A model generated the notes under the pieces. The model was not told where the DNA came from. It was given only the letters and a program-made list of their open reading frames with translations, and did not search any database. From assembly GCA_902500775.1 (NCBI GenBank), contig CABVRZ010000041.1:1-40613 (forward strand): a stretch of 40,613 nt of DNA, given 5' to 3'. Source of the stretch: an uncultured Nitrospira sp. Lineage in GTDB: Bacteria > Nitrospirota > Nitrospiria > Nitrospirales > Nitrospiraceae. The stretch's first letter is position 1. Every line of letters begins with the position of its first letter. This document shows, piece after piece, positions 1 to 40,613 of this stretch. The translations under genes were made by a program, and so were the position numbers.

Positions 1-145
1 GCCCAAGTCGGTCTTCATGTCTATCTGTAATTGCGGGCTTAGCTATAGCTCGTGGGATACGAGGAAGACGTTCTGGTCTGTGTCACTTGGGTGAAAAAAG
101 CAAAATAATTCCGGCCAGCTCAGTCATGCCTGACTAAGCATTCGC

Positions 146-1585
146 TTAGGTGGGAATGGTGAGTGGAGCAAGCGCCGGTAGCCGCAGAGTGAAAATGGAG
201 CCCTTGTTCACTTCACTGGTGACGGAGATGCTCCCGCCGTGGGTTTCCATGATTTCCTTCACAATGGGGAGCCCAAGACCCGTCCCGGCGGCATCTTTCG
301 CCCGCGCCCAATCAGTTCGGTAGAAGCGCTCGAAGAGATGCGGGATATTCTCCGGTTCGATGCCATGGCCGGTATCTTCGACGGCGATGGAGACCTCACG
401 TCCAACTGTCTGCAGACGAACGGTCACGGATCCGCCTGAAGGTGTGTACCGTAGCGCGTTGTCCAGCAGGTTGATCAGGGCTTGCTTGAGCCACTGTGCG
501 TCGCCGAGCACGGATGGTACCGGTTGAGGCTCGAACGTCAACGTAATCTGACGGTCATCCGCTAAGAGCATCAATTCATCGATGAGCTCCTGAATCAACG
601 GCTCCAACACAAGCGGGACGAGGTTAACGGGAGGCTTGCTACTGGTGAATTTCGCCAGTGTCAACAAGGGGCGGGTTAAGGCAATGAGCCGGTCGACCTG
701 CTGGAGATTGTTGAGCAGCACCTCGTGATACTCTTCGGTGGTCCGGGCTTTCATGAGCGCCACTTCCAGGTTTCCCTGGAGGATGGTCAGAGGCGTTTTC
801 ATTTCGTGGGCGGCGATTTCACAAAAGTTTCGTTGAACTTCACTTCCACGCTGGAAATGATCCAAGACAGAATTGACCGCCTGGGTGAGTCGACGAAACT
901 CTCGATAGGGTGAATCGAGCGCCAAGCGTTTCCCCAGATCGGCTTCCGACATAGTCTCAGCTCCCTTGCACAGGGTCTCGATCGGCCCCAGCACTTTCTT
1001 GGCCAACCAGAGACTTCCCACCCACGCCACAAATAGTGTGGCGCCGGATCCAAGGCTGAGCAAGAACACGAGCCCATGGAGCGTTTCCTGATAGTGGAGC
1101 AACGACGTTTCTGCCTGCAACACATACCGGAGACGTCCACCTCGTACGACAAGTGGGAGGAAGAGATGTCGAGCAGGAATGCCGTCCGATGCGGTCAGCG
1201 TGTCGAAGACGAGCGTCGAAATCCGGACCCGCTCAAGCACGCGGGGTGACAGCGAGTCTTGTGGAGAAGCATGGGGGCTGCTCCACAGAAGTCGGCCATC
1301 AAGTGAAAAGATGCGAAGGGCGTGTGTGACATCGGGCAACACATGCTGTTCCGTCAGACTTTGGGTTAATTCATTCGTGGGAGTGATGGTGCGGTCATGC
1401 TTTTCGAGAATATCCGGATACTGCTCCACAAACTCGGCCAGACTCTCCGCCAGCACCAGCAGGCGCCCGTCAACGAACCGTTGCAACATGGTTTCACTGG
1501 CGACATACACAAGCCCGGACAACAGGAGAAGCACGGCCATCAGGATGAAGGCGGACCAACTGATCAGACTGCGCAGCGATTTCAT
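146..1585 (-). CDS. Two-component sensor histidine kinase (OmpR-partner type)
   Basis: Inner-membrane sensor kinase of 479 residues. A membrane segment lies at about residues 9-30, a periplasmic sensor region at about 31-170, a second membrane segment at about 172-195, and a HAMP linker follows. The HisKA box carries the phospho-acceptor His260 in a HEMKTP motif. The ATPase domain shows an N box (NLLDNALRYTPSGG), a G1 box (DTGHGI) and a G2 box (GTGLGLPIV), so it should be catalytically competent. Its start codon overlaps the stop of the response regulator gene by four bases (ATGA), so the two are translationally coupled and very probably form one phosphorelay. It is the last gene of a minus-strand operon that begins with ferredoxin:thioredoxin reductase. 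The ligand is unknown; the periplasmic region has no recognisable domain. Layout and length are typical of the heavy-metal/phosphate class of kinases. Confidence 0.95.
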   Translation of the reverse strand: MKSLRSLISWSAFILMAVLLLLSGLVYVASETMLQRFVDGRLLVLAESLAEFVEQYPDILEKHDRTITPTNELTQSLTEQHVLPDVTHALRIFSLDGRLLWSSPHASPQDSLSPRVLERVRISTLVFDTLTASDGIPARHLFLPLVVRGGRLRYVLQAETSLLHYQETLHGLVFLLSLGSGATLFVAWVGSLWLAKKVLGPIETLCKGAETMSEADLGKRLALDSPYREFRRLTQAVNSVLDHFQRGSEVQRNFCEIAAHEMKTPLTILQGNLEVALMKARTTEEYHEVLLNNLQQVDRLIALTRPLLTLAKFTSSKPPVNLVPLVLEPLIQELIDELMLLADDRQITLTFEPQPVPSVLGDAQWLKQALINLLDNALRYTPSGGSVTVRLQTVGREVSIAVEDTGHGIEPENIPHLFERFYRTDWARAKDAAGTGLGLPIVKEIMETHGGSISVTSEVNKGSIFTLRLPALAPLTIPT

Positions 1586-2265
1586 GCAGAGGCATCCGGC
1601 TCTTCGAGCATGTACCCAGCGCCGCGAACCGTGGCGATCAAGGGAGGGGAATAGTCTCGATCAATCTTGGCACGGAGGGCGCGGATATGGGCGTCGACGA
1701 TATTCGTCATAGGGTCGTAACTGATATCCCACACATGCTCGATGATCGCCGTTCGAGTGAGCACACGATTCTTGTTCCGCAGCAGAAACTCAAGGAGCGC
1801 GTACTCTTTATTGGTGAGAGCAATTTCGTGGCCGGCGCGCCAGACGCGGTGAGAAGCCGGATCTACACGAAGATCGGCCGCTTGAAGATGCGTTAGCTGC
1901 TGGGAGCTGCCTCGTCGTAAGAGGGCCCGGACTCGGGCGAGTAATTCCACGAAGGCGAACGGCTTCTCTAAAAATTGATCCGCACCCGTATCATAGCCCG
2001 ACACCTTGGTTTCAACCGTGTTGCGTGCTGTCAATAAGAGCACGGGCGTGGAGAGGCCCTTGTCACGGATGCCACGGCAGACAGCCAGGCCGTCCAGCTT
2101 AGGCAGCATGATGTCGAGAATCACGAGATCGTACGGGTTGTCCAACGCCAGTGCTAAGCCCGCTTTGCCGTCGTTGGCCACATCGACCGCGTACTGCTCT
2201 TCCTTCAATCCTTTTCGGATGAACTGAGCCAGATCCGCATCATCTTCGACCAGCAGAATTCTCAT
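1582..2265 (-). CDS. OmpR/PhoB-family response regulator
   Basis: DNA-binding response regulator of 227 residues. The N-terminal receiver has the acidic pair Asp8/Asp9, the phosphorylated Asp51 (in VILDIMLP), the switch Thr in LLLTAR and the conserved Lys in EKPF. The C-terminal winged-helix domain ends with the usual VRGAGYML block. It should bind direct-repeat promoter sites once phosphorylated by the kinase encoded immediately downstream, with which it overlaps by four bases. A 51-base gap separates it from the secreted-protein gene upstream, so it is probably co-transcribed with that gene and with ferredoxin:thioredoxin reductase. Targets cannot be read from the sequence; autoregulation of this operon would be usual for the family. 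Confidence 0.95.
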   Translation of the reverse strand: MRILLVEDDADLAQFIRKGLKEEQYAVDVANDGKAGLALALDNPYDLVILDIMLPKLDGLAVCRGIRDKGLSTPVLLLTARNTVETKVSGYDTGADQFLEKPFAFVELLARVRALLRRGSSQQLTHLQAADLRVDPASHRVWRAGHEIALTNKEYALLEFLLRNKNRVLTRTAIIEHVWDISYDPMTNIVDAHIRALRAKIDRDYSPPLIATVRGAGYMLEEPDASA

Positions 2266-2316
2266 CGCCTACCTCATGGGTGGATCAGGCAGACCGGCGG
2301 TGACGGAGTCGGTAGC

Positions 2317-2934
2317 TCAGCAGAGACTGCTTTTGCAATCGGTGACTACCAGGTTTGTTGCCTTTTCATCGGCATCAAGCTCAAGGGTCAACCAGGCGAT
2401 TCCCACCGCCCGCTCATCTTGGTGGGCCCCACCACTGCCTTCGAGAAAGCTGACCACATAATAGCGGCCAGCGGGAATTTTCGTGAACCAAAAGTGACCG
2501 GTCGGGTTGGCCCGCGTCACACGCAGGTAGGGAAGCAGGCGCTTGTCTACCATCAACTGCTCCATGACCCCGCGAAAGCATTCGACGGTTGACGTCTGGG
2601 CCGGATGGGTCTCAGAAGCTGACGTCCCACCCTTGGACGGGCACGTGCTCTCTCTCACCTGCTTGTCGAACCAAGCGCGCGTATAGGATGAGACGGGAAT
2701 CAACAGGATCGACGCGCCGGCCTGCGTGACGGCTTTGCCCGAGCCGGCACGCAAGAACACCTGCCCTGCCGCACTGCCGTGGCCTTTCGCTTTGTAGGCA
2801 AACAACTCTTTCTCATTGAAGGCCGATGGATTCGGAGGGTTCGGCACAGCGGCCTGCGCTGAGATCACAAGGGCACAACTCATCAACAGGCTGCCAGTCA
2901 ACCAGCTTCTCGAGTCGCCAGGACGCCGCATCAT
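2317..2934 (-). CDS. Secreted protein of unknown function with a carboxypeptidase-regulatory-like fold
   Basis: Protein of 205 residues with an N-terminal signal peptide (hydrophobic stretch ending in SAQA, about residue 28), so it is exported. The mature part contains a G-H-F-W-F-T-K-I-P-A-G-R-Y-Y-V run. That resembles the beta-strand/turn signature of carboxypeptidase-regulatory-like domains (a DVPPGKY-type motif also occurs in the gene at 36369). Two cysteine pairs (CPSK/VECF and the C-terminal CKSSLC) could form periplasmic disulfides. The start codon overlaps the stop codon of the ferredoxin:thioredoxin reductase gene by four bases (ATGA), indicating translational coupling. I do not recognise a specific family. 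Its place between a redox enzyme and a two-component system hints at an envelope role linked to that signal. Confidence 0.75.
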   Translation of the reverse strand: MMRRPGDSRSWLTGSLLMSCALVISAQAAVPNPPNPSAFNEKELFAYKAKGHGSAAGQVFLRAGSGKAVTQAGASILLIPVSSYTRAWFDKQVRESTCPSKGGTSASETHPAQTSTVECFRGVMEQLMVDKRLLPYLRVTRANPTGHFWFTKIPAGRYYVVSFLEGSGGAHQDERAVGIAWLTLELDADEKATNLVVTDCKSSLC

Positions 2935-3371
2935 GTTGAGGACGCCGATGCTGTGGCTGATTCGCCTGAGACAGCAGGAGCGGCGACCGCTTTGTGTTTA
3001 AGGGCACGACCCTTATCGGGAGTTGGATCCGTGACTAGCCCGTAGACCTCGCGCCCCTCGTGACCGTCCGGCAAATATTCCGTAATCGGCATCCCATCTT
3101 CCCGTACAAACAGGAGGCAGTGGCAGTATTTGTAGATTTGCATTTCATCGCACGCGCAGATCCAGCGTCGGAGCTTGGCTTCTGCCTCTTTGTCCTTGTA
3201 GAAGTTGCAAGGACAGAGTGGTTTCCCAAGTTCATCGATATGGGATGCTAATCCCTTGACGACCGCCTCTGTCACAGCGGCATTTGGATGCATCGTCGTT
3301 CCGCTTTTCTCTGCAAACCCCGTGATGAACTTCTGAATTTTCTCGAGGCTTTCTGGTGTCGGTTCCGCCAT
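2931..3371 (-). CDS. Ferredoxin:thioredoxin reductase, catalytic subunit
   Basis: Protein of 146 residues that transfers electrons from reduced ferredoxin to a thioredoxin through a [4Fe-4S] cluster and a redox-active disulfide. All six hallmark cysteines are present in three C-x-C motifs: Cys53/Cys55 (CPC), Cys72/Cys74 (CAC) and Cys83/Cys85 (CHC). Downstream lies the family's LLFV segment. An ATG at 3392 is possible, but the ATG at 3371 has a strong Shine-Dalgarno (AGGAGGAG) about six bases upstream and is preferred. A low-complexity Ala/Ser tail of about 25 residues ends the protein. No variable (alpha) subunit gene is nearby, as in non-photosynthetic bacteria with one-subunit FTR. It is first in a four-gene operon with a secreted protein and a two-component system. 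Confidence 0.93.
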   Translation of the reverse strand: MAEPTPESLEKIQKFITGFAEKSGTTMHPNAAVTEAVVKGLASHIDELGKPLCPCNFYKDKEAEAKLRRWICACDEMQIYKYCHCLLFVREDGMPITEYLPDGHEGREVYGLVTDPTPDKGRALKHKAVAAPAVSGESATASASST

Positions 3372-3408
3372 GGATCTCCTCCTCTGAGCCACAATGGGCA
3401 GAACCGCT

Positions 3409-3438
3409 AGTTTACAAGGATAATTCGCTCCTTTACAA
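3409..3438 (-). promoter_or_regulatory. Candidate sigma70 promoter for the FTR operon
   Basis: Reading the minus strand, TTGTAA (3438-3433) is followed after 18 bases by TAAACT (3414-3409). Transcription would start near 3402, giving a leader of about 30 bases before the ATG at 3371. Both boxes are imperfect; the call rests on spacing and position only. Confidence 0.4.
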
Positions 3439-3470
3439 TCCGCCCTTCACGCTGATTCTGGCAGTCAATC

Positions 3471-6455
3471 ATGACGGACGCGTCGAGTCGACAGATTTTG
3501 CGAGACCGGTTGGCGTCGGAGTTGGGTCCGACGGTCGCGGAAAGTCTTGTGACGCACTTGGTCCAGGAGACAGGTAAGCCAGACGTGTGTGCACAGGTCC
3601 TGACGCTCTTGGACGAACTCGAGGAGCTTTCCGAAAAAGCTGCCTGCGCGGGGATAGGAGCACTTCCAGAACTGGACCGGAGGGGCGGGCTGTCGCATGT
3701 CCTCATGTGGCTGGACCTTGGAGTGGCATTGACCGAGTCATCCGGCGCGTCCGCCCTCAAATATTTCAAGGAAAGCCCAGTGGTCCTTGGGGTGATTGAA
3801 CGGCCTAAGGCCCGATCCGAAGTCTTAACGATCGGTCTGGAGATTGCTGAACAAGATGCCAACGTTACCCTGGAGTTCATGCGCCAGGCTCCACAGATTG
3901 TCGCCACCGTTCCCTCTGACCAACTGAGGCGGTGGCTCAACGTTGGGATTGAGCTGACGCAAGTCAATGTCGTCGTCGGACTTGAGTTTATCCGCCACAT
4001 CTCCACCTTGGTGTCCATCCTTCCGCTTGAATATGTGCGCAGCTGGGCGCAGCTGGGCATGAGGCTTGTGGGGACAAACAGTCTGGGAAAACCAGACTAC
4101 ATGGCGACGATGGAATTTCTCAGAACCAGCCCGATGATTCTCCGAGACATTGAAGACGAGGCCGTTCGCGGGCGAGTCATCTCCCTGTGTCTCGCGCTCG
4201 CAGACCATTCACCTGAGGCGAGTCTGACATGGATGGTCGAATCGCCACAAGCGATGCGAGTGCTGCCGTCGACGGAATGGCAGACCAAGGTTTTGCAATA
4301 CGGGGTGTTGCTGGCTGAGAACGACGCGGAGACGACAGTCCAGTATCTTCGTCGCGCTCCGGAGCTTGTGGGACTCATCGGGGACGTGCCCGAAGCGGTC
4401 TCGCGATTTGAAAGTTGGTTCAAGGCCGGCATGGAAGTGCTGGCCTATAGTCCGGAGGGGGCGCGAGCTTATTTTGCGGTGGAATCACAGAAGGCTCTCG
4501 GTTCAGTTGAAGTCGCGCTGAGTGGTGTGCCGTTTCGACAGGTTGCACGGAGAGTGAAGCTGTTCGTTCAAGGACTCTGCGGAACCGAGGTTGCCGTGGC
4601 GGCGCTCCAAAATTCAGTGATTTCTCAAGTTCGCGCGACGGTCAGCGCCGACGGTCGAACCATTTCATTGCCGGCGCTCCTTCGACGATATCCAACCGAG
4701 GCGGAGAACGAGCGTTTGTATTTCGTAATGGCGGCACATGAGGCTGGACACTTGGAGTTCGGTACCTATGGGCTCAAGCTCGAGTCCCTGGCGGATCTCG
4801 TCGACGCAGTTCAGCACCGCTATGGTCAGTCACAGATGGGAAGACCCGATACGCTAGCGGCCTTTTTTGAATACTATCCGCACCCCGCTCTTGTCCGCGA
4901 CCTCTGGACTGTTTTGGAAGACGCGCGTGTCGAATCTCTGCTCCAAACCGAATATCCAGGCCTTCGACCTGACCTTGTGCGACTGGCCGGAGACGCGATT
5001 ACGCCCCGTGATCCGGCCCTGGGGGTGACCGCGAAAGAATTGATGGTTGATTGCCTCTTGCGGCTCTCTACGGGTGAAACGGAAGAAACCGTTGTGCCCA
5101 GGGCGGTGAAGGAAGAAGTATCGATCCTCTGGGGTCTCTGCCAGTCTATTCTGAAGCCCACCGCAACAGCGGAAGCCACGGTTCGTCTGGTTGATGCTGT
5201 CTATGCTCGTATGGAAGAGCTGCTGGCGGCTCGTGGCGAAATGATGAGCATGGAGCAGCAGGAAGAGGCGAAGGAGCTGGAAACCCGAGAGACCCGACCT
5301 GAGCAATCGGGTGAGACCTACCAAGCTGTCGCGGATGTGGCCTATCGTGGGGCAATGCATCCGGAGTTCGTCACGTGGAGTGAGGAGCGTGTCCAAGGAC
5401 AATCGGTGGAACCAGGTCAACTTCCAAATCGGGAGCGCCCTGGCAACGAGGCACGTCGGGAATCCAGCGCCATGGGGAGCGGGCATTCCTTACAATCGGT
5501 CGTAGAAGAATGCCTCGCGGTGGAAGGTGAGCAACAACCCCTTCAGGGTACGAACAGTCAGGACGAGCGGGTGACCTTGTATCCAGAGTGGGACTGTCGA
5601 ATCGAAGACTATCGGCCGAATTGGTGCCGTGTCGTGGAACAGCCGGCTGAGTGTGGATCGGATGAGTTCGTGTCCACAACGCTCGCTACTCATCAGAGTA
5701 CGGTCAAATATCTCCGCCGATTTTTTGAGCACCTGCGGCCTTCCGCGTTCCGCCGCATCGCGGGACAAATGGATGGGGAGGATGTGGATCTCGATGCTGT
5801 TGTCCGGCGAACCGGAGAACAACGGGCCGGGGCCGAAGGAGACGACCATGTGTACATCAGGCGAGAGAAGCATGAGCGCGATGTGGCGGTCGCCTTCTTG
5901 GTCGATATCAGCGGCTCAACAAGCCGTACGCTCGACAACGGGCGGCGAGTCATCGACATTGAAAAAGAGGGACTCGTACTACTCTGTGAGGCCCTGGAAG
6001 CCGTTGGTGATCAGTATGGCCTCTACGCCTATTCTAGCCAAGGGCGTGCGCAGGTCGAGTTTCTCACGATCAAAGACTTCGATGATCGATTGGGCGCGGC
6101 GACGGCTCACCGGCTGGGTAGCTTGACCTCTCGCCATCAGAATCGAGATGGGGCAGCAATCCGCCATGCCACGACCAAATTGATGGCACGAGCGGTGAAA
6201 ACCCGCATCCTAATCATATTGAGTGACGGCCGGCCGTTGGACGAGCAGTACAAAGACGACTATGCGTTGGAAGATACGAAGGCGGCGCTCCGTGAAGCCA
6301 AACAACGGGGGGTCGAGACCTTCTGCGTGACGGTTGACAAAGAAGCTGATAATTATCTACGCCGTATGTATGGAGAAGTGCATTACCGAGTCATCGATAG
6401 CATCAATGCCCTTCCCACCAAGCTGCCTCGGATCTACCGGCAATTAACGGCGTAA
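3471..6455 (+). CDS. NorD/CbbO-like VWA-domain protein with helical repeats and an HEAGH motif
   Basis: Very large protein (994 residues). Residues about 60-350 are degenerate helical repeats of roughly 35-45 residues, with recurring W-x3-G and Y/E-F-x-x-S/A-P patterns. A central region contains HEAGH at 423-427 (HExxH type) followed by an acidic WTVLEDARVES helix, a layout I associate with NorD/CbbO proteins. A linker rich in Glu and Gln follows. The C-terminal von Willebrand A domain has a complete MIDAS start (DISGS, 812-816) and a later LSDGRPLD. NorD and CbbO act with MoxR-type AAA+ ATPases in metal insertion or activation of NO reductase and Rubisco; no such ATPase lies in the window. 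The client is unknown. A small gene follows after 12 bases. No clear Shine-Dalgarno precedes the ATG. Family assignment is firm for the VWA half, weaker for the repeats. Confidence 0.85.
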   Translation: MTDASSRQILRDRLASELGPTVAESLVTHLVQETGKPDVCAQVLTLLDELEELSEKAACAGIGALPELDRRGGLSHVLMWLDLGVALTESSGASALKYFKESPVVLGVIERPKARSEVLTIGLEIAEQDANVTLEFMRQAPQIVATVPSDQLRRWLNVGIELTQVNVVVGLEFIRHISTLVSILPLEYVRSWAQLGMRLVGTNSLGKPDYMATMEFLRTSPMILRDIEDEAVRGRVISLCLALADHSPEASLTWMVESPQAMRVLPSTEWQTKVLQYGVLLAENDAETTVQYLRRAPELVGLIGDVPEAVSRFESWFKAGMEVLAYSPEGARAYFAVESQKALGSVEVALSGVPFRQVARRVKLFVQGLCGTEVAVAALQNSVISQVRATVSADGRTISLPALLRRYPTEAENERLYFVMAAHEAGHLEFGTYGLKLESLADLVDAVQHRYGQSQMGRPDTLAAFFEYYPHPALVRDLWTVLEDARVESLLQTEYPGLRPDLVRLAGDAITPRDPALGVTAKELMVDCLLRLSTGETEETVVPRAVKEEVSILWGLCQSILKPTATAEATVRLVDAVYARMEELLAARGEMMSMEQQEEAKELETRETRPEQSGETYQAVADVAYRGAMHPEFVTWSEERVQGQSVEPGQLPNRERPGNEARRESSAMGSGHSLQSVVEECLAVEGEQQPLQGTNSQDERVTLYPEWDCRIEDYRPNWCRVVEQPAECGSDEFVSTTLATHQSTVKYLRRFFEHLRPSAFRRIAGQMDGEDVDLDAVVRRTGEQRAGAEGDDHVYIRREKHERDVAVAFLVDISGSTSRTLDNGRRVIDIEKEGLVLLCEALEAVGDQYGLYAYSSQGRAQVEFLTIKDFDDRLGAATAHRLGSLTSRHQNRDGAAIRHATTKLMARAVKTRILIILSDGRPLDEQYKDDYALEDTKAALREAKQRGVETFCVTVDKEADNYLRRMYGEVHYRVIDSINALPTKLPRIYRQLTA

Positions 6456-6467
6456 CGGACCACGAGT

Positions 6468-6875
6468 ATGACGAATTCAATCGACAGGCCCACGGTTCCT
6501 CCATGGCTGTATAAGCTGTTCACGGGCCATCAGTATCCCTATGTGCGCCGACTCGCCAAGTTCGGACAGACCGTGAAACCGGGTGAAGATCGCCCTGAAC
6601 CGACGAAGGACATGATCGAGTCCAAATTCTGGGAGGTCTATCCACGTTGTCGGGCGAAAGTGTTGCAGGAAGTCAAAGAAGGCATGATCGTGGTGTTTCA
6701 TGACCTCGGTGAGTATCCGCCAGGCGGGTATCAAGAATTGGTCGACAATCCGGAGGAGTTTCTGGCAAACACCTACGGCAAGAAAAAGATCAAGGTCAAT
6801 TTCTACGACGGAGATAATTTCGTCTGCACGATCAATTTTAAAGTTGCAGGCTGGACTGAACATGAACATACGTGA
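6468..6875 (+). CDS. Conserved-looking small protein downstream of the NorD-like gene
   Basis: Soluble protein of 135 residues without a signal peptide or membrane segment. It starts 12 bases after the stop of the NorD-like gene, so the two are almost certainly co-transcribed and may work together. It is rich in aromatic and charged residues and ends in a His/Glu-rich WTEHEHT tail. I do not recognise the family. The reading frame is intact, codon use matches the neighbours, and no longer competing frame exists. Confidence 0.7.
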   Translation: MTNSIDRPTVPPWLYKLFTGHQYPYVRRLAKFGQTVKPGEDRPEPTKDMIESKFWEVYPRCRAKVLQEVKEGMIVVFHDLGEYPPGGYQELVDNPEEFLANTYGKKKIKVNFYDGDNFVCTINFKVAGWTEHEHT

Positions 6876-6898
6876 GGGGTGAGGCATAGGGGGAATGC

Positions 6899-6922
6899 AC
6901 GCTTCACTTTTCACGCTTCACG
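6899..6922. repeat. Short tandem intergenic repeat (ACGCTTCAC unit)
   Basis: The nine-base unit ACGCTTCAC occurs twice (6899-6907 and 6913-6921), with start-to-start spacing of 14 bases, just before the mdh ribosome-binding site. A related GTGAGGGGTGAGG stretch precedes it. It looks like a small copy of the GTGAAGCGTGAA-type intergenic repeats that I recall from Nitrospira genomes; that attribution is from memory. Confidence 0.55.
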
Positions 6923-6932
6923 AGGTGAGAGA

Positions 6933-7871
6933 ATGACACGACCGAAAGTTACAGTGGTGGGGGCAGGAAACGTCGGTGGAACGACGGCACAACGATTGGC
7001 TGAAAAGAATCTCTACGACGTGGTCCTTGTCGATATCAATGAAGGCATCGCACAAGGTAAGGCACTCGATCTTTCTCAGGCGGGGCCGGTCTGTGGGTAC
7101 AGTACCCAAGTGGTGGGCACCAACAGGTACGCAGAAACGGCTGGGTCATCGATCGCCGTGATCACGTCCGGCATGCCGAGAAAACCAGGCATGAGCCGCG
7201 ACGAGTTGTTGGCGACAAACGCGAAGATCGTGAAATCTGTGGTCACAGAACTCGTGTCCCGTTCCCCGAACATGATCCTAATTTTAGTGACCAATCCATT
7301 GGATGCCATGGTCCATGTGGCGCTTCGTGTCAGTGGTCTTCCAAAGTCGAGGATTATCGGCATGGCTGGTGTGTTGGACTCGGCGAGAATGCGCACGTTC
7401 ATCGCCGCCGAACTGAATGTGCCCTCGACAGACGTGGAGGCGATGGTTCTGGGGGGACATGGCGATACGATGGTGCCGCTGCCGCGTTATACAACCGTGA
7501 AGGGAAAACCGGTGTCGGAACTGATGGCGAAGGACAAGCTGGATGCCATTGTCAAACGCACGCGCGACGGGGGAGCCGAGATCGTGGGCCTGTTGAAAAC
7601 GGGCAGTGCGTTTTATGCACCGTCTGCTTCAGCGGTTGCAATGGTTGAAGCGATTCACAAAGATGAAAAGCGGGTGATGCCCTGTGCGGTGCTCTGCGAG
7701 GGTGAGTATGGCCTCAAGAACGTCATCGTGGGGGTACCGACGAAGATTGGACGGGGCGGAGCCGAACAGATTGTAGAATACGAACTGACCAGCGAGGAAC
7801 GAGCCGCATTGGACACATCAGCCAAGGCCGTTCGAGAGCTCTGTAGCACTGTCGATCGATTGATGAAGTAG
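6933..7871 (+). CDS. mdh: NAD-dependent malate dehydrogenase (LDH-like type)
   Basis: Interconverts malate and oxaloacetate with NAD in the oxidative or reductive TCA cycle; cytoplasmic. The 312-residue protein has the Rossmann motif GAGNVGG at residues 8-14, an Asp at the end of beta-2 (VLVDI) indicating NAD preference, the mobile loop with the malate-specific Arg ([13 protein letters not shown]), the TNPLD segment and the catalytic His in [11 protein letters not shown] longer frame opens at 6879, but the ATG at 6933 has a GAGGTGAG ribosome-binding site and starts exactly at the usual [13 protein letters not shown]-terminus. It is separated from the upstream gene by a repeat-bearing spacer and may have its own promoter. 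Confidence 0.96.
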
Positions 7872-8038
7872 ACACGTCACGTGCGTCAGCCATCGCGTCT
7901 CGACAACAGACACCATCATCCTGTGATTTGTATGGCGAATGCGGGTGTTGTGTTACGAGATACGATGGCTTGACATTGGGAGAAAAGCTGTCGTACAGAC
8001 ATCGCAGAGACCGTCAACAGTTTTAACGAGAGGGAGCT

Positions 8039-8626
8039 ATGAAATTTCTTGAAGATCCGATGCAAACGATGGGAGTGGGCTTTGGCCTCACCGTCCTGTT
8101 GGTCATGATATATATGGGGTTAACGGGTATTAGCGCAGGCGAGGCCGAGTGGGGCCAGGTCATCCTTCGCTGGGTGCACTTCCTGGCCGGGATCACCTGG
8201 ATCGGGATTTTGTATTTCTTCAACCTGATCAATGCGTCTTTCCTAAAGAGCCTGGACGGACCAACCAAGAACATCGTGATCCCGAAGCTGATGCCGGCTG
8301 CACTCAATTGGTTCCGGCATGGGGCCACGGTGACCGTGCTGGCCGGCGTGCTGTTGTATGGCCACATGTATCACAAGGGTGGAACCGGAGCCGTGGCCTT
8401 GGCGATCGGTGGCTTGCTCGGCATCATCATGATGGGCAATGTCCATGGGATCATCTGGCCGAACCAGAAGAAGATCATTGCCGCCGTCACCGCAGCTGCG
8501 CAGGGCACTCCAGCGCCGCCCGAGATGGCGCAATGGGGACGGACCGCCTTGCTCGCGTCCCGCGTGAACTTCATGCTCTCGATTCCCATGCTGTTCTTCA
8601 TGGGAGCCGGTAGCCACTTCAGATAG
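8039..8626 (+). CDS. PuuD-like (urate oxidase N-terminal type) membrane protein
   Basis: Integral membrane protein of 195 residues with about five hydrophobic segments (roughly 13-33, 44-65, 100-120, 125-145, 170-190). The RWVHFLAGITWIG block and a conserved histidine in each of several segments (RWVH, WFRH, YGHMYH, GNVHG) resemble the membrane part of PuuD-type urate hydroxylases. PuuD proteins continue into a cytochrome c domain, which is absent here, and no purine-degradation genes are nearby, so urate is not implied. The paired histidines suggest haem binding and a role in electron transfer. GGGAGCT just upstream serves as ribosome-binding site. A weak TTGACA box lies at 7970-7975. Stand-alone copies of this domain are, as I recall, common in Nitrospira. 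Confidence 0.75.
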   Translation: MKFLEDPMQTMGVGFGLTVLLVMIYMGLTGISAGEAEWGQVILRWVHFLAGITWIGILYFFNLINASFLKSLDGPTKNIVIPKLMPAALNWFRHGATVTVLAGVLLYGHMYHKGGTGAVALAIGGLLGIIMMGNVHGIIWPNQKKIIAAVTAAAQGTPAPPEMAQWGRTALLASRVNFMLSIPMLFFMGAGSHFR

Positions 8627-8640
8627 AACCCATTCATTGC

Positions 8641-8668
8641 TTCGCCGGCGGTTAACCCCGCTGGCGAA
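8641..8668. terminator. Hairpin after the PuuD-like gene
   Basis: An 11-base-pair stem with one G-T pair (8641-8651 with 8658-8668) and a six-base loop begins 15 bases after the stop codon. There is no T tract, so it may stabilise the 3' end or work with Rho rather than act as a classic intrinsic terminator. Confidence 0.45.
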
Positions 8669-8971
8669 GGCAATCTCTTCGTAACCACCGAATCCTTCGC
8701 ACAGGCCACCTGACCGTCTTTTCTTGCTTTCTGGAATCAATCCCCTAGAATTCGAGCTATCGGTCTGTCGTAAGCCTCAGCAAAGCGATGGGCACTCACA
8801 AGCCTAGTGCCCACTGTCGTCGATGATCGATGGGCGAATTAATGTCGTGAAGCCTAAGTCCACAGTCATGTCAACCCTCAAACCGAGACCTCAATCGGAA
8901 ATCGCAAGAGTCATTTGGGGATTTCTCATTTCACCACTCGTGGGGCCAATATTTTGCCTATTACATGCTGC

Positions 8972-9108
8972 ACTAGTGGACTGTAACAGTTAATTCAGTA
9001 ATAGTTTGTTGTTTCGCTTTAATTCTAGGAATTCGCATATTCACAGTGCGCATCATGTTTCCCGTGGTCAGGATCGCACTACTGCTCTAATCGTTACAGG
9101 CCACTAGT
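8972..9108. repeat. MITE-like element with imperfect terminal inverted repeats
   Basis: ACTAGTGGACTGTAAC (8972-8987) is matched in inverted orientation by GTTACAGGCCACTAGT (9093-9108), 15 of 16 positions. Weaker matching continues inward for about 13 more bases (TTA and CAGTA blocks). The span is 137 bases and holds no open frame. The outermost ACTAGT is itself palindromic and could be the duplicated target. It lies in an otherwise empty spacer of about 520 bases (8627-9148), where apart from the hairpin at 8641 I see nothing else. Confidence 0.6.
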
Positions 9109-9148
9109 TGTCGAAAACCCCCGGCTCCAGGATATAGGTGAGAACGCG

Positions 9149-9409
9149 TTGGGCTTTCTGGTCCTGATCGGTCCGTACTCATATTTTGTCGCATTGGTGT
9201 TCGGCATTCCGATTTATTTATTCATGAGATTGAGAGGCTGGGCATCTTTACCTCCTTTCTTGATCAGTGGAAGTTTTCTTGGAACTTTTACCATATTGGT
9301 CCTTGTTCCATTTGAGCGAGCACTCCTGGTAGATGGGATAATTTCAGGTGCTTTGGCTGCTGCATGCTTTTGGCTGATTGCCGTGCGCAAGGAAGCAACC
9401 GAAAAGTGA
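9149..9409 (+). CDS. Small membrane protein, unknown
   Basis: An 86-residue frame using a TTG start at 9149 with a reasonable ribosome-binding site (AGGTGAG at 9136-9142, six bases upstream). No ATG or GTG start exists in frame upstream, although the frame stays open back to 9029. It would encode about three hydrophobic segments separated by short loops, ending in a charged RKEATEK tail. It begins 40 bases after the MITE-like inverted repeat, so it could also be the 3' remnant of a longer gene. Base composition is more AT-rich than its neighbours. Family not recognised. Confidence 0.45.
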   Translation: MGFLVLIGPYSYFVALVFGIPIYLFMRLRGWASLPPFLISGSFLGTFTILVLVPFERALLVDGIISGALAAACFWLIAVRKEATEK

Positions 9410-9500
9410 AGAGGCCGTAGGAAATCCGTGCTCTTCCATAGTTATGCCAGGCTCTAAATCACTTCACTGATCGCTTTTTTAAAGTGGAGAGCACCATATC

Positions 9501-9719
9501 GTGATCTGGCGTTGGTTGTTCAATCTTCTGCTTCTCTTGGGGGCAGGTTATTGCGCCTATCTGGCAACTTTTAATTGGTGGGCAGCTGGTGGTCCACCTT
9601 CGCGTTCGCAAGAGAGATACGCTTTCCATGGGAATGTCTTTTTTGGTTTGGCCTGTACGTTCTTAATACTCTTCATTGTGCTCCTGATAAAAAGTATCCA
9701 ACGCATGAGACAGCATTAA
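9501..9719 (+). CDS. Small two-helix membrane protein, unknown
   Basis: Protein of 72 residues with a GTG start at 9501; a GGAGA sits ten bases upstream. Two hydrophobic segments (about 3-24 and 44-64) flank a short loop containing WWAAGGPPSRSQERYAFHG, and the C-terminus is basic. It probably sits in the inner membrane as a hairpin. It follows another tiny membrane protein at 9149 with a 91-base gap. No family recognised. Confidence 0.5.
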   Translation: MIWRWLFNLLLLLGAGYCAYLATFNWWAAGGPPSRSQERYAFHGNVFFGLACTFLILFIVLLIKSIQRMRQH

Positions 9720-9800
9720 ATAGGCCCGCTATACCCAGTCCTGAACTAGGCCCCCTAGGCCTAACTGGTTGAGATTCAGGCCCATTTGGGCTCCGTTACC

Positions 9801-9830
9801 TTGACGGAGGAAGAGGCAGGGCCGTATAGT
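9801..9830 (+). promoter_or_regulatory. Sigma70-type promoter for the nuoF-like operon
   Basis: TTGACG (9801-9806), an 18-base spacer, then TATAGT (9825-9830). Transcription would begin near 9837, giving a leader of about 30 bases to the ATG at 9868. Confidence 0.65.
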
Positions 9831-9867
9831 ACTGTCTCTATTGTGAGGGGTTATTGACAGGACAGCT

Positions 9868-11172
9868 ATGTCTACTGCGACAGAACCACGCCTTGTTCAA
9901 AAGTTAGATGGGGCTCCTTGGGAGATCGAGGGGTACCTCAAGGTCGGCGGCTATGAGGCCTGGAAGCGTTGTGTCAAGGAATTAAAGGCCACCGATGTTG
10001 TGGATGAGCTGAAGAAGTCTGGCCTACGAGGGCGGGGTGGTGCCGGGTTCCCGACAGGGATCAAATGGGACAAGGTTCTGAATCATCGGGTCAAAGAACG
10101 ATATTTTGTCTGCAATGCCGGTGAGCATGAACCGGGCACGTTCAAAGACCGACATCTGCTCAAGACGTTGCCGCACCAATTGATCGAAGGGTGCTTAATT
10201 GCCTCCTTTACGGTGCAGGCGAAGGCCTCCTTCATCTACGTGAACCATGAGTATCATGAGGAGCAACAAAATCTAAAAAAAGCCTTGGCTCAAGCGAAAG
10301 AGCGAGGACTTCTTGGAAAAAATATCCTGGGCAGTGGCGTTGATATTGACCTAGAGATCTTTGACGGCCATGGGAGCTACGTCGCTGGGGAAGAAACAGC
10401 GATGCTGGAGTCGATGCAGGGCCGGCCCGCGATGCCTCGACAGAAGCCTCCGTTCTATCCGACGGATTTCGGCCTCTATGGCAAGCCGACTCTCGTCAAC
10501 AATGTGGAGACGCTGTGCAACATTCCACGGATTCTCCACAAAGGTGCTGAGTGGTTCACCCAGGTTGGGACGGAAAAGTGTCCCGGTACGATGATGTTTT
10601 CGTTGAGCGGATCGATCAATCGGCCTGGCGTGTATGAGATGCCGATGGGCGTGACCATTCGTGAGTTGGTTGAGCGCTGCGGGGGTGGAGTACCCAATGG
10701 TCGGAAGATCAAAGCGGTCTTTCCAGGCGGTCCGGCATTCTCCATGGTGACGGCGGATCAGCTCGATCTTCCCATGGACTTCGACTCCTTGAAAAAAGCT
10801 GGCACCGGGTTGGGCTCGGCCGGGGTGATTGTTGTCGATGATGCGACCTGTATGGTGGCCAAGACGCTCCACTTTTCCAACTTTTTCAAAGGTGAGAGTT
10901 GTGGGCAATGTCCGCCCTGCCGCATGGGAACCATGAATTTAGCTGCGCTGATGACGAAGATTGAAGAAGGGCAGGGCACGCAAAAAGACCTCGACAGCAT
11001 GTTGCAACTCTGTGGATTCGTCAAAGGCACGGGATACTGTACGCTGGTGACCGGTGCGTCGGTCCTGGTGCAGAGCAGTTTGAAGCTGTTCCGTCACGAA
11101 TATGAAGACCATATTCGCCTGCAACGGTGTCCCTATCATGAGGCACCGGCAGGGGTCATCACCCACTCCTAG
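9868..11172 (+). CDS. nuoF: NuoF/HoxF-like NADH-binding flavoprotein (orphan diaphorase)
   Basis: Flavoprotein of 434 residues, the usual length of complex I subunit NuoF, which oxidises NADH via FMN and passes electrons to a [4Fe-4S] cluster. Visible signatures are the glycine-rich GRGGAGFPTG, the FMN/NADH-binding stretch with YVAGEETAMLESMQG, and the N3 cluster motif ESCGQCPPCRMG with the distal Cys in CTLVTG or CGFV. No nuoE, nuoG or other complex I gene is beside it. Instead a [2Fe-2S] ferredoxin starts eight bases after its stop. The pair therefore looks like an NADH-ferredoxin electron-transfer module rather than part of complex I. A good promoter lies at 9801-9830. The gene symbol denotes homology, not proven membership of complex I. 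Confidence 0.9.
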   Translation: MSTATEPRLVQKLDGAPWEIEGYLKVGGYEAWKRCVKELKATDVVDELKKSGLRGRGGAGFPTGIKWDKVLNHRVKERYFVCNAGEHEPGTFKDRHLLKTLPHQLIEGCLIASFTVQAKASFIYVNHEYHEEQQNLKKALAQAKERGLLGKNILGSGVDIDLEIFDGHGSYVAGEETAMLESMQGRPAMPRQKPPFYPTDFGLYGKPTLVNNVETLCNIPRILHKGAEWFTQVGTEKCPGTMMFSLSGSINRPGVYEMPMGVTIRELVERCGGGVPNGRKIKAVFPGGPAFSMVTADQLDLPMDFDSLKKAGTGLGSAGVIVVDDATCMVAKTLHFSNFFKGESCGQCPPCRMGTMNLAALMTKIEEGQGTQKDLDSMLQLCGFVKGTGYCTLVTGASVLVQSSLKLFRHEYEDHIRLQRCPYHEAPAGVITHS

Positions 11173-11180
11173 GAGACGTC

Positions 11181-11516
11181 ATGCCACGAGTGACGTTTCT
11201 GCATACGGACGGGCGAAGCGGAGAGGTTGATGAGAACGTCTCGCTGCTTGATGCCGCCAAAGAATTGGGATTTCGCCTGAATCACGATTGCGGCGGGAAC
11301 GCGTCCTGCACGACGTGCCGGGTCGAAGTGCAGATGGGGCAGGAACATCTCTCGGAGATTGATTTCGACGAACAAGACTTGCTGGATCGCGAAGCCTTGA
11401 CGGAACCATGGCACCGTTTGGCCTGTCAGGCTCGTGTGTTGGGGGATGTCGTTGTGCGCGTGCCGGAAGCCAAATGGGATGAACCGCAGCGAGCAGCATC
11501 GGAGGCAAGGGGTTGA
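11181..11516 (+). CDS. [2Fe-2S] ferredoxin (adrenodoxin/Isc type spacing)
   Basis: Small electron carrier of 111 residues. The cluster ligands are Cys37, Cys43, Cys46 and Cys82, giving the C-x5-C-x2-C-x35-C spacing of adrenodoxin and Isc-type ferredoxins. The plant-type spacing differs. It begins eight bases after the NuoF-like gene and is followed 75 bases later by an A-type Fe-S carrier, so it is likely the electron partner of the NuoF-like protein and/or serves Fe-S assembly. The acidic patch (SEIDFDEQDLLD) typical of partner docking is present. Confidence 0.92.
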   Translation: MPRVTFLHTDGRSGEVDENVSLLDAAKELGFRLNHDCGGNASCTTCRVEVQMGQEHLSEIDFDEQDLLDREALTEPWHRLACQARVLGDVVVRVPEAKWDEPQRAASEARG

Positions 11517-11591
11517 TATTGGAAGAAGAGGTGTTAGACTAACATTCTAGCCAGCCGAGCAGGCTGGAACGATCCATAGAGGAGGATGACA

Positions 11592-11912
11592 ATGGTTAAC
11601 ATTACGGCGGTGGCGGAACAAAAAATCAAGGAATTGATGGCCGAGGAAAAGGATATCGTCGGGTTGCGAGTCTACGTACGCGGCGGTGGATGCCATGGCT
11701 ATCAATATGGGATGGCCTTTGAATCCAAGATGGCCGAGGATGATACCATCATCGAAAAGGGTGAGGTGAAACTCATCATGGATTCACAGAGTGCTCCCTT
11801 GCTGCAGGGCGCGGAAGTAGACTACGTGGACAGTGTGCAAGGCTCGGGCTTTTCGATCAAGAATCCCCAGGCTAAGACGACGTGCGGCTGCGGCAGCTCC
11901 TTTAGCGCGTGA
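11592..11912 (+). CDS. erpA: A-type iron-sulfur cluster carrier (ErpA/IscA family)
   Basis: Scaffold or carrier that delivers Fe-S clusters to apoproteins. The 106-residue protein has the three invariant cysteines Cys34 (GGGCHGYQYG), Cys98 and Cys100 (CGCGSSF). A frame opens at the ATG at 11586, but the AGAGGAGG Shine-Dalgarno abuts that codon; the ATG at 11592 lies six bases beyond it and is the correct start. Clustered with an Fe-S flavoprotein and a ferredoxin, it probably supports their maturation. An intrinsic terminator follows. ErpA and IscA cannot be separated with certainty by sequence alone. Confidence 0.92.
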   Translation: MVNITAVAEQKIKELMAEEKDIVGLRVYVRGGGCHGYQYGMAFESKMAEDDTIIEKGEVKLIMDSQSAPLLQGAEVDYVDSVQGSGFSIKNPQAKTTCGCGSSFSA

Positions 11913-11960
11913 GCGTCGCTACGGGATGACTATAGGTATGCCGAGCATGGACTCTCCAGT

Positions 11961-11997
11961 CTAAGACTGCTCGCCCATCGGGCAGTCTTAGCGTTTT
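11961..11997 (+). terminator. Intrinsic terminator after erpA
   Basis: CTAAGACTGC (11961-11970) pairs perfectly with GCAGTCTTAG (11982-11991) across a loop that can close further by GCCC/GGGC pairing. It is followed by CGTTTT. It ends the nuoF-ferredoxin-erpA unit. Confidence 0.7.
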
Positions 11998-12024
11998 CAC
12001 CCACACTACGAGTGACCGGATTGA

Positions 12025-12429
12025 ATGTCACAGATCTATGTGACCAGACGCTATCGTTTTTGCGCCGCCCATCGGCTGCATACCGATCTCCTCTCACCTG
12101 AAGAAAACTGGGCTGCCTTCGGTAAATGTAACAATGCGAATGGTCATGGGCATAACTATGTAGTCTTGGTGACAATTCGCGCCGGAGCAACGGAGAATTC
12201 GAACCACCTGAGTTCTCTTGACCAGCTTGTCACCGATACGATCATCGAGCGCTTCGATCATCAGGATCTGAACAGTGACCCGGCCTTCTCTGCCCTGACC
12301 ACGACAGGAGAGAATCTGGTCAAAGTGATCTGGGACATCCTCAAACCGCTCCTGCCTGCCGAGAGTCTGCACAAAGTGGGAGTCATTGAGACCAGAGACA
12401 ACTATTTTGAATATACGGGCGCTATATAA
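12025..12429 (+). CDS. 6-pyruvoyltetrahydropterin synthase family protein (PTPS-I-like rather than QueD-like)
   Basis: Zinc enzyme of 134 residues acting on dihydroneopterin triphosphate, the product of GTP cyclohydrolase I encoded next. Zinc ligands are His16, His41 and His43, and the catalytic cysteine is Cys35, in the sequence [13 protein letters not shown]. That block is almost identical to the animal PTPS active site, whereas QueD enzymes carry a shorter C-x3-HGH motif. The later FDHQDLN and VIETRDN blocks supply the catalytic Asp/His and the substrate Glu. A weak ribosome-binding site precedes the ATG. Product could be 6-pyruvoyl-tetrahydropterin (tetrahydrobiopterin-type route) or, less likely, the queuosine precursor; no queC or queE is present in the window. 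Confidence 0.9.
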
Positions 12430-12445
12430 GCCGAAGGGGAACACC

Positions 12446-13093
12446 GTGAGAAAGTCACAAAAGAGAGAGAAAAGACCCGCCTCGGTGGAAGACGCGAACG
12501 GAAGTGGAATGGCTCCAGACTTACCGGTTCTTGAATCACTGGTCACGGAGATGCTCCTGGCCCTTGGCGAAAAGCCCAGTCGGAATGGGCTTCTGAAGAC
12601 CCCCGAACGAGTGGCCAAAGCGCTGGCTTTTATGACGCAGGGGTACCAGCGCGATATCGACCATCTCTTGAACGGTGCGCTCTTTCCAATCGAATATGAC
12701 GAGATGGTCATTGTCAAAGACATCGATTTTTTTAGCATGTGTGAACACCACCTGTTGCCGTTTTTTGGTCGAGTCCATGTCGGCTACTTGCCCAACAAGA
12801 AGGTGGTCGGCCTCAGCAAGATCCCACGCATTGTCGATATGTTCGCCAGGCGTCTGCAAGTTCAGGAACGGTTGACGGTGCAAATCGCGGAGACGTTGAG
12901 CACGAAGCTGAATGCCCATGGTGTCGGTGTCGTCGTGGAAGCCAGACATCTCTGCATGATGATGCGGGGAGTGGAAAAACAAAATACCCTTGCGGTCACC
13001 AGCTCGATGCTGGGAGCGTTCCGTAGTCAATCACAAACGCGCGAGGAATTTTTGAAATTGATTCGGCGGGGCAGTGTTGGTGATCCGGAGTAA
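12446..13093 (+). CDS. folE: GTP cyclohydrolase I
   Basis: Converts GTP to 7,8-dihydroneopterin triphosphate, the first step to folate and pterins. The 215-residue protein has the zinc-site [10 protein letters not shown] motif, the [11 protein letters not shown] segment and the HLCMMMRG motif with the third zinc ligand and catalytic residues. An ATG at 12386 would overlap the PTPS gene by 44 bases. The GTG at 12446 lies 16 bases after the PTPS stop with a GAAGGGGA ribosome-binding site and is preferred; the first 20-25 residues are a basic, disordered-looking extension. The two genes form a two-step pterin operon. Confidence 0.94.
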
Positions 13094-13126
13094 ATGCTCT
13101 GCTGAGGTTCCGCACAACCCACCTAC

Positions 13127-13924
13127 CTACTTTGTGAGAGTTCCACAAAGAGAGCGGACGATTTGATTGAACAACTCTGGTTGTTCCAGGTTCGAGAGAT
13201 GGCCTGCTCCCGGAATGACGGCCAGACGGGCATTGGGAATCCTCTCCGCCATGAGCCGGGCGTCGGCAGGTGGGGTCGGCACATCCAGTTCGCCCACAAT
13301 AACTTGAGTCGGACAGCGTATCTGTTGTAGGTGTGGGATAGAATCTGGACGTTCTGCCATCGCCATGAGATCTCCGGCAATGCCACTGACTTGGTTGCCT
13401 TCGATCATCGTACGCACTCGCTGAACGAGCGCTGGCCTCGTCTGGATCGTTCCGGGACTCAATAATTTCGGGATCATGATGTCAGCGATCGCACTCGGCC
13501 CCTGTTTGTAGGCAATCTGCGCCATCTCGAATCGTGCCCGTTTTCCATCCTCTGTATCTGCCTGGGCCTTTGTGTCGGCTAAAATCATGCCTTTCACGCG
13601 CTCAGCGTACTTTCGATAGAAGGCAAAGAGGATATAGCCCCCCATAGAAAGTCCGACAAAGACGGCCTGTTTGATCGACAGATGATCGAGCAAGCCACGG
13701 ACGTCGTCGGCTGCTTGGTCCAGAGTATAGTGCCAGAGTGGCGCATCGGATTCGCCGTGTCCGCGCAGGTCAATCGTCATCACGCGAAACTGTGAGGAAA
13801 GGGCGTTCTCTTGTTCAGTCCACATGCTGCGGTTGAGCGGAAACGCATGAAGAAAGACAATCGGAAATCCGATCCCCTGATCATTGAAGGCGAGGGTAAT
13901 GCCATTGACTTGAGCAAACATCAT
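13127..13924 (-). CDS. Alpha/beta-hydrolase (3-oxoadipate enol-lactonase-like)
   Basis: Soluble hydrolase of 265 residues. The nucleophile elbow is GLSMGG (Ser93 region), the acid is probably the Asp in VGELDVPTP, and the catalytic His lies in GAGHLSNLEQP near residue 244. The N-terminal FLHAFPLNRSMW strand forms the oxyanion loop. It resembles enol-lactone hydrolases and related esterases, but no aromatic-degradation genes are near and the substrate cannot be inferred. It converges with folE (33-base gap) and diverges from rarA (110 bases from start to start). Confidence 0.88.
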   Translation of the reverse strand: MMFAQVNGITLAFNDQGIGFPIVFLHAFPLNRSMWTEQENALSSQFRVMTIDLRGHGESDAPLWHYTLDQAADDVRGLLDHLSIKQAVFVGLSMGGYILFAFYRKYAERVKGMILADTKAQADTEDGKRARFEMAQIAYKQGPSAIADIMIPKLLSPGTIQTRPALVQRVRTMIEGNQVSGIAGDLMAMAERPDSIPHLQQIRCPTQVIVGELDVPTPPADARLMAERIPNARLAVIPGAGHLSNLEQPELFNQIVRSLCGTLTK

Positions 13925-14034
13925 TCAATCCCTTCCTGTTGAATGTCGTACCATCGGCTGCCTGCATGGTCAAGAGTTCATTTGCGCAGATGTGGCTCGG
14001 CGTATACAATTCCCAAAGCTTTGTAAGGAGTGAG

Positions 14035-15327
14035 ATGACCCACGCTCGTGATCAGGCCCCAGATCTATTCACCATGCACGATGAACAGGCCGGTGATGCT
14101 CCGCTTGCAGAACGGATGCGGCCACGTGCGTTCAGTGATTTTATGGGGCAAGACGACATCACAGCGACAGATCGACCGCTACGGCGGGCCATTGAGGCCG
14201 ATCAGCTCTCCTCCGTCATCTTCTGGGGTCCACCCGGATCGGGCAAGACGACGCTCGCCCATCTCATCGCCCGCTATACAAAGGCACAGTTTGTGTCCTT
14301 CTCGGCCGTGACCGGCGGTATTCCTGAATTGCGCACAATCATCAAGGCCGCCGAACAACGTCGGTTGATCAACGGGCAACGAACCATCCTGTTCGTGGAC
14401 GAAATCCACCGGTTCAACAAGGCGCAACAGGATGCCTTTCTTCCTCACGTCGAACGAGGCACCATCATTCTCGTCGGAGCAACCACGGAAAACCCCTCGT
14501 TCGAAGTCATCAGCCCCTTGTTGTCGCGCTCAATTTTAGTGGTGCTGAAACCTCTGAGTGATGAAGCCCTCGGTGGGATCCTGGATCGGGCGCTGAATGA
14601 TTCAGAGGTCGGGTTGGGACAACTCAGGCCCAATGTGTTAGCACAGGCCCGTCAACGCTTAGTGGCGTGTGGCAACGGCGATGCGAGGGCCATGCTGACG
14701 GCATTGGAGTTTGTCGTGAGGCAGGCGCCCATAGGAGCTGACGGCACCCGCACAATCGATGTAGGGATGTTGGAAGCCGCACTGACTGCGAAGGCTCTGC
14801 GATACGACAAGTCTGGTGAGGAACACTACAATACCATCTCAGCCTATATCAAAAGTCTTCGAGATTCCGATGCAGATGGGGCGCTCTACTGGTTGGCGCG
14901 GATGTTGGAGGCTGGAGAAGATCCCATGTTCATTGCCCGTCGGATGGTGATCTTTGCATCGGAAGATATCGGCAATGCCGACCCGCTCGCTCTTGGCGTA
15001 GCCGTCTCAGTGGCACAAGCCGTCCAGCTTGTCGGGCTCCCGGAGGCCCAGATCAATCTGGCGCATGGCACGACGTACCTCGCCTCACGGCCAAAGGACA
15101 ACGCGTCCTATATCGGTCTTCTGGAAGCACGCAAGGATGCACAAACCCTTGGAAATCTGGGAGTTCCGCTCCATCTCCGGAATGCGGTGACGTCCGTGAT
15201 GAAGGACTTGGGGTATGGAAACAACTACCGGTATGTGCATGACGATCCACAAGCACGAATAGAGCAAACCCACCTCCCATCGGTACTCAAGGACCGACGG
15301 TACTACCGCCCAAAGCCGACCTCGTAG
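14035..15327 (+). CDS. rarA: Replication-associated recombination ATPase RarA (MgsA)
   Basis: AAA+ ATPase of 430 residues that acts at stalled replication forks as a clamp-loader-like tetramer. It carries Walker A GPPGSGKTTL, Walker B LFVDEIHRFNKAQQD, sensor 1 GATTENPSFE, and the C-terminal RarA block with DALYWLARMLEAGEDP and the FASEDIGNADP motif. A frame opens at 13939, but the ATG at 14035 has a TAAGGAG ribosome-binding site five to six bases upstream and gives the usual family length. A possible -10 box TATACA lies at 14003-14008. Confidence 0.95.
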   Translation: MTHARDQAPDLFTMHDEQAGDAPLAERMRPRAFSDFMGQDDITATDRPLRRAIEADQLSSVIFWGPPGSGKTTLAHLIARYTKAQFVSFSAVTGGIPELRTIIKAAEQRRLINGQRTILFVDEIHRFNKAQQDAFLPHVERGTIILVGATTENPSFEVISPLLSRSILVVLKPLSDEALGGILDRALNDSEVGLGQLRPNVLAQARQRLVACGNGDARAMLTALEFVVRQAPIGADGTRTIDVGMLEAALTAKALRYDKSGEEHYNTISAYIKSLRDSDADGALYWLARMLEAGEDPMFIARRMVIFASEDIGNADPLALGVAVSVAQAVQLVGLPEAQINLAHGTTYLASRPKDNASYIGLLEARKDAQTLGNLGVPLHLRNAVTSVMKDLGYGNNYRYVHDDPQARIEQTHLPSVLKDRRYYRPKPTS

Positions 15328-15342
15328 GGCCAATTGCCGGGG

Positions 15343-15370
15343 TTTACACTCTCGCCTAATCTGTTATACT
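15343..15370 (+). promoter_or_regulatory. Promoter for the PilZ gene, predicting a leaderless transcript
   Basis: TTTACA (15343-15348), a 16-base spacer and TATACT (15365-15370). The expected start point (about 15377) coincides with the ATG at 15378, and there is no ribosome-binding site between them, so the mRNA would be leaderless. Confidence 0.6.
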
Positions 15371-15377
15371 TAGAGCG

Positions 15378-15770
15378 ATGAGGCAAGGAGAAGGAAAACT
15401 GTCGGCCCATGCCACGGCGTTGAGTGAACGGCGGAAATTCGTTCGTGCCGAACTGGTCGGGTCTGCTTTGGTATCACCAAAGAGCGGCAGGCGCGCCTGT
15501 ACGGCGGTTCTCGACAATGTGAACAAGATCGGGGCAGGGTTTCACACCAAAGAACGGTTCCCATCGAACGAACGAGTCACCGTCTCGCTCGCCTTCCTGG
15601 ATTCCGATCGAGTCGAGCAGCAGGAAAAACTCGACGGAATGGTCGCCTGGGTGAGGCCATGGGAAAAGAAGAGATTCCTCATCGGAGTCGTATGGGATGA
15701 ATTGGTGACGAAAGACAAACACCGCTGGCTGTACTACTATCTGGAAGAAACCCTCAAAGCCTCCGTCTGA
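15378..15770 (+). CDS. PilZ-domain protein (putative c-di-GMP receptor)
   Basis: Single-domain protein of 130 residues. The c-di-GMP-binding RxxxR motif is present (Arg19-Lys-Phe-Val-Arg23, inside ERRKFVR). The second motif, normally D/N-x-S-x-x-G, appears as NVNKIG (Asn in place of Ser) near residues 48-53. The later VAWVRP strand and the FLIGVVW strand complete a PilZ-like barrel. Binding is plausible but the Ser-to-Asn change could lower affinity. The ATG coincides with the predicted transcription start, so translation would be leaderless. It converges on the ABC-F gene across a 66-base gap. Confidence 0.82.
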   Translation: MRQGEGKLSAHATALSERRKFVRAELVGSALVSPKSGRRACTAVLDNVNKIGAGFHTKERFPSNERVTVSLAFLDSDRVEQQEKLDGMVAWVRPWEKKRFLIGVVWDELVTKDKHRWLYYYLEETLKASV

Positions 15771-15836
15771 GCCCATTGCCTGCAATGGCCGTCACCCATC
15801 GACGGCCAGAATCCTACTCCCAGTTCGGAGACATCG
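15771..15836. terminator. Tandem hairpins between convergent genes
   Basis: Between the PilZ and ABC-F stop codons, CCATTG pairs with CAATGG (within 15773-15788). GGCCGTC (15787-15793) pairs with GACGGCC (15801-15807), so the two stems share a few bases and are alternatives. No T tract. They could serve both convergent transcripts. Confidence 0.35.
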
Positions 15837-17678
15837 CTAGCCCATCGACACCAGCTGTTGTTTGACATTCTCGAGTTCAGCCGAGAGCGATTCCCAGCGC
15901 GAGGTCAGTCGTTCCAAATTGCGTTTCCATTCCTCCTGTTCTTGATGCAGGAGGGTCCAGCGGTCGAACTGTTCATAGAGCTTCGGATCAGCCAATTCTG
16001 CTTCGCGGGTCTTGATCTTCTCTTCGGTCTCACTAATCTCTGTTTCGGCACGTGATACTTGCTTCTCCAGTCGCGCTTGCGTCTTGGTAAGATCACGACG
16101 CTCTCCACCGCGCCCTTTTGCCTGGACTTGCTGTTCCATTGCTCGTGTAGGGCCGGAAGAGGAGGGGGAGGACCCTCGTTGGAGCTCCTCGCTCGTTTCT
16201 TTGATCGACTCAAACTCTTGGGCCTTCTTCCACAAATAGTACTCGTAGTCACCGATGAAATTCCGTGCCTGCCCCTCTTCGATCTCAACGACCCGGGTGG
16301 CGATGCGGGCCAAAAACGTCGGGTCATGGGAAATGAAGATGATGGTCCCGGGGAATTCAGCCAATGCATCGGTCAGCATATCCACGGAGGCTGGGTCCAA
16401 ATGGTTCGTCGGCTCATCGAGGAGCAAGGTATTGGCGGGTTCGACCAGCATGCGGGCGAGGGCCACCCGGTTTCGCTCACCCCCGCTCAACGCCTTGATC
16501 GGTTTTTTCTGATCTTGACCAGAAAATAAGAAGGCGCCGGCGATGCCACGCAAGAAATTCATCTCCGCATGTTTGGTGACCTCTTCAAGCGATTCGAGAA
16601 TCGAGTGTTCAGGGTTCAAGGTTTCCGCCTGGTGTTGGGCGAAGTAGTGTAAGGTCACGCCGTGGCCCACGGTTCTGGTGCCGGTATCGGATGGAAGGAC
16701 GCCGGCCAGCATCTTCAAGAGCGTACTTTTTCCGGCTCCGTTCTCACCGACCAATGCGATACGTTGGCCGCGCTCAATCGAAAAATCCAACGTTTTGTAG
16801 ACGACCTTTTCACCGTAGCGCTTACTGGCTCCAGTGAGGTCCAATACCTGGCGTCCGCTGGTGGAAGGAAGCGGAAACCGGAACTTGACGCGTTTCGGGT
16901 CCCGCTGGATTTCGATCCGTTTAACCTTTTCGAGCTGCTTGAGGCGTGATTGGACTTGGCTGGCCTTGTTAGCCTGATAGCGGAAGCGATCAACAAATTT
17001 TTGAACCCGAGCGACTTCTTTGGATTGGCGAGCCGCAGAGGCGTGGAGTTGAGCATCCTTTTCAGCTTTCAGTTTGCAGAAGAGCGAATAGTTGCCACGG
17101 TACTCTTCGATCTTATGGTGCCGGAGTTCCCAGATATGCGTGACGACGCGATCTAAAAAAGCAGTGTCGTGGCTGATGATCAGCAACGTCATACCCGACT
17201 GTAAAAGAAACTGTTCGAACCAGCGCTGAGTCGGCTTGTCCAAATGGTTGGTCGGCTCGTCCAGCATGAGCACGTCGGGATTGGACAAAAGCAGATGTCC
17301 CAAGGCAACCCGCATCCGGTACCCTCCGGAGAGTTTCTCGACGGGGCGATCAAAATCCACCTCCGTAAACCCCAAGCCCATCAGGATGCGCTTCGCTTCG
17401 TGCTCAGGGTACTCATCGCGATGTGTGGCATCGAGGACGGTCTTGCCCGTAATCGTTTCCAATTCCTGCGGGAGGTAGCCGATCCGAAGGCGAGGCCGCT
17501 TGCGGATCGAGCCGTCGTCCGGTGACTCTTCACCAAGGACCATTCGAAAGAGCGTCGTCTTCCCGGCGCCGTTGGGTCCGACTAAGCCGACTCGTGAATT
17601 TGGACGAAGATGAGCGGAGGCTTCGGCGAGCAGCACTTTGGTAGAGTATTGTTTGCTGACGGATTCAATTTGAAGCAT
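15837..17678 (-). CDS. ABC-F family ATPase (ribosome-associated type)
   Basis: Soluble protein of 613 residues with two ABC ATPase domains and no membrane segment. Domain 1 has Walker A GPNGAGKTT, signature LSGGYRMRVALG and Walker B VLMLDEPTNHLD. Domain 2 has GENGAGKST, LSGGERNRVALARM and LLLDEPTNHLD. The linker between them is the basic helical P-site tip region of translation factors of this class. The C-terminal 120 residues are a coiled coil rich in Glu, Gln and Arg, as in Uup/YheS-type members. It probably acts on stalled or translating ribosomes. A GTG at 17684 is in frame, but the ATG at 17678 has better spacing from GGAAGG. Confidence 0.93.
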   Translation of the reverse strand: MLQIESVSKQYSTKVLLAEASAHLRPNSRVGLVGPNGAGKTTLFRMVLGEESPDDGSIRKRPRLRIGYLPQELETITGKTVLDATHRDEYPEHEAKRILMGLGFTEVDFDRPVEKLSGGYRMRVALGHLLLSNPDVLMLDEPTNHLDKPTQRWFEQFLLQSGMTLLIISHDTAFLDRVVTHIWELRHHKIEEYRGNYSLFCKLKAEKDAQLHASAARQSKEVARVQKFVDRFRYQANKASQVQSRLKQLEKVKRIEIQRDPKRVKFRFPLPSTSGRQVLDLTGASKRYGEKVVYKTLDFSIERGQRIALVGENGAGKSTLLKMLAGVLPSDTGTRTVGHGVTLHYFAQHQAETLNPEHSILESLEEVTKHAEMNFLRGIAGAFLFSGQDQKKPIKALSGGERNRVALARMLVEPANTLLLDEPTNHLDPASVDMLTDALAEFPGTIIFISHDPTFLARIATRVVEIEEGQARNFIGDYEYYLWKKAQEFESIKETSEELQRGSSPSSSGPTRAMEQQVQAKGRGGERRDLTKTQARLEKQVSRAETEISETEEKIKTREAELADPKLYEQFDRWTLLHQEQEEWKRNLERLTSRWESLSAELENVKQQLVSMG

Positions 17679-17926
17679 GGGCACAAACCTTCCGTGTAAA
17701 CGTACATGAATGGATCATGTGAGACCAACCGTATTGAAATGAGCAGCTAGGAGGTTGGAAGACGAGAGAGCTTGAAGTTGATGAACTGCAGTGGCCGTCT
17801 CAGCAAACTCGATAGCCTAGTGGCAGTACGCATAGTGTGGAGGTCAAAACCATCGACGATGTTTCGCCAGCGGCAATCAGGGACGGTAGGACCTTAAAGA
17901 GCTACCGGCACGCGCGAAGTGATGTT

Positions 17927-18002
17927 TGGTGGAGCTGGCCGGGATTGAACCGGCGACCTCGTGAATGCCATTCACGCGCGCTCCCAACTGCGCTACAGCC
18001 CC
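17927..18002 (-). tRNA. tRNA-Ala (anticodon GGC)
   Basis: A complete 76-base cloverleaf including the encoded CCA end. The acceptor stem GGGGCTG/CAGCTCC contains the G3-U70 wobble pair that identifies alanine tRNA. The anticodon stem CGTGA/TCACG closes the loop ATGGCAT with anticodon GGC. The T loop is GTTCAATCC. Confidence 0.97.
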
Positions 18003-18170
18003 ACTCTCATGCGAAGAAGTCAGGGAAATTAATTCGAAAAATGAAGATGTTGAGAACGAATCGGCATGCTAACACGCGGACCAGGGCCAGTCAAGAAACC
18101 ACCGGTGGGATCTTTTCCAAGAAATTATGAATACAAACAGTTCTCGATACCATGCGCTGCGACGAATGGC

Positions 18171-18199
18171 TTGACAAAGCAGTAGGTGATACCTACCAT
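18171..18199 (+). promoter_or_regulatory. Strong sigma70-type promoter for purA
   Basis: Perfect TTGACA (18171-18176), an optimal 17-base spacer and TACCAT (18194-18199). Transcription should start near 18206, about 75 bases before the purA ATG and immediately before the hairpin at 18209. Confidence 0.75.
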
Positions 18200-18208
18200 G
18201 AGCCCCCG

Positions 18209-18245
18209 TGGCTCTGATCTCTCAATCAGGTCGGAGCCATTTTTT
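18209..18245 (+). terminator. Terminator-like hairpin in the purA leader (possible attenuator)
   Basis: Nine base pairs (18209-18217 with 18231-18239, one G-T pair), then six T residues (18240-18245). An alternative inner stem CTGAT (18214-18218)/ATCAG (18225-18229) is mutually exclusive with the top of the first. It lies between the predicted start point and the purA ATG, so it can only affect purA transcription. No rightward gene precedes it. Confidence 0.65.
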
Positions 18246-18280
18246 CGTGCCTCAATCGGGACCTGGACGTCGTTGATCAT

Positions 18281-19603
18281 ATGGGAAACCTTGTCATTAT
18301 CGGTGCGCAGTGGGGCGATGAAGGGAAGGGGAAGATTGTCGATATCTTAGCTCGTGATACCGACATCGTGGTGCGCTATCAAGGTGGGTCCAATGCCGGG
18401 CATACCGTGATCAACGAACGGGGAACCTACATCTTCCATCTCATTCCGTCAGGAATCTTATACCGCGGAATAACCTGTGTCATCGGCAACGGAGTGGTCG
18501 TCGATCCCGGATCCTTGATCGAGGAGATGGATCAACTGCAGGCCAAGGGCATCACGTTCGGCAAGAACTTCGCCATCAGCCCGCGGGCGCACTTGATCCT
18601 TCCGTATCATAAGGCCATCGACCGGGCATCCGAACAGTCGAAAGGATCCCGGAAGATCGGCACGACCGGACGAGGGATTGGACCGTCCTATGCGGACAAG
18701 ATGGCACGGATCGGCATCCTCATGGGGGACCTGCTGAATCCAACCTTGTTCAAGAGAAAACTTGAAGAGAATCTCGTCGAAATGAACTGGTTCTTGGAAC
18801 GGCTCTACAAAGTCGACACTTTTCAGGTGGACAAAGTCTTCGACCAATACATGGACTATGCTGATCGACTCAGGAACCATATTGTTGACACCACCATGTT
18901 ACTGAATCGGGCTATTGAGAAGAACAAGACGGTGTTGTTTGAAGGCGCGCAGGGGACACATCTGGATGTGGACTTCGGCACCTATCCCTACGTGACCTCC
19001 TCGAGCGCCGCAGCCGGGGGGGCCTGTACCGGGACCGGTGTCGGACCAACAATGATCGACGCCGTGATGGGCATCGCGAAGGCCTACACCACCAGGGTCG
19101 GGAGCGGACCGTTTCCGAGCGAACTGACGGATGAGGTCGGACGAGGGCTGCAGGAACGAGGGAAGGAGTTCGGCTCAACCACGGGACGTGCCAGACGCTG
19201 TGGCTGGTTTGATGCCGTGGTGGTTCGCCATGCGACGGTCGTAAACGGGCTGACCTCGCTGGCGCTGACCAAGCTCGATGTACTGGATGGTTGCAAAGAG
19301 TTGAAACTGTGCACTGGCTATCGGCATGGCGGCATCATCCATAAGACCATGCCGGCCGATCTGGATGTGTTGGCCAACAGCGAGCCGATGTATCAGCGAA
19401 TGAAGGGGTGGAGCACGGCAACCACGGGAACCACAAGCTATAAGCAGCTCCCCGCCGAAGCGAAACGCTATGTGGCACGCATCGAAGAGCTGGTGGAGTG
19501 CCGCATCGACATGATTTCGACCGGGTCGAAGCGTGCGGAAACGATTATGTTGCGAAATCCGCTGGATTGCTCCCGCCGACGCCCCAAACGCCTCAAAAAA
19601 TAG
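18281..19603 (+). CDS. purA: Adenylosuccinate synthetase
   Basis: Joins IMP and aspartate using GTP to make adenylosuccinate, the committed step to AMP. The 440-residue protein starts with the diagnostic GAQWGDEGKGKIVD loop. It contains the QGGSNAGHT motif, the GTTGRGIGPSYADK segment, FEGAQGTHLDVDFGTYPYVTSS and the C-terminal STGSKRAETI. Length is standard, although a short basic tail (SRRRPKRLKK) follows the last conserved block. It has its own promoter and a terminator-like hairpin in its leader, suggesting attenuation. No other purine gene is adjacent. Confidence 0.97.
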   Translation: MGNLVIIGAQWGDEGKGKIVDILARDTDIVVRYQGGSNAGHTVINERGTYIFHLIPSGILYRGITCVIGNGVVVDPGSLIEEMDQLQAKGITFGKNFAISPRAHLILPYHKAIDRASEQSKGSRKIGTTGRGIGPSYADKMARIGILMGDLLNPTLFKRKLEENLVEMNWFLERLYKVDTFQVDKVFDQYMDYADRLRNHIVDTTMLLNRAIEKNKTVLFEGAQGTHLDVDFGTYPYVTSSSAAAGGACTGTGVGPTMIDAVMGIAKAYTTRVGSGPFPSELTDEVGRGLQERGKEFGSTTGRARRCGWFDAVVVRHATVVNGLTSLALTKLDVLDGCKELKLCTGYRHGGIIHKTMPADLDVLANSEPMYQRMKGWSTATTGTTSYKQLPAEAKRYVARIEELVECRIDMISTGSKRAETIMLRNPLDCSRRRPKRLKK

Positions 19604-19699
19604 TCCATAGTCACCGGTCATCCGGGAATGTTAGGATGGGCGGCTTGTTGCGTCACCATTCATCGAGCACCTAGAATGGTGGGGTGATTTGAGTTAGAA

Positions 19700-19820
19700 G
19701 ATATTGAAAACGGTTGCCAATAAGGCTGCAGCGAGTGAAAGCCTGAGGCGTACGGCCGCTGGTACGTCGCAAGGGTTGAGCGACGCGAGAACGAAGTTGA
19801 CGACAGATTTCAGCGTTCGA
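19700..19820. repeat. Probable copy of a dispersed Nitrospira intergenic repeat
   Basis: The stretch from GAAAACGGTTGCCAATAAGG through GCGAGTGAAAGCC, GAGGCGTAC, GTACGTCGC, GCGAGAACGAAG to TTGACGACAGATTTCAGC has the block order of an abundant intergenic repeat that I recall from Nitrospira-type genomes. It can form a hairpin around GCGTAC/GTACGT. It lies between purA and tRNA-Lys and encodes nothing. The family identity is from memory. Confidence 0.45.
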
Positions 19821-19824
19821 TTGT

Positions 19825-19900
19825 GAGCCGGTAGCTCAGTCGGTAGAGCATCGCCCTTTTAAGGCGAGGGCCCTGGGTTCGAGTCCCAGCCGGCTCACCA
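19825..19900 (+). tRNA. tRNA-Lys (anticodon TTT)
   Basis: Complete 76-base cloverleaf with encoded CCA. The acceptor GAGCCGG/CCGGCTC is perfect. The anticodon stem TCGCC/GGCGA encloses CTTTTAA with anticodon TTT. The D arm GCTCAGTCGGTAGAGC and the T arm CTGGGTTCGAGTCCCAG are canonical. It is a possible integration site, but no integrase or repeated 3' end is visible downstream. Confidence 0.98.
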
Positions 19901-20193
19901 CTCGGGACCAGAGACAGAACCTTCAATAGAACCCTCACCCTCCACCTGCAGAGCCTCAGTCTAGCGAAGTCTTGAGAGACCTGAATCGCGATTCGTGGCG
20001 GTTCACAGTGGGGCCGTCGCGATTGAAATGACAACGAGCAACCCATGTTCGTTTTAAATTGGAGCGCCGAGCATCGATGTGTTAGTAGTGGAGCGCGCAC
20101 CGTGTGTCGGACGTGGGCCGCGTCCTGCAGGAGTCGCCACATCATGCGAAGGATGTTCTGGGAACTTAAACGACCTGTCATGGAGACATAACG

Positions 20194-20364
20194 ATGCCCA
20201 AAGCCCGCAGTGCCGGCCAGTGTGCTCAATGCGAAGCCGACGATCGAGTCAGGATGACCTTCATGACATGCAGTCGCTGTCGTCGGTACTTCTGTAGTGA
20301 GCATGGCACATCCCAATTAGACCAATGCGAAGCATGTATTGAAGGCGGTGAAGAGACAGAATAG
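20194..20364 (+). CDS. Zinc-finger miniprotein (56 residues)
   Basis: Short frame with a GGAG ribosome-binding site eight bases before the ATG. It encodes a cysteine-dense protein with the spacing C-x2-C-x12-C-x2-C-x4-C-x2-H-x7-C-x2-C (Cys10, Cys13, Cys26, Cys29, Cys34, His37, Cys45, Cys48). Eight regularly spaced ligands suggest binding of two zinc ions in a cross-brace, similar in layout to AN1-type or B-box-like fingers. The tail is acidic. It lies alone between tRNA-Lys and an empty spacer. The regular ligand spacing makes coincidence unlikely. Partner and role unknown. Confidence 0.75.
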   Translation: MPKARSAGQCAQCEADDRVRMTFMTCSRCRRYFCSEHGTSQLDQCEACIEGGEETE

Positions 20365-20818
20365 CGAGTGGTCAATTCATCGGATCAAACTGGGGAAAAG
20401 CTATCAGGAGGCTTTCCTGGAGACGTCTGCCGGTAGAGCATGAATTCATAGTCGCACGTATCTCGTTGCTGCCGATGATAGCCGAATGGCTCGTCCGCTG
20501 CTTCCCCTCTCCGACCCATGGCAGTTGGTGGCCGACCCACGTTTCCTCTATTACCCATGCAGTGCCTCACCTTCTCTCATAAGAAACCTATGTTGAGCTG
20601 ACACAACGGGGAAACCGCGTGGAGGTCGCCGATCCGGCATTCTCCGACGGGCTGTCTATAAATCATCTCACGCGATACAATTCAACGGTTGCGGATGGGG
20701 CAATCCATTCAAACTGTGAAGGTAATGAAAGCGACAGACTCGCCTGATGTGATGGTGTAGGCGCGTCACTGTCAGGAGGGAGTCACCATTCCCAGCCGGT
20801 TGCGCTGTCTATAGAACG
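20365..20818. other. Spacer with no supported gene
   Basis: A 454-base stretch between the zinc-finger miniprotein and the membrane protein gene. It contains only short frames without ribosome-binding sites and no clear promoter or terminator. I see nothing that can be named. Confidence 0.5.
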
Positions 20819-21433
20819 ATGACCACGCTGTTTCTCTTTTCGATCATCTTTGTGCTCAATTGTCTGCCCGCGTTTGCACCACCGACGTGGATGGTGGTGT
20901 CTGCGATGACCTTGTCCAGTCCCGGTGCGAATCCCTGGCTCACCGCGTTCGTAGCGGCCACCGCGGCGACTGCCGGCAGATTGGTCCTCGCAAAAATGGC
21001 GTTTCTTCTCGTCCGGCAACGATGGTTGAGCGCACGCACCAAAGAGAATGTGGATCTGGTGAAGGTCCGTCTGGAAAAGCACCGCGCGATGACGTTCGGG
21101 GGCGTCCTCGCCTATACCTGCAGCCCCTTGCCATCGAACTCGTTGTTTATCGCCTATGGGCTCACGTCATTGCCCCTGGCTCCGGTGGCGGCGGCCTCCT
21201 TCATCGGCCGCTTTCTGACCTATAGTATTTGGGTGGTCATGGCGATGGAGGTAGCACAGAAGGTCGTTGTTGATGAGGGATCGGTCTTTGCCTATCTCGG
21301 GGGGTATTTTGTCGTGACGCAGGTATTCATGCTCGCGCTGGTGGTTTTCTTCGCGAAACTGGACTGGAGGGCCTGGTTTACCAGCAAGACACTCCAACTC
21401 ATGAACCAGAGAGAATCTTCTCCTCAGAAGTGA
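20819..21433 (+). CDS. Multispan membrane protein, possibly DedA/VTT-like
   Basis: Protein of 204 residues with about five hydrophobic segments (roughly 3-30, 38-62, 90-112, 118-142, 155-180) and basic cytoplasmic loops. The pattern of a glycine-rich reentrant start, PLPSNSLFIAYGL in the middle and a C-terminal half with GRFLTYSIW resembles VTT/DedA (SNARE-associated) membrane proteins that move lipids. The canonical DedA acidic motif is not obvious, so this is tentative. The start is an ATG at 20819. It stands alone, followed by a MITE-like element. Confidence 0.65.
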   Translation: MTTLFLFSIIFVLNCLPAFAPPTWMVVSAMTLSSPGANPWLTAFVAATAATAGRLVLAKMAFLLVRQRWLSARTKENVDLVKVRLEKHRAMTFGGVLAYTCSPLPSNSLFIAYGLTSLPLAPVAAASFIGRFLTYSIWVVMAMEVAQKVVVDEGSVFAYLGGYFVVTQVFMLALVVFFAKLDWRAWFTSKTLQLMNQRESSPQK

Positions 21434-21565
21434 TTTCCCATCGTCCCAGAGTCAATCGTGGCCTTCCTCCATCCCATCACTCCCACAATATCATTCCCGT
21501 CTGTCCCCGTTTTCATCCCCTGTATCTTGTTTCCTCTCCGATCCATGCGTTAACTGTTCCTCTTC

Positions 21566-21784
21566 CCTAGCCCGCATTATTCATGAACACTTCTACTGCA
21601 CCCGCCGATACGCCGCTGCGACAAGCCTGGCCGCGGTCTGTCAGCGGTCAGTCGAGCAGGCTCGCCCTTCGTGACCTCGACATACTGTTGCAAGTATGCC
21701 TCGGTCTCTCAGGGCTCCGCGTGCCCGTCTCGCCTGGCGTTTTATCGGTTTCGTCACGAACTGTCATGAATAATGCGGGCTAGG
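21566..21784. mobile_element. 219-bp MITE-like element with perfect 21-bp terminal inverted repeats
   Basis: The left end (21566-21586) begins CCTAGCCCGCATTATTCATG; the right end (21764-21784) is its exact reverse complement over 21 bases. The interior contains no transposase and only a meaningless 66-codon frame, but includes a small hairpin (ATACT/AGTAT) and GC-rich segments. The size, perfect ends and non-coding interior fit a miniature inverted-repeat element mobilised in trans by a full-length relative. Flanking CCTCTT and AGAGG extend the symmetry imperfectly. The parent insertion-sequence family is not assigned here. Confidence 0.8.
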
Positions 21785-21897
21785 AGAGGCACTGTCCCAC
21801 TCAACCCATGTTCCTTCCCCCAGACGGCGCAGTCGTGGAAGGAGATCAAAGGATCTTGGCGAAGCAACTAAGCTTGGAACCGGCAGAGTTGTTGCGC

Positions 21898-22542
21898 ATG
21901 ATCCGTTGCACTGTGTCGTCCTCTGTTGCATTGCTATGGATTTTGCTCGCGGGCTGGGTGGGAGTGATCCCTCTCTGCTGGGCACAGTCGGACGCTACAT
22001 CCCCGGACGCCCGGGCTATTTTGAAGCGCGGGACAGTAGAAGCAGGCGGGGTGGTAGGGTACTGGGAGGAGTTCCTTTTTCCAACCGAGGCACACTCGTC
22101 AACTCGTCGTGGCATCTTGGTGATGCCCAGAGTCGGGATGGTTGTGACCGATGAAGTGGAGGCTGGTGTGCTCTCGGGAAATCTGGCGGTCCAGTTGGAG
22201 CCAGTCTATGGTCGGTTCAAGAATACATTCACTGGTCATGCTGCTGGGGCGGCGATGGTCGTGAAGTATCAGCTCCTCTCATTCGGGCGCTGGATGCCCT
22301 TCTGGGATGTCGGAGTTGGTGTACTGTGGACGGATCTCGCTCCGCGTATTGCCGAGGACAGTAGCCAGGTGAACTTTTCCCTTGAGACGGGCCCAGGTAC
22401 TCAATACTACCTGACGGCCCGCACGGCGTTAACCTTGGGAGTGCGATACCATCACATTTCGAACGCAGGGATAGGAACACGGAACTTAGGGCTGGACGCC
22501 GTGCTTCCCTATGGGGGCATATCTTGGATGTTGTCGAACTAA
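21898..22542 (+). CDS. PagL-like lipid A 3-O-deacylase (acyloxyacyl hydrolase family)
   Basis: Outer-membrane beta-barrel enzyme that would remove the 3-O acyl chain of lipid A. From the ATG at 21898 the 214-residue product begins with a good signal peptide (hydrophobic core ending in CWA-QS, residue 29/30). The diagnostic C-terminal motif RYHHISNAGIGTRNLGLD holds the catalytic His-x-Ser pair, as in PagL. The frame extends back to an ATG at 21808 (244 residues), but that start adds 30 polar residues before the signal peptide and has no ribosome-binding site. The MITE-like element ends 113 bases upstream and could influence its promoter. Confidence 0.82.
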   Translation: MIRCTVSSSVALLWILLAGWVGVIPLCWAQSDATSPDARAILKRGTVEAGGVVGYWEEFLFPTEAHSSTRRGILVMPRVGMVVTDEVEAGVLSGNLAVQLEPVYGRFKNTFTGHAAGAAMVVKYQLLSFGRWMPFWDVGVGVLWTDLAPRIAEDSSQVNFSLETGPGTQYYLTARTALTLGVRYHHISNAGIGTRNLGLDAVLPYGGISWMLSN

Positions 22543-22905
22543 AAGTCATGACATCGTGCGATCTGCCACAGTCGGTTTCGCTCATGCTGCTATGAAGAAA
22601 TCGGTTAGCCGTAGAAGATTTTACCAGACACTTACTATCATCGAGTTTGATTTGTCGGAGTCCTATCCGCTGGTTCTATCCGTTACTTCCTGGTTCATTC
22701 GTGACTCATTAGGTCAGCGCATGACGTATTGAGCTACGCTGACTATCCCATCGCTCGCGCCGTTCCGTTCACGCCATTCTTGTGCGTCTGATTCTCCGGT
22801 CTTCGCCGCTTCTACGCCTGAATCACCACACAGGCTCTCTGCCATGACACCGGAGGTGTCTCGGTTGAGAGGGGTGGCGGTTCTACACCTCACTAAGGAG
22901 TTCGT
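22543..22905. other. Spacer before the CsbD-like pseudogene
   Basis: This 363-base stretch has only short unconvincing frames, including a 46-codon one at 22591 without homology that I recognise. It leads into a ribosome-binding site AAGGAG at 22895-22900 belonging to the decayed gene that follows. Confidence 0.4.
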
Positions 22906-23148
22906 ACGAATCAGGAACAGTTCGGATAGTTTTGGGGACCGCCTAAAGTATCGCTCAAGGCAAAGTGGGAAGGCATCACTGAAGAAGACCGTATTCAGAT
23001 TAAAGGAAGCCGTGAGACGTTCGAGGCAGTCTTCTCAAAACGGTACGGTGAGCTTCGCAAAGATCAGGTGGTGGCGTGGGCCCACCGGCGCTACGGTCAT
23101 TGGTCTGGGAACTACATGGGGTACAAGGAAGAGACCCCAGCGTTGTAG
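22906..23148 (+). pseudogene. CsbD-like stress protein gene, start codon lost and stop at codon 8
   Basis: The AAGGAG at 22895-22900 is followed five bases later by ACG (22906-22908) where an ATG is expected. The frame then reads N-Q-E-Q-F-G, a TAG stop (22927-22929), and continues as FWGPPKVSLKAKWEGITEED and on through RYGELRKDQV to a natural TAG at 23146-23148. The order N-Q-x-Q-F, F-W-G, L-K-x-K-W-x-x-I-T-x-x-D, R-Y-G, R-R-Y-x-x-W matches the CsbD-like family as I remember it. Two point mutations, ATG to ACG and a sense codon to TAG, therefore appear to have silenced an otherwise intact 80-codon gene. Confidence 0.75.
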
Positions 23149-23202
23149 ATCCGTACTCATGTCGGTGTTTATGGAACGGCCGTAACGGCAAAGGGAGCAA
23201 CT

Positions 23203-23538
23203 ATGAAAAAGCTCGTGATCAATAAGAGATGCGGCGAAATCTGTGTGAGCCATCAAGCGCTGATCCGAATGCGAGAGTTGGGGCAACGGGAGGCGCTGGA
23301 AGAAGAGGACACCGGAGCCTATTGACCTGCGGCCGCAGGGCCACGAGAACCAAGTCTGAAGCAATACGGAAAACTCATTCCACAGGATGATGAGCACCTC
23401 GTTTGTGTGGTGGAGGAGCTTGGGGAGGCTGCGAATGGGCGTGCCGCGGCCCTCAGCGTCGTGACATGGATGATTACCAAGACCGAGGGGGGTGAGCAGG
23501 TACGTGAAGTCCATCGCACATGGAGTGGCACGAAGTAG
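23203..23538 (+). pseudogene. Small conserved-type gene interrupted by an in-frame TGA
   Basis: An ATG at 23203 with an AAGGGAG ribosome-binding site opens a frame of 111 codons plus stop. It is interrupted once, by TGA at codon 41 (23323-23325). The second half (DDEHLVCVVEELGEAANGRA, then HRTW near the end) reads as genuine protein and resembles a small hypothetical family whose members I recall as uninterrupted, with a conserved V-V-E-E-L-G block and a C-terminal HRTW. The part around codons 25-50 looks degraded and shortened. An intrinsic terminator 53 bases after the final stop supports former expression of this and the preceding CsbD-like gene as one unit. Confidence 0.65.
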
Positions 23539-23590
23539 CAGAATGCGATGTCGGTGCAACCTGTAAATCAATCGGAGAATCGGAGATTGG

Positions 23591-23622
23591 AAAGGGGCGC
23601 TCTCATTGAGCGCCCCTTTTTT
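23591..23622 (+). terminator. Strong intrinsic terminator
   Basis: GGGGCGCTC (23594-23602) pairs perfectly with GAGCGCCCC (23608-23616) over a five-base loop. It is followed by six T residues and preceded by AAA. It ends the pseudogene unit and may also help to end the PEP-CTERM transcript on the other strand. Confidence 0.88.
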
Positions 23623-23692
23623 GGCATTCAGATCGAACATGACACGGCTGATTGTGCTTGTATCCGTCGAGGTCAGCGTGACGCGCTCGGTA

Positions 23693-24370
23693 TTAGACCG
23701 GTTGCGAATTGGGTCCTTTGGTGAATCGACGATGGGCTCCGATCCCGATTGCGCCAAGTAGGCCCGAACCGAATAAAATGAGTGCGCCTGGAAGCGGCAC
23801 GGGAGCCACCGTCAGCGACGTGAGGTGTCCATCAAGCAGAGCCACGAACTCTTGGTCTCTATGAAATGACCAATGCACCCTGTTAGCAGTAAAGATAGGC
23901 AAGCCGCTAAGAGATGGTGGGGCGAGGGGAAGCGAGTCGTCCCCGAACAACATGGGTGATTGGACGTGGAGATTGAACACTCCTGGGGTCAGGCCATTTA
24001 TAGGAGGGCCAGTGAAATTGAAGCTCACGACATTGTACTGATGCCAATTCGAGGCAGGAGAGAGCCCAATGACCAGCATGGAATTATTTGCGATATAGGT
24101 GTTCCCCAACAAATTAATCGAGAAGGCTGACAACGTATATTCCCCTTCATCAGGGTTGGGCCGAAGATCAGGCGTAGTAGTGTCGACCGTATAAGATCCG
24201 GAGAATGGGGTCCCAACCGGAACGAGAGGCGGGATACTTGTAAAATGGCCCGTCACTCCCTCAAAACGAAAGCCGACTAAACCCGCCTGGGCCACAGCAC
24301 TCACAGAAAGACACAGAGCCACGATAATCGATACGAGTATGCGCAAACCGCGTGTCTCGTTATGGCGCAT
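23693..24370 (-). CDS. PEP-CTERM-type secreted protein
   Basis: Exported protein of 225 residues. It has an N-terminal signal peptide ending in AVAQA (about residue 27), a beta-rich mature region with F-T-G-P and SGSYTVDTTTPD patterns, and a C-terminal tripartite sorting tail: VPLPGALILFGSGLLG near residues 194-210, then a short hydrophobic stretch, then AHRRF. This fits exosortase-sorted proteins with the PLPGA variant of the PEP motif. Such proteins are thought to be linked to exopolysaccharide production. The frame extends upstream to 24502, but the ATG at 24370 has a GGGAGGT ribosome-binding site and immediately precedes the signal peptide. Confidence 0.85.
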   Translation of the reverse strand: MRHNETRGLRILVSIIVALCLSVSAVAQAGLVGFRFEGVTGHFTSIPPLVPVGTPFSGSYTVDTTTPDLRPNPDEGEYTLSAFSINLLGNTYIANNSMLVIGLSPASNWHQYNVVSFNFTGPPINGLTPGVFNLHVQSPMLFGDDSLPLAPPSLSGLPIFTANRVHWSFHRDQEFVALLDGHLTSLTVAPVPLPGALILFGSGLLGAIGIGAHRRFTKGPNSQPV

Positions 24371-24502
24371 GATTTGTGACCTCCCTTGCTCTGGCCGAGG
24401 GTCCCTCATCTGTCTTGTTGCTCTTTCACAAGAGATGCTCGTCTCATCGGTATCCACAAGCTTGTGCACCCAACCGTTGGCTGTGAGCCCATAACAATGC
24501 AT

Positions 24503-24530
24503 ATAGTACGGTATCCGAATATATGATCAA
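24503..24530 (-). promoter_or_regulatory. Candidate promoter for the PEP-CTERM gene
   Basis: On the minus strand TTGATC (24530-24525) is followed after 16 bases by TACTAT (24508-24503). The leader would be about 126 bases. Match is moderate. Confidence 0.4.
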
Positions 24531-24717
24531 GGAGTATGCGAAAGTAAACCGGAGAGCGATACGGATGAGCAGGACCTAACTCACGATCCTCACGGCCCAC
24601 AGGAAAGCGTCAACGGGGGTGAAGAGACGATGGGTGCGCTCCTCAACGTCAGGGATCGACACTTGCTCGGAGGGTCACCGTTTCATTTCGAGATCGAGCC
24701 TCATGTTATCTCACACA

Positions 24718-24747
24718 TTGCATCACCCTTGGGATCACTCATAAGAT
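24718..24747 (+). promoter_or_regulatory. Candidate promoter for the membrane protein at 24795
   Basis: TTGCAT (24718-24723), 18-base spacer, TAAGAT (24742-24747). Start near 24754, about 40 bases before the ATG. Match is moderate. Confidence 0.4.
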
Positions 24748-24794
24748 ATGAACGCCGGAGAATGGTCAGCCGATTGAGATCGATCCTGTGAGCC

Positions 24795-25574
24795 ATGCGG
24801 TCCAACGACAACAAGAAAATCGAGGAAGCACGTGCCAATGCTCGTCGCCTGATCGAGCAGGGCCCAAAAGTATTGATAGGCCTGTTCACCATGACCGGCG
24901 TCGGTTATCTGGCAGGGTCGGTGTATACGAGATCGTATTTTGCAGAATTCGGCGCTTCCTGGATCTTAGAGGAAGTGCCGACGGCCATCTACTTCAGCCA
25001 AAACTGGATACCGTTGCTGCTTATGCTCTTCGTGGGGTATTTGGCCATGACAAACCTGGTTTTCCTGGGGAGTCAGCGCGATGTCTTAACCAGCACACGG
25101 TTCAAAATCTCACTTGCCGTGGTCAAGCAGGGCCCGTGGCTCTTGGGTGGACTCTTGGCGAGTATTCTGCTGCTCAGCTCGATTGAGTACGTGGCTGCTG
25201 CTATTGACTTGTCGATCATGGCGGTCCCCCTCATGCTGTTCCTGTTGGCTTCGGCGCTCGAGCTTTGTGTTGTCCGGTTCAACAACATTGATCGAGCTCT
25301 CGATCTCTCGACGACGTACATACTACTCGCCCTGATTGGCGTCGGACTGTATGTTGTTCCAGCACAGCTTGGCATGAACCGGGCACGGCTGGATAAACAA
25401 GAACCATCCTCTCTCCTCACCGTGTATCTTCGTGAAGAAAAAGTAATGGAGCACAAGCTGCTCTTCGCGGTTGGGGAACGGCTGTACGTCTTTCCGACCA
25501 AATATGACGGGAGCAATCCGCCGGTCAAGCGTACCATGGTCGCTCGTGTCACCTTCGTACCCCCTGAGAGCTGA
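24795..25574 (+). CDS. Five-helix membrane protein, unknown
   Basis: Protein of 259 residues. A charged cytoplasmic N-terminus is followed by five probable membrane helices (about 27-46, 69-91, 112-135, 138-160, 172-192). A soluble C-terminal domain of about 65 residues ends with VKRTMVARVTFVPPES. No signal peptide or known motif is visible. It precedes the NtrC-type regulator by 169 bases, so it is probably a separate unit, though a sensor or transporter linked to the kinase system is possible. Family not recognised. Confidence 0.7.
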   Translation: MRSNDNKKIEEARANARRLIEQGPKVLIGLFTMTGVGYLAGSVYTRSYFAEFGASWILEEVPTAIYFSQNWIPLLLMLFVGYLAMTNLVFLGSQRDVLTSTRFKISLAVVKQGPWLLGGLLASILLLSSIEYVAAAIDLSIMAVPLMLFLLASALELCVVRFNNIDRALDLSTTYILLALIGVGLYVVPAQLGMNRARLDKQEPSSLLTVYLREEKVMEHKLLFAVGERLYVFPTKYDGSNPPVKRTMVARVTFVPPES

Positions 25575-25743
25575 TCCGATCGACAATCTTAGCCGAGATT
25601 GGTCCTGCCCTTGCACATCCGCTATATTCGAGACCGCAAAGAGGCCAAAACTGTTGCATAATGCGCCAGGAAGGAAGGGTTGTTCCGTGGCAATTTGGGG
25701 CAATGAAGTCTTGTCCCACCCTCTACCATGTTTGGAGGAATCA

Positions 25744-27123
25744 ATGACAGAAGATTGGGGCGCGATCCTCGTCGTGGATGATGATGCGGATATGCGGGAA
25801 CTGGCCTATGACATGCTGAAAGACCGCGGGCATCAGGTGATGATGGCTGGAAGCGGAGAAGAGGCGCTGAAACGATTGGGCGAGGAAGACTATGCCGTGG
25901 TCCTGACCGATCTCCGCATGAAAGGGATGGAAGGGATCGAGTTGTTAGCGGAAATCAAACGCAGATATCCCGATATCAACGTCATTCTCATGACGGCATT
26001 CGGATCGGTGGAGACGGCAGTTGAAGCGATGAAACACGGCGCCAGCGATTACCTGACGAAGCCCGTGAAGAAAGATGACCTGGTTCGCGTGATTGAGCGG
26101 GTCGTTCGCGAGGCGTCCTTGCGTCGGGAGGTGAGCCGACTCAGAAAAGAAGTACATAAAGAATATAGCTTTCATCAGATCCTGGGAAAGAGTAAGGCAA
26201 TCCAGGGGGTCTTCGATCTTATTCGCCGGGTGGCCGATAGTCCGACCAATGTTCTGATTACCGGAGAGAGCGGCACAGGGAAGGAATTGGTGGCGAAGGC
26301 GATTCACTTCAATAGCGACCGAAAAGATGCGCCATTTATTCCGGTCAATTGCGCAGCCATTCCAGAACAACTGCTAGAGAGCGAGCTTTTTGGACATATG
26401 CGCGGTGCCTTTACCGACGCGAAGCTCGACAAGCGGGGCTTGTTTGAAGAGGCGCAGAAGGGTACCTTGTTTCTCGATGAGATCAGCGAGCTGCCGCTCA
26501 TGCTCCAAGCCAAGATTCTCCGCGCGATTCAGGAGAAGGAGATCAGGCGGGTGGGTGCGACGAAGCCCATCTCGGTGGATGTCCGAATCATCGCGGCCAC
26601 CAACCTGAATCTCAATGAGGAAGTGAAGGGTAAACGATTTCGTGAGGATCTCTACTATCGACTTAATGTCATCGAACTGAAGTTGCCACCGCTTCGAGAG
26701 CGGCGGGAGGATATCCCGCTCCTGGTGGATGCCTTTCTCAAGAAATGTGGCAATGCGCGTGGGAAAGACGTGAAGGGGGTAAGCGAGGCGGCACTGGCGA
26801 TGTTGATAGACTATGCCTGGCCCGGCAATGTGCGGGAACTCGAGAACGTGATTGAACGGGCGGTGACGCTGAGCCGTGGCGAGAAAATTTTGCCGGATGA
26901 TTTGCCTCCGGCGGTTCAGGGGGCGCGAGGAGATCGGCGTGTGTTGGACGAAGCGGCCGAACAAACTTTACCCTTACACGAGCTTGAGAAGGAGTACATC
27001 AAGAAGGTTCTCGAAAAGACAGGCGGCAACAAGTATCAGGCCGCTCATGCCCTTGGAATCGATCGAAAGACCTTGTATCGTAAACTCGCCGAAATCGAAG
27101 GTAAGCCTCACCCAGAGGAATAG
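25744..27123 (+). CDS. NtrC-family sigma54-dependent response regulator (GAFTDA variant)
   Basis: Enhancer-binding activator of 459 residues. The receiver domain (about 7-120) has the acidic pair VDDDAD, phosphorylatable Asp56 and the Lys in TKPVKK. The AAA+ domain has Walker A GESGTGKE, Walker B GTLFLDEI and the arginine-finger region. The sigma54-contacting loop is GAFTDA (221-226) rather than GAFTGA. A Fis-type helix-turn-helix lies at the C-terminus (GGNKYQAAHALGIDRKTLYR). A frame begins at 25471, but the ATG at 25744 with GGAGGAATCA upstream is the real start. It is followed after 68 bases by its probable cognate kinase, so the pair forms an operon. Targets may include the sigma54 promoters downstream. 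Confidence 0.94.
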   Translation: MTEDWGAILVVDDDADMRELAYDMLKDRGHQVMMAGSGEEALKRLGEEDYAVVLTDLRMKGMEGIELLAEIKRRYPDINVILMTAFGSVETAVEAMKHGASDYLTKPVKKDDLVRVIERVVREASLRREVSRLRKEVHKEYSFHQILGKSKAIQGVFDLIRRVADSPTNVLITGESGTGKELVAKAIHFNSDRKDAPFIPVNCAAIPEQLLESELFGHMRGAFTDAKLDKRGLFEEAQKGTLFLDEISELPLMLQAKILRAIQEKEIRRVGATKPISVDVRIIAATNLNLNEEVKGKRFREDLYYRLNVIELKLPPLRERREDIPLLVDAFLKKCGNARGKDVKGVSEAALAMLIDYAWPGNVRELENVIERAVTLSRGEKILPDDLPPAVQGARGDRRVLDEAAEQTLPLHELEKEYIKKVLEKTGGNKYQAAHALGIDRKTLYRKLAEIEGKPHPEE

Positions 27124-27191
27124 CCATCACTGTCGGATCATTGCAGCGAGACTGTGAAGAAACAGTTCCGCTTCAGGCCGGGATCGATCAC

Positions 27192-29498
27192 ATGAAGGAT
27201 GTCGACCGTCTCGCCATGCGTGTTGTGCATTGGGCGATCCCACTTCTCACGATCGGGATCTTTGTCTTCGACATCCTGACTCCCGTGGGAATTGCCGTAT
27301 CGATTCTCTATGTCATTCCCCTACTGCTCACGGTGTTTAAGTCGGAGGCACACGAATCGCTTTATTTTTGTGGCCTTGCCACCAGCCTCCTCTGGCTCGG
27401 ATTGTTTCTCAAGCCTCCGGGTAGTTCGCTCCCGTATGGCGTGCTCAATCGGACGTTGGGAACCTCCGTTTTGTGGATCTTAGCCCTGGGACTGATCCAC
27501 TTAAGACGGCTGCAACATGAAGCAGTACAGGCCGAACGAGCGTTGATGTCGGAACGTGTGGAGCGAGCCCATGCCGAAGGGTTGATGATGGAAGCGCAAC
27601 AGGCACGGTACGACGCGGATCGAGAGGCCGTTCGTGCCGTCGTCGGTCGTCAAGAAGCGGAAGAGCAACTCCTGGTCAGCCGATTGAGACTGGAAAGCAT
27701 CATTGAATCCGCGATGGATGCGATCATCACCGTGGACGCGGATCAGACAGTTGTGTTGTTCAACCAATCGGCCGAGCAGATGTTCGGCTGTTCCACTCAA
27801 GAGGCAATCGGGCAGCCGCTTGATCGATTCTTGCCCGCTCGGTATCGCGAAGGCCACCGCCACCATATGCGTGAGTTCGGCCAATCCGGCGCGACGAGCC
27901 GGAAGATGGGCAAACTGGGAACGGTGATGGGACTTCGCTCCAACGGAGAAGAGTTTCCGATCGAAGCGGCAATCTCGCATATCGCCGTCGAACATCAGAA
28001 ATACTCTACCGTCATCCTCAGGGACATCACCGACCGCAAGCGGACCGAAGAAGCCCACCAAGAGAGTCAGCGGCAACTCTCAACCCTAATGAGCAATCTC
28101 CCAGGCTTTGTGTATCGCTGCAAGAACGATCGTGACTGGACCTTCGAATATGTCAGCGGGGGCGTGTCCGACCTGACGGGGTACACCGATCAGGAATACC
28201 TCGCGCAACGGATCATCACGTATGGCGACAATACCCATCCAGGTGACCGTGAGCGAGTGTGGCAAGAAATTCAGGCAGCGGTGGCGCAGCATCGCCCCTA
28301 CGAAACGACGTACCGCATCCTCACCAAGCTGGGGGAGGTCAAGTCGGTTTGGGAACGGGGTGAAGGGGTTTACACAACGGACGGGACCCTGAATTATCTA
28401 GAAGGATTTGTGACTGACATCACGGAACGGAAGCGAGCCGAGCACCTACTGCGACAAAGCGAAGAGCGATACCGGCGTTTAATCGCCATTTCGCCCTACG
28501 CCATTCTGGTGAACAGAGGCGATCGCATCCTCTTCGCGAATGACCAGGCGATCAAACTGTTCGGTGCGGTGAAGGCTGAGGAGATTCTGGGGAAACCGGT
28601 CATGGACCTGTTCCATCCTGAGTATCACTCAGCGATTCGAGAGCGCATCCATGAATTGGTGGAAGGTCGCGTACAAGTACCCGTGCTCGAGGAGAGAATC
28701 ATCACCTTGAGTGGTAAGTCGGTAGATGCAGAAGTCAGCGTGGCGCGATTCGTGGACGAAGAAGGTCCGGCGATCTTGGTTATGCTCCGCGATATCAGCG
28801 AACGAAAGCGATTGCAGGAGCAGTTGCGAAGAACAGAGCGGATTGCTGAGCTCGGAACACTCGCCTCCGGCATGGCCCACGAAATCGGGACCCCGATGAA
28901 CGTCATTCTTGGCCGGGCCGAATATTTGATGGATCGCGTTACGGAGGAGCCGATCAAGAAAGGCCTCCAAACCATCATTACCCAAGTCGAGCGAATTACA
29001 CGGGTGATGAACCAGCTACTCACCTTTGCACGGCGGAAAGCTCCGGAGCGCGTCCAGCTCGATCTGAAGCAAGTGATTGAAGACAGCCTCGAGATGTTTC
29101 ACGAACGTCTTGCACGCAATCAGATTCAGGTTGAGTTGTTGTTGGCGGATCCATGTCCCATGGTCTTGGCCGATGCGGACCAGATGATCCAAGTCATGAT
29201 CAACCTCGTCATGAACGCCGTGCACGCGATGCCGGATGGTGGGACGCTCCATGTCGGTCTTGCCGCTGAACCACAGATGGTAAAACTCACCATTGCGGAT
29301 ACCGGACATGGGATTCCACGCGAAGTGATCAAGAAGATCTTCGAGCCGTTCTTTACGACGAAGGAATTCGGCCAAGGGACGGGATTAGGGCTGACAGTCG
29401 TCAAGGGCATCATCGACGAACACCAGGGTTCCATCGCCGTTGAGAGTCAGGAAGGAAAGGGAACGACATTCACCATTGTTTTGCCCAAGAGTGAATAG
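27192..29498 (+). CDS. Membrane PAS-domain sensor histidine kinase (NtrB-like)
   Basis: Kinase of 768 residues. The N-terminal 110 residues form about three to four membrane helices, followed by a coiled coil rich in Glu and Arg. Three PAS domains follow: the first begins SIIESAMDAIITVD, the second has the PAS-3-like WTFEYVSGGVSDLTGY, and the third begins LIAISPYAILVN. Each ends in D-I-T/S-x-R-K-R. The dimerisation box LGTLASGMAHEIGTPMNVIL holds the phospho-acceptor His563. The ATPase domain has NLVMNAVHAM, ADTGHGIP and GTGLGLTVV. A TTG at 27141 is in frame, but the ATG at 27192 gives a normal membrane start, with only a weak ribosome-binding site. It likely phosphorylates the regulator encoded just upstream. 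Confidence 0.92.
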   Translation: MKDVDRLAMRVVHWAIPLLTIGIFVFDILTPVGIAVSILYVIPLLLTVFKSEAHESLYFCGLATSLLWLGLFLKPPGSSLPYGVLNRTLGTSVLWILALGLIHLRRLQHEAVQAERALMSERVERAHAEGLMMEAQQARYDADREAVRAVVGRQEAEEQLLVSRLRLESIIESAMDAIITVDADQTVVLFNQSAEQMFGCSTQEAIGQPLDRFLPARYREGHRHHMREFGQSGATSRKMGKLGTVMGLRSNGEEFPIEAAISHIAVEHQKYSTVILRDITDRKRTEEAHQESQRQLSTLMSNLPGFVYRCKNDRDWTFEYVSGGVSDLTGYTDQEYLAQRIITYGDNTHPGDRERVWQEIQAAVAQHRPYETTYRILTKLGEVKSVWERGEGVYTTDGTLNYLEGFVTDITERKRAEHLLRQSEERYRRLIAISPYAILVNRGDRILFANDQAIKLFGAVKAEEILGKPVMDLFHPEYHSAIRERIHELVEGRVQVPVLEERIITLSGKSVDAEVSVARFVDEEGPAILVMLRDISERKRLQEQLRRTERIAELGTLASGMAHEIGTPMNVILGRAEYLMDRVTEEPIKKGLQTIITQVERITRVMNQLLTFARRKAPERVQLDLKQVIEDSLEMFHERLARNQIQVELLLADPCPMVLADADQMIQVMINLVMNAVHAMPDGGTLHVGLAAEPQMVKLTIADTGHGIPREVIKKIFEPFFTTKEFGQGTGLGLTVVKGIIDEHQGSIAVESQEGKGTTFTIVLPKSE

Positions 29499-29510
29499 TT
29501 GTGTCTTCGT

Positions 29511-29571
29511 AGTGCTGAGTTTTCTAAAGACTCGGCACTGTGCACTTTCACACTCAGCACTATGAAGTGCT
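29511..29571. repeat. AGTGCTGAGT inverted-repeat cluster
   Basis: AGTGCTGAGT (29511-29520) can pair with ACTCGGCACT (29530-29539, one G-T) or perfectly with ACTCAGCACT (29552-29561), whose end can also pair with AGTGCT (29566-29571). Mutually exclusive hairpins lie just after the kinase stop codon. No T tract. It resembles intergenic repeat families with an ACTCAGCACT core. Confidence 0.55.
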
Positions 29572-29692
29572 GTAGCATCTCGCAACAGCTGATCTGTTCT
29601 TGATTGTGGTCATTCTCGCCACTGAATGTTTATCTGCGACCTCTTCCGTTCAAATTTCGCCGAATTATGGCTCAGTTAATTGTCATGAGCTC

Positions 29693-29708
29693 AGGCATCA
29701 CCCTTGCT
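29693..29708 (+). promoter_or_regulatory. Candidate sigma54 promoter for the receiver/activator pair
   Basis: AGGCAT with GG at 29694-29695 and TTGC with GC at 29706-29707 show the exact ten-base gap between GG and GC that defines -24/-12 elements. The -24 element deviates from TGGCAC at two positions. The start would be near 29719, 28 bases before the ATG at 29747. Confidence 0.45.
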
Positions 29709-29746
29709 CTTTTTGTCATCAAGCCACTGGGCCTGGGTAAACCGAG

Positions 29747-30154
29747 ATGAAGGTGGCGACTGTGGGAAATAGAAAGACGGCAGTGCTACTCATCGTCGAA
29801 GATGACCGGGAGATGCGGAGTCTCCTGTGCGATGAATTTTCGGATACAAGGTATCAGCTCCGGGAAGCGAGAGATGGAGACGAAGCCTTTCTCGCAGTTC
29901 TGCAATCCGTACCGGATTTGATTCTCACCGACCTCCGGATGCCGGCTGGAGGGGATGATTACATCAGTCGGTTGAGGACTGTGGCTCCCAGATGTCCGAT
30001 TGTCGTAATTACAGGGTTTGGCGATGCCACGTTGAAGGCGCAGGTGATGAAAGCTGGGGCAAATGCCTACTACGACAAGCCAGTCCGACTTGCTGACTTG
30101 AAGATGTGTGTGCAACAATTGCTCGACCACCGACCAGGAATTGATGGCGGATAG
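29747..30154 (+). CDS. Stand-alone response-regulator receiver protein
   Basis: Single receiver domain of 135 residues without an output domain. Acidic residues lie in VEDDREM, the phosphorylated Asp62 in LILTDLRMP, the switch Thr in VVITGFG and the conserved Lys in YDKPVR. It starts 32 bases before the sigma54 activator that follows, so the two are co-transcribed. It may serve as a separately encoded phospho-input for that activator or as a phosphate shuttle for the kinase at 27192. The preceding spacer holds a candidate sigma54 promoter. Confidence 0.88.
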
Positions 30155-30186
30155 CTTGGTCCTTTGTCCCGAGAAGCGAGATCATC

Positions 30187-31566
30187 TTGCCAGACTTGGA
30201 ATCCCCCGGCATACCACCGCTCAATGATCCCGTCATTGCTGCACGAATTGAGGCCATCAAACAGTTGGCGCAGGGGCTGTCTGATCGGGTGGCCGTCATG
30301 GATCAATCGTTCAACGTCGTCTACGCGAACGAAGCAGCGTGGTCTGTGCGCAAGAGCACAGATACTCCACGGACCCATGCCAAGTGCTATGAAGCCTTTG
30401 CACAGCGGACCGACCCCTGTGGAGCCTGTCCCGCGATCAAGGTATTCGAGGCTCCGGATGTTCAGTGCGTATCCTGTTCGGGAGGAGGGGACGGCACGGC
30501 CTGTGGGATGCAGCAAGCCTTTCCATTAACGGATACACAGGGATTGGTCACCTCCATGTTGGTGCTCTTCCAACCGACCTCGAAACCTGTTGGAGCTGCC
30601 ACAGCTGCGAACAGCTGTCCCGCACCTCTTGTGGATGGTCTTGGTGACCTGATCGGTCGAAGTCCGATCATGCAGCAGCTCTTCGACATGACACGTCTTG
30701 TTGCAGAGAGTTCCGCGACCGTCCTCATCCAAGGTGAGAGCGGAACGGGTAAAGAGCTTCTGGCGAAAACGATTCATGCGCTCAGTCCCAGACGGGATCG
30801 ACCCTTTGTCGTGGTTGACTGCGGCTCATTGCCGGAGACGTTACTTGAAAGCGAACTGTTTGGGCATGTGAAGGGAGCGTTTACCGGGGCAGTGGCGAAC
30901 AAACGGGGTTTATTTGATGAGGCTGACGGAGGCACGATCTTCCTTGATGAGATTGCCGATACCACGCCGACCTTTCAAGCCAAGTTGCTTCGTGTCCTCC
31001 AGGAGAGTGAGATCAAGCCGGTGGGTGGAACACGCACGGTCAAGATCCATGTGCGTGTCATCTCAGCCTCAAACAAGGATCTGACGGAACTCGTGAAAGC
31101 CAAAATGTTTCGACAGGACCTGTACTATCGATTGGCTGTGCTGCCTCTGTATTTACCGGCTCTACGGGAACGGCGAGAGGATATCCCATTGCTTGTCCGG
31201 CATTTCGTCGCGGGGTCTTGTGCACGACATCATCAGCCGCTGCGATACGTGGATGAGCGGGCTTTGCGGTTGTTACGTGACGCTCCTTGGCCGGGGAATG
31301 TCCGACAGTTGCAGCACTATATCGAACGGGCCGTGGTGACGACGGCTGGCCCATCGCTGGTGTGTCAGGATCTTCTAGACCAGTCCCTTGAGGTAGAGGA
31401 CGAAGGTTTACGATCCGCGTCGCGTGGGGTGGTGGCCCAGACGGAGCGCTCCCGGATCGTTGATGCCCTGCAGAAGACCGCGGGAAACCGTTTGAGAGCA
31501 GCCAAGTTGCTCAGAATCAGCCGGGCGAGTCTCTATAACAAACTTCGAGCCTACAGCATCGAATAG
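30187..31566 (+). CDS. Sigma54-dependent activator with a cysteine-rich PAS sensor domain
   Basis: Enhancer-binding protein of 459 residues with no receiver domain. Residues about 20-140 form a PAS-like domain with six cysteines: Cys67, Cys78, Cys81, Cys94, Cys97 and Cys106. These include C-x2-C-P and C-x2-C pairs, suited to binding a metal, Fe-S cluster or haem, or to thiol redox sensing. The AAA+ domain has GESGTGKE, an intact sigma54-contact GAFTGA (230-235) and GTIFLDEI. The C-terminal Fis-type helix-turn-helix contains [20 protein letters not shown]. The start is a TTG at 30187; no ATG or GTG is available in frame between it and the upstream stop at 30142. It probably activates the sigma54 promoter at 32068, about 500 bases downstream. 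Confidence 0.92.
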
Positions 31567-32067
31567 GATCGGTTGTTCCCTTGTCCACGTCCTTTCCTGG
31601 GTCGTGGCCCTCTGCAGAGTGGGATCATCTCATCTGGGATCCAGAATCTTCCAGTCCGGCCAGTACTGCTGACTCTTCTCACCGATCGGATGGATTTCAT
31701 TTATTGCATGCTTCCCTGATGCGATCGAAGAAGATTGTCCACATCGTTCCGAAATGATTCCGCCTCCATAAATCTGGATGCACTACTCGGGTGACATGGG
31801 GATAGGCTTGCCTTCAACGTGTGGAGCCTCCATCGATCGAACTGCAACAGGTTCATCTGCCCCTTTTCTCCTCCTCATTCCTGAACAAACGTCTATCCGT
31901 GTGGACAGCATAAGCGAGCGATATTTTGGGAAATGAGGAAATCTTGTCCGACACTGTCTAACTAAGTGGAATTTCCCGTGGAGCAGGGGCTGATCAGAGG
32001 ACCGATGGGCGAGGTCCATCTTCGCGCCTGATGCGTCAATGGTTCATTGATGCGTGACAAACAAGGA
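31567..32067. other. Non-coding spacer upstream of the sigma54 promoter
   Basis: No credible gene. It holds a possible activator-binding pair: CCGTGTGGACAG (31897-31908) and, inverted, TTGTCCGACACTG (31944-31956). These lie about 140-200 bases upstream of the predicted start at 32094, a normal distance for enhancer sites of sigma54 activators. Confidence 0.4.
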
Positions 32068-32083
32068 TGGCACGCCAGTTGCT
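32068..32083 (+). promoter_or_regulatory. Consensus sigma54 promoter
   Basis: TGGCACG (32068-32074), four bases, TTGCT (32079-32083). This is a perfect match to TGGCACG-N4-TTGCW, with ten bases between the GG (32069-32070) and GC (32081-32082). Transcription should start near 32094. It lies about 500 bases downstream of a sigma54 activator gene on the same strand. Confidence 0.85.
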
Positions 32084-32093
32084 GAATAGCTGA

Positions 32094-32242
32094 GTAACAC
32101 AGAGGGCTCGATCTTTCTGTGGGCTGGGTGGTGATAAGCCCTGTTGCCACCCAGCACTGTCCACCCGAATGTGAGCGGTTGTCCCGACCGCCACGTGTCA
32201 AAGATGAGGGGGTCACAGGTGAGAGTGGCCCCCTCATTTTTT
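32094..32242 (+). ncRNA. Predicted sigma54-dependent structured small RNA (about 149 nt)
   Basis: Bounded by a consensus sigma54 promoter and a strong intrinsic terminator. Between them are a perfect nine-base-pair stem (GCTGGGTGG at 32123-32131 with CCACCCAGC at 32147-32155) and a second stem (GTGAGCGGT at 32171-32179 with ACCGCCAC at 32187-32194, one bulged A). The terminator hairpin follows. No open frame with a ribosome-binding site fits inside. The single-stranded 5' part (AGAGGGCTCGATC) or the terminator loop (AGGTGAGA) could pair with mRNA. It could instead be an attenuated leader for the genes downstream. It matches no RNA family known to me. Confidence 0.6.
32204..32242 (+). terminator. 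Strong intrinsic terminator of the predicted small RNA
   Basis: A thirteen-base-pair stem with one G-T pair (32204-32216 with 32225-32237), an eight-base loop and a run of six T residues (32237-32242). Confidence 0.88.
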
Positions 32243-32330
32243 CTCTGTGGGCAAGACGGATTACAGATCACCGCTGGGCGACGGTGAACGGCGTGTGGTC
32301 CTGACACTGCAATGTGTTACGGATCAGCGG

Positions 32331-32528
32331 ATGGGACCGCTGAACAAACGGTTTTTGAACATCAAGGACGCAGTCGCCTGTTTTGGCCCGGCTGCGCTGA
32401 TGCGCAGGGCCAAGACGAAGCAGGTGATCCGCGCGGATGGAACCTCACCGTCAGACACGATGATCGAGCAGATAACAATGCTATTCCCTATAGGAGTTGG
32501 TGGTGCATCTCTCCATCGCGATTCCTGA
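32331..32528 (+). CDS. Doubtful short ORF between terminator and next gene
   Basis: The frame stays open from a GTG at 32247, directly in the terminator T tract, to 32528. An internal ATG at 32331 would give 65 residues. Neither start has a good ribosome-binding site, and the end overlaps the next gene by 26 bases. It has no recognised motif. It may be a non-coding leader. Confidence 0.25.
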   Translation: MGPLNKRFLNIKDAVACFGPAALMRRAKTKQVIRADGTSPSDTMIEQITMLFPIGVGGASLHRDS

Positions 32529-33009
32529 AGCACAAGTTATTGACGCTCCGACGCTGTTGAGGCTCATCCGGAAGGCGCCTGCCTGGGACGTTGAGGCCGA
32601 TGAAGAGGGGGCCGAATACGTGGCGTTCTTTGACGACTTTACGAGGTCTGTGGAGACCGTTGCGCGAATGATTGAGGAAGCCTGGGACCTGCACGATGTC
32701 CACATCACTCTCGAAGGTAGATCCGTCGTGAGCCGGACCAATTTCTATGCTGCCCTCCGCTGCTATCAGGAGAGCCTGAGTGCTCAGGACGCGAAGGCCT
32801 ATTGCCTTCAGCAGGCGGAAAACGTTGGCGCGGAGAGAGGATGTCCTGAGCAGTCGTGCCTGTCTCACTGCCGGTTTATGTGTTCACGGTGTGTAGGACT
32901 GTTACGCGATCAAGGCGCAGCTCCGATTCCGAGTCAGCTCTTGGAAGTAGCGCGCCGTGCGGAAGTGGACTGGTGTCCGAACCTGCGCGTTGCGGACGTG
33001 AACGTGTGA
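32503..33009 (+). CDS. Hypothetical protein with a cysteine-rich C-terminal part
   Basis: Protein of 168 residues from a GTG at 32503, six bases after AGGAG (32492-32496); TTG and GTG codons just upstream are alternatives. The N-terminal 100 residues are a soluble acidic domain. The last third holds a cluster C-x4-C-x3-C-x3-C-x2-C (GCPEQSCLSHCRFMCSRC) and one more Cys near the end, suggesting a metal site. No signal peptide. It follows the predicted sigma54 small RNA, so read-through of that terminator could control it. Not recognised. Confidence 0.7.
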   Translation: MHLSIAIPEAQVIDAPTLLRLIRKAPAWDVEADEEGAEYVAFFDDFTRSVETVARMIEEAWDLHDVHITLEGRSVVSRTNFYAALRCYQESLSAQDAKAYCLQQAENVGAERGCPEQSCLSHCRFMCSRCVGLLRDQGAAPIPSQLLEVARRAEVDWCPNLRVADVNV

Positions 33010-33123
33010 GTGGTCGGTCGAGGGGTTGAGCAAGCCAGATGAGGTGCTTGCGATCGGATACTGTCAGTTGATTGCTCGAAGGAGGGCCGTGCTCCTCGAG
33101 GCGTAACCATGAGGGAGGATATC

Positions 33124-34089
33124 ATGCAGGTTGAGAAGAGCAGGAGGAACATTCGAGTCTGGTCTGTTGCGGTGTCACTCGCCGCGGTGTTCGCTCTTGG
33201 AGCACCGGTACTGAGCAGCCCAGCGCTTGCCGCCGCCAATCCACATGTGAGCGAGGCAGTCGAGCAAGCCAAAGGTGCCGCGTCACATGGGCAGCAGGGA
33301 CATGCCGACGCCTGTGTCCAGCGCGCGGAGGAAGCCCTTAAGCATGCACGAGCGGCTGGAGTGAAAAACCCGCATGTGGATATGGGCGTTATACATCTGA
33401 TGGAAGCGGTGCAACACGGTAAGGCTGGGCATGCGGATGCGTGCACCGAACATGCCGACGGTGCGTCTACGCATTTGACCGAAGTCTTAACTGAAGGTAC
33501 GACGTCAACAGGGAACCGCGTGTTCTTTCGTGGAGGCTATGGCGAGATGCTGAGCGATCGAGCAGGCGAGTTTATCACCGACGTGCATGGTGGACTTGGG
33601 GGTGGGCCTAAAAATACTGGGACCGGCGGCTATTATATAGGCGGTGGAGCGGAGCTCATGGTCACGAAGGACCTGTGGGGTATGATGCCTGGCGTCGCGC
33701 TCGTTGGAGAAATCGGATTGGAATTTAAGCGATGGAGTTCCAGCCGTGTCGTGAGTGGAGAAGCTCTGACGCCTGTTAGTGATCTGACTCTAGCCAAGGT
33801 GCAGATGACCATGTTGACTGCAAGCGTGGCACCCAAGTTGAAGTTCAGGCAGGGGACCGACTTCCAGCCTTGGATTATTCCTGCTGGACTGGATTTCCAC
33901 GTGATCAGCCCAACTTCGAGTCAGGTTAATTATTTGGACATCGGGGTTCAGTTCGGCGGCGGCGCTGAGTTTAGGGTATGGAAGGAATTATGGCTTGGTC
34001 TCGACAGCCGGTTCCATCTGGCCTCCAACCAAACCAACACGGTGAACAATTACTGGACCGCTGGTATCTATGGGGCGATCGGGTTCTAG
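33124..34089 (+). CDS. SmbP-like metal-binding repeats fused to an outer-membrane beta-barrel
   Basis: Exported protein of 321 residues with a signal peptide ending in ALA-A (about residue 37). Residues about 40-125 consist of two repeats, each beginning NPHV, continuing EAV-x-H-G-x-x-GHADAC and ending with His-rich helix segments. This is the pattern of SmbP, the small periplasmic copper/nickel-binding helical protein first described in Nitrosomonas, here with an added Cys in each HADAC. The remainder (about 140-321) is a beta-barrel with alternating aromatic/glycine strands (GGYYIGGGAEL, GIYGAIGF terminal Phe), typical of outer-membrane proteins. The ATG at 33124 has GGGAGG five bases upstream; the ATG at 33109 has none. 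Two hairpins end the unit. Confidence 0.82.
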   Translation: MQVEKSRRNIRVWSVAVSLAAVFALGAPVLSSPALAAANPHVSEAVEQAKGAASHGQQGHADACVQRAEEALKHARAAGVKNPHVDMGVIHLMEAVQHGKAGHADACTEHADGASTHLTEVLTEGTTSTGNRVFFRGGYGEMLSDRAGEFITDVHGGLGGGPKNTGTGGYYIGGGAELMVTKDLWGMMPGVALVGEIGLEFKRWSSSRVVSGEALTPVSDLTLAKVQMTMLTASVAPKLKFRQGTDFQPWIIPAGLDFHVISPTSSQVNYLDIGVQFGGGAEFRVWKELWLGLDSRFHLASNQTNTVNNYWTAGIYGAIGF

Positions 34090-34095
34090 TGGGTT

Positions 34096-34117
34096 ACCAC
34101 CTTGCGAGCAAGGTGGT
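34096..34117 (+). terminator. Nine-bp hairpin directly after the SmbP-barrel gene
   Basis: ACCACCTTG (34096-34104) pairs perfectly with CAAGGTGGT (34109-34117) around a CGAG tetraloop, seven bases after the stop codon. No T tract. It may protect the 3' end. Confidence 0.5.
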
Positions 34118-34134
34118 GCATGATATCTGCGAAC

Positions 34135-34178
34135 AACGAGTGCAGGGAGCCACTTCACGGCTCCCTGCACTCGTTTCT
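34135..34178 (+). terminator. Terminator with a perfect 17-bp stem
   Basis: 34135-34151 pairs perfectly with 34159-34175 over a seven-base loop and ends in GTTTCT. The stem is unusually long and GC-rich for an intrinsic terminator. Confidence 0.75.
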
Positions 34179-34255
34179 AGCCTGATCGTCACCTGCGTCG
34201 GTCGAAGTCTCAAGGACACGTTCGATACCGTCGGCGGCCGATGCCCCGGAACTGA

Positions 34256-35296
34256 ATGCTCGAAGGATTCTGGTATATCGCCACAGAAAGCGTGAGGGTC
34301 CGTGTCGGCCGGCCATATGCCGCCGTCCTTTGCAACCTACCTCTTGTCCTCTTTCGGGATCAGCGTGGCCTGGTGCATGCGTTACACGACCGCTGCCCCC
34401 ATAAGGGCGTCCTACTCTCATCAGGTCGACAAGAAGGGGATTCCTTGCGTTGTCCGTTTCACGGATGGCGTTTTACCTCCTCTGGCGAATGTGTGGAAGT
34501 CCCGGTCCTCGGCAACCAGCCGCATCCATCATCGGCCTCGGCCTGCGTGCGGACTTATCCGGCAGAGGAACGGGACGGGTGGGTGTGGGTTTACATCGGC
34601 CACGATCGATGCCCGAAACCTTCGTGTCCACCACCCTCGTTGCCGGTTCCTGCTGATGGTAGTCGCATGGTTTCGGTACGCGAGTCCGCCCAAGCAAAAG
34701 TTCGGTGGGATTTCGCCGTGGATAGTCTCATGGATCCCGCGCATGTCCCATTCATCCACCACAACTATTTCCGGCGGCGTGAGGCGGCCAGGGAGAAAGA
34801 AAAGGTATTCACGCGACTGCCGTTTGGATTTCGCACGATCTCGAAAAATGTCCTGCTGCCGGATACCTTTATCTTTCGAGCTTTATCCCCAAGGCTGGGC
34901 TCGGCGACGACGACAGTCGATTTTGTCCTACCCGGCATCCATGTGGAGCGGTGGGAGATCGGTGGCCGGTTCGCGTCCGTTATATTGGTGGCTACCCCGC
35001 TCACTGACGAGCGAAGTCGATTCGACATCTGCGTTGGGTGGAACTTTCTGCATGCGATTCCGGTTGGATGGCTGGTCCGTCGGACCCTCAGGACGATTCT
35101 TGGTCAGGACCGGGCGGTGCTGGAATTGCAGGAACAGGGGTTCGGCCAGCACGGAAGTATGCTATTGAACTTGGAGTCGGACACACTGGCCATATGGTAC
35201 CGGCAGTTGAAGAAATATCATGGCGACATGTTGGCTGGTGTGCGCGATCCTCAGCATCCGGTTCCTGAGAAGACCCTGCTTAGATGGGTGACCTGA
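34256..35296 (+). CDS. Rieske non-haem iron oxygenase, catalytic subunit
   Basis: Oxygenase of 346 residues that would hydroxylate or demethylate an organic substrate with electrons from a separate reductase. The N-terminal Rieske [2Fe-2S] site has Cys47-x-His49 (CPHKG) and Cys66-x2-His69 (CPFHGW). The catalytic iron site has D-x3-D-x2-H-x4-H: bridging Asp156, then Asp160, His163 and His168 (DPAHVPFIHH). The overall shape resembles the single-component group that includes vanillate O-demethylase and pheophorbide/chlorophyllide oxygenases. No reductase or ferredoxin partner is adjacent; the NuoF-ferredoxin pair at 9.8-11.5 kb is the nearest electron source in the window. The ATG at 34256 lacks a clear ribosome-binding site. 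Substrate unknown. Confidence 0.9.
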   Translation: MLEGFWYIATESVRVRVGRPYAAVLCNLPLVLFRDQRGLVHALHDRCPHKGVLLSSGRQEGDSLRCPFHGWRFTSSGECVEVPVLGNQPHPSSASACVRTYPAEERDGWVWVYIGHDRCPKPSCPPPSLPVPADGSRMVSVRESAQAKVRWDFAVDSLMDPAHVPFIHHNYFRRREAAREKEKVFTRLPFGFRTISKNVLLPDTFIFRALSPRLGSATTTVDFVLPGIHVERWEIGGRFASVILVATPLTDERSRFDICVGWNFLHAIPVGWLVRRTLRTILGQDRAVLELQEQGFGQHGSMLLNLESDTLAIWYRQLKKYHGDMLAGVRDPQHPVPEKTLLRWVT

Positions 35297-35409
35297 ATTG
35301 GAGCGCTGCGAACGTGGAGCATGAGCGTGCTGATGCAGCACAATAGGGTAACGGATGAATCCCTTTCCAACCCGAATCATGACAACTCACGCGTTTCAGG
35401 ATCAAGCGA

Positions 35410-35931
35410 ATGTACCATGGGGACATCGTACATGCACTGGAAGGCGGTGATCGGCGCTCTATGGGCCGTGTCAATCAGGTGGTCGCGCATGTACGGGGAA
35501 CACCAACACGGTTTTCCACTCTCATAGACTGTATGAATCACGAGGACGAGTTCGTTCGCATGCGCGCAGCTGACGCAGCAGAGAAGCTCACGGTAGCCAA
35601 TTCCCAGTGGCTCCAGCCGTTCAGACGGCAACTGATAGGATTGGCTGCGCAAGCTGAACAGAAAGAACTGCGTTGGCACTTGGCCCAGATGTTGCCGCGA
35701 TTAGACTTATCAGGGCAAGACCGTCAGATGGCGGTGACGATTCTTCGACGCTATCTTGGGGATCACCGCTGCATCGTGAGGACGTGTGCGATGCAGGGCT
35801 TGGCTGACTTCGCTCAGCAGGATACCCGGTTAACGAAATCTATTCGACCGATCCTCTCACGGCTCATTAGGACCGAGAGTGCCTCTATTAAAAGTCGCGG
35901 ATGCAAGCTATTGGCCCAGCTCGGTGCCTAG
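35410..35931 (+). CDS. HEAT-like repeat protein, unknown
   Basis: Soluble all-helical protein of 173 residues. About three helix pairs show HEAT-like signatures (DEFVRMRAADAAEKL, KELRWHLAQMLPRLDL, CIVRTCAMQGLADFA), which usually form a protein-binding scaffold. It begins 113 bases after the Rieske gene and could belong to the same transcript. A hairpin terminator follows. Specific role unknown. Confidence 0.7.
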   Translation: MYHGDIVHALEGGDRRSMGRVNQVVAHVRGTPTRFSTLIDCMNHEDEFVRMRAADAAEKLTVANSQWLQPFRRQLIGLAAQAEQKELRWHLAQMLPRLDLSGQDRQMAVTILRRYLGDHRCIVRTCAMQGLADFAQQDTRLTKSIRPILSRLIRTESASIKSRGCKLLAQLGA

Positions 35932-35970
35932 ACTGCGCCCACTTATTCTAAAGTCTCCACAGATACACCG

Positions 35971-35991
35971 GTTACGAAACGTAACTTTTTT
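35971..35991 (+). terminator. Intrinsic terminator after the HEAT-like gene
   Basis: GTTACG (35971-35976) and CGTAAC (35980-35985) with an AAA loop, followed by six T residues (35986-35991). The stem is short but the T tract is good. Confidence 0.6.
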
Positions 35992-36368
35992 CAGGATGGC
36001 GAACCTCAGGAGCATGGGGGTGCGAATCCATGCCTGTAGTGATCAGGGTAAGCTCTGTGAAGAGTGGTCCTAGTAATCCTGTCCCTCCATACTGTCGGAG
36101 CGGATCCGTCGGATTTTGCTGCCCTCTATCCTTCACCCACACGGTCTTGCGTCCGCCCGAATCATGCGGTACAACAATCCGATAACCCTCTGCGGTCTTT
36201 GCATGTAGCGCCCATCGTGGACGTCTGCCAGAGCATCTCAATATCCCATGACGATCCGCCAAAGACGGTTGTGGGGCATGATCGTGCCGAAGGTTACTCC
36301 CACGGCAATGAGGTTGTGCTGTGACTGGATCCGGGTCTATCCTAATTGGACCACGTAACCAACGAAGG
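35992..36368. other. Spacer with no firm gene
   Basis: A minus-strand frame of 140 codons crosses 35972-36394 but overlaps the terminator. It shows no recognised motif, ribosome-binding site or clear codon bias. The plus strand has an equally unconvincing frame. I call neither. Confidence 0.4.
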
Positions 36369-37172
36369 ATGAGCAGAGTGCAAAGGATGGGCAAGGTGAA
36401 ACGAGGGCTGAGAACGGGAAGCTGTGTGGCGGGATGGGTCCTCGTGGTCCTGACGATGTGTCCAGGAACAGCGGCGTGGGCCTATGAGTCTGAGCCAGTG
36501 GTGGCGGGGTCTACCGTGCGCGGCACCGTCACCTTCCTCGGAACCGTCCCACCGCCGAAAGAATTCGAGTTGCGTCGCTCTCTCGACCACGAATATTGTA
36601 GCCAGCTGTCCGATGGCCAGGGGAATCGGATCATGCGAGAATTCACCGTCAGGTCCGACGGAGGCTTCAAGGATGTCCTGGTGATGGTGGAAGGTGTAGA
36701 GCATGGAAAGCCCTTTCCCTTCGCGGAGGCCCAAGTGGAAGCGAGCCGCTGTCAGTTTATGCCCTTCGTTACCGTGGTCGGCGACAAGCGACTGATTACG
36801 GTATTCAATCGGGATCCGGTACCACACGACATCCAAGGGTATGCGTTTGATGAGACGGGGGGTGACATGGTGTTCTATCGCCCGTCCTTAGAGGCGAATG
36901 GGACTACCGATGCCGTGAAGTTGGTCAAAGGGCGGAAAGTATTCAGCATGCAGTGCAGTATGCATCCCTATATGCAAAGTTGGGGCTATGCGATCGATCA
37001 TCCGTATTTTTCGGTTACGGATGCCACAGGCGCCTTCTTCATTGATGATGTCCCGCCTGGTAAGTATCGCCTTAAGGTCTGGCATCCGATTCTCGGCATG
37101 CGAGAACAGGCACTGACCGTCTCGGCGAATGAAACGATTTCATTACAGCTGTGGTTTGAAGCCAAGGACTAA
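36369..37172 (+). CDS. Secreted cupredoxin-like protein with a carboxypeptidase-regulatory-like C-terminus
   Basis: Exported protein of about 267 residues; a signal peptide ends in AWA, before YESEP. The middle region has the layout of a type-1 copper site: a His in PVPHDIQGY and a C-x2-H-x2-M cluster (CSMHPYM), matching the ligand set His, Cys, His, Met of plastocyanin-like proteins. The last 70 residues form a DVPPGKYRLKVWHP beta-sandwich of the carboxypeptidase-regulatory type. Start is ambiguous: in-frame ATGs at 36369 and 36387 and a GTG at 36321 exist, none with an ideal ribosome-binding site. It likely carries copper or electrons in the periplasm. A CopD-like gene follows. Confidence 0.78.
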   Translation: MSRVQRMGKVKRGLRTGSCVAGWVLVVLTMCPGTAAWAYESEPVVAGSTVRGTVTFLGTVPPPKEFELRRSLDHEYCSQLSDGQGNRIMREFTVRSDGGFKDVLVMVEGVEHGKPFPFAEAQVEASRCQFMPFVTVVGDKRLITVFNRDPVPHDIQGYAFDETGGDMVFYRPSLEANGTTDAVKLVKGRKVFSMQCSMHPYMQSWGYAIDHPYFSVTDATGAFFIDDVPPGKYRLKVWHPILGMREQALTVSANETISLQLWFEAKD

Positions 37173-37369
37173 CCGATCCCAGCGCAACACCGTGTGCCGC
37201 TGATGCGGGTTCGCTCATCGTCCGAAGCAGGCATGAGGAGGGTCCACGCGAAGCTTGTGTACAGTCATACCCTTCCGTGACCGACGTGATCGAGGTACAG
37301 CCAATACATCTGAGTAGGCCAGAACTCCTCCTAGGATTATTACTCTACACTCAATGATGAGAGCACAGC

Positions 37370-37846
37370 ATGTATTTCACTCTAGTCATTCTGCACATTC
37401 TTGCCGCCGTCAGTTGGATTGGTGGCATGATATTTCTGTCGTTGGTGTTGGCGCCCTTAGTGAGAAGCCGAAAATCCGTCCCAGAATTCATGGCGCTGTT
37501 TCGGTCTGCCGCGCTTCGCTTTCGGCCCATCGTCTGGGTGGCCATGGCGATCCTCTTGATGACCGGTCCGATGTTGTTGTCCCTTCGCGGTGTCCCTGTC
37601 GCAAACCCGTCCTCCTGGCCTGAAATTGTCATGGTGAAGATGACGCTGGTCGCCGTATTACTGTTCCTCACCTTACTCCATGACCTCGTGCTCGGTCCCC
37701 AGGTCAGCCGGGTCAGCGCGATTCCAGAATCTCAGCGAACGGCAGGAGAGCAGGTTGTATTCAACACCGCGCGCTGGCTTCCCCGATTGTCGCTGCTCAT
37801 TGCGCTGTCTGTCTTAGTTGCGGCCACGATACTGGCTCGGTCATAA
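37370..37846 (+). CDS. CopD-like four-helix membrane protein
   Basis: Inner-membrane protein of 158 residues with four hydrophobic segments (about 3-26, 50-72, 84-106, 137-156). An N-terminal His in VILHILAAVSWIGGMIF and a later LLHDLVLGPQ resemble the CopD/DUF-type membrane domain that takes part in copper import or electron transfer. It sits between a cupredoxin-like protein and a TonB-dependent receptor (55-base gap), which supports a metal role. The 3' part of the gene is repeated at 40013. No strong ribosome-binding site is visible. Confidence 0.75.
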   Translation: MYFTLVILHILAAVSWIGGMIFLSLVLAPLVRSRKSVPEFMALFRSAALRFRPIVWVAMAILLMTGPMLLSLRGVPVANPSSWPEIVMVKMTLVAVLLFLTLLHDLVLGPQVSRVSAIPESQRTAGEQVVFNTARWLPRLSLLIALSVLVAATILARS

Positions 37847-37901
37847 CAACGGCTGAGCCTGAATCGCTCGCTACCTACCTAACGGTGTTCCGCCCTCGTG
37901 G

Positions 37902-39986
37902 ATGAATGGAATGATCTCCTTCGTGTTCTACCCCCGCGTGTTCGAGTACGGGTGCGACAAGCGATTCAGTCTATGGCAGACGACCGTACTGGCTCTCGTG
38001 GCGGGCTGCTCGTTCGTATATCCTGTGTGCGCTGAAGATAGCGACACGCTTGAGGTACACGAAGTCGTTGTGGCAGCGACGAAAATCCCGATGGCACCCT
38101 CACGCCTTTCGGCCGCAACGACTGTTCTGACACAACACGACATTGGCCGCACACCATTTCGCAGTGGAACGCAGATCGATGACCTCTTGCGGTATGTACC
38201 GACTGTCCAGCCGAGCCTCCTCAGCAGCCGATACAATCACCCAACTGCTCAATTCGTCAGTATCCGAGGCCTGGGCACCAGACGCGCCTTGGTGTTGCTG
38301 GACGGTGTGCCGCTGAACGACGGCTTCGGCGGCTGGATCAACTGGGGACTGATCCCCGATCGGGTCGAGCGAGTTGAGATCATCCCAGGTGGCGGATCGA
38401 ACCTCTATGGCACGTGGGCGATGGGCGGGATCATCAATATCATCACCCAGTCCGGCCGACCAAAGAGCGGGGCGAGCAGTGAGGTGAGTGGCGGGTCGCT
38501 TGGGACCACTATTCAGTCCGTTCGTGCGCAATATGGGAACGACCGAACAGGATTCACTCTCAGCTATCGCCATTTCGATACTGCAGGGTTTCTCACGGTT
38601 CCTTCCTACCAGCGAGGCCAAGCGGATGTACCCGTTGGGTCGGAGCACCATCAATTCATGGGCAAGCTCATCTATGAGTTGACACCCACCACGACCGCAA
38701 CCGTCTCGGGCACCTATTATACGGAAGATCGCTCGTTCGGAACTCCGTTTAGCCAGGGAACCCGCACGATTGGCACCGTCTCGCTCGGCGTGAAGGGCAA
38801 TCGGGGCGCATGGGGAATTTTTGAAACCAAAGCCTTTGCCCAATGGCAGACCTTCCGTAATCAGAGCGGGGCGGTTCAACCCTCACCCTTCGTCCGCCTC
38901 TTCGATCAGCTGGATCGCCTGCAGATCATCCCATCAAATGATGTCGGTGGTATGGCCCAATGGACGGTGCCCGTCCTCTCATTTTCTCGAATCGTGGCGG
39001 GGGCTGATGCACGCGCAATCCTTGCGCAATCAGAAGACAGGTTCGTTCCCTCTCAGCTGTCTCTCGTGACAAGCGGTAAACAACTTGGCCTCGGCACATT
39101 CGGTGAATGGATTATCGAACCCTTCAACACGCTGGTGTTCACGGCTGCGGTCCGGTGGGACTGGTGGAGAAACTTTGACGGTACAAAGACAACGCCGTCC
39201 GGGCTGGTCACTCACATGCAGGATAATACCGCTAGTCTCATCAACCCTAAAGTGAGCCTGCTGTACAAGGTCAACGAGCGTGTGCGAATCGGCGCGTCGG
39301 TCTACCAAGCGTTCCGCGCTCCGACCTTGAATGAATTGTACCGAGACTTCGGTTCGTCCGGTTTTACGTTTCTCAGCAACGATCGTCTTGAACCGGAACG
39401 GCTCACGGGCGGCGACGTGAAGGTCGAAGTCGACGTACTCCCACGTGGTCTCCTCGGTTTTCGGGCCACGGGCCATTACGATGTGATCAAGGATCAAATT
39501 CTCTTCGTGACTCAAGGGCCGACATCGGCCATGCGACAAAATATCGCCGAAGGCCGGTCAGTCGGAACGGACATTGAACTACACAGCCGGGTGGACGATC
39601 TGTTGTCTCTGACGGTTGGATACTCGTTCGTGGATTCGGTCATCACGAGGTTTCCCGGTAATCCCTCCCGTGAGGGGCTGCGCATTCCGAATGTCTCATC
39701 GCATCAAGTGACGGCCGCACTCACGATCGGCCGGCCGGATGTGGCGCAGCTGACGCTGCAGACTCGCTATCTGTCTCGACAGTTCGCGGATGATACGAAT
39801 CGGCAGCCGATTGCGGATTTTGTTGTCTTAGATGCCTCGCTGAGGAAGCGGATCACCTCGTGGGGAGAGCTCTTCATCGACGGCGAAAACCTCACCGATC
39901 GCCGGTACATCGCCACGCAAACGGGTGGTCTCAAGATCCTCGGTCAGCCGCTGCTCATTCTCGGCGGCCTGCGAATCGATCTGTAA
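37902..39986 (+). CDS. TonB-dependent outer-membrane receptor
   Basis: Active-transport receptor of 694 residues powered by TonB/ExbB/ExbD. A signal peptide is followed by a TonB-box-like DTLEVHEVVVAATK. The plug domain contains VSIRGLGTRRALVLLDGVPL and VERVEIIPGGGSNLYGTWAMGGIINI, with the RGLG and YG-x-x-A-MGGIINI hallmarks. The 22-strand barrel ends with ENLTDRRYIATQTGG and the terminal LGGLRIDL. It is closest in style to BtuB/copper/siderophore receptors; the substrate is not readable. Lying between two copies of a CopD-like sequence and after a cupredoxin, it may import copper or a copper chelate. The N-terminus before the hydrophobic core is unusually long, so a later start is possible. 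Confidence 0.92.
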   Translation: MNGMISFVFYPRVFEYGCDKRFSLWQTTVLALVAGCSFVYPVCAEDSDTLEVHEVVVAATKIPMAPSRLSAATTVLTQHDIGRTPFRSGTQIDDLLRYVPTVQPSLLSSRYNHPTAQFVSIRGLGTRRALVLLDGVPLNDGFGGWINWGLIPDRVERVEIIPGGGSNLYGTWAMGGIINIITQSGRPKSGASSEVSGGSLGTTIQSVRAQYGNDRTGFTLSYRHFDTAGFLTVPSYQRGQADVPVGSEHHQFMGKLIYELTPTTTATVSGTYYTEDRSFGTPFSQGTRTIGTVSLGVKGNRGAWGIFETKAFAQWQTFRNQSGAVQPSPFVRLFDQLDRLQIIPSNDVGGMAQWTVPVLSFSRIVAGADARAILAQSEDRFVPSQLSLVTSGKQLGLGTFGEWIIEPFNTLVFTAAVRWDWWRNFDGTKTTPSGLVTHMQDNTASLINPKVSLLYKVNERVRIGASVYQAFRAPTLNELYRDFGSSGFTFLSNDRLEPERLTGGDVKVEVDVLPRGLLGFRATGHYDVIKDQILFVTQGPTSAMRQNIAEGRSVGTDIELHSRVDDLLSLTVGYSFVDSVITRFPGNPSREGLRIPNVSSHQVTAALTIGRPDVAQLTLQTRYLSRQFADDTNRQPIADFVVLDASLRKRITSWGELFIDGENLTDRRYIATQTGGLKILGQPLLILGGLRIDL

Positions 39987-40012
39987 GACCGCTGACCGGG
40001 TGAGAATTCGAA

Positions 40013-40198
40013 ATGGTGAAACTGGTGCTGATCGCCCTGTTGCTCGGCCCTCAGGTCAGCTGGGTCAGCGCGATTCCAGAATCCCAGCGAACGGCAGGAG
40101 AGCAGGTTGGGTTCAACACCGCGCGCTGGATCCCTCGATGGTCCATACTCATCGCCTTGCCCGTCGTGATGACGGTGGCGATGCTGGCACGGTCGTAG
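40013..40198 (+). pseudogene. Truncated second copy of the CopD-like gene
   Basis: A 61-residue frame that repeats the last 70 residues of the CopD-like protein at 37370, with about ten residues (the FLTLLHDLV part) deleted. Identity is high at DNA level: VSAIPESQRTAGEQV is encoded almost identically in both. The first helices and the His-bearing helix are missing, so it cannot form the family fold. It starts 26 bases after the receptor stop. It is best read as a gene fragment left by a duplication, although a small two-helix protein remains possible. Confidence 0.75.
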
Positions 40199-40328
40199 CG
40201 TGATTTGACGAGCCCTTTGGTTGACCTACACGGGGACATCTTCCGGCTCACCGCACCGAGCAGGAAAGAAGCCTTCCTGGCGACACAGTGAGGGCGGGGT
40301 TATATGACTCAGACCAAGCCACTCAGGG

Positions 40329-40613
40329 TTACGGAGTTTTTGCGCAACGAAACCCATAGCCGAGCCGCCGGCGAGATGGTTCGGCATTGTATCGGAAGGA
40401 TGATCCCAAAAATTCCTGAACATAGAGCCAGTTTCCGCCCCGCACGACTTTTGATTTGCCCGTTGTCGGTCCTTGAGGATTCTTCAGTGGGCTTTTCTTG
40501 TAATAGTCATGATCATACCAGTCGTTGACCCATTCCCAGGCATTGCCGGCCATGTCATAGATACCGTAGGGGCTCTTGCCCATCTCGAACATCCCCACCG
40601 GAACCAACGCCAT
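40329..40613 (-). CDS. Formylglycine-generating-enzyme-like (SUMF1) protein, cut by the window edge
   Basis: Only the C-terminal 94 residues are inside the window; the real start lies beyond 40613. The motifs PYGIYDMAGNAWEWVNDWY, KVVRGGNW and GFRCAKTP define the FGE-sulfatase (SUMF1) domain, found in enzymes that convert a sulfatase Cys to formylglycine and in many unrelated proteins such as EgtB/SenA-type or regulatory partners. The catalytic cysteines of true FGE cannot be assessed from this fragment. Confidence 0.88.
   Translation of the reverse strand: MALVPVGMFEMGKSPYGIYDMAGNAWEWVNDWYDHDYYKKSPLKNPQGPTTGKSKVVRGGNWLYVQEFLGSSFRYNAEPSRRRLGYGFRCAKTP

Follow-up and report, generated by a model that had tools for sequence, protein, structure and literature searches.

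A conserved structured RNA with a predicted sigma54 promoter and a twin-dyad enhancer in comammox Nitrospira

Our analysis confirms that a conserved structured element of about 150 bases, predicted to be driven by sigma54, is real. It lies in a window of 40,613 nucleotides, the whole stretch of DNA analysed, from an uncultured Nitrospira sp. (GCA_902500775.1, contig CABVRZ010000041.1). We interpret the element as a terminated 5' leader, sigma54-dependent, enhancer-controlled and releasing a short stable RNA, that belongs to a lineage of comammox Nitrospira, and we place the probability of this reading at roughly 0.6. The RNA probably contributes to the regulation of a small group of metal-related genes. 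The features of the locus are as follows:

30187 to 31566, forward strand: gene of the PAS-Cys sigma54 activator, an enhancer-binding protein of 459 aa (PF00158, E 3.6e-68; PF02954, Fis-type HTH)
31890 to 31908, forward strand: enhancer dyad 1, CGTCTATCCGTGTGGACAG (GTCYA-N6-TRGAC), positioned at -177 to -191 in the majority of family promoters
31955 to 31973, forward strand: enhancer dyad 2, TGTCTAACTAAGTGGAATT, present in nearly every family promoter, at -112 to -116
32068 to 32083, forward strand: sigma54 promoter TGGCACGCCAGTTGCT (GG-N10-GC), by sequence match, with GG/GC kept in relatives
32094 to 32245, forward strand: structured RNA of about 150 nt, from the predicted start to the end of the T tract, by fold and covariance model
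32098 to 32121, forward strand: hairpin H1, by fold, with two-sided changes in 4/7 consensus pairs
32123 to 32155, forward strand: hairpin H2, with a conserved GCCCT in its loop, by fold, with two-sided changes in 8/12 consensus pairs
about 32167 to 32199, forward strand: hairpin H3, GUGAGCGG...CCGCCAC, near-invariant, by fold, with two-sided changes in 2/8 pairs
32200 to 32242, forward strand: terminator hairpin H4, with the highly conserved loop AGGUGAGA, followed by the T tract, by fold, with 96% of cells paired
32268 to 32528, forward strand: C-terminal remnant of a 2OG-Fe(II)/HalD-like oxygenase gene, by tblastn (residues 197-282 of a 282-aa relative)
32497 to 33009, forward strand: gene of a Cys-rich 170-aa protein, the first downstream operon gene that is intact in the window and a conserved neighbour in 29 loci
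33109 to 34089, forward strand: gene of a protein with an SMBP domain and a beta-barrel (PF16785, E 1.7e-21), a conserved neighbour

Within the window, TGGCACGCCAGTTGCT is the sole zero-mismatch match to TGGCACNNNNNTTGCW, the sigma54 consensus, and the spacing from its -12 element gives a predicted start at about 32094. The first-pass annotation had proposed this sigma54 site (32068-32083), a start at 32094 and a terminator reaching 32242, all of which are in the sequence as claimed. The GG-N10-GC signature is kept in 37/37 loci with complete 5' ends, and the promoter lies 23-26 nt before the start of the RNA model in all but one of them. RpoN was found in 6/6 Nitrospira genomes with its Pfam model (PF04552). 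The marks of a sigma54-dependent, enhancer-controlled transcript, namely a GG-N10-GC promoter, enhancer sites, RpoN and an activator with GAFTGA, are thus all present.

The covariance model matches the window RNA at 32093-32245 with 156 bits, and the fold of 32094-32245 reaches -79.9 kcal/mol, compared with -51.2 +/- 3.9 kcal/mol in dinucleotide shuffles (z -7.4). Where the first-pass annotation had counted two hairpins, three (H1-H3) precede the terminator in the fold; the terminator itself stands. The H4 stem (32200-32241) overlaps the T6 tract at 32237-32242, and a generic terminator scan of the window did not report H4, though it is visible in the fold, probably because its long stem extends into the T tract. 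Sequence conservation in the 36-copy alignment resides in the GCCCT loop of H2, the AGGUGAGA loop of the terminator and the H3 stem. The T tract after the GC-rich H4 hairpin is conserved in nearly all copies, and most copies, folded individually, give a closely similar series of hairpins.

Both the conservation and the covariation of the RNA are far beyond chance. The 36 distinct copies, which have a mean pair identity of 74%, were aligned with MAFFT, blind to structure; in this alignment 94.2% of cells pair, and two-sided compensatory changes are seen at 17/40 base pairs (75 cells). Column shuffles gave 10.1 pairs and 24.8 cells, and slid partners 4-8 pairs and 5-18 cells. Outside the consensus, mutual information in the same alignment revealed no coherent extra helix and no covariation-supported antiterminator.

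The element is confined to one genus in the genomes searched. By blastn it was found in 16/59 genomes, all of the same genus and including the window's own, and in 0/24 genomes from other genera. A covariance model built from 14 copies matches 42/79 genomes of the genus and gave no match outside it among 246 genomes of the phylum. Full-length copies number 36, and the remaining matches are truncated or retain mainly or only the terminator hairpin. The first-pass annotation had named a lack of conserved promoter, stems and terminator among related genomes as grounds for refutation; this check was run and did not refute the element. The window's genome carries a second copy at 81% identity (G000, contig 46, by blastn), where a locus of activator, RNA and operon (L051) has an apparently intact oxygenase gene.

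AMO subunit A or C is encoded in 41/42 of the RNA-bearing genomes, which, to judge from these genes, are comammox Nitrospira; in the one other, a MAG (G073), no amo was seen. The RNA is absent from 21 amo-bearing genomes and from 16 genomes without amo among the 79 of the genus. The association of RNA with amo (Fisher p 1e-5) does not count as separate evidence, since the RNA-bearing lineage forms one clade in the activator tree. All type I RNA loci cluster in this tree, together with one locus that has no RNA on the available contig, and the RNA therefore probably arose once, in one comammox lineage that includes UW-LDO-01.

The activator gene stops at 31566, which leaves 502 bp to the promoter, in agreement with the roughly 500 bases given at first pass; the histidine kinase gene ends at 29498. 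The proposed adjacency of activator and RNA gained support from the comparison: nearly all relatives have the PAS-Cys gene immediately 5' of the RNA locus, and a dedicated twin-dyad enhancer lies next to it. These dyads (GTCYA-N6-TRGA) sit at about -180 and -114, with a spacing of 65-66 nt in most loci, and 86 of them occur at two fixed places in 50 upstream regions, where shuffling predicts 0.36. A genome-wide search of 14 genomes returned 14 matches to the twin dyad and none to control patterns; the matches that were placed fall at the RNA locus, before the RNA or before a lone amoC. In the window's genome the twin dyad occurs exactly twice, at both RNA copies. As putative binding sites, the twin dyads link the promoter to its neighbouring activator much more strongly than proximity does by itself.

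Another candidate activator is encoded at 25732-27123 of the window, an NtrC-type response regulator whose sigma54 contact loop has GAFTDA where the canonical sequence is GAFTGA. This substitution may weaken or alter sigma54 activation by the response regulator. The PAS-Cys protein has the canonical GAFTGA in its translation and appears the likelier sigma54 partner, because it is encoded directly upstream of the enhancer and keeps the contact loop that the response regulator has changed.

The same regulatory sites extend to an ammonia monooxygenase gene. A lone amoC sits between the activator and the RNA in about ten loci, and in eight of them (L060, L069, L074, L079, L081, L083, L085 and L086) it has twin dyads of its own upstream, about 65-66 nt apart. 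A sigma54-like site is also seen upstream of lone amoC, for example GCGCACAAAGCTTGCT. The amo gene thus appears, from these motifs, to belong to the sigma54 regulon of the activator. In one type I locus (L086), and partly in a second (L085), the RNA has been lost except for its terminator hairpin, which is now right behind amoC.

Related arrangements occur beyond the RNA lineage. N. defluvii, N. lenta, N. moscoviensis and others have a sigma54 site at 220-840 nt 3' of the activator gene, and dyad matches of the same form are found downstream of the same activator in nitrite oxidisers. These nitrite-oxidiser sites precede a different RNA (type III), ahead of a multicopper oxidase gene. The activator and its enhancer-promoter predate the window's RNA. 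Type III RNA is about 85 nt long with an invariant loop, GACCGGCCTCCG, and was recorded at 53 distinct loci in canonical and comammox Nitrospira, such as after 5365 in L139 (N. defluvii) and around 13067 in L074; the gene that follows it encodes an MnxG-like multicopper oxidase. In 50/53 copies, GGAGGCCG, the complement of GACCGGCCTCCG, is followed by a start codon and stands as the Shine-Dalgarno sequence of the next gene, a layout that suggests translational control in cis. Rfam gave no match in L139, L115, L116 or L132. Type III and the window RNA share a sigma54 promoter, an enhancer dyad of the same kind, a structured transcript and a position ahead of a gene of the locus; type III differs in its length of about 85 nt, its GACCGGCCTCCG loop with the GGAGGCCG complement, and its presence in canonical nitrite oxidisers as well. 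A sister lineage (L111, L113, L115, L116 and L119) carries a further RNA, type II, of about 150 nt with activator-linked promoters such as CGGTACAAAGGTTGCT. Type II has only the terminator hairpin and its loop in common with the window RNA, and its 5' part is different.

Gene order by tblastn is shared by nearly all loci: PAS histidine kinase, receiver protein, PAS-Cys activator, in some loci amoC, then the RNA and a series of co-directional genes. The genes 3' of the RNA encode F19 (no assigned function), a HalD-like 2OG-Fe(II) oxygenase, the Cys-rich protein, the SMBP/barrel protein, a chlorite-dismutase-like protein and a Rieske protein, and often an MnxG-like multicopper oxidase. The first of them is co-directional in 33/33 loci, with homology starting 17-253 nt after the RNA (median 68), and a co-directional gene nearly always begins at most about 150 nt from the terminator. 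Eight loci lack the oxygenase gene and have the start of the Cys-rich gene 41-42 nt behind the RNA; in many relatives the oxygenase and Cys-rich genes overlap. The identity of the first gene varies between the 2OG oxygenase, F19, Cys-rich and barrel genes, and in the window it is a remnant, the last 86 codons of an oxygenase gene, 23 nt after the RNA. This gene is intact in most relatives, and an intact relative matches HalD with an E of 7e-12. The Cys-rich proteins form a family of 168-170 aa with the motif CPDRSCxSHCxFxCSRC, present in 29 of these loci, and have no match in Pfam or NCBIfam.

At first pass the element had been called either a small RNA or an attenuated leader, and gene spacing (33/33 co-directional, median 68 nt) now favours the second. 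We prefer to read the element as a terminated leader for the 2OG-oxygenase/Cys-rich/SMBP operon rather than as a small RNA that acts in trans alone, because a co-directional gene nearly always follows within about 150 nt, sometimes at 41 nt, and because Hfq was not found. The tightest loci leave no room for a second promoter, and a terminated leader with read-through is therefore favoured. In such a scheme, the PAS-Cys activator would bind the two dyads, which lie some 115 and 180 bp upstream of the GG-N10-GC site, and turn on transcription at about 32094, as suggested by adjacency, conservation and the restriction of the enhancer to this locus. RNA polymerase would then make an RNA of about 150 nt with three hairpins followed by an intrinsic terminator, a structure borne out by covariation. 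Transcription would end at 32242 part of the time, and the 41-150 nt gaps point to read-through into the operon (2OG-Fe oxygenase, Cys-rich, SMBP barrel, Cld-like and Rieske genes). Because the operon and lone amoC share the enhancer code, both may answer a common stress or substrate signal, which might concern redox, metal or nitrogen state. Nothing was found in support of the earlier suggestion that the RNA is redox- or metal-responsive, a suggestion that draws on the PAS domain with its cysteines and on the metal-related genes nearby. The locus resembles terminator-attenuated operon leaders in its promoter, structured leader, intrinsic terminator and co-directional genes, but has a sigma54 promoter and a dedicated enhancer, and an antiterminator helix was not detected. 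Against the leader reading, termination at the conserved H4 and T tract would, if efficient, starve the operon.

That the RNA persists through changes of the first downstream gene would also fit an independent small RNA. A free-standing RNA that acts in trans like those of the Qrr/LuxO system, pairing with distant mRNAs or binding a protein through the GCCCT and AGGUGAGA loops, is a possible, if somewhat unlikely, alternative. It would account for a conserved terminator with a conserved loop, and for an RNA that persists where the first downstream gene has been replaced or has decayed, as in the window. A sigma54-driven RNA beside its activator is a known kind, exemplified by Qrr1 with LuxO: Qrr RNAs are structured, they end in a Rho-independent terminator, and qrr1 adjoins luxO. 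In Vibrio, too, a Qrr RNA is transcribed from a sigma54 promoter with the help of two enhancer-binding proteins (PMC10162802). The window RNA shares with Qrr/LuxO a structured, terminated RNA, a sigma54 promoter and a nearby gene of an enhancer-binding protein, whereas it has no Rfam Qrr match, has an operon at short distance, and is paired with an activator whose N-terminus is PAS-like and Cys-containing instead of a receiver domain.

Three observations weigh against action in trans. A co-directional gene is close behind the RNA in every locus examined, with a gap of 41 nt in several; no copy was found off-locus except the duplicated loci of some genomes, the window's included; and Hfq (PF17209), another point of difference from Qrr/LuxO, was not found in 6/6 Nitrospira genomes (G000, G024, G059, G062, G068 and G091), while five control genomes were positive. 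Hfq-independent small RNAs do exist. Complementarity of the loops to 2OG-oxygenase gene starts showed no excess, in a comparison limited to next-operon starts. The H4 loop (UGAGAG or GUGAGA) has a 6-nt match to codons of the Cys-rich gene in 24/30 loci, with a shorter match in the window's own copy; this match probably reflects shared descent and coding constraint. NrsZ and CrcZ of Pseudomonas are other sigma54-dependent, environment-responsive RNAs under NtrC-family control. Both are treated in a review (PMC9308961). The window RNA is alike in its predicted sigma54 dependence and NtrC-family control, and differs in host, neighbours and structure, with no Rfam match in sequence or structure.

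A broader proposal, which we regard as doubtful, is that the RNA and lone amoC answer one sigma54 circuit that would tune ammonia-oxidation capacity or its metal supply, through sensing by the terminator loop or Hfq-free action in trans, with type III as the older nitrite-oxidiser counterpart. Improbable in our assessment is a signal-sensing leader, either a riboswitch or a protein-dependent antiterminator, in which the terminator loop would be the receptor and sigma54 a second gate. The terminator loop and H3 are conserved beyond the needs of a plain terminator, and the sister lineage keeps the terminator hairpin with a different 5' part, as this proposal would have it. However, no alternative helix is supported by covariation (a protein-dependent switch would leave none), and the varying identity of the first gene is unusual for a metabolite riboswitch. 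That the element is conserved DNA or a small coding gene is scarcely credible: a 61-aa GTG frame does span it in the window, but copy lengths of 151-156 nt vary by 1-5 nt, so that no reading frame is conserved across copies, and this variation, together with the compensatory base-pair changes, contradicts the coding reading, in keeping with the initial view that no credible ORF is present.

The RNA matches no described family, as the first-pass annotation had supposed. Searches of Rfam 15 gave nothing above the gathering cut-off for the RNA, the window as a whole yielding just two tRNAs; with the threshold relaxed to E 5 there were chance-level matches alone, such as animal snoRNA models, and no Qrr match. 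For the RNA family, the enhancer code and the link to lone amoC, neither Rfam nor the openly licensed papers found describe a counterpart; the few of these papers that mention sigma54 regulators in Nitrospira do so for nitrite oxidoreductase or in passing, and none reports an RNA or an amo gene enhancer from comammox bacteria. Overall, the locus constitutes a testable circuit comprising a sensor kinase, a receiver, a PAS-Cys activator, a two-site enhancer, a sigma54 promoter and a new conserved RNA, to which part of the lineage adds a lone amoC under the same enhancer. The control of ammonia-oxidation and copper-related genes in comammox Nitrospira is thereby made directly testable.
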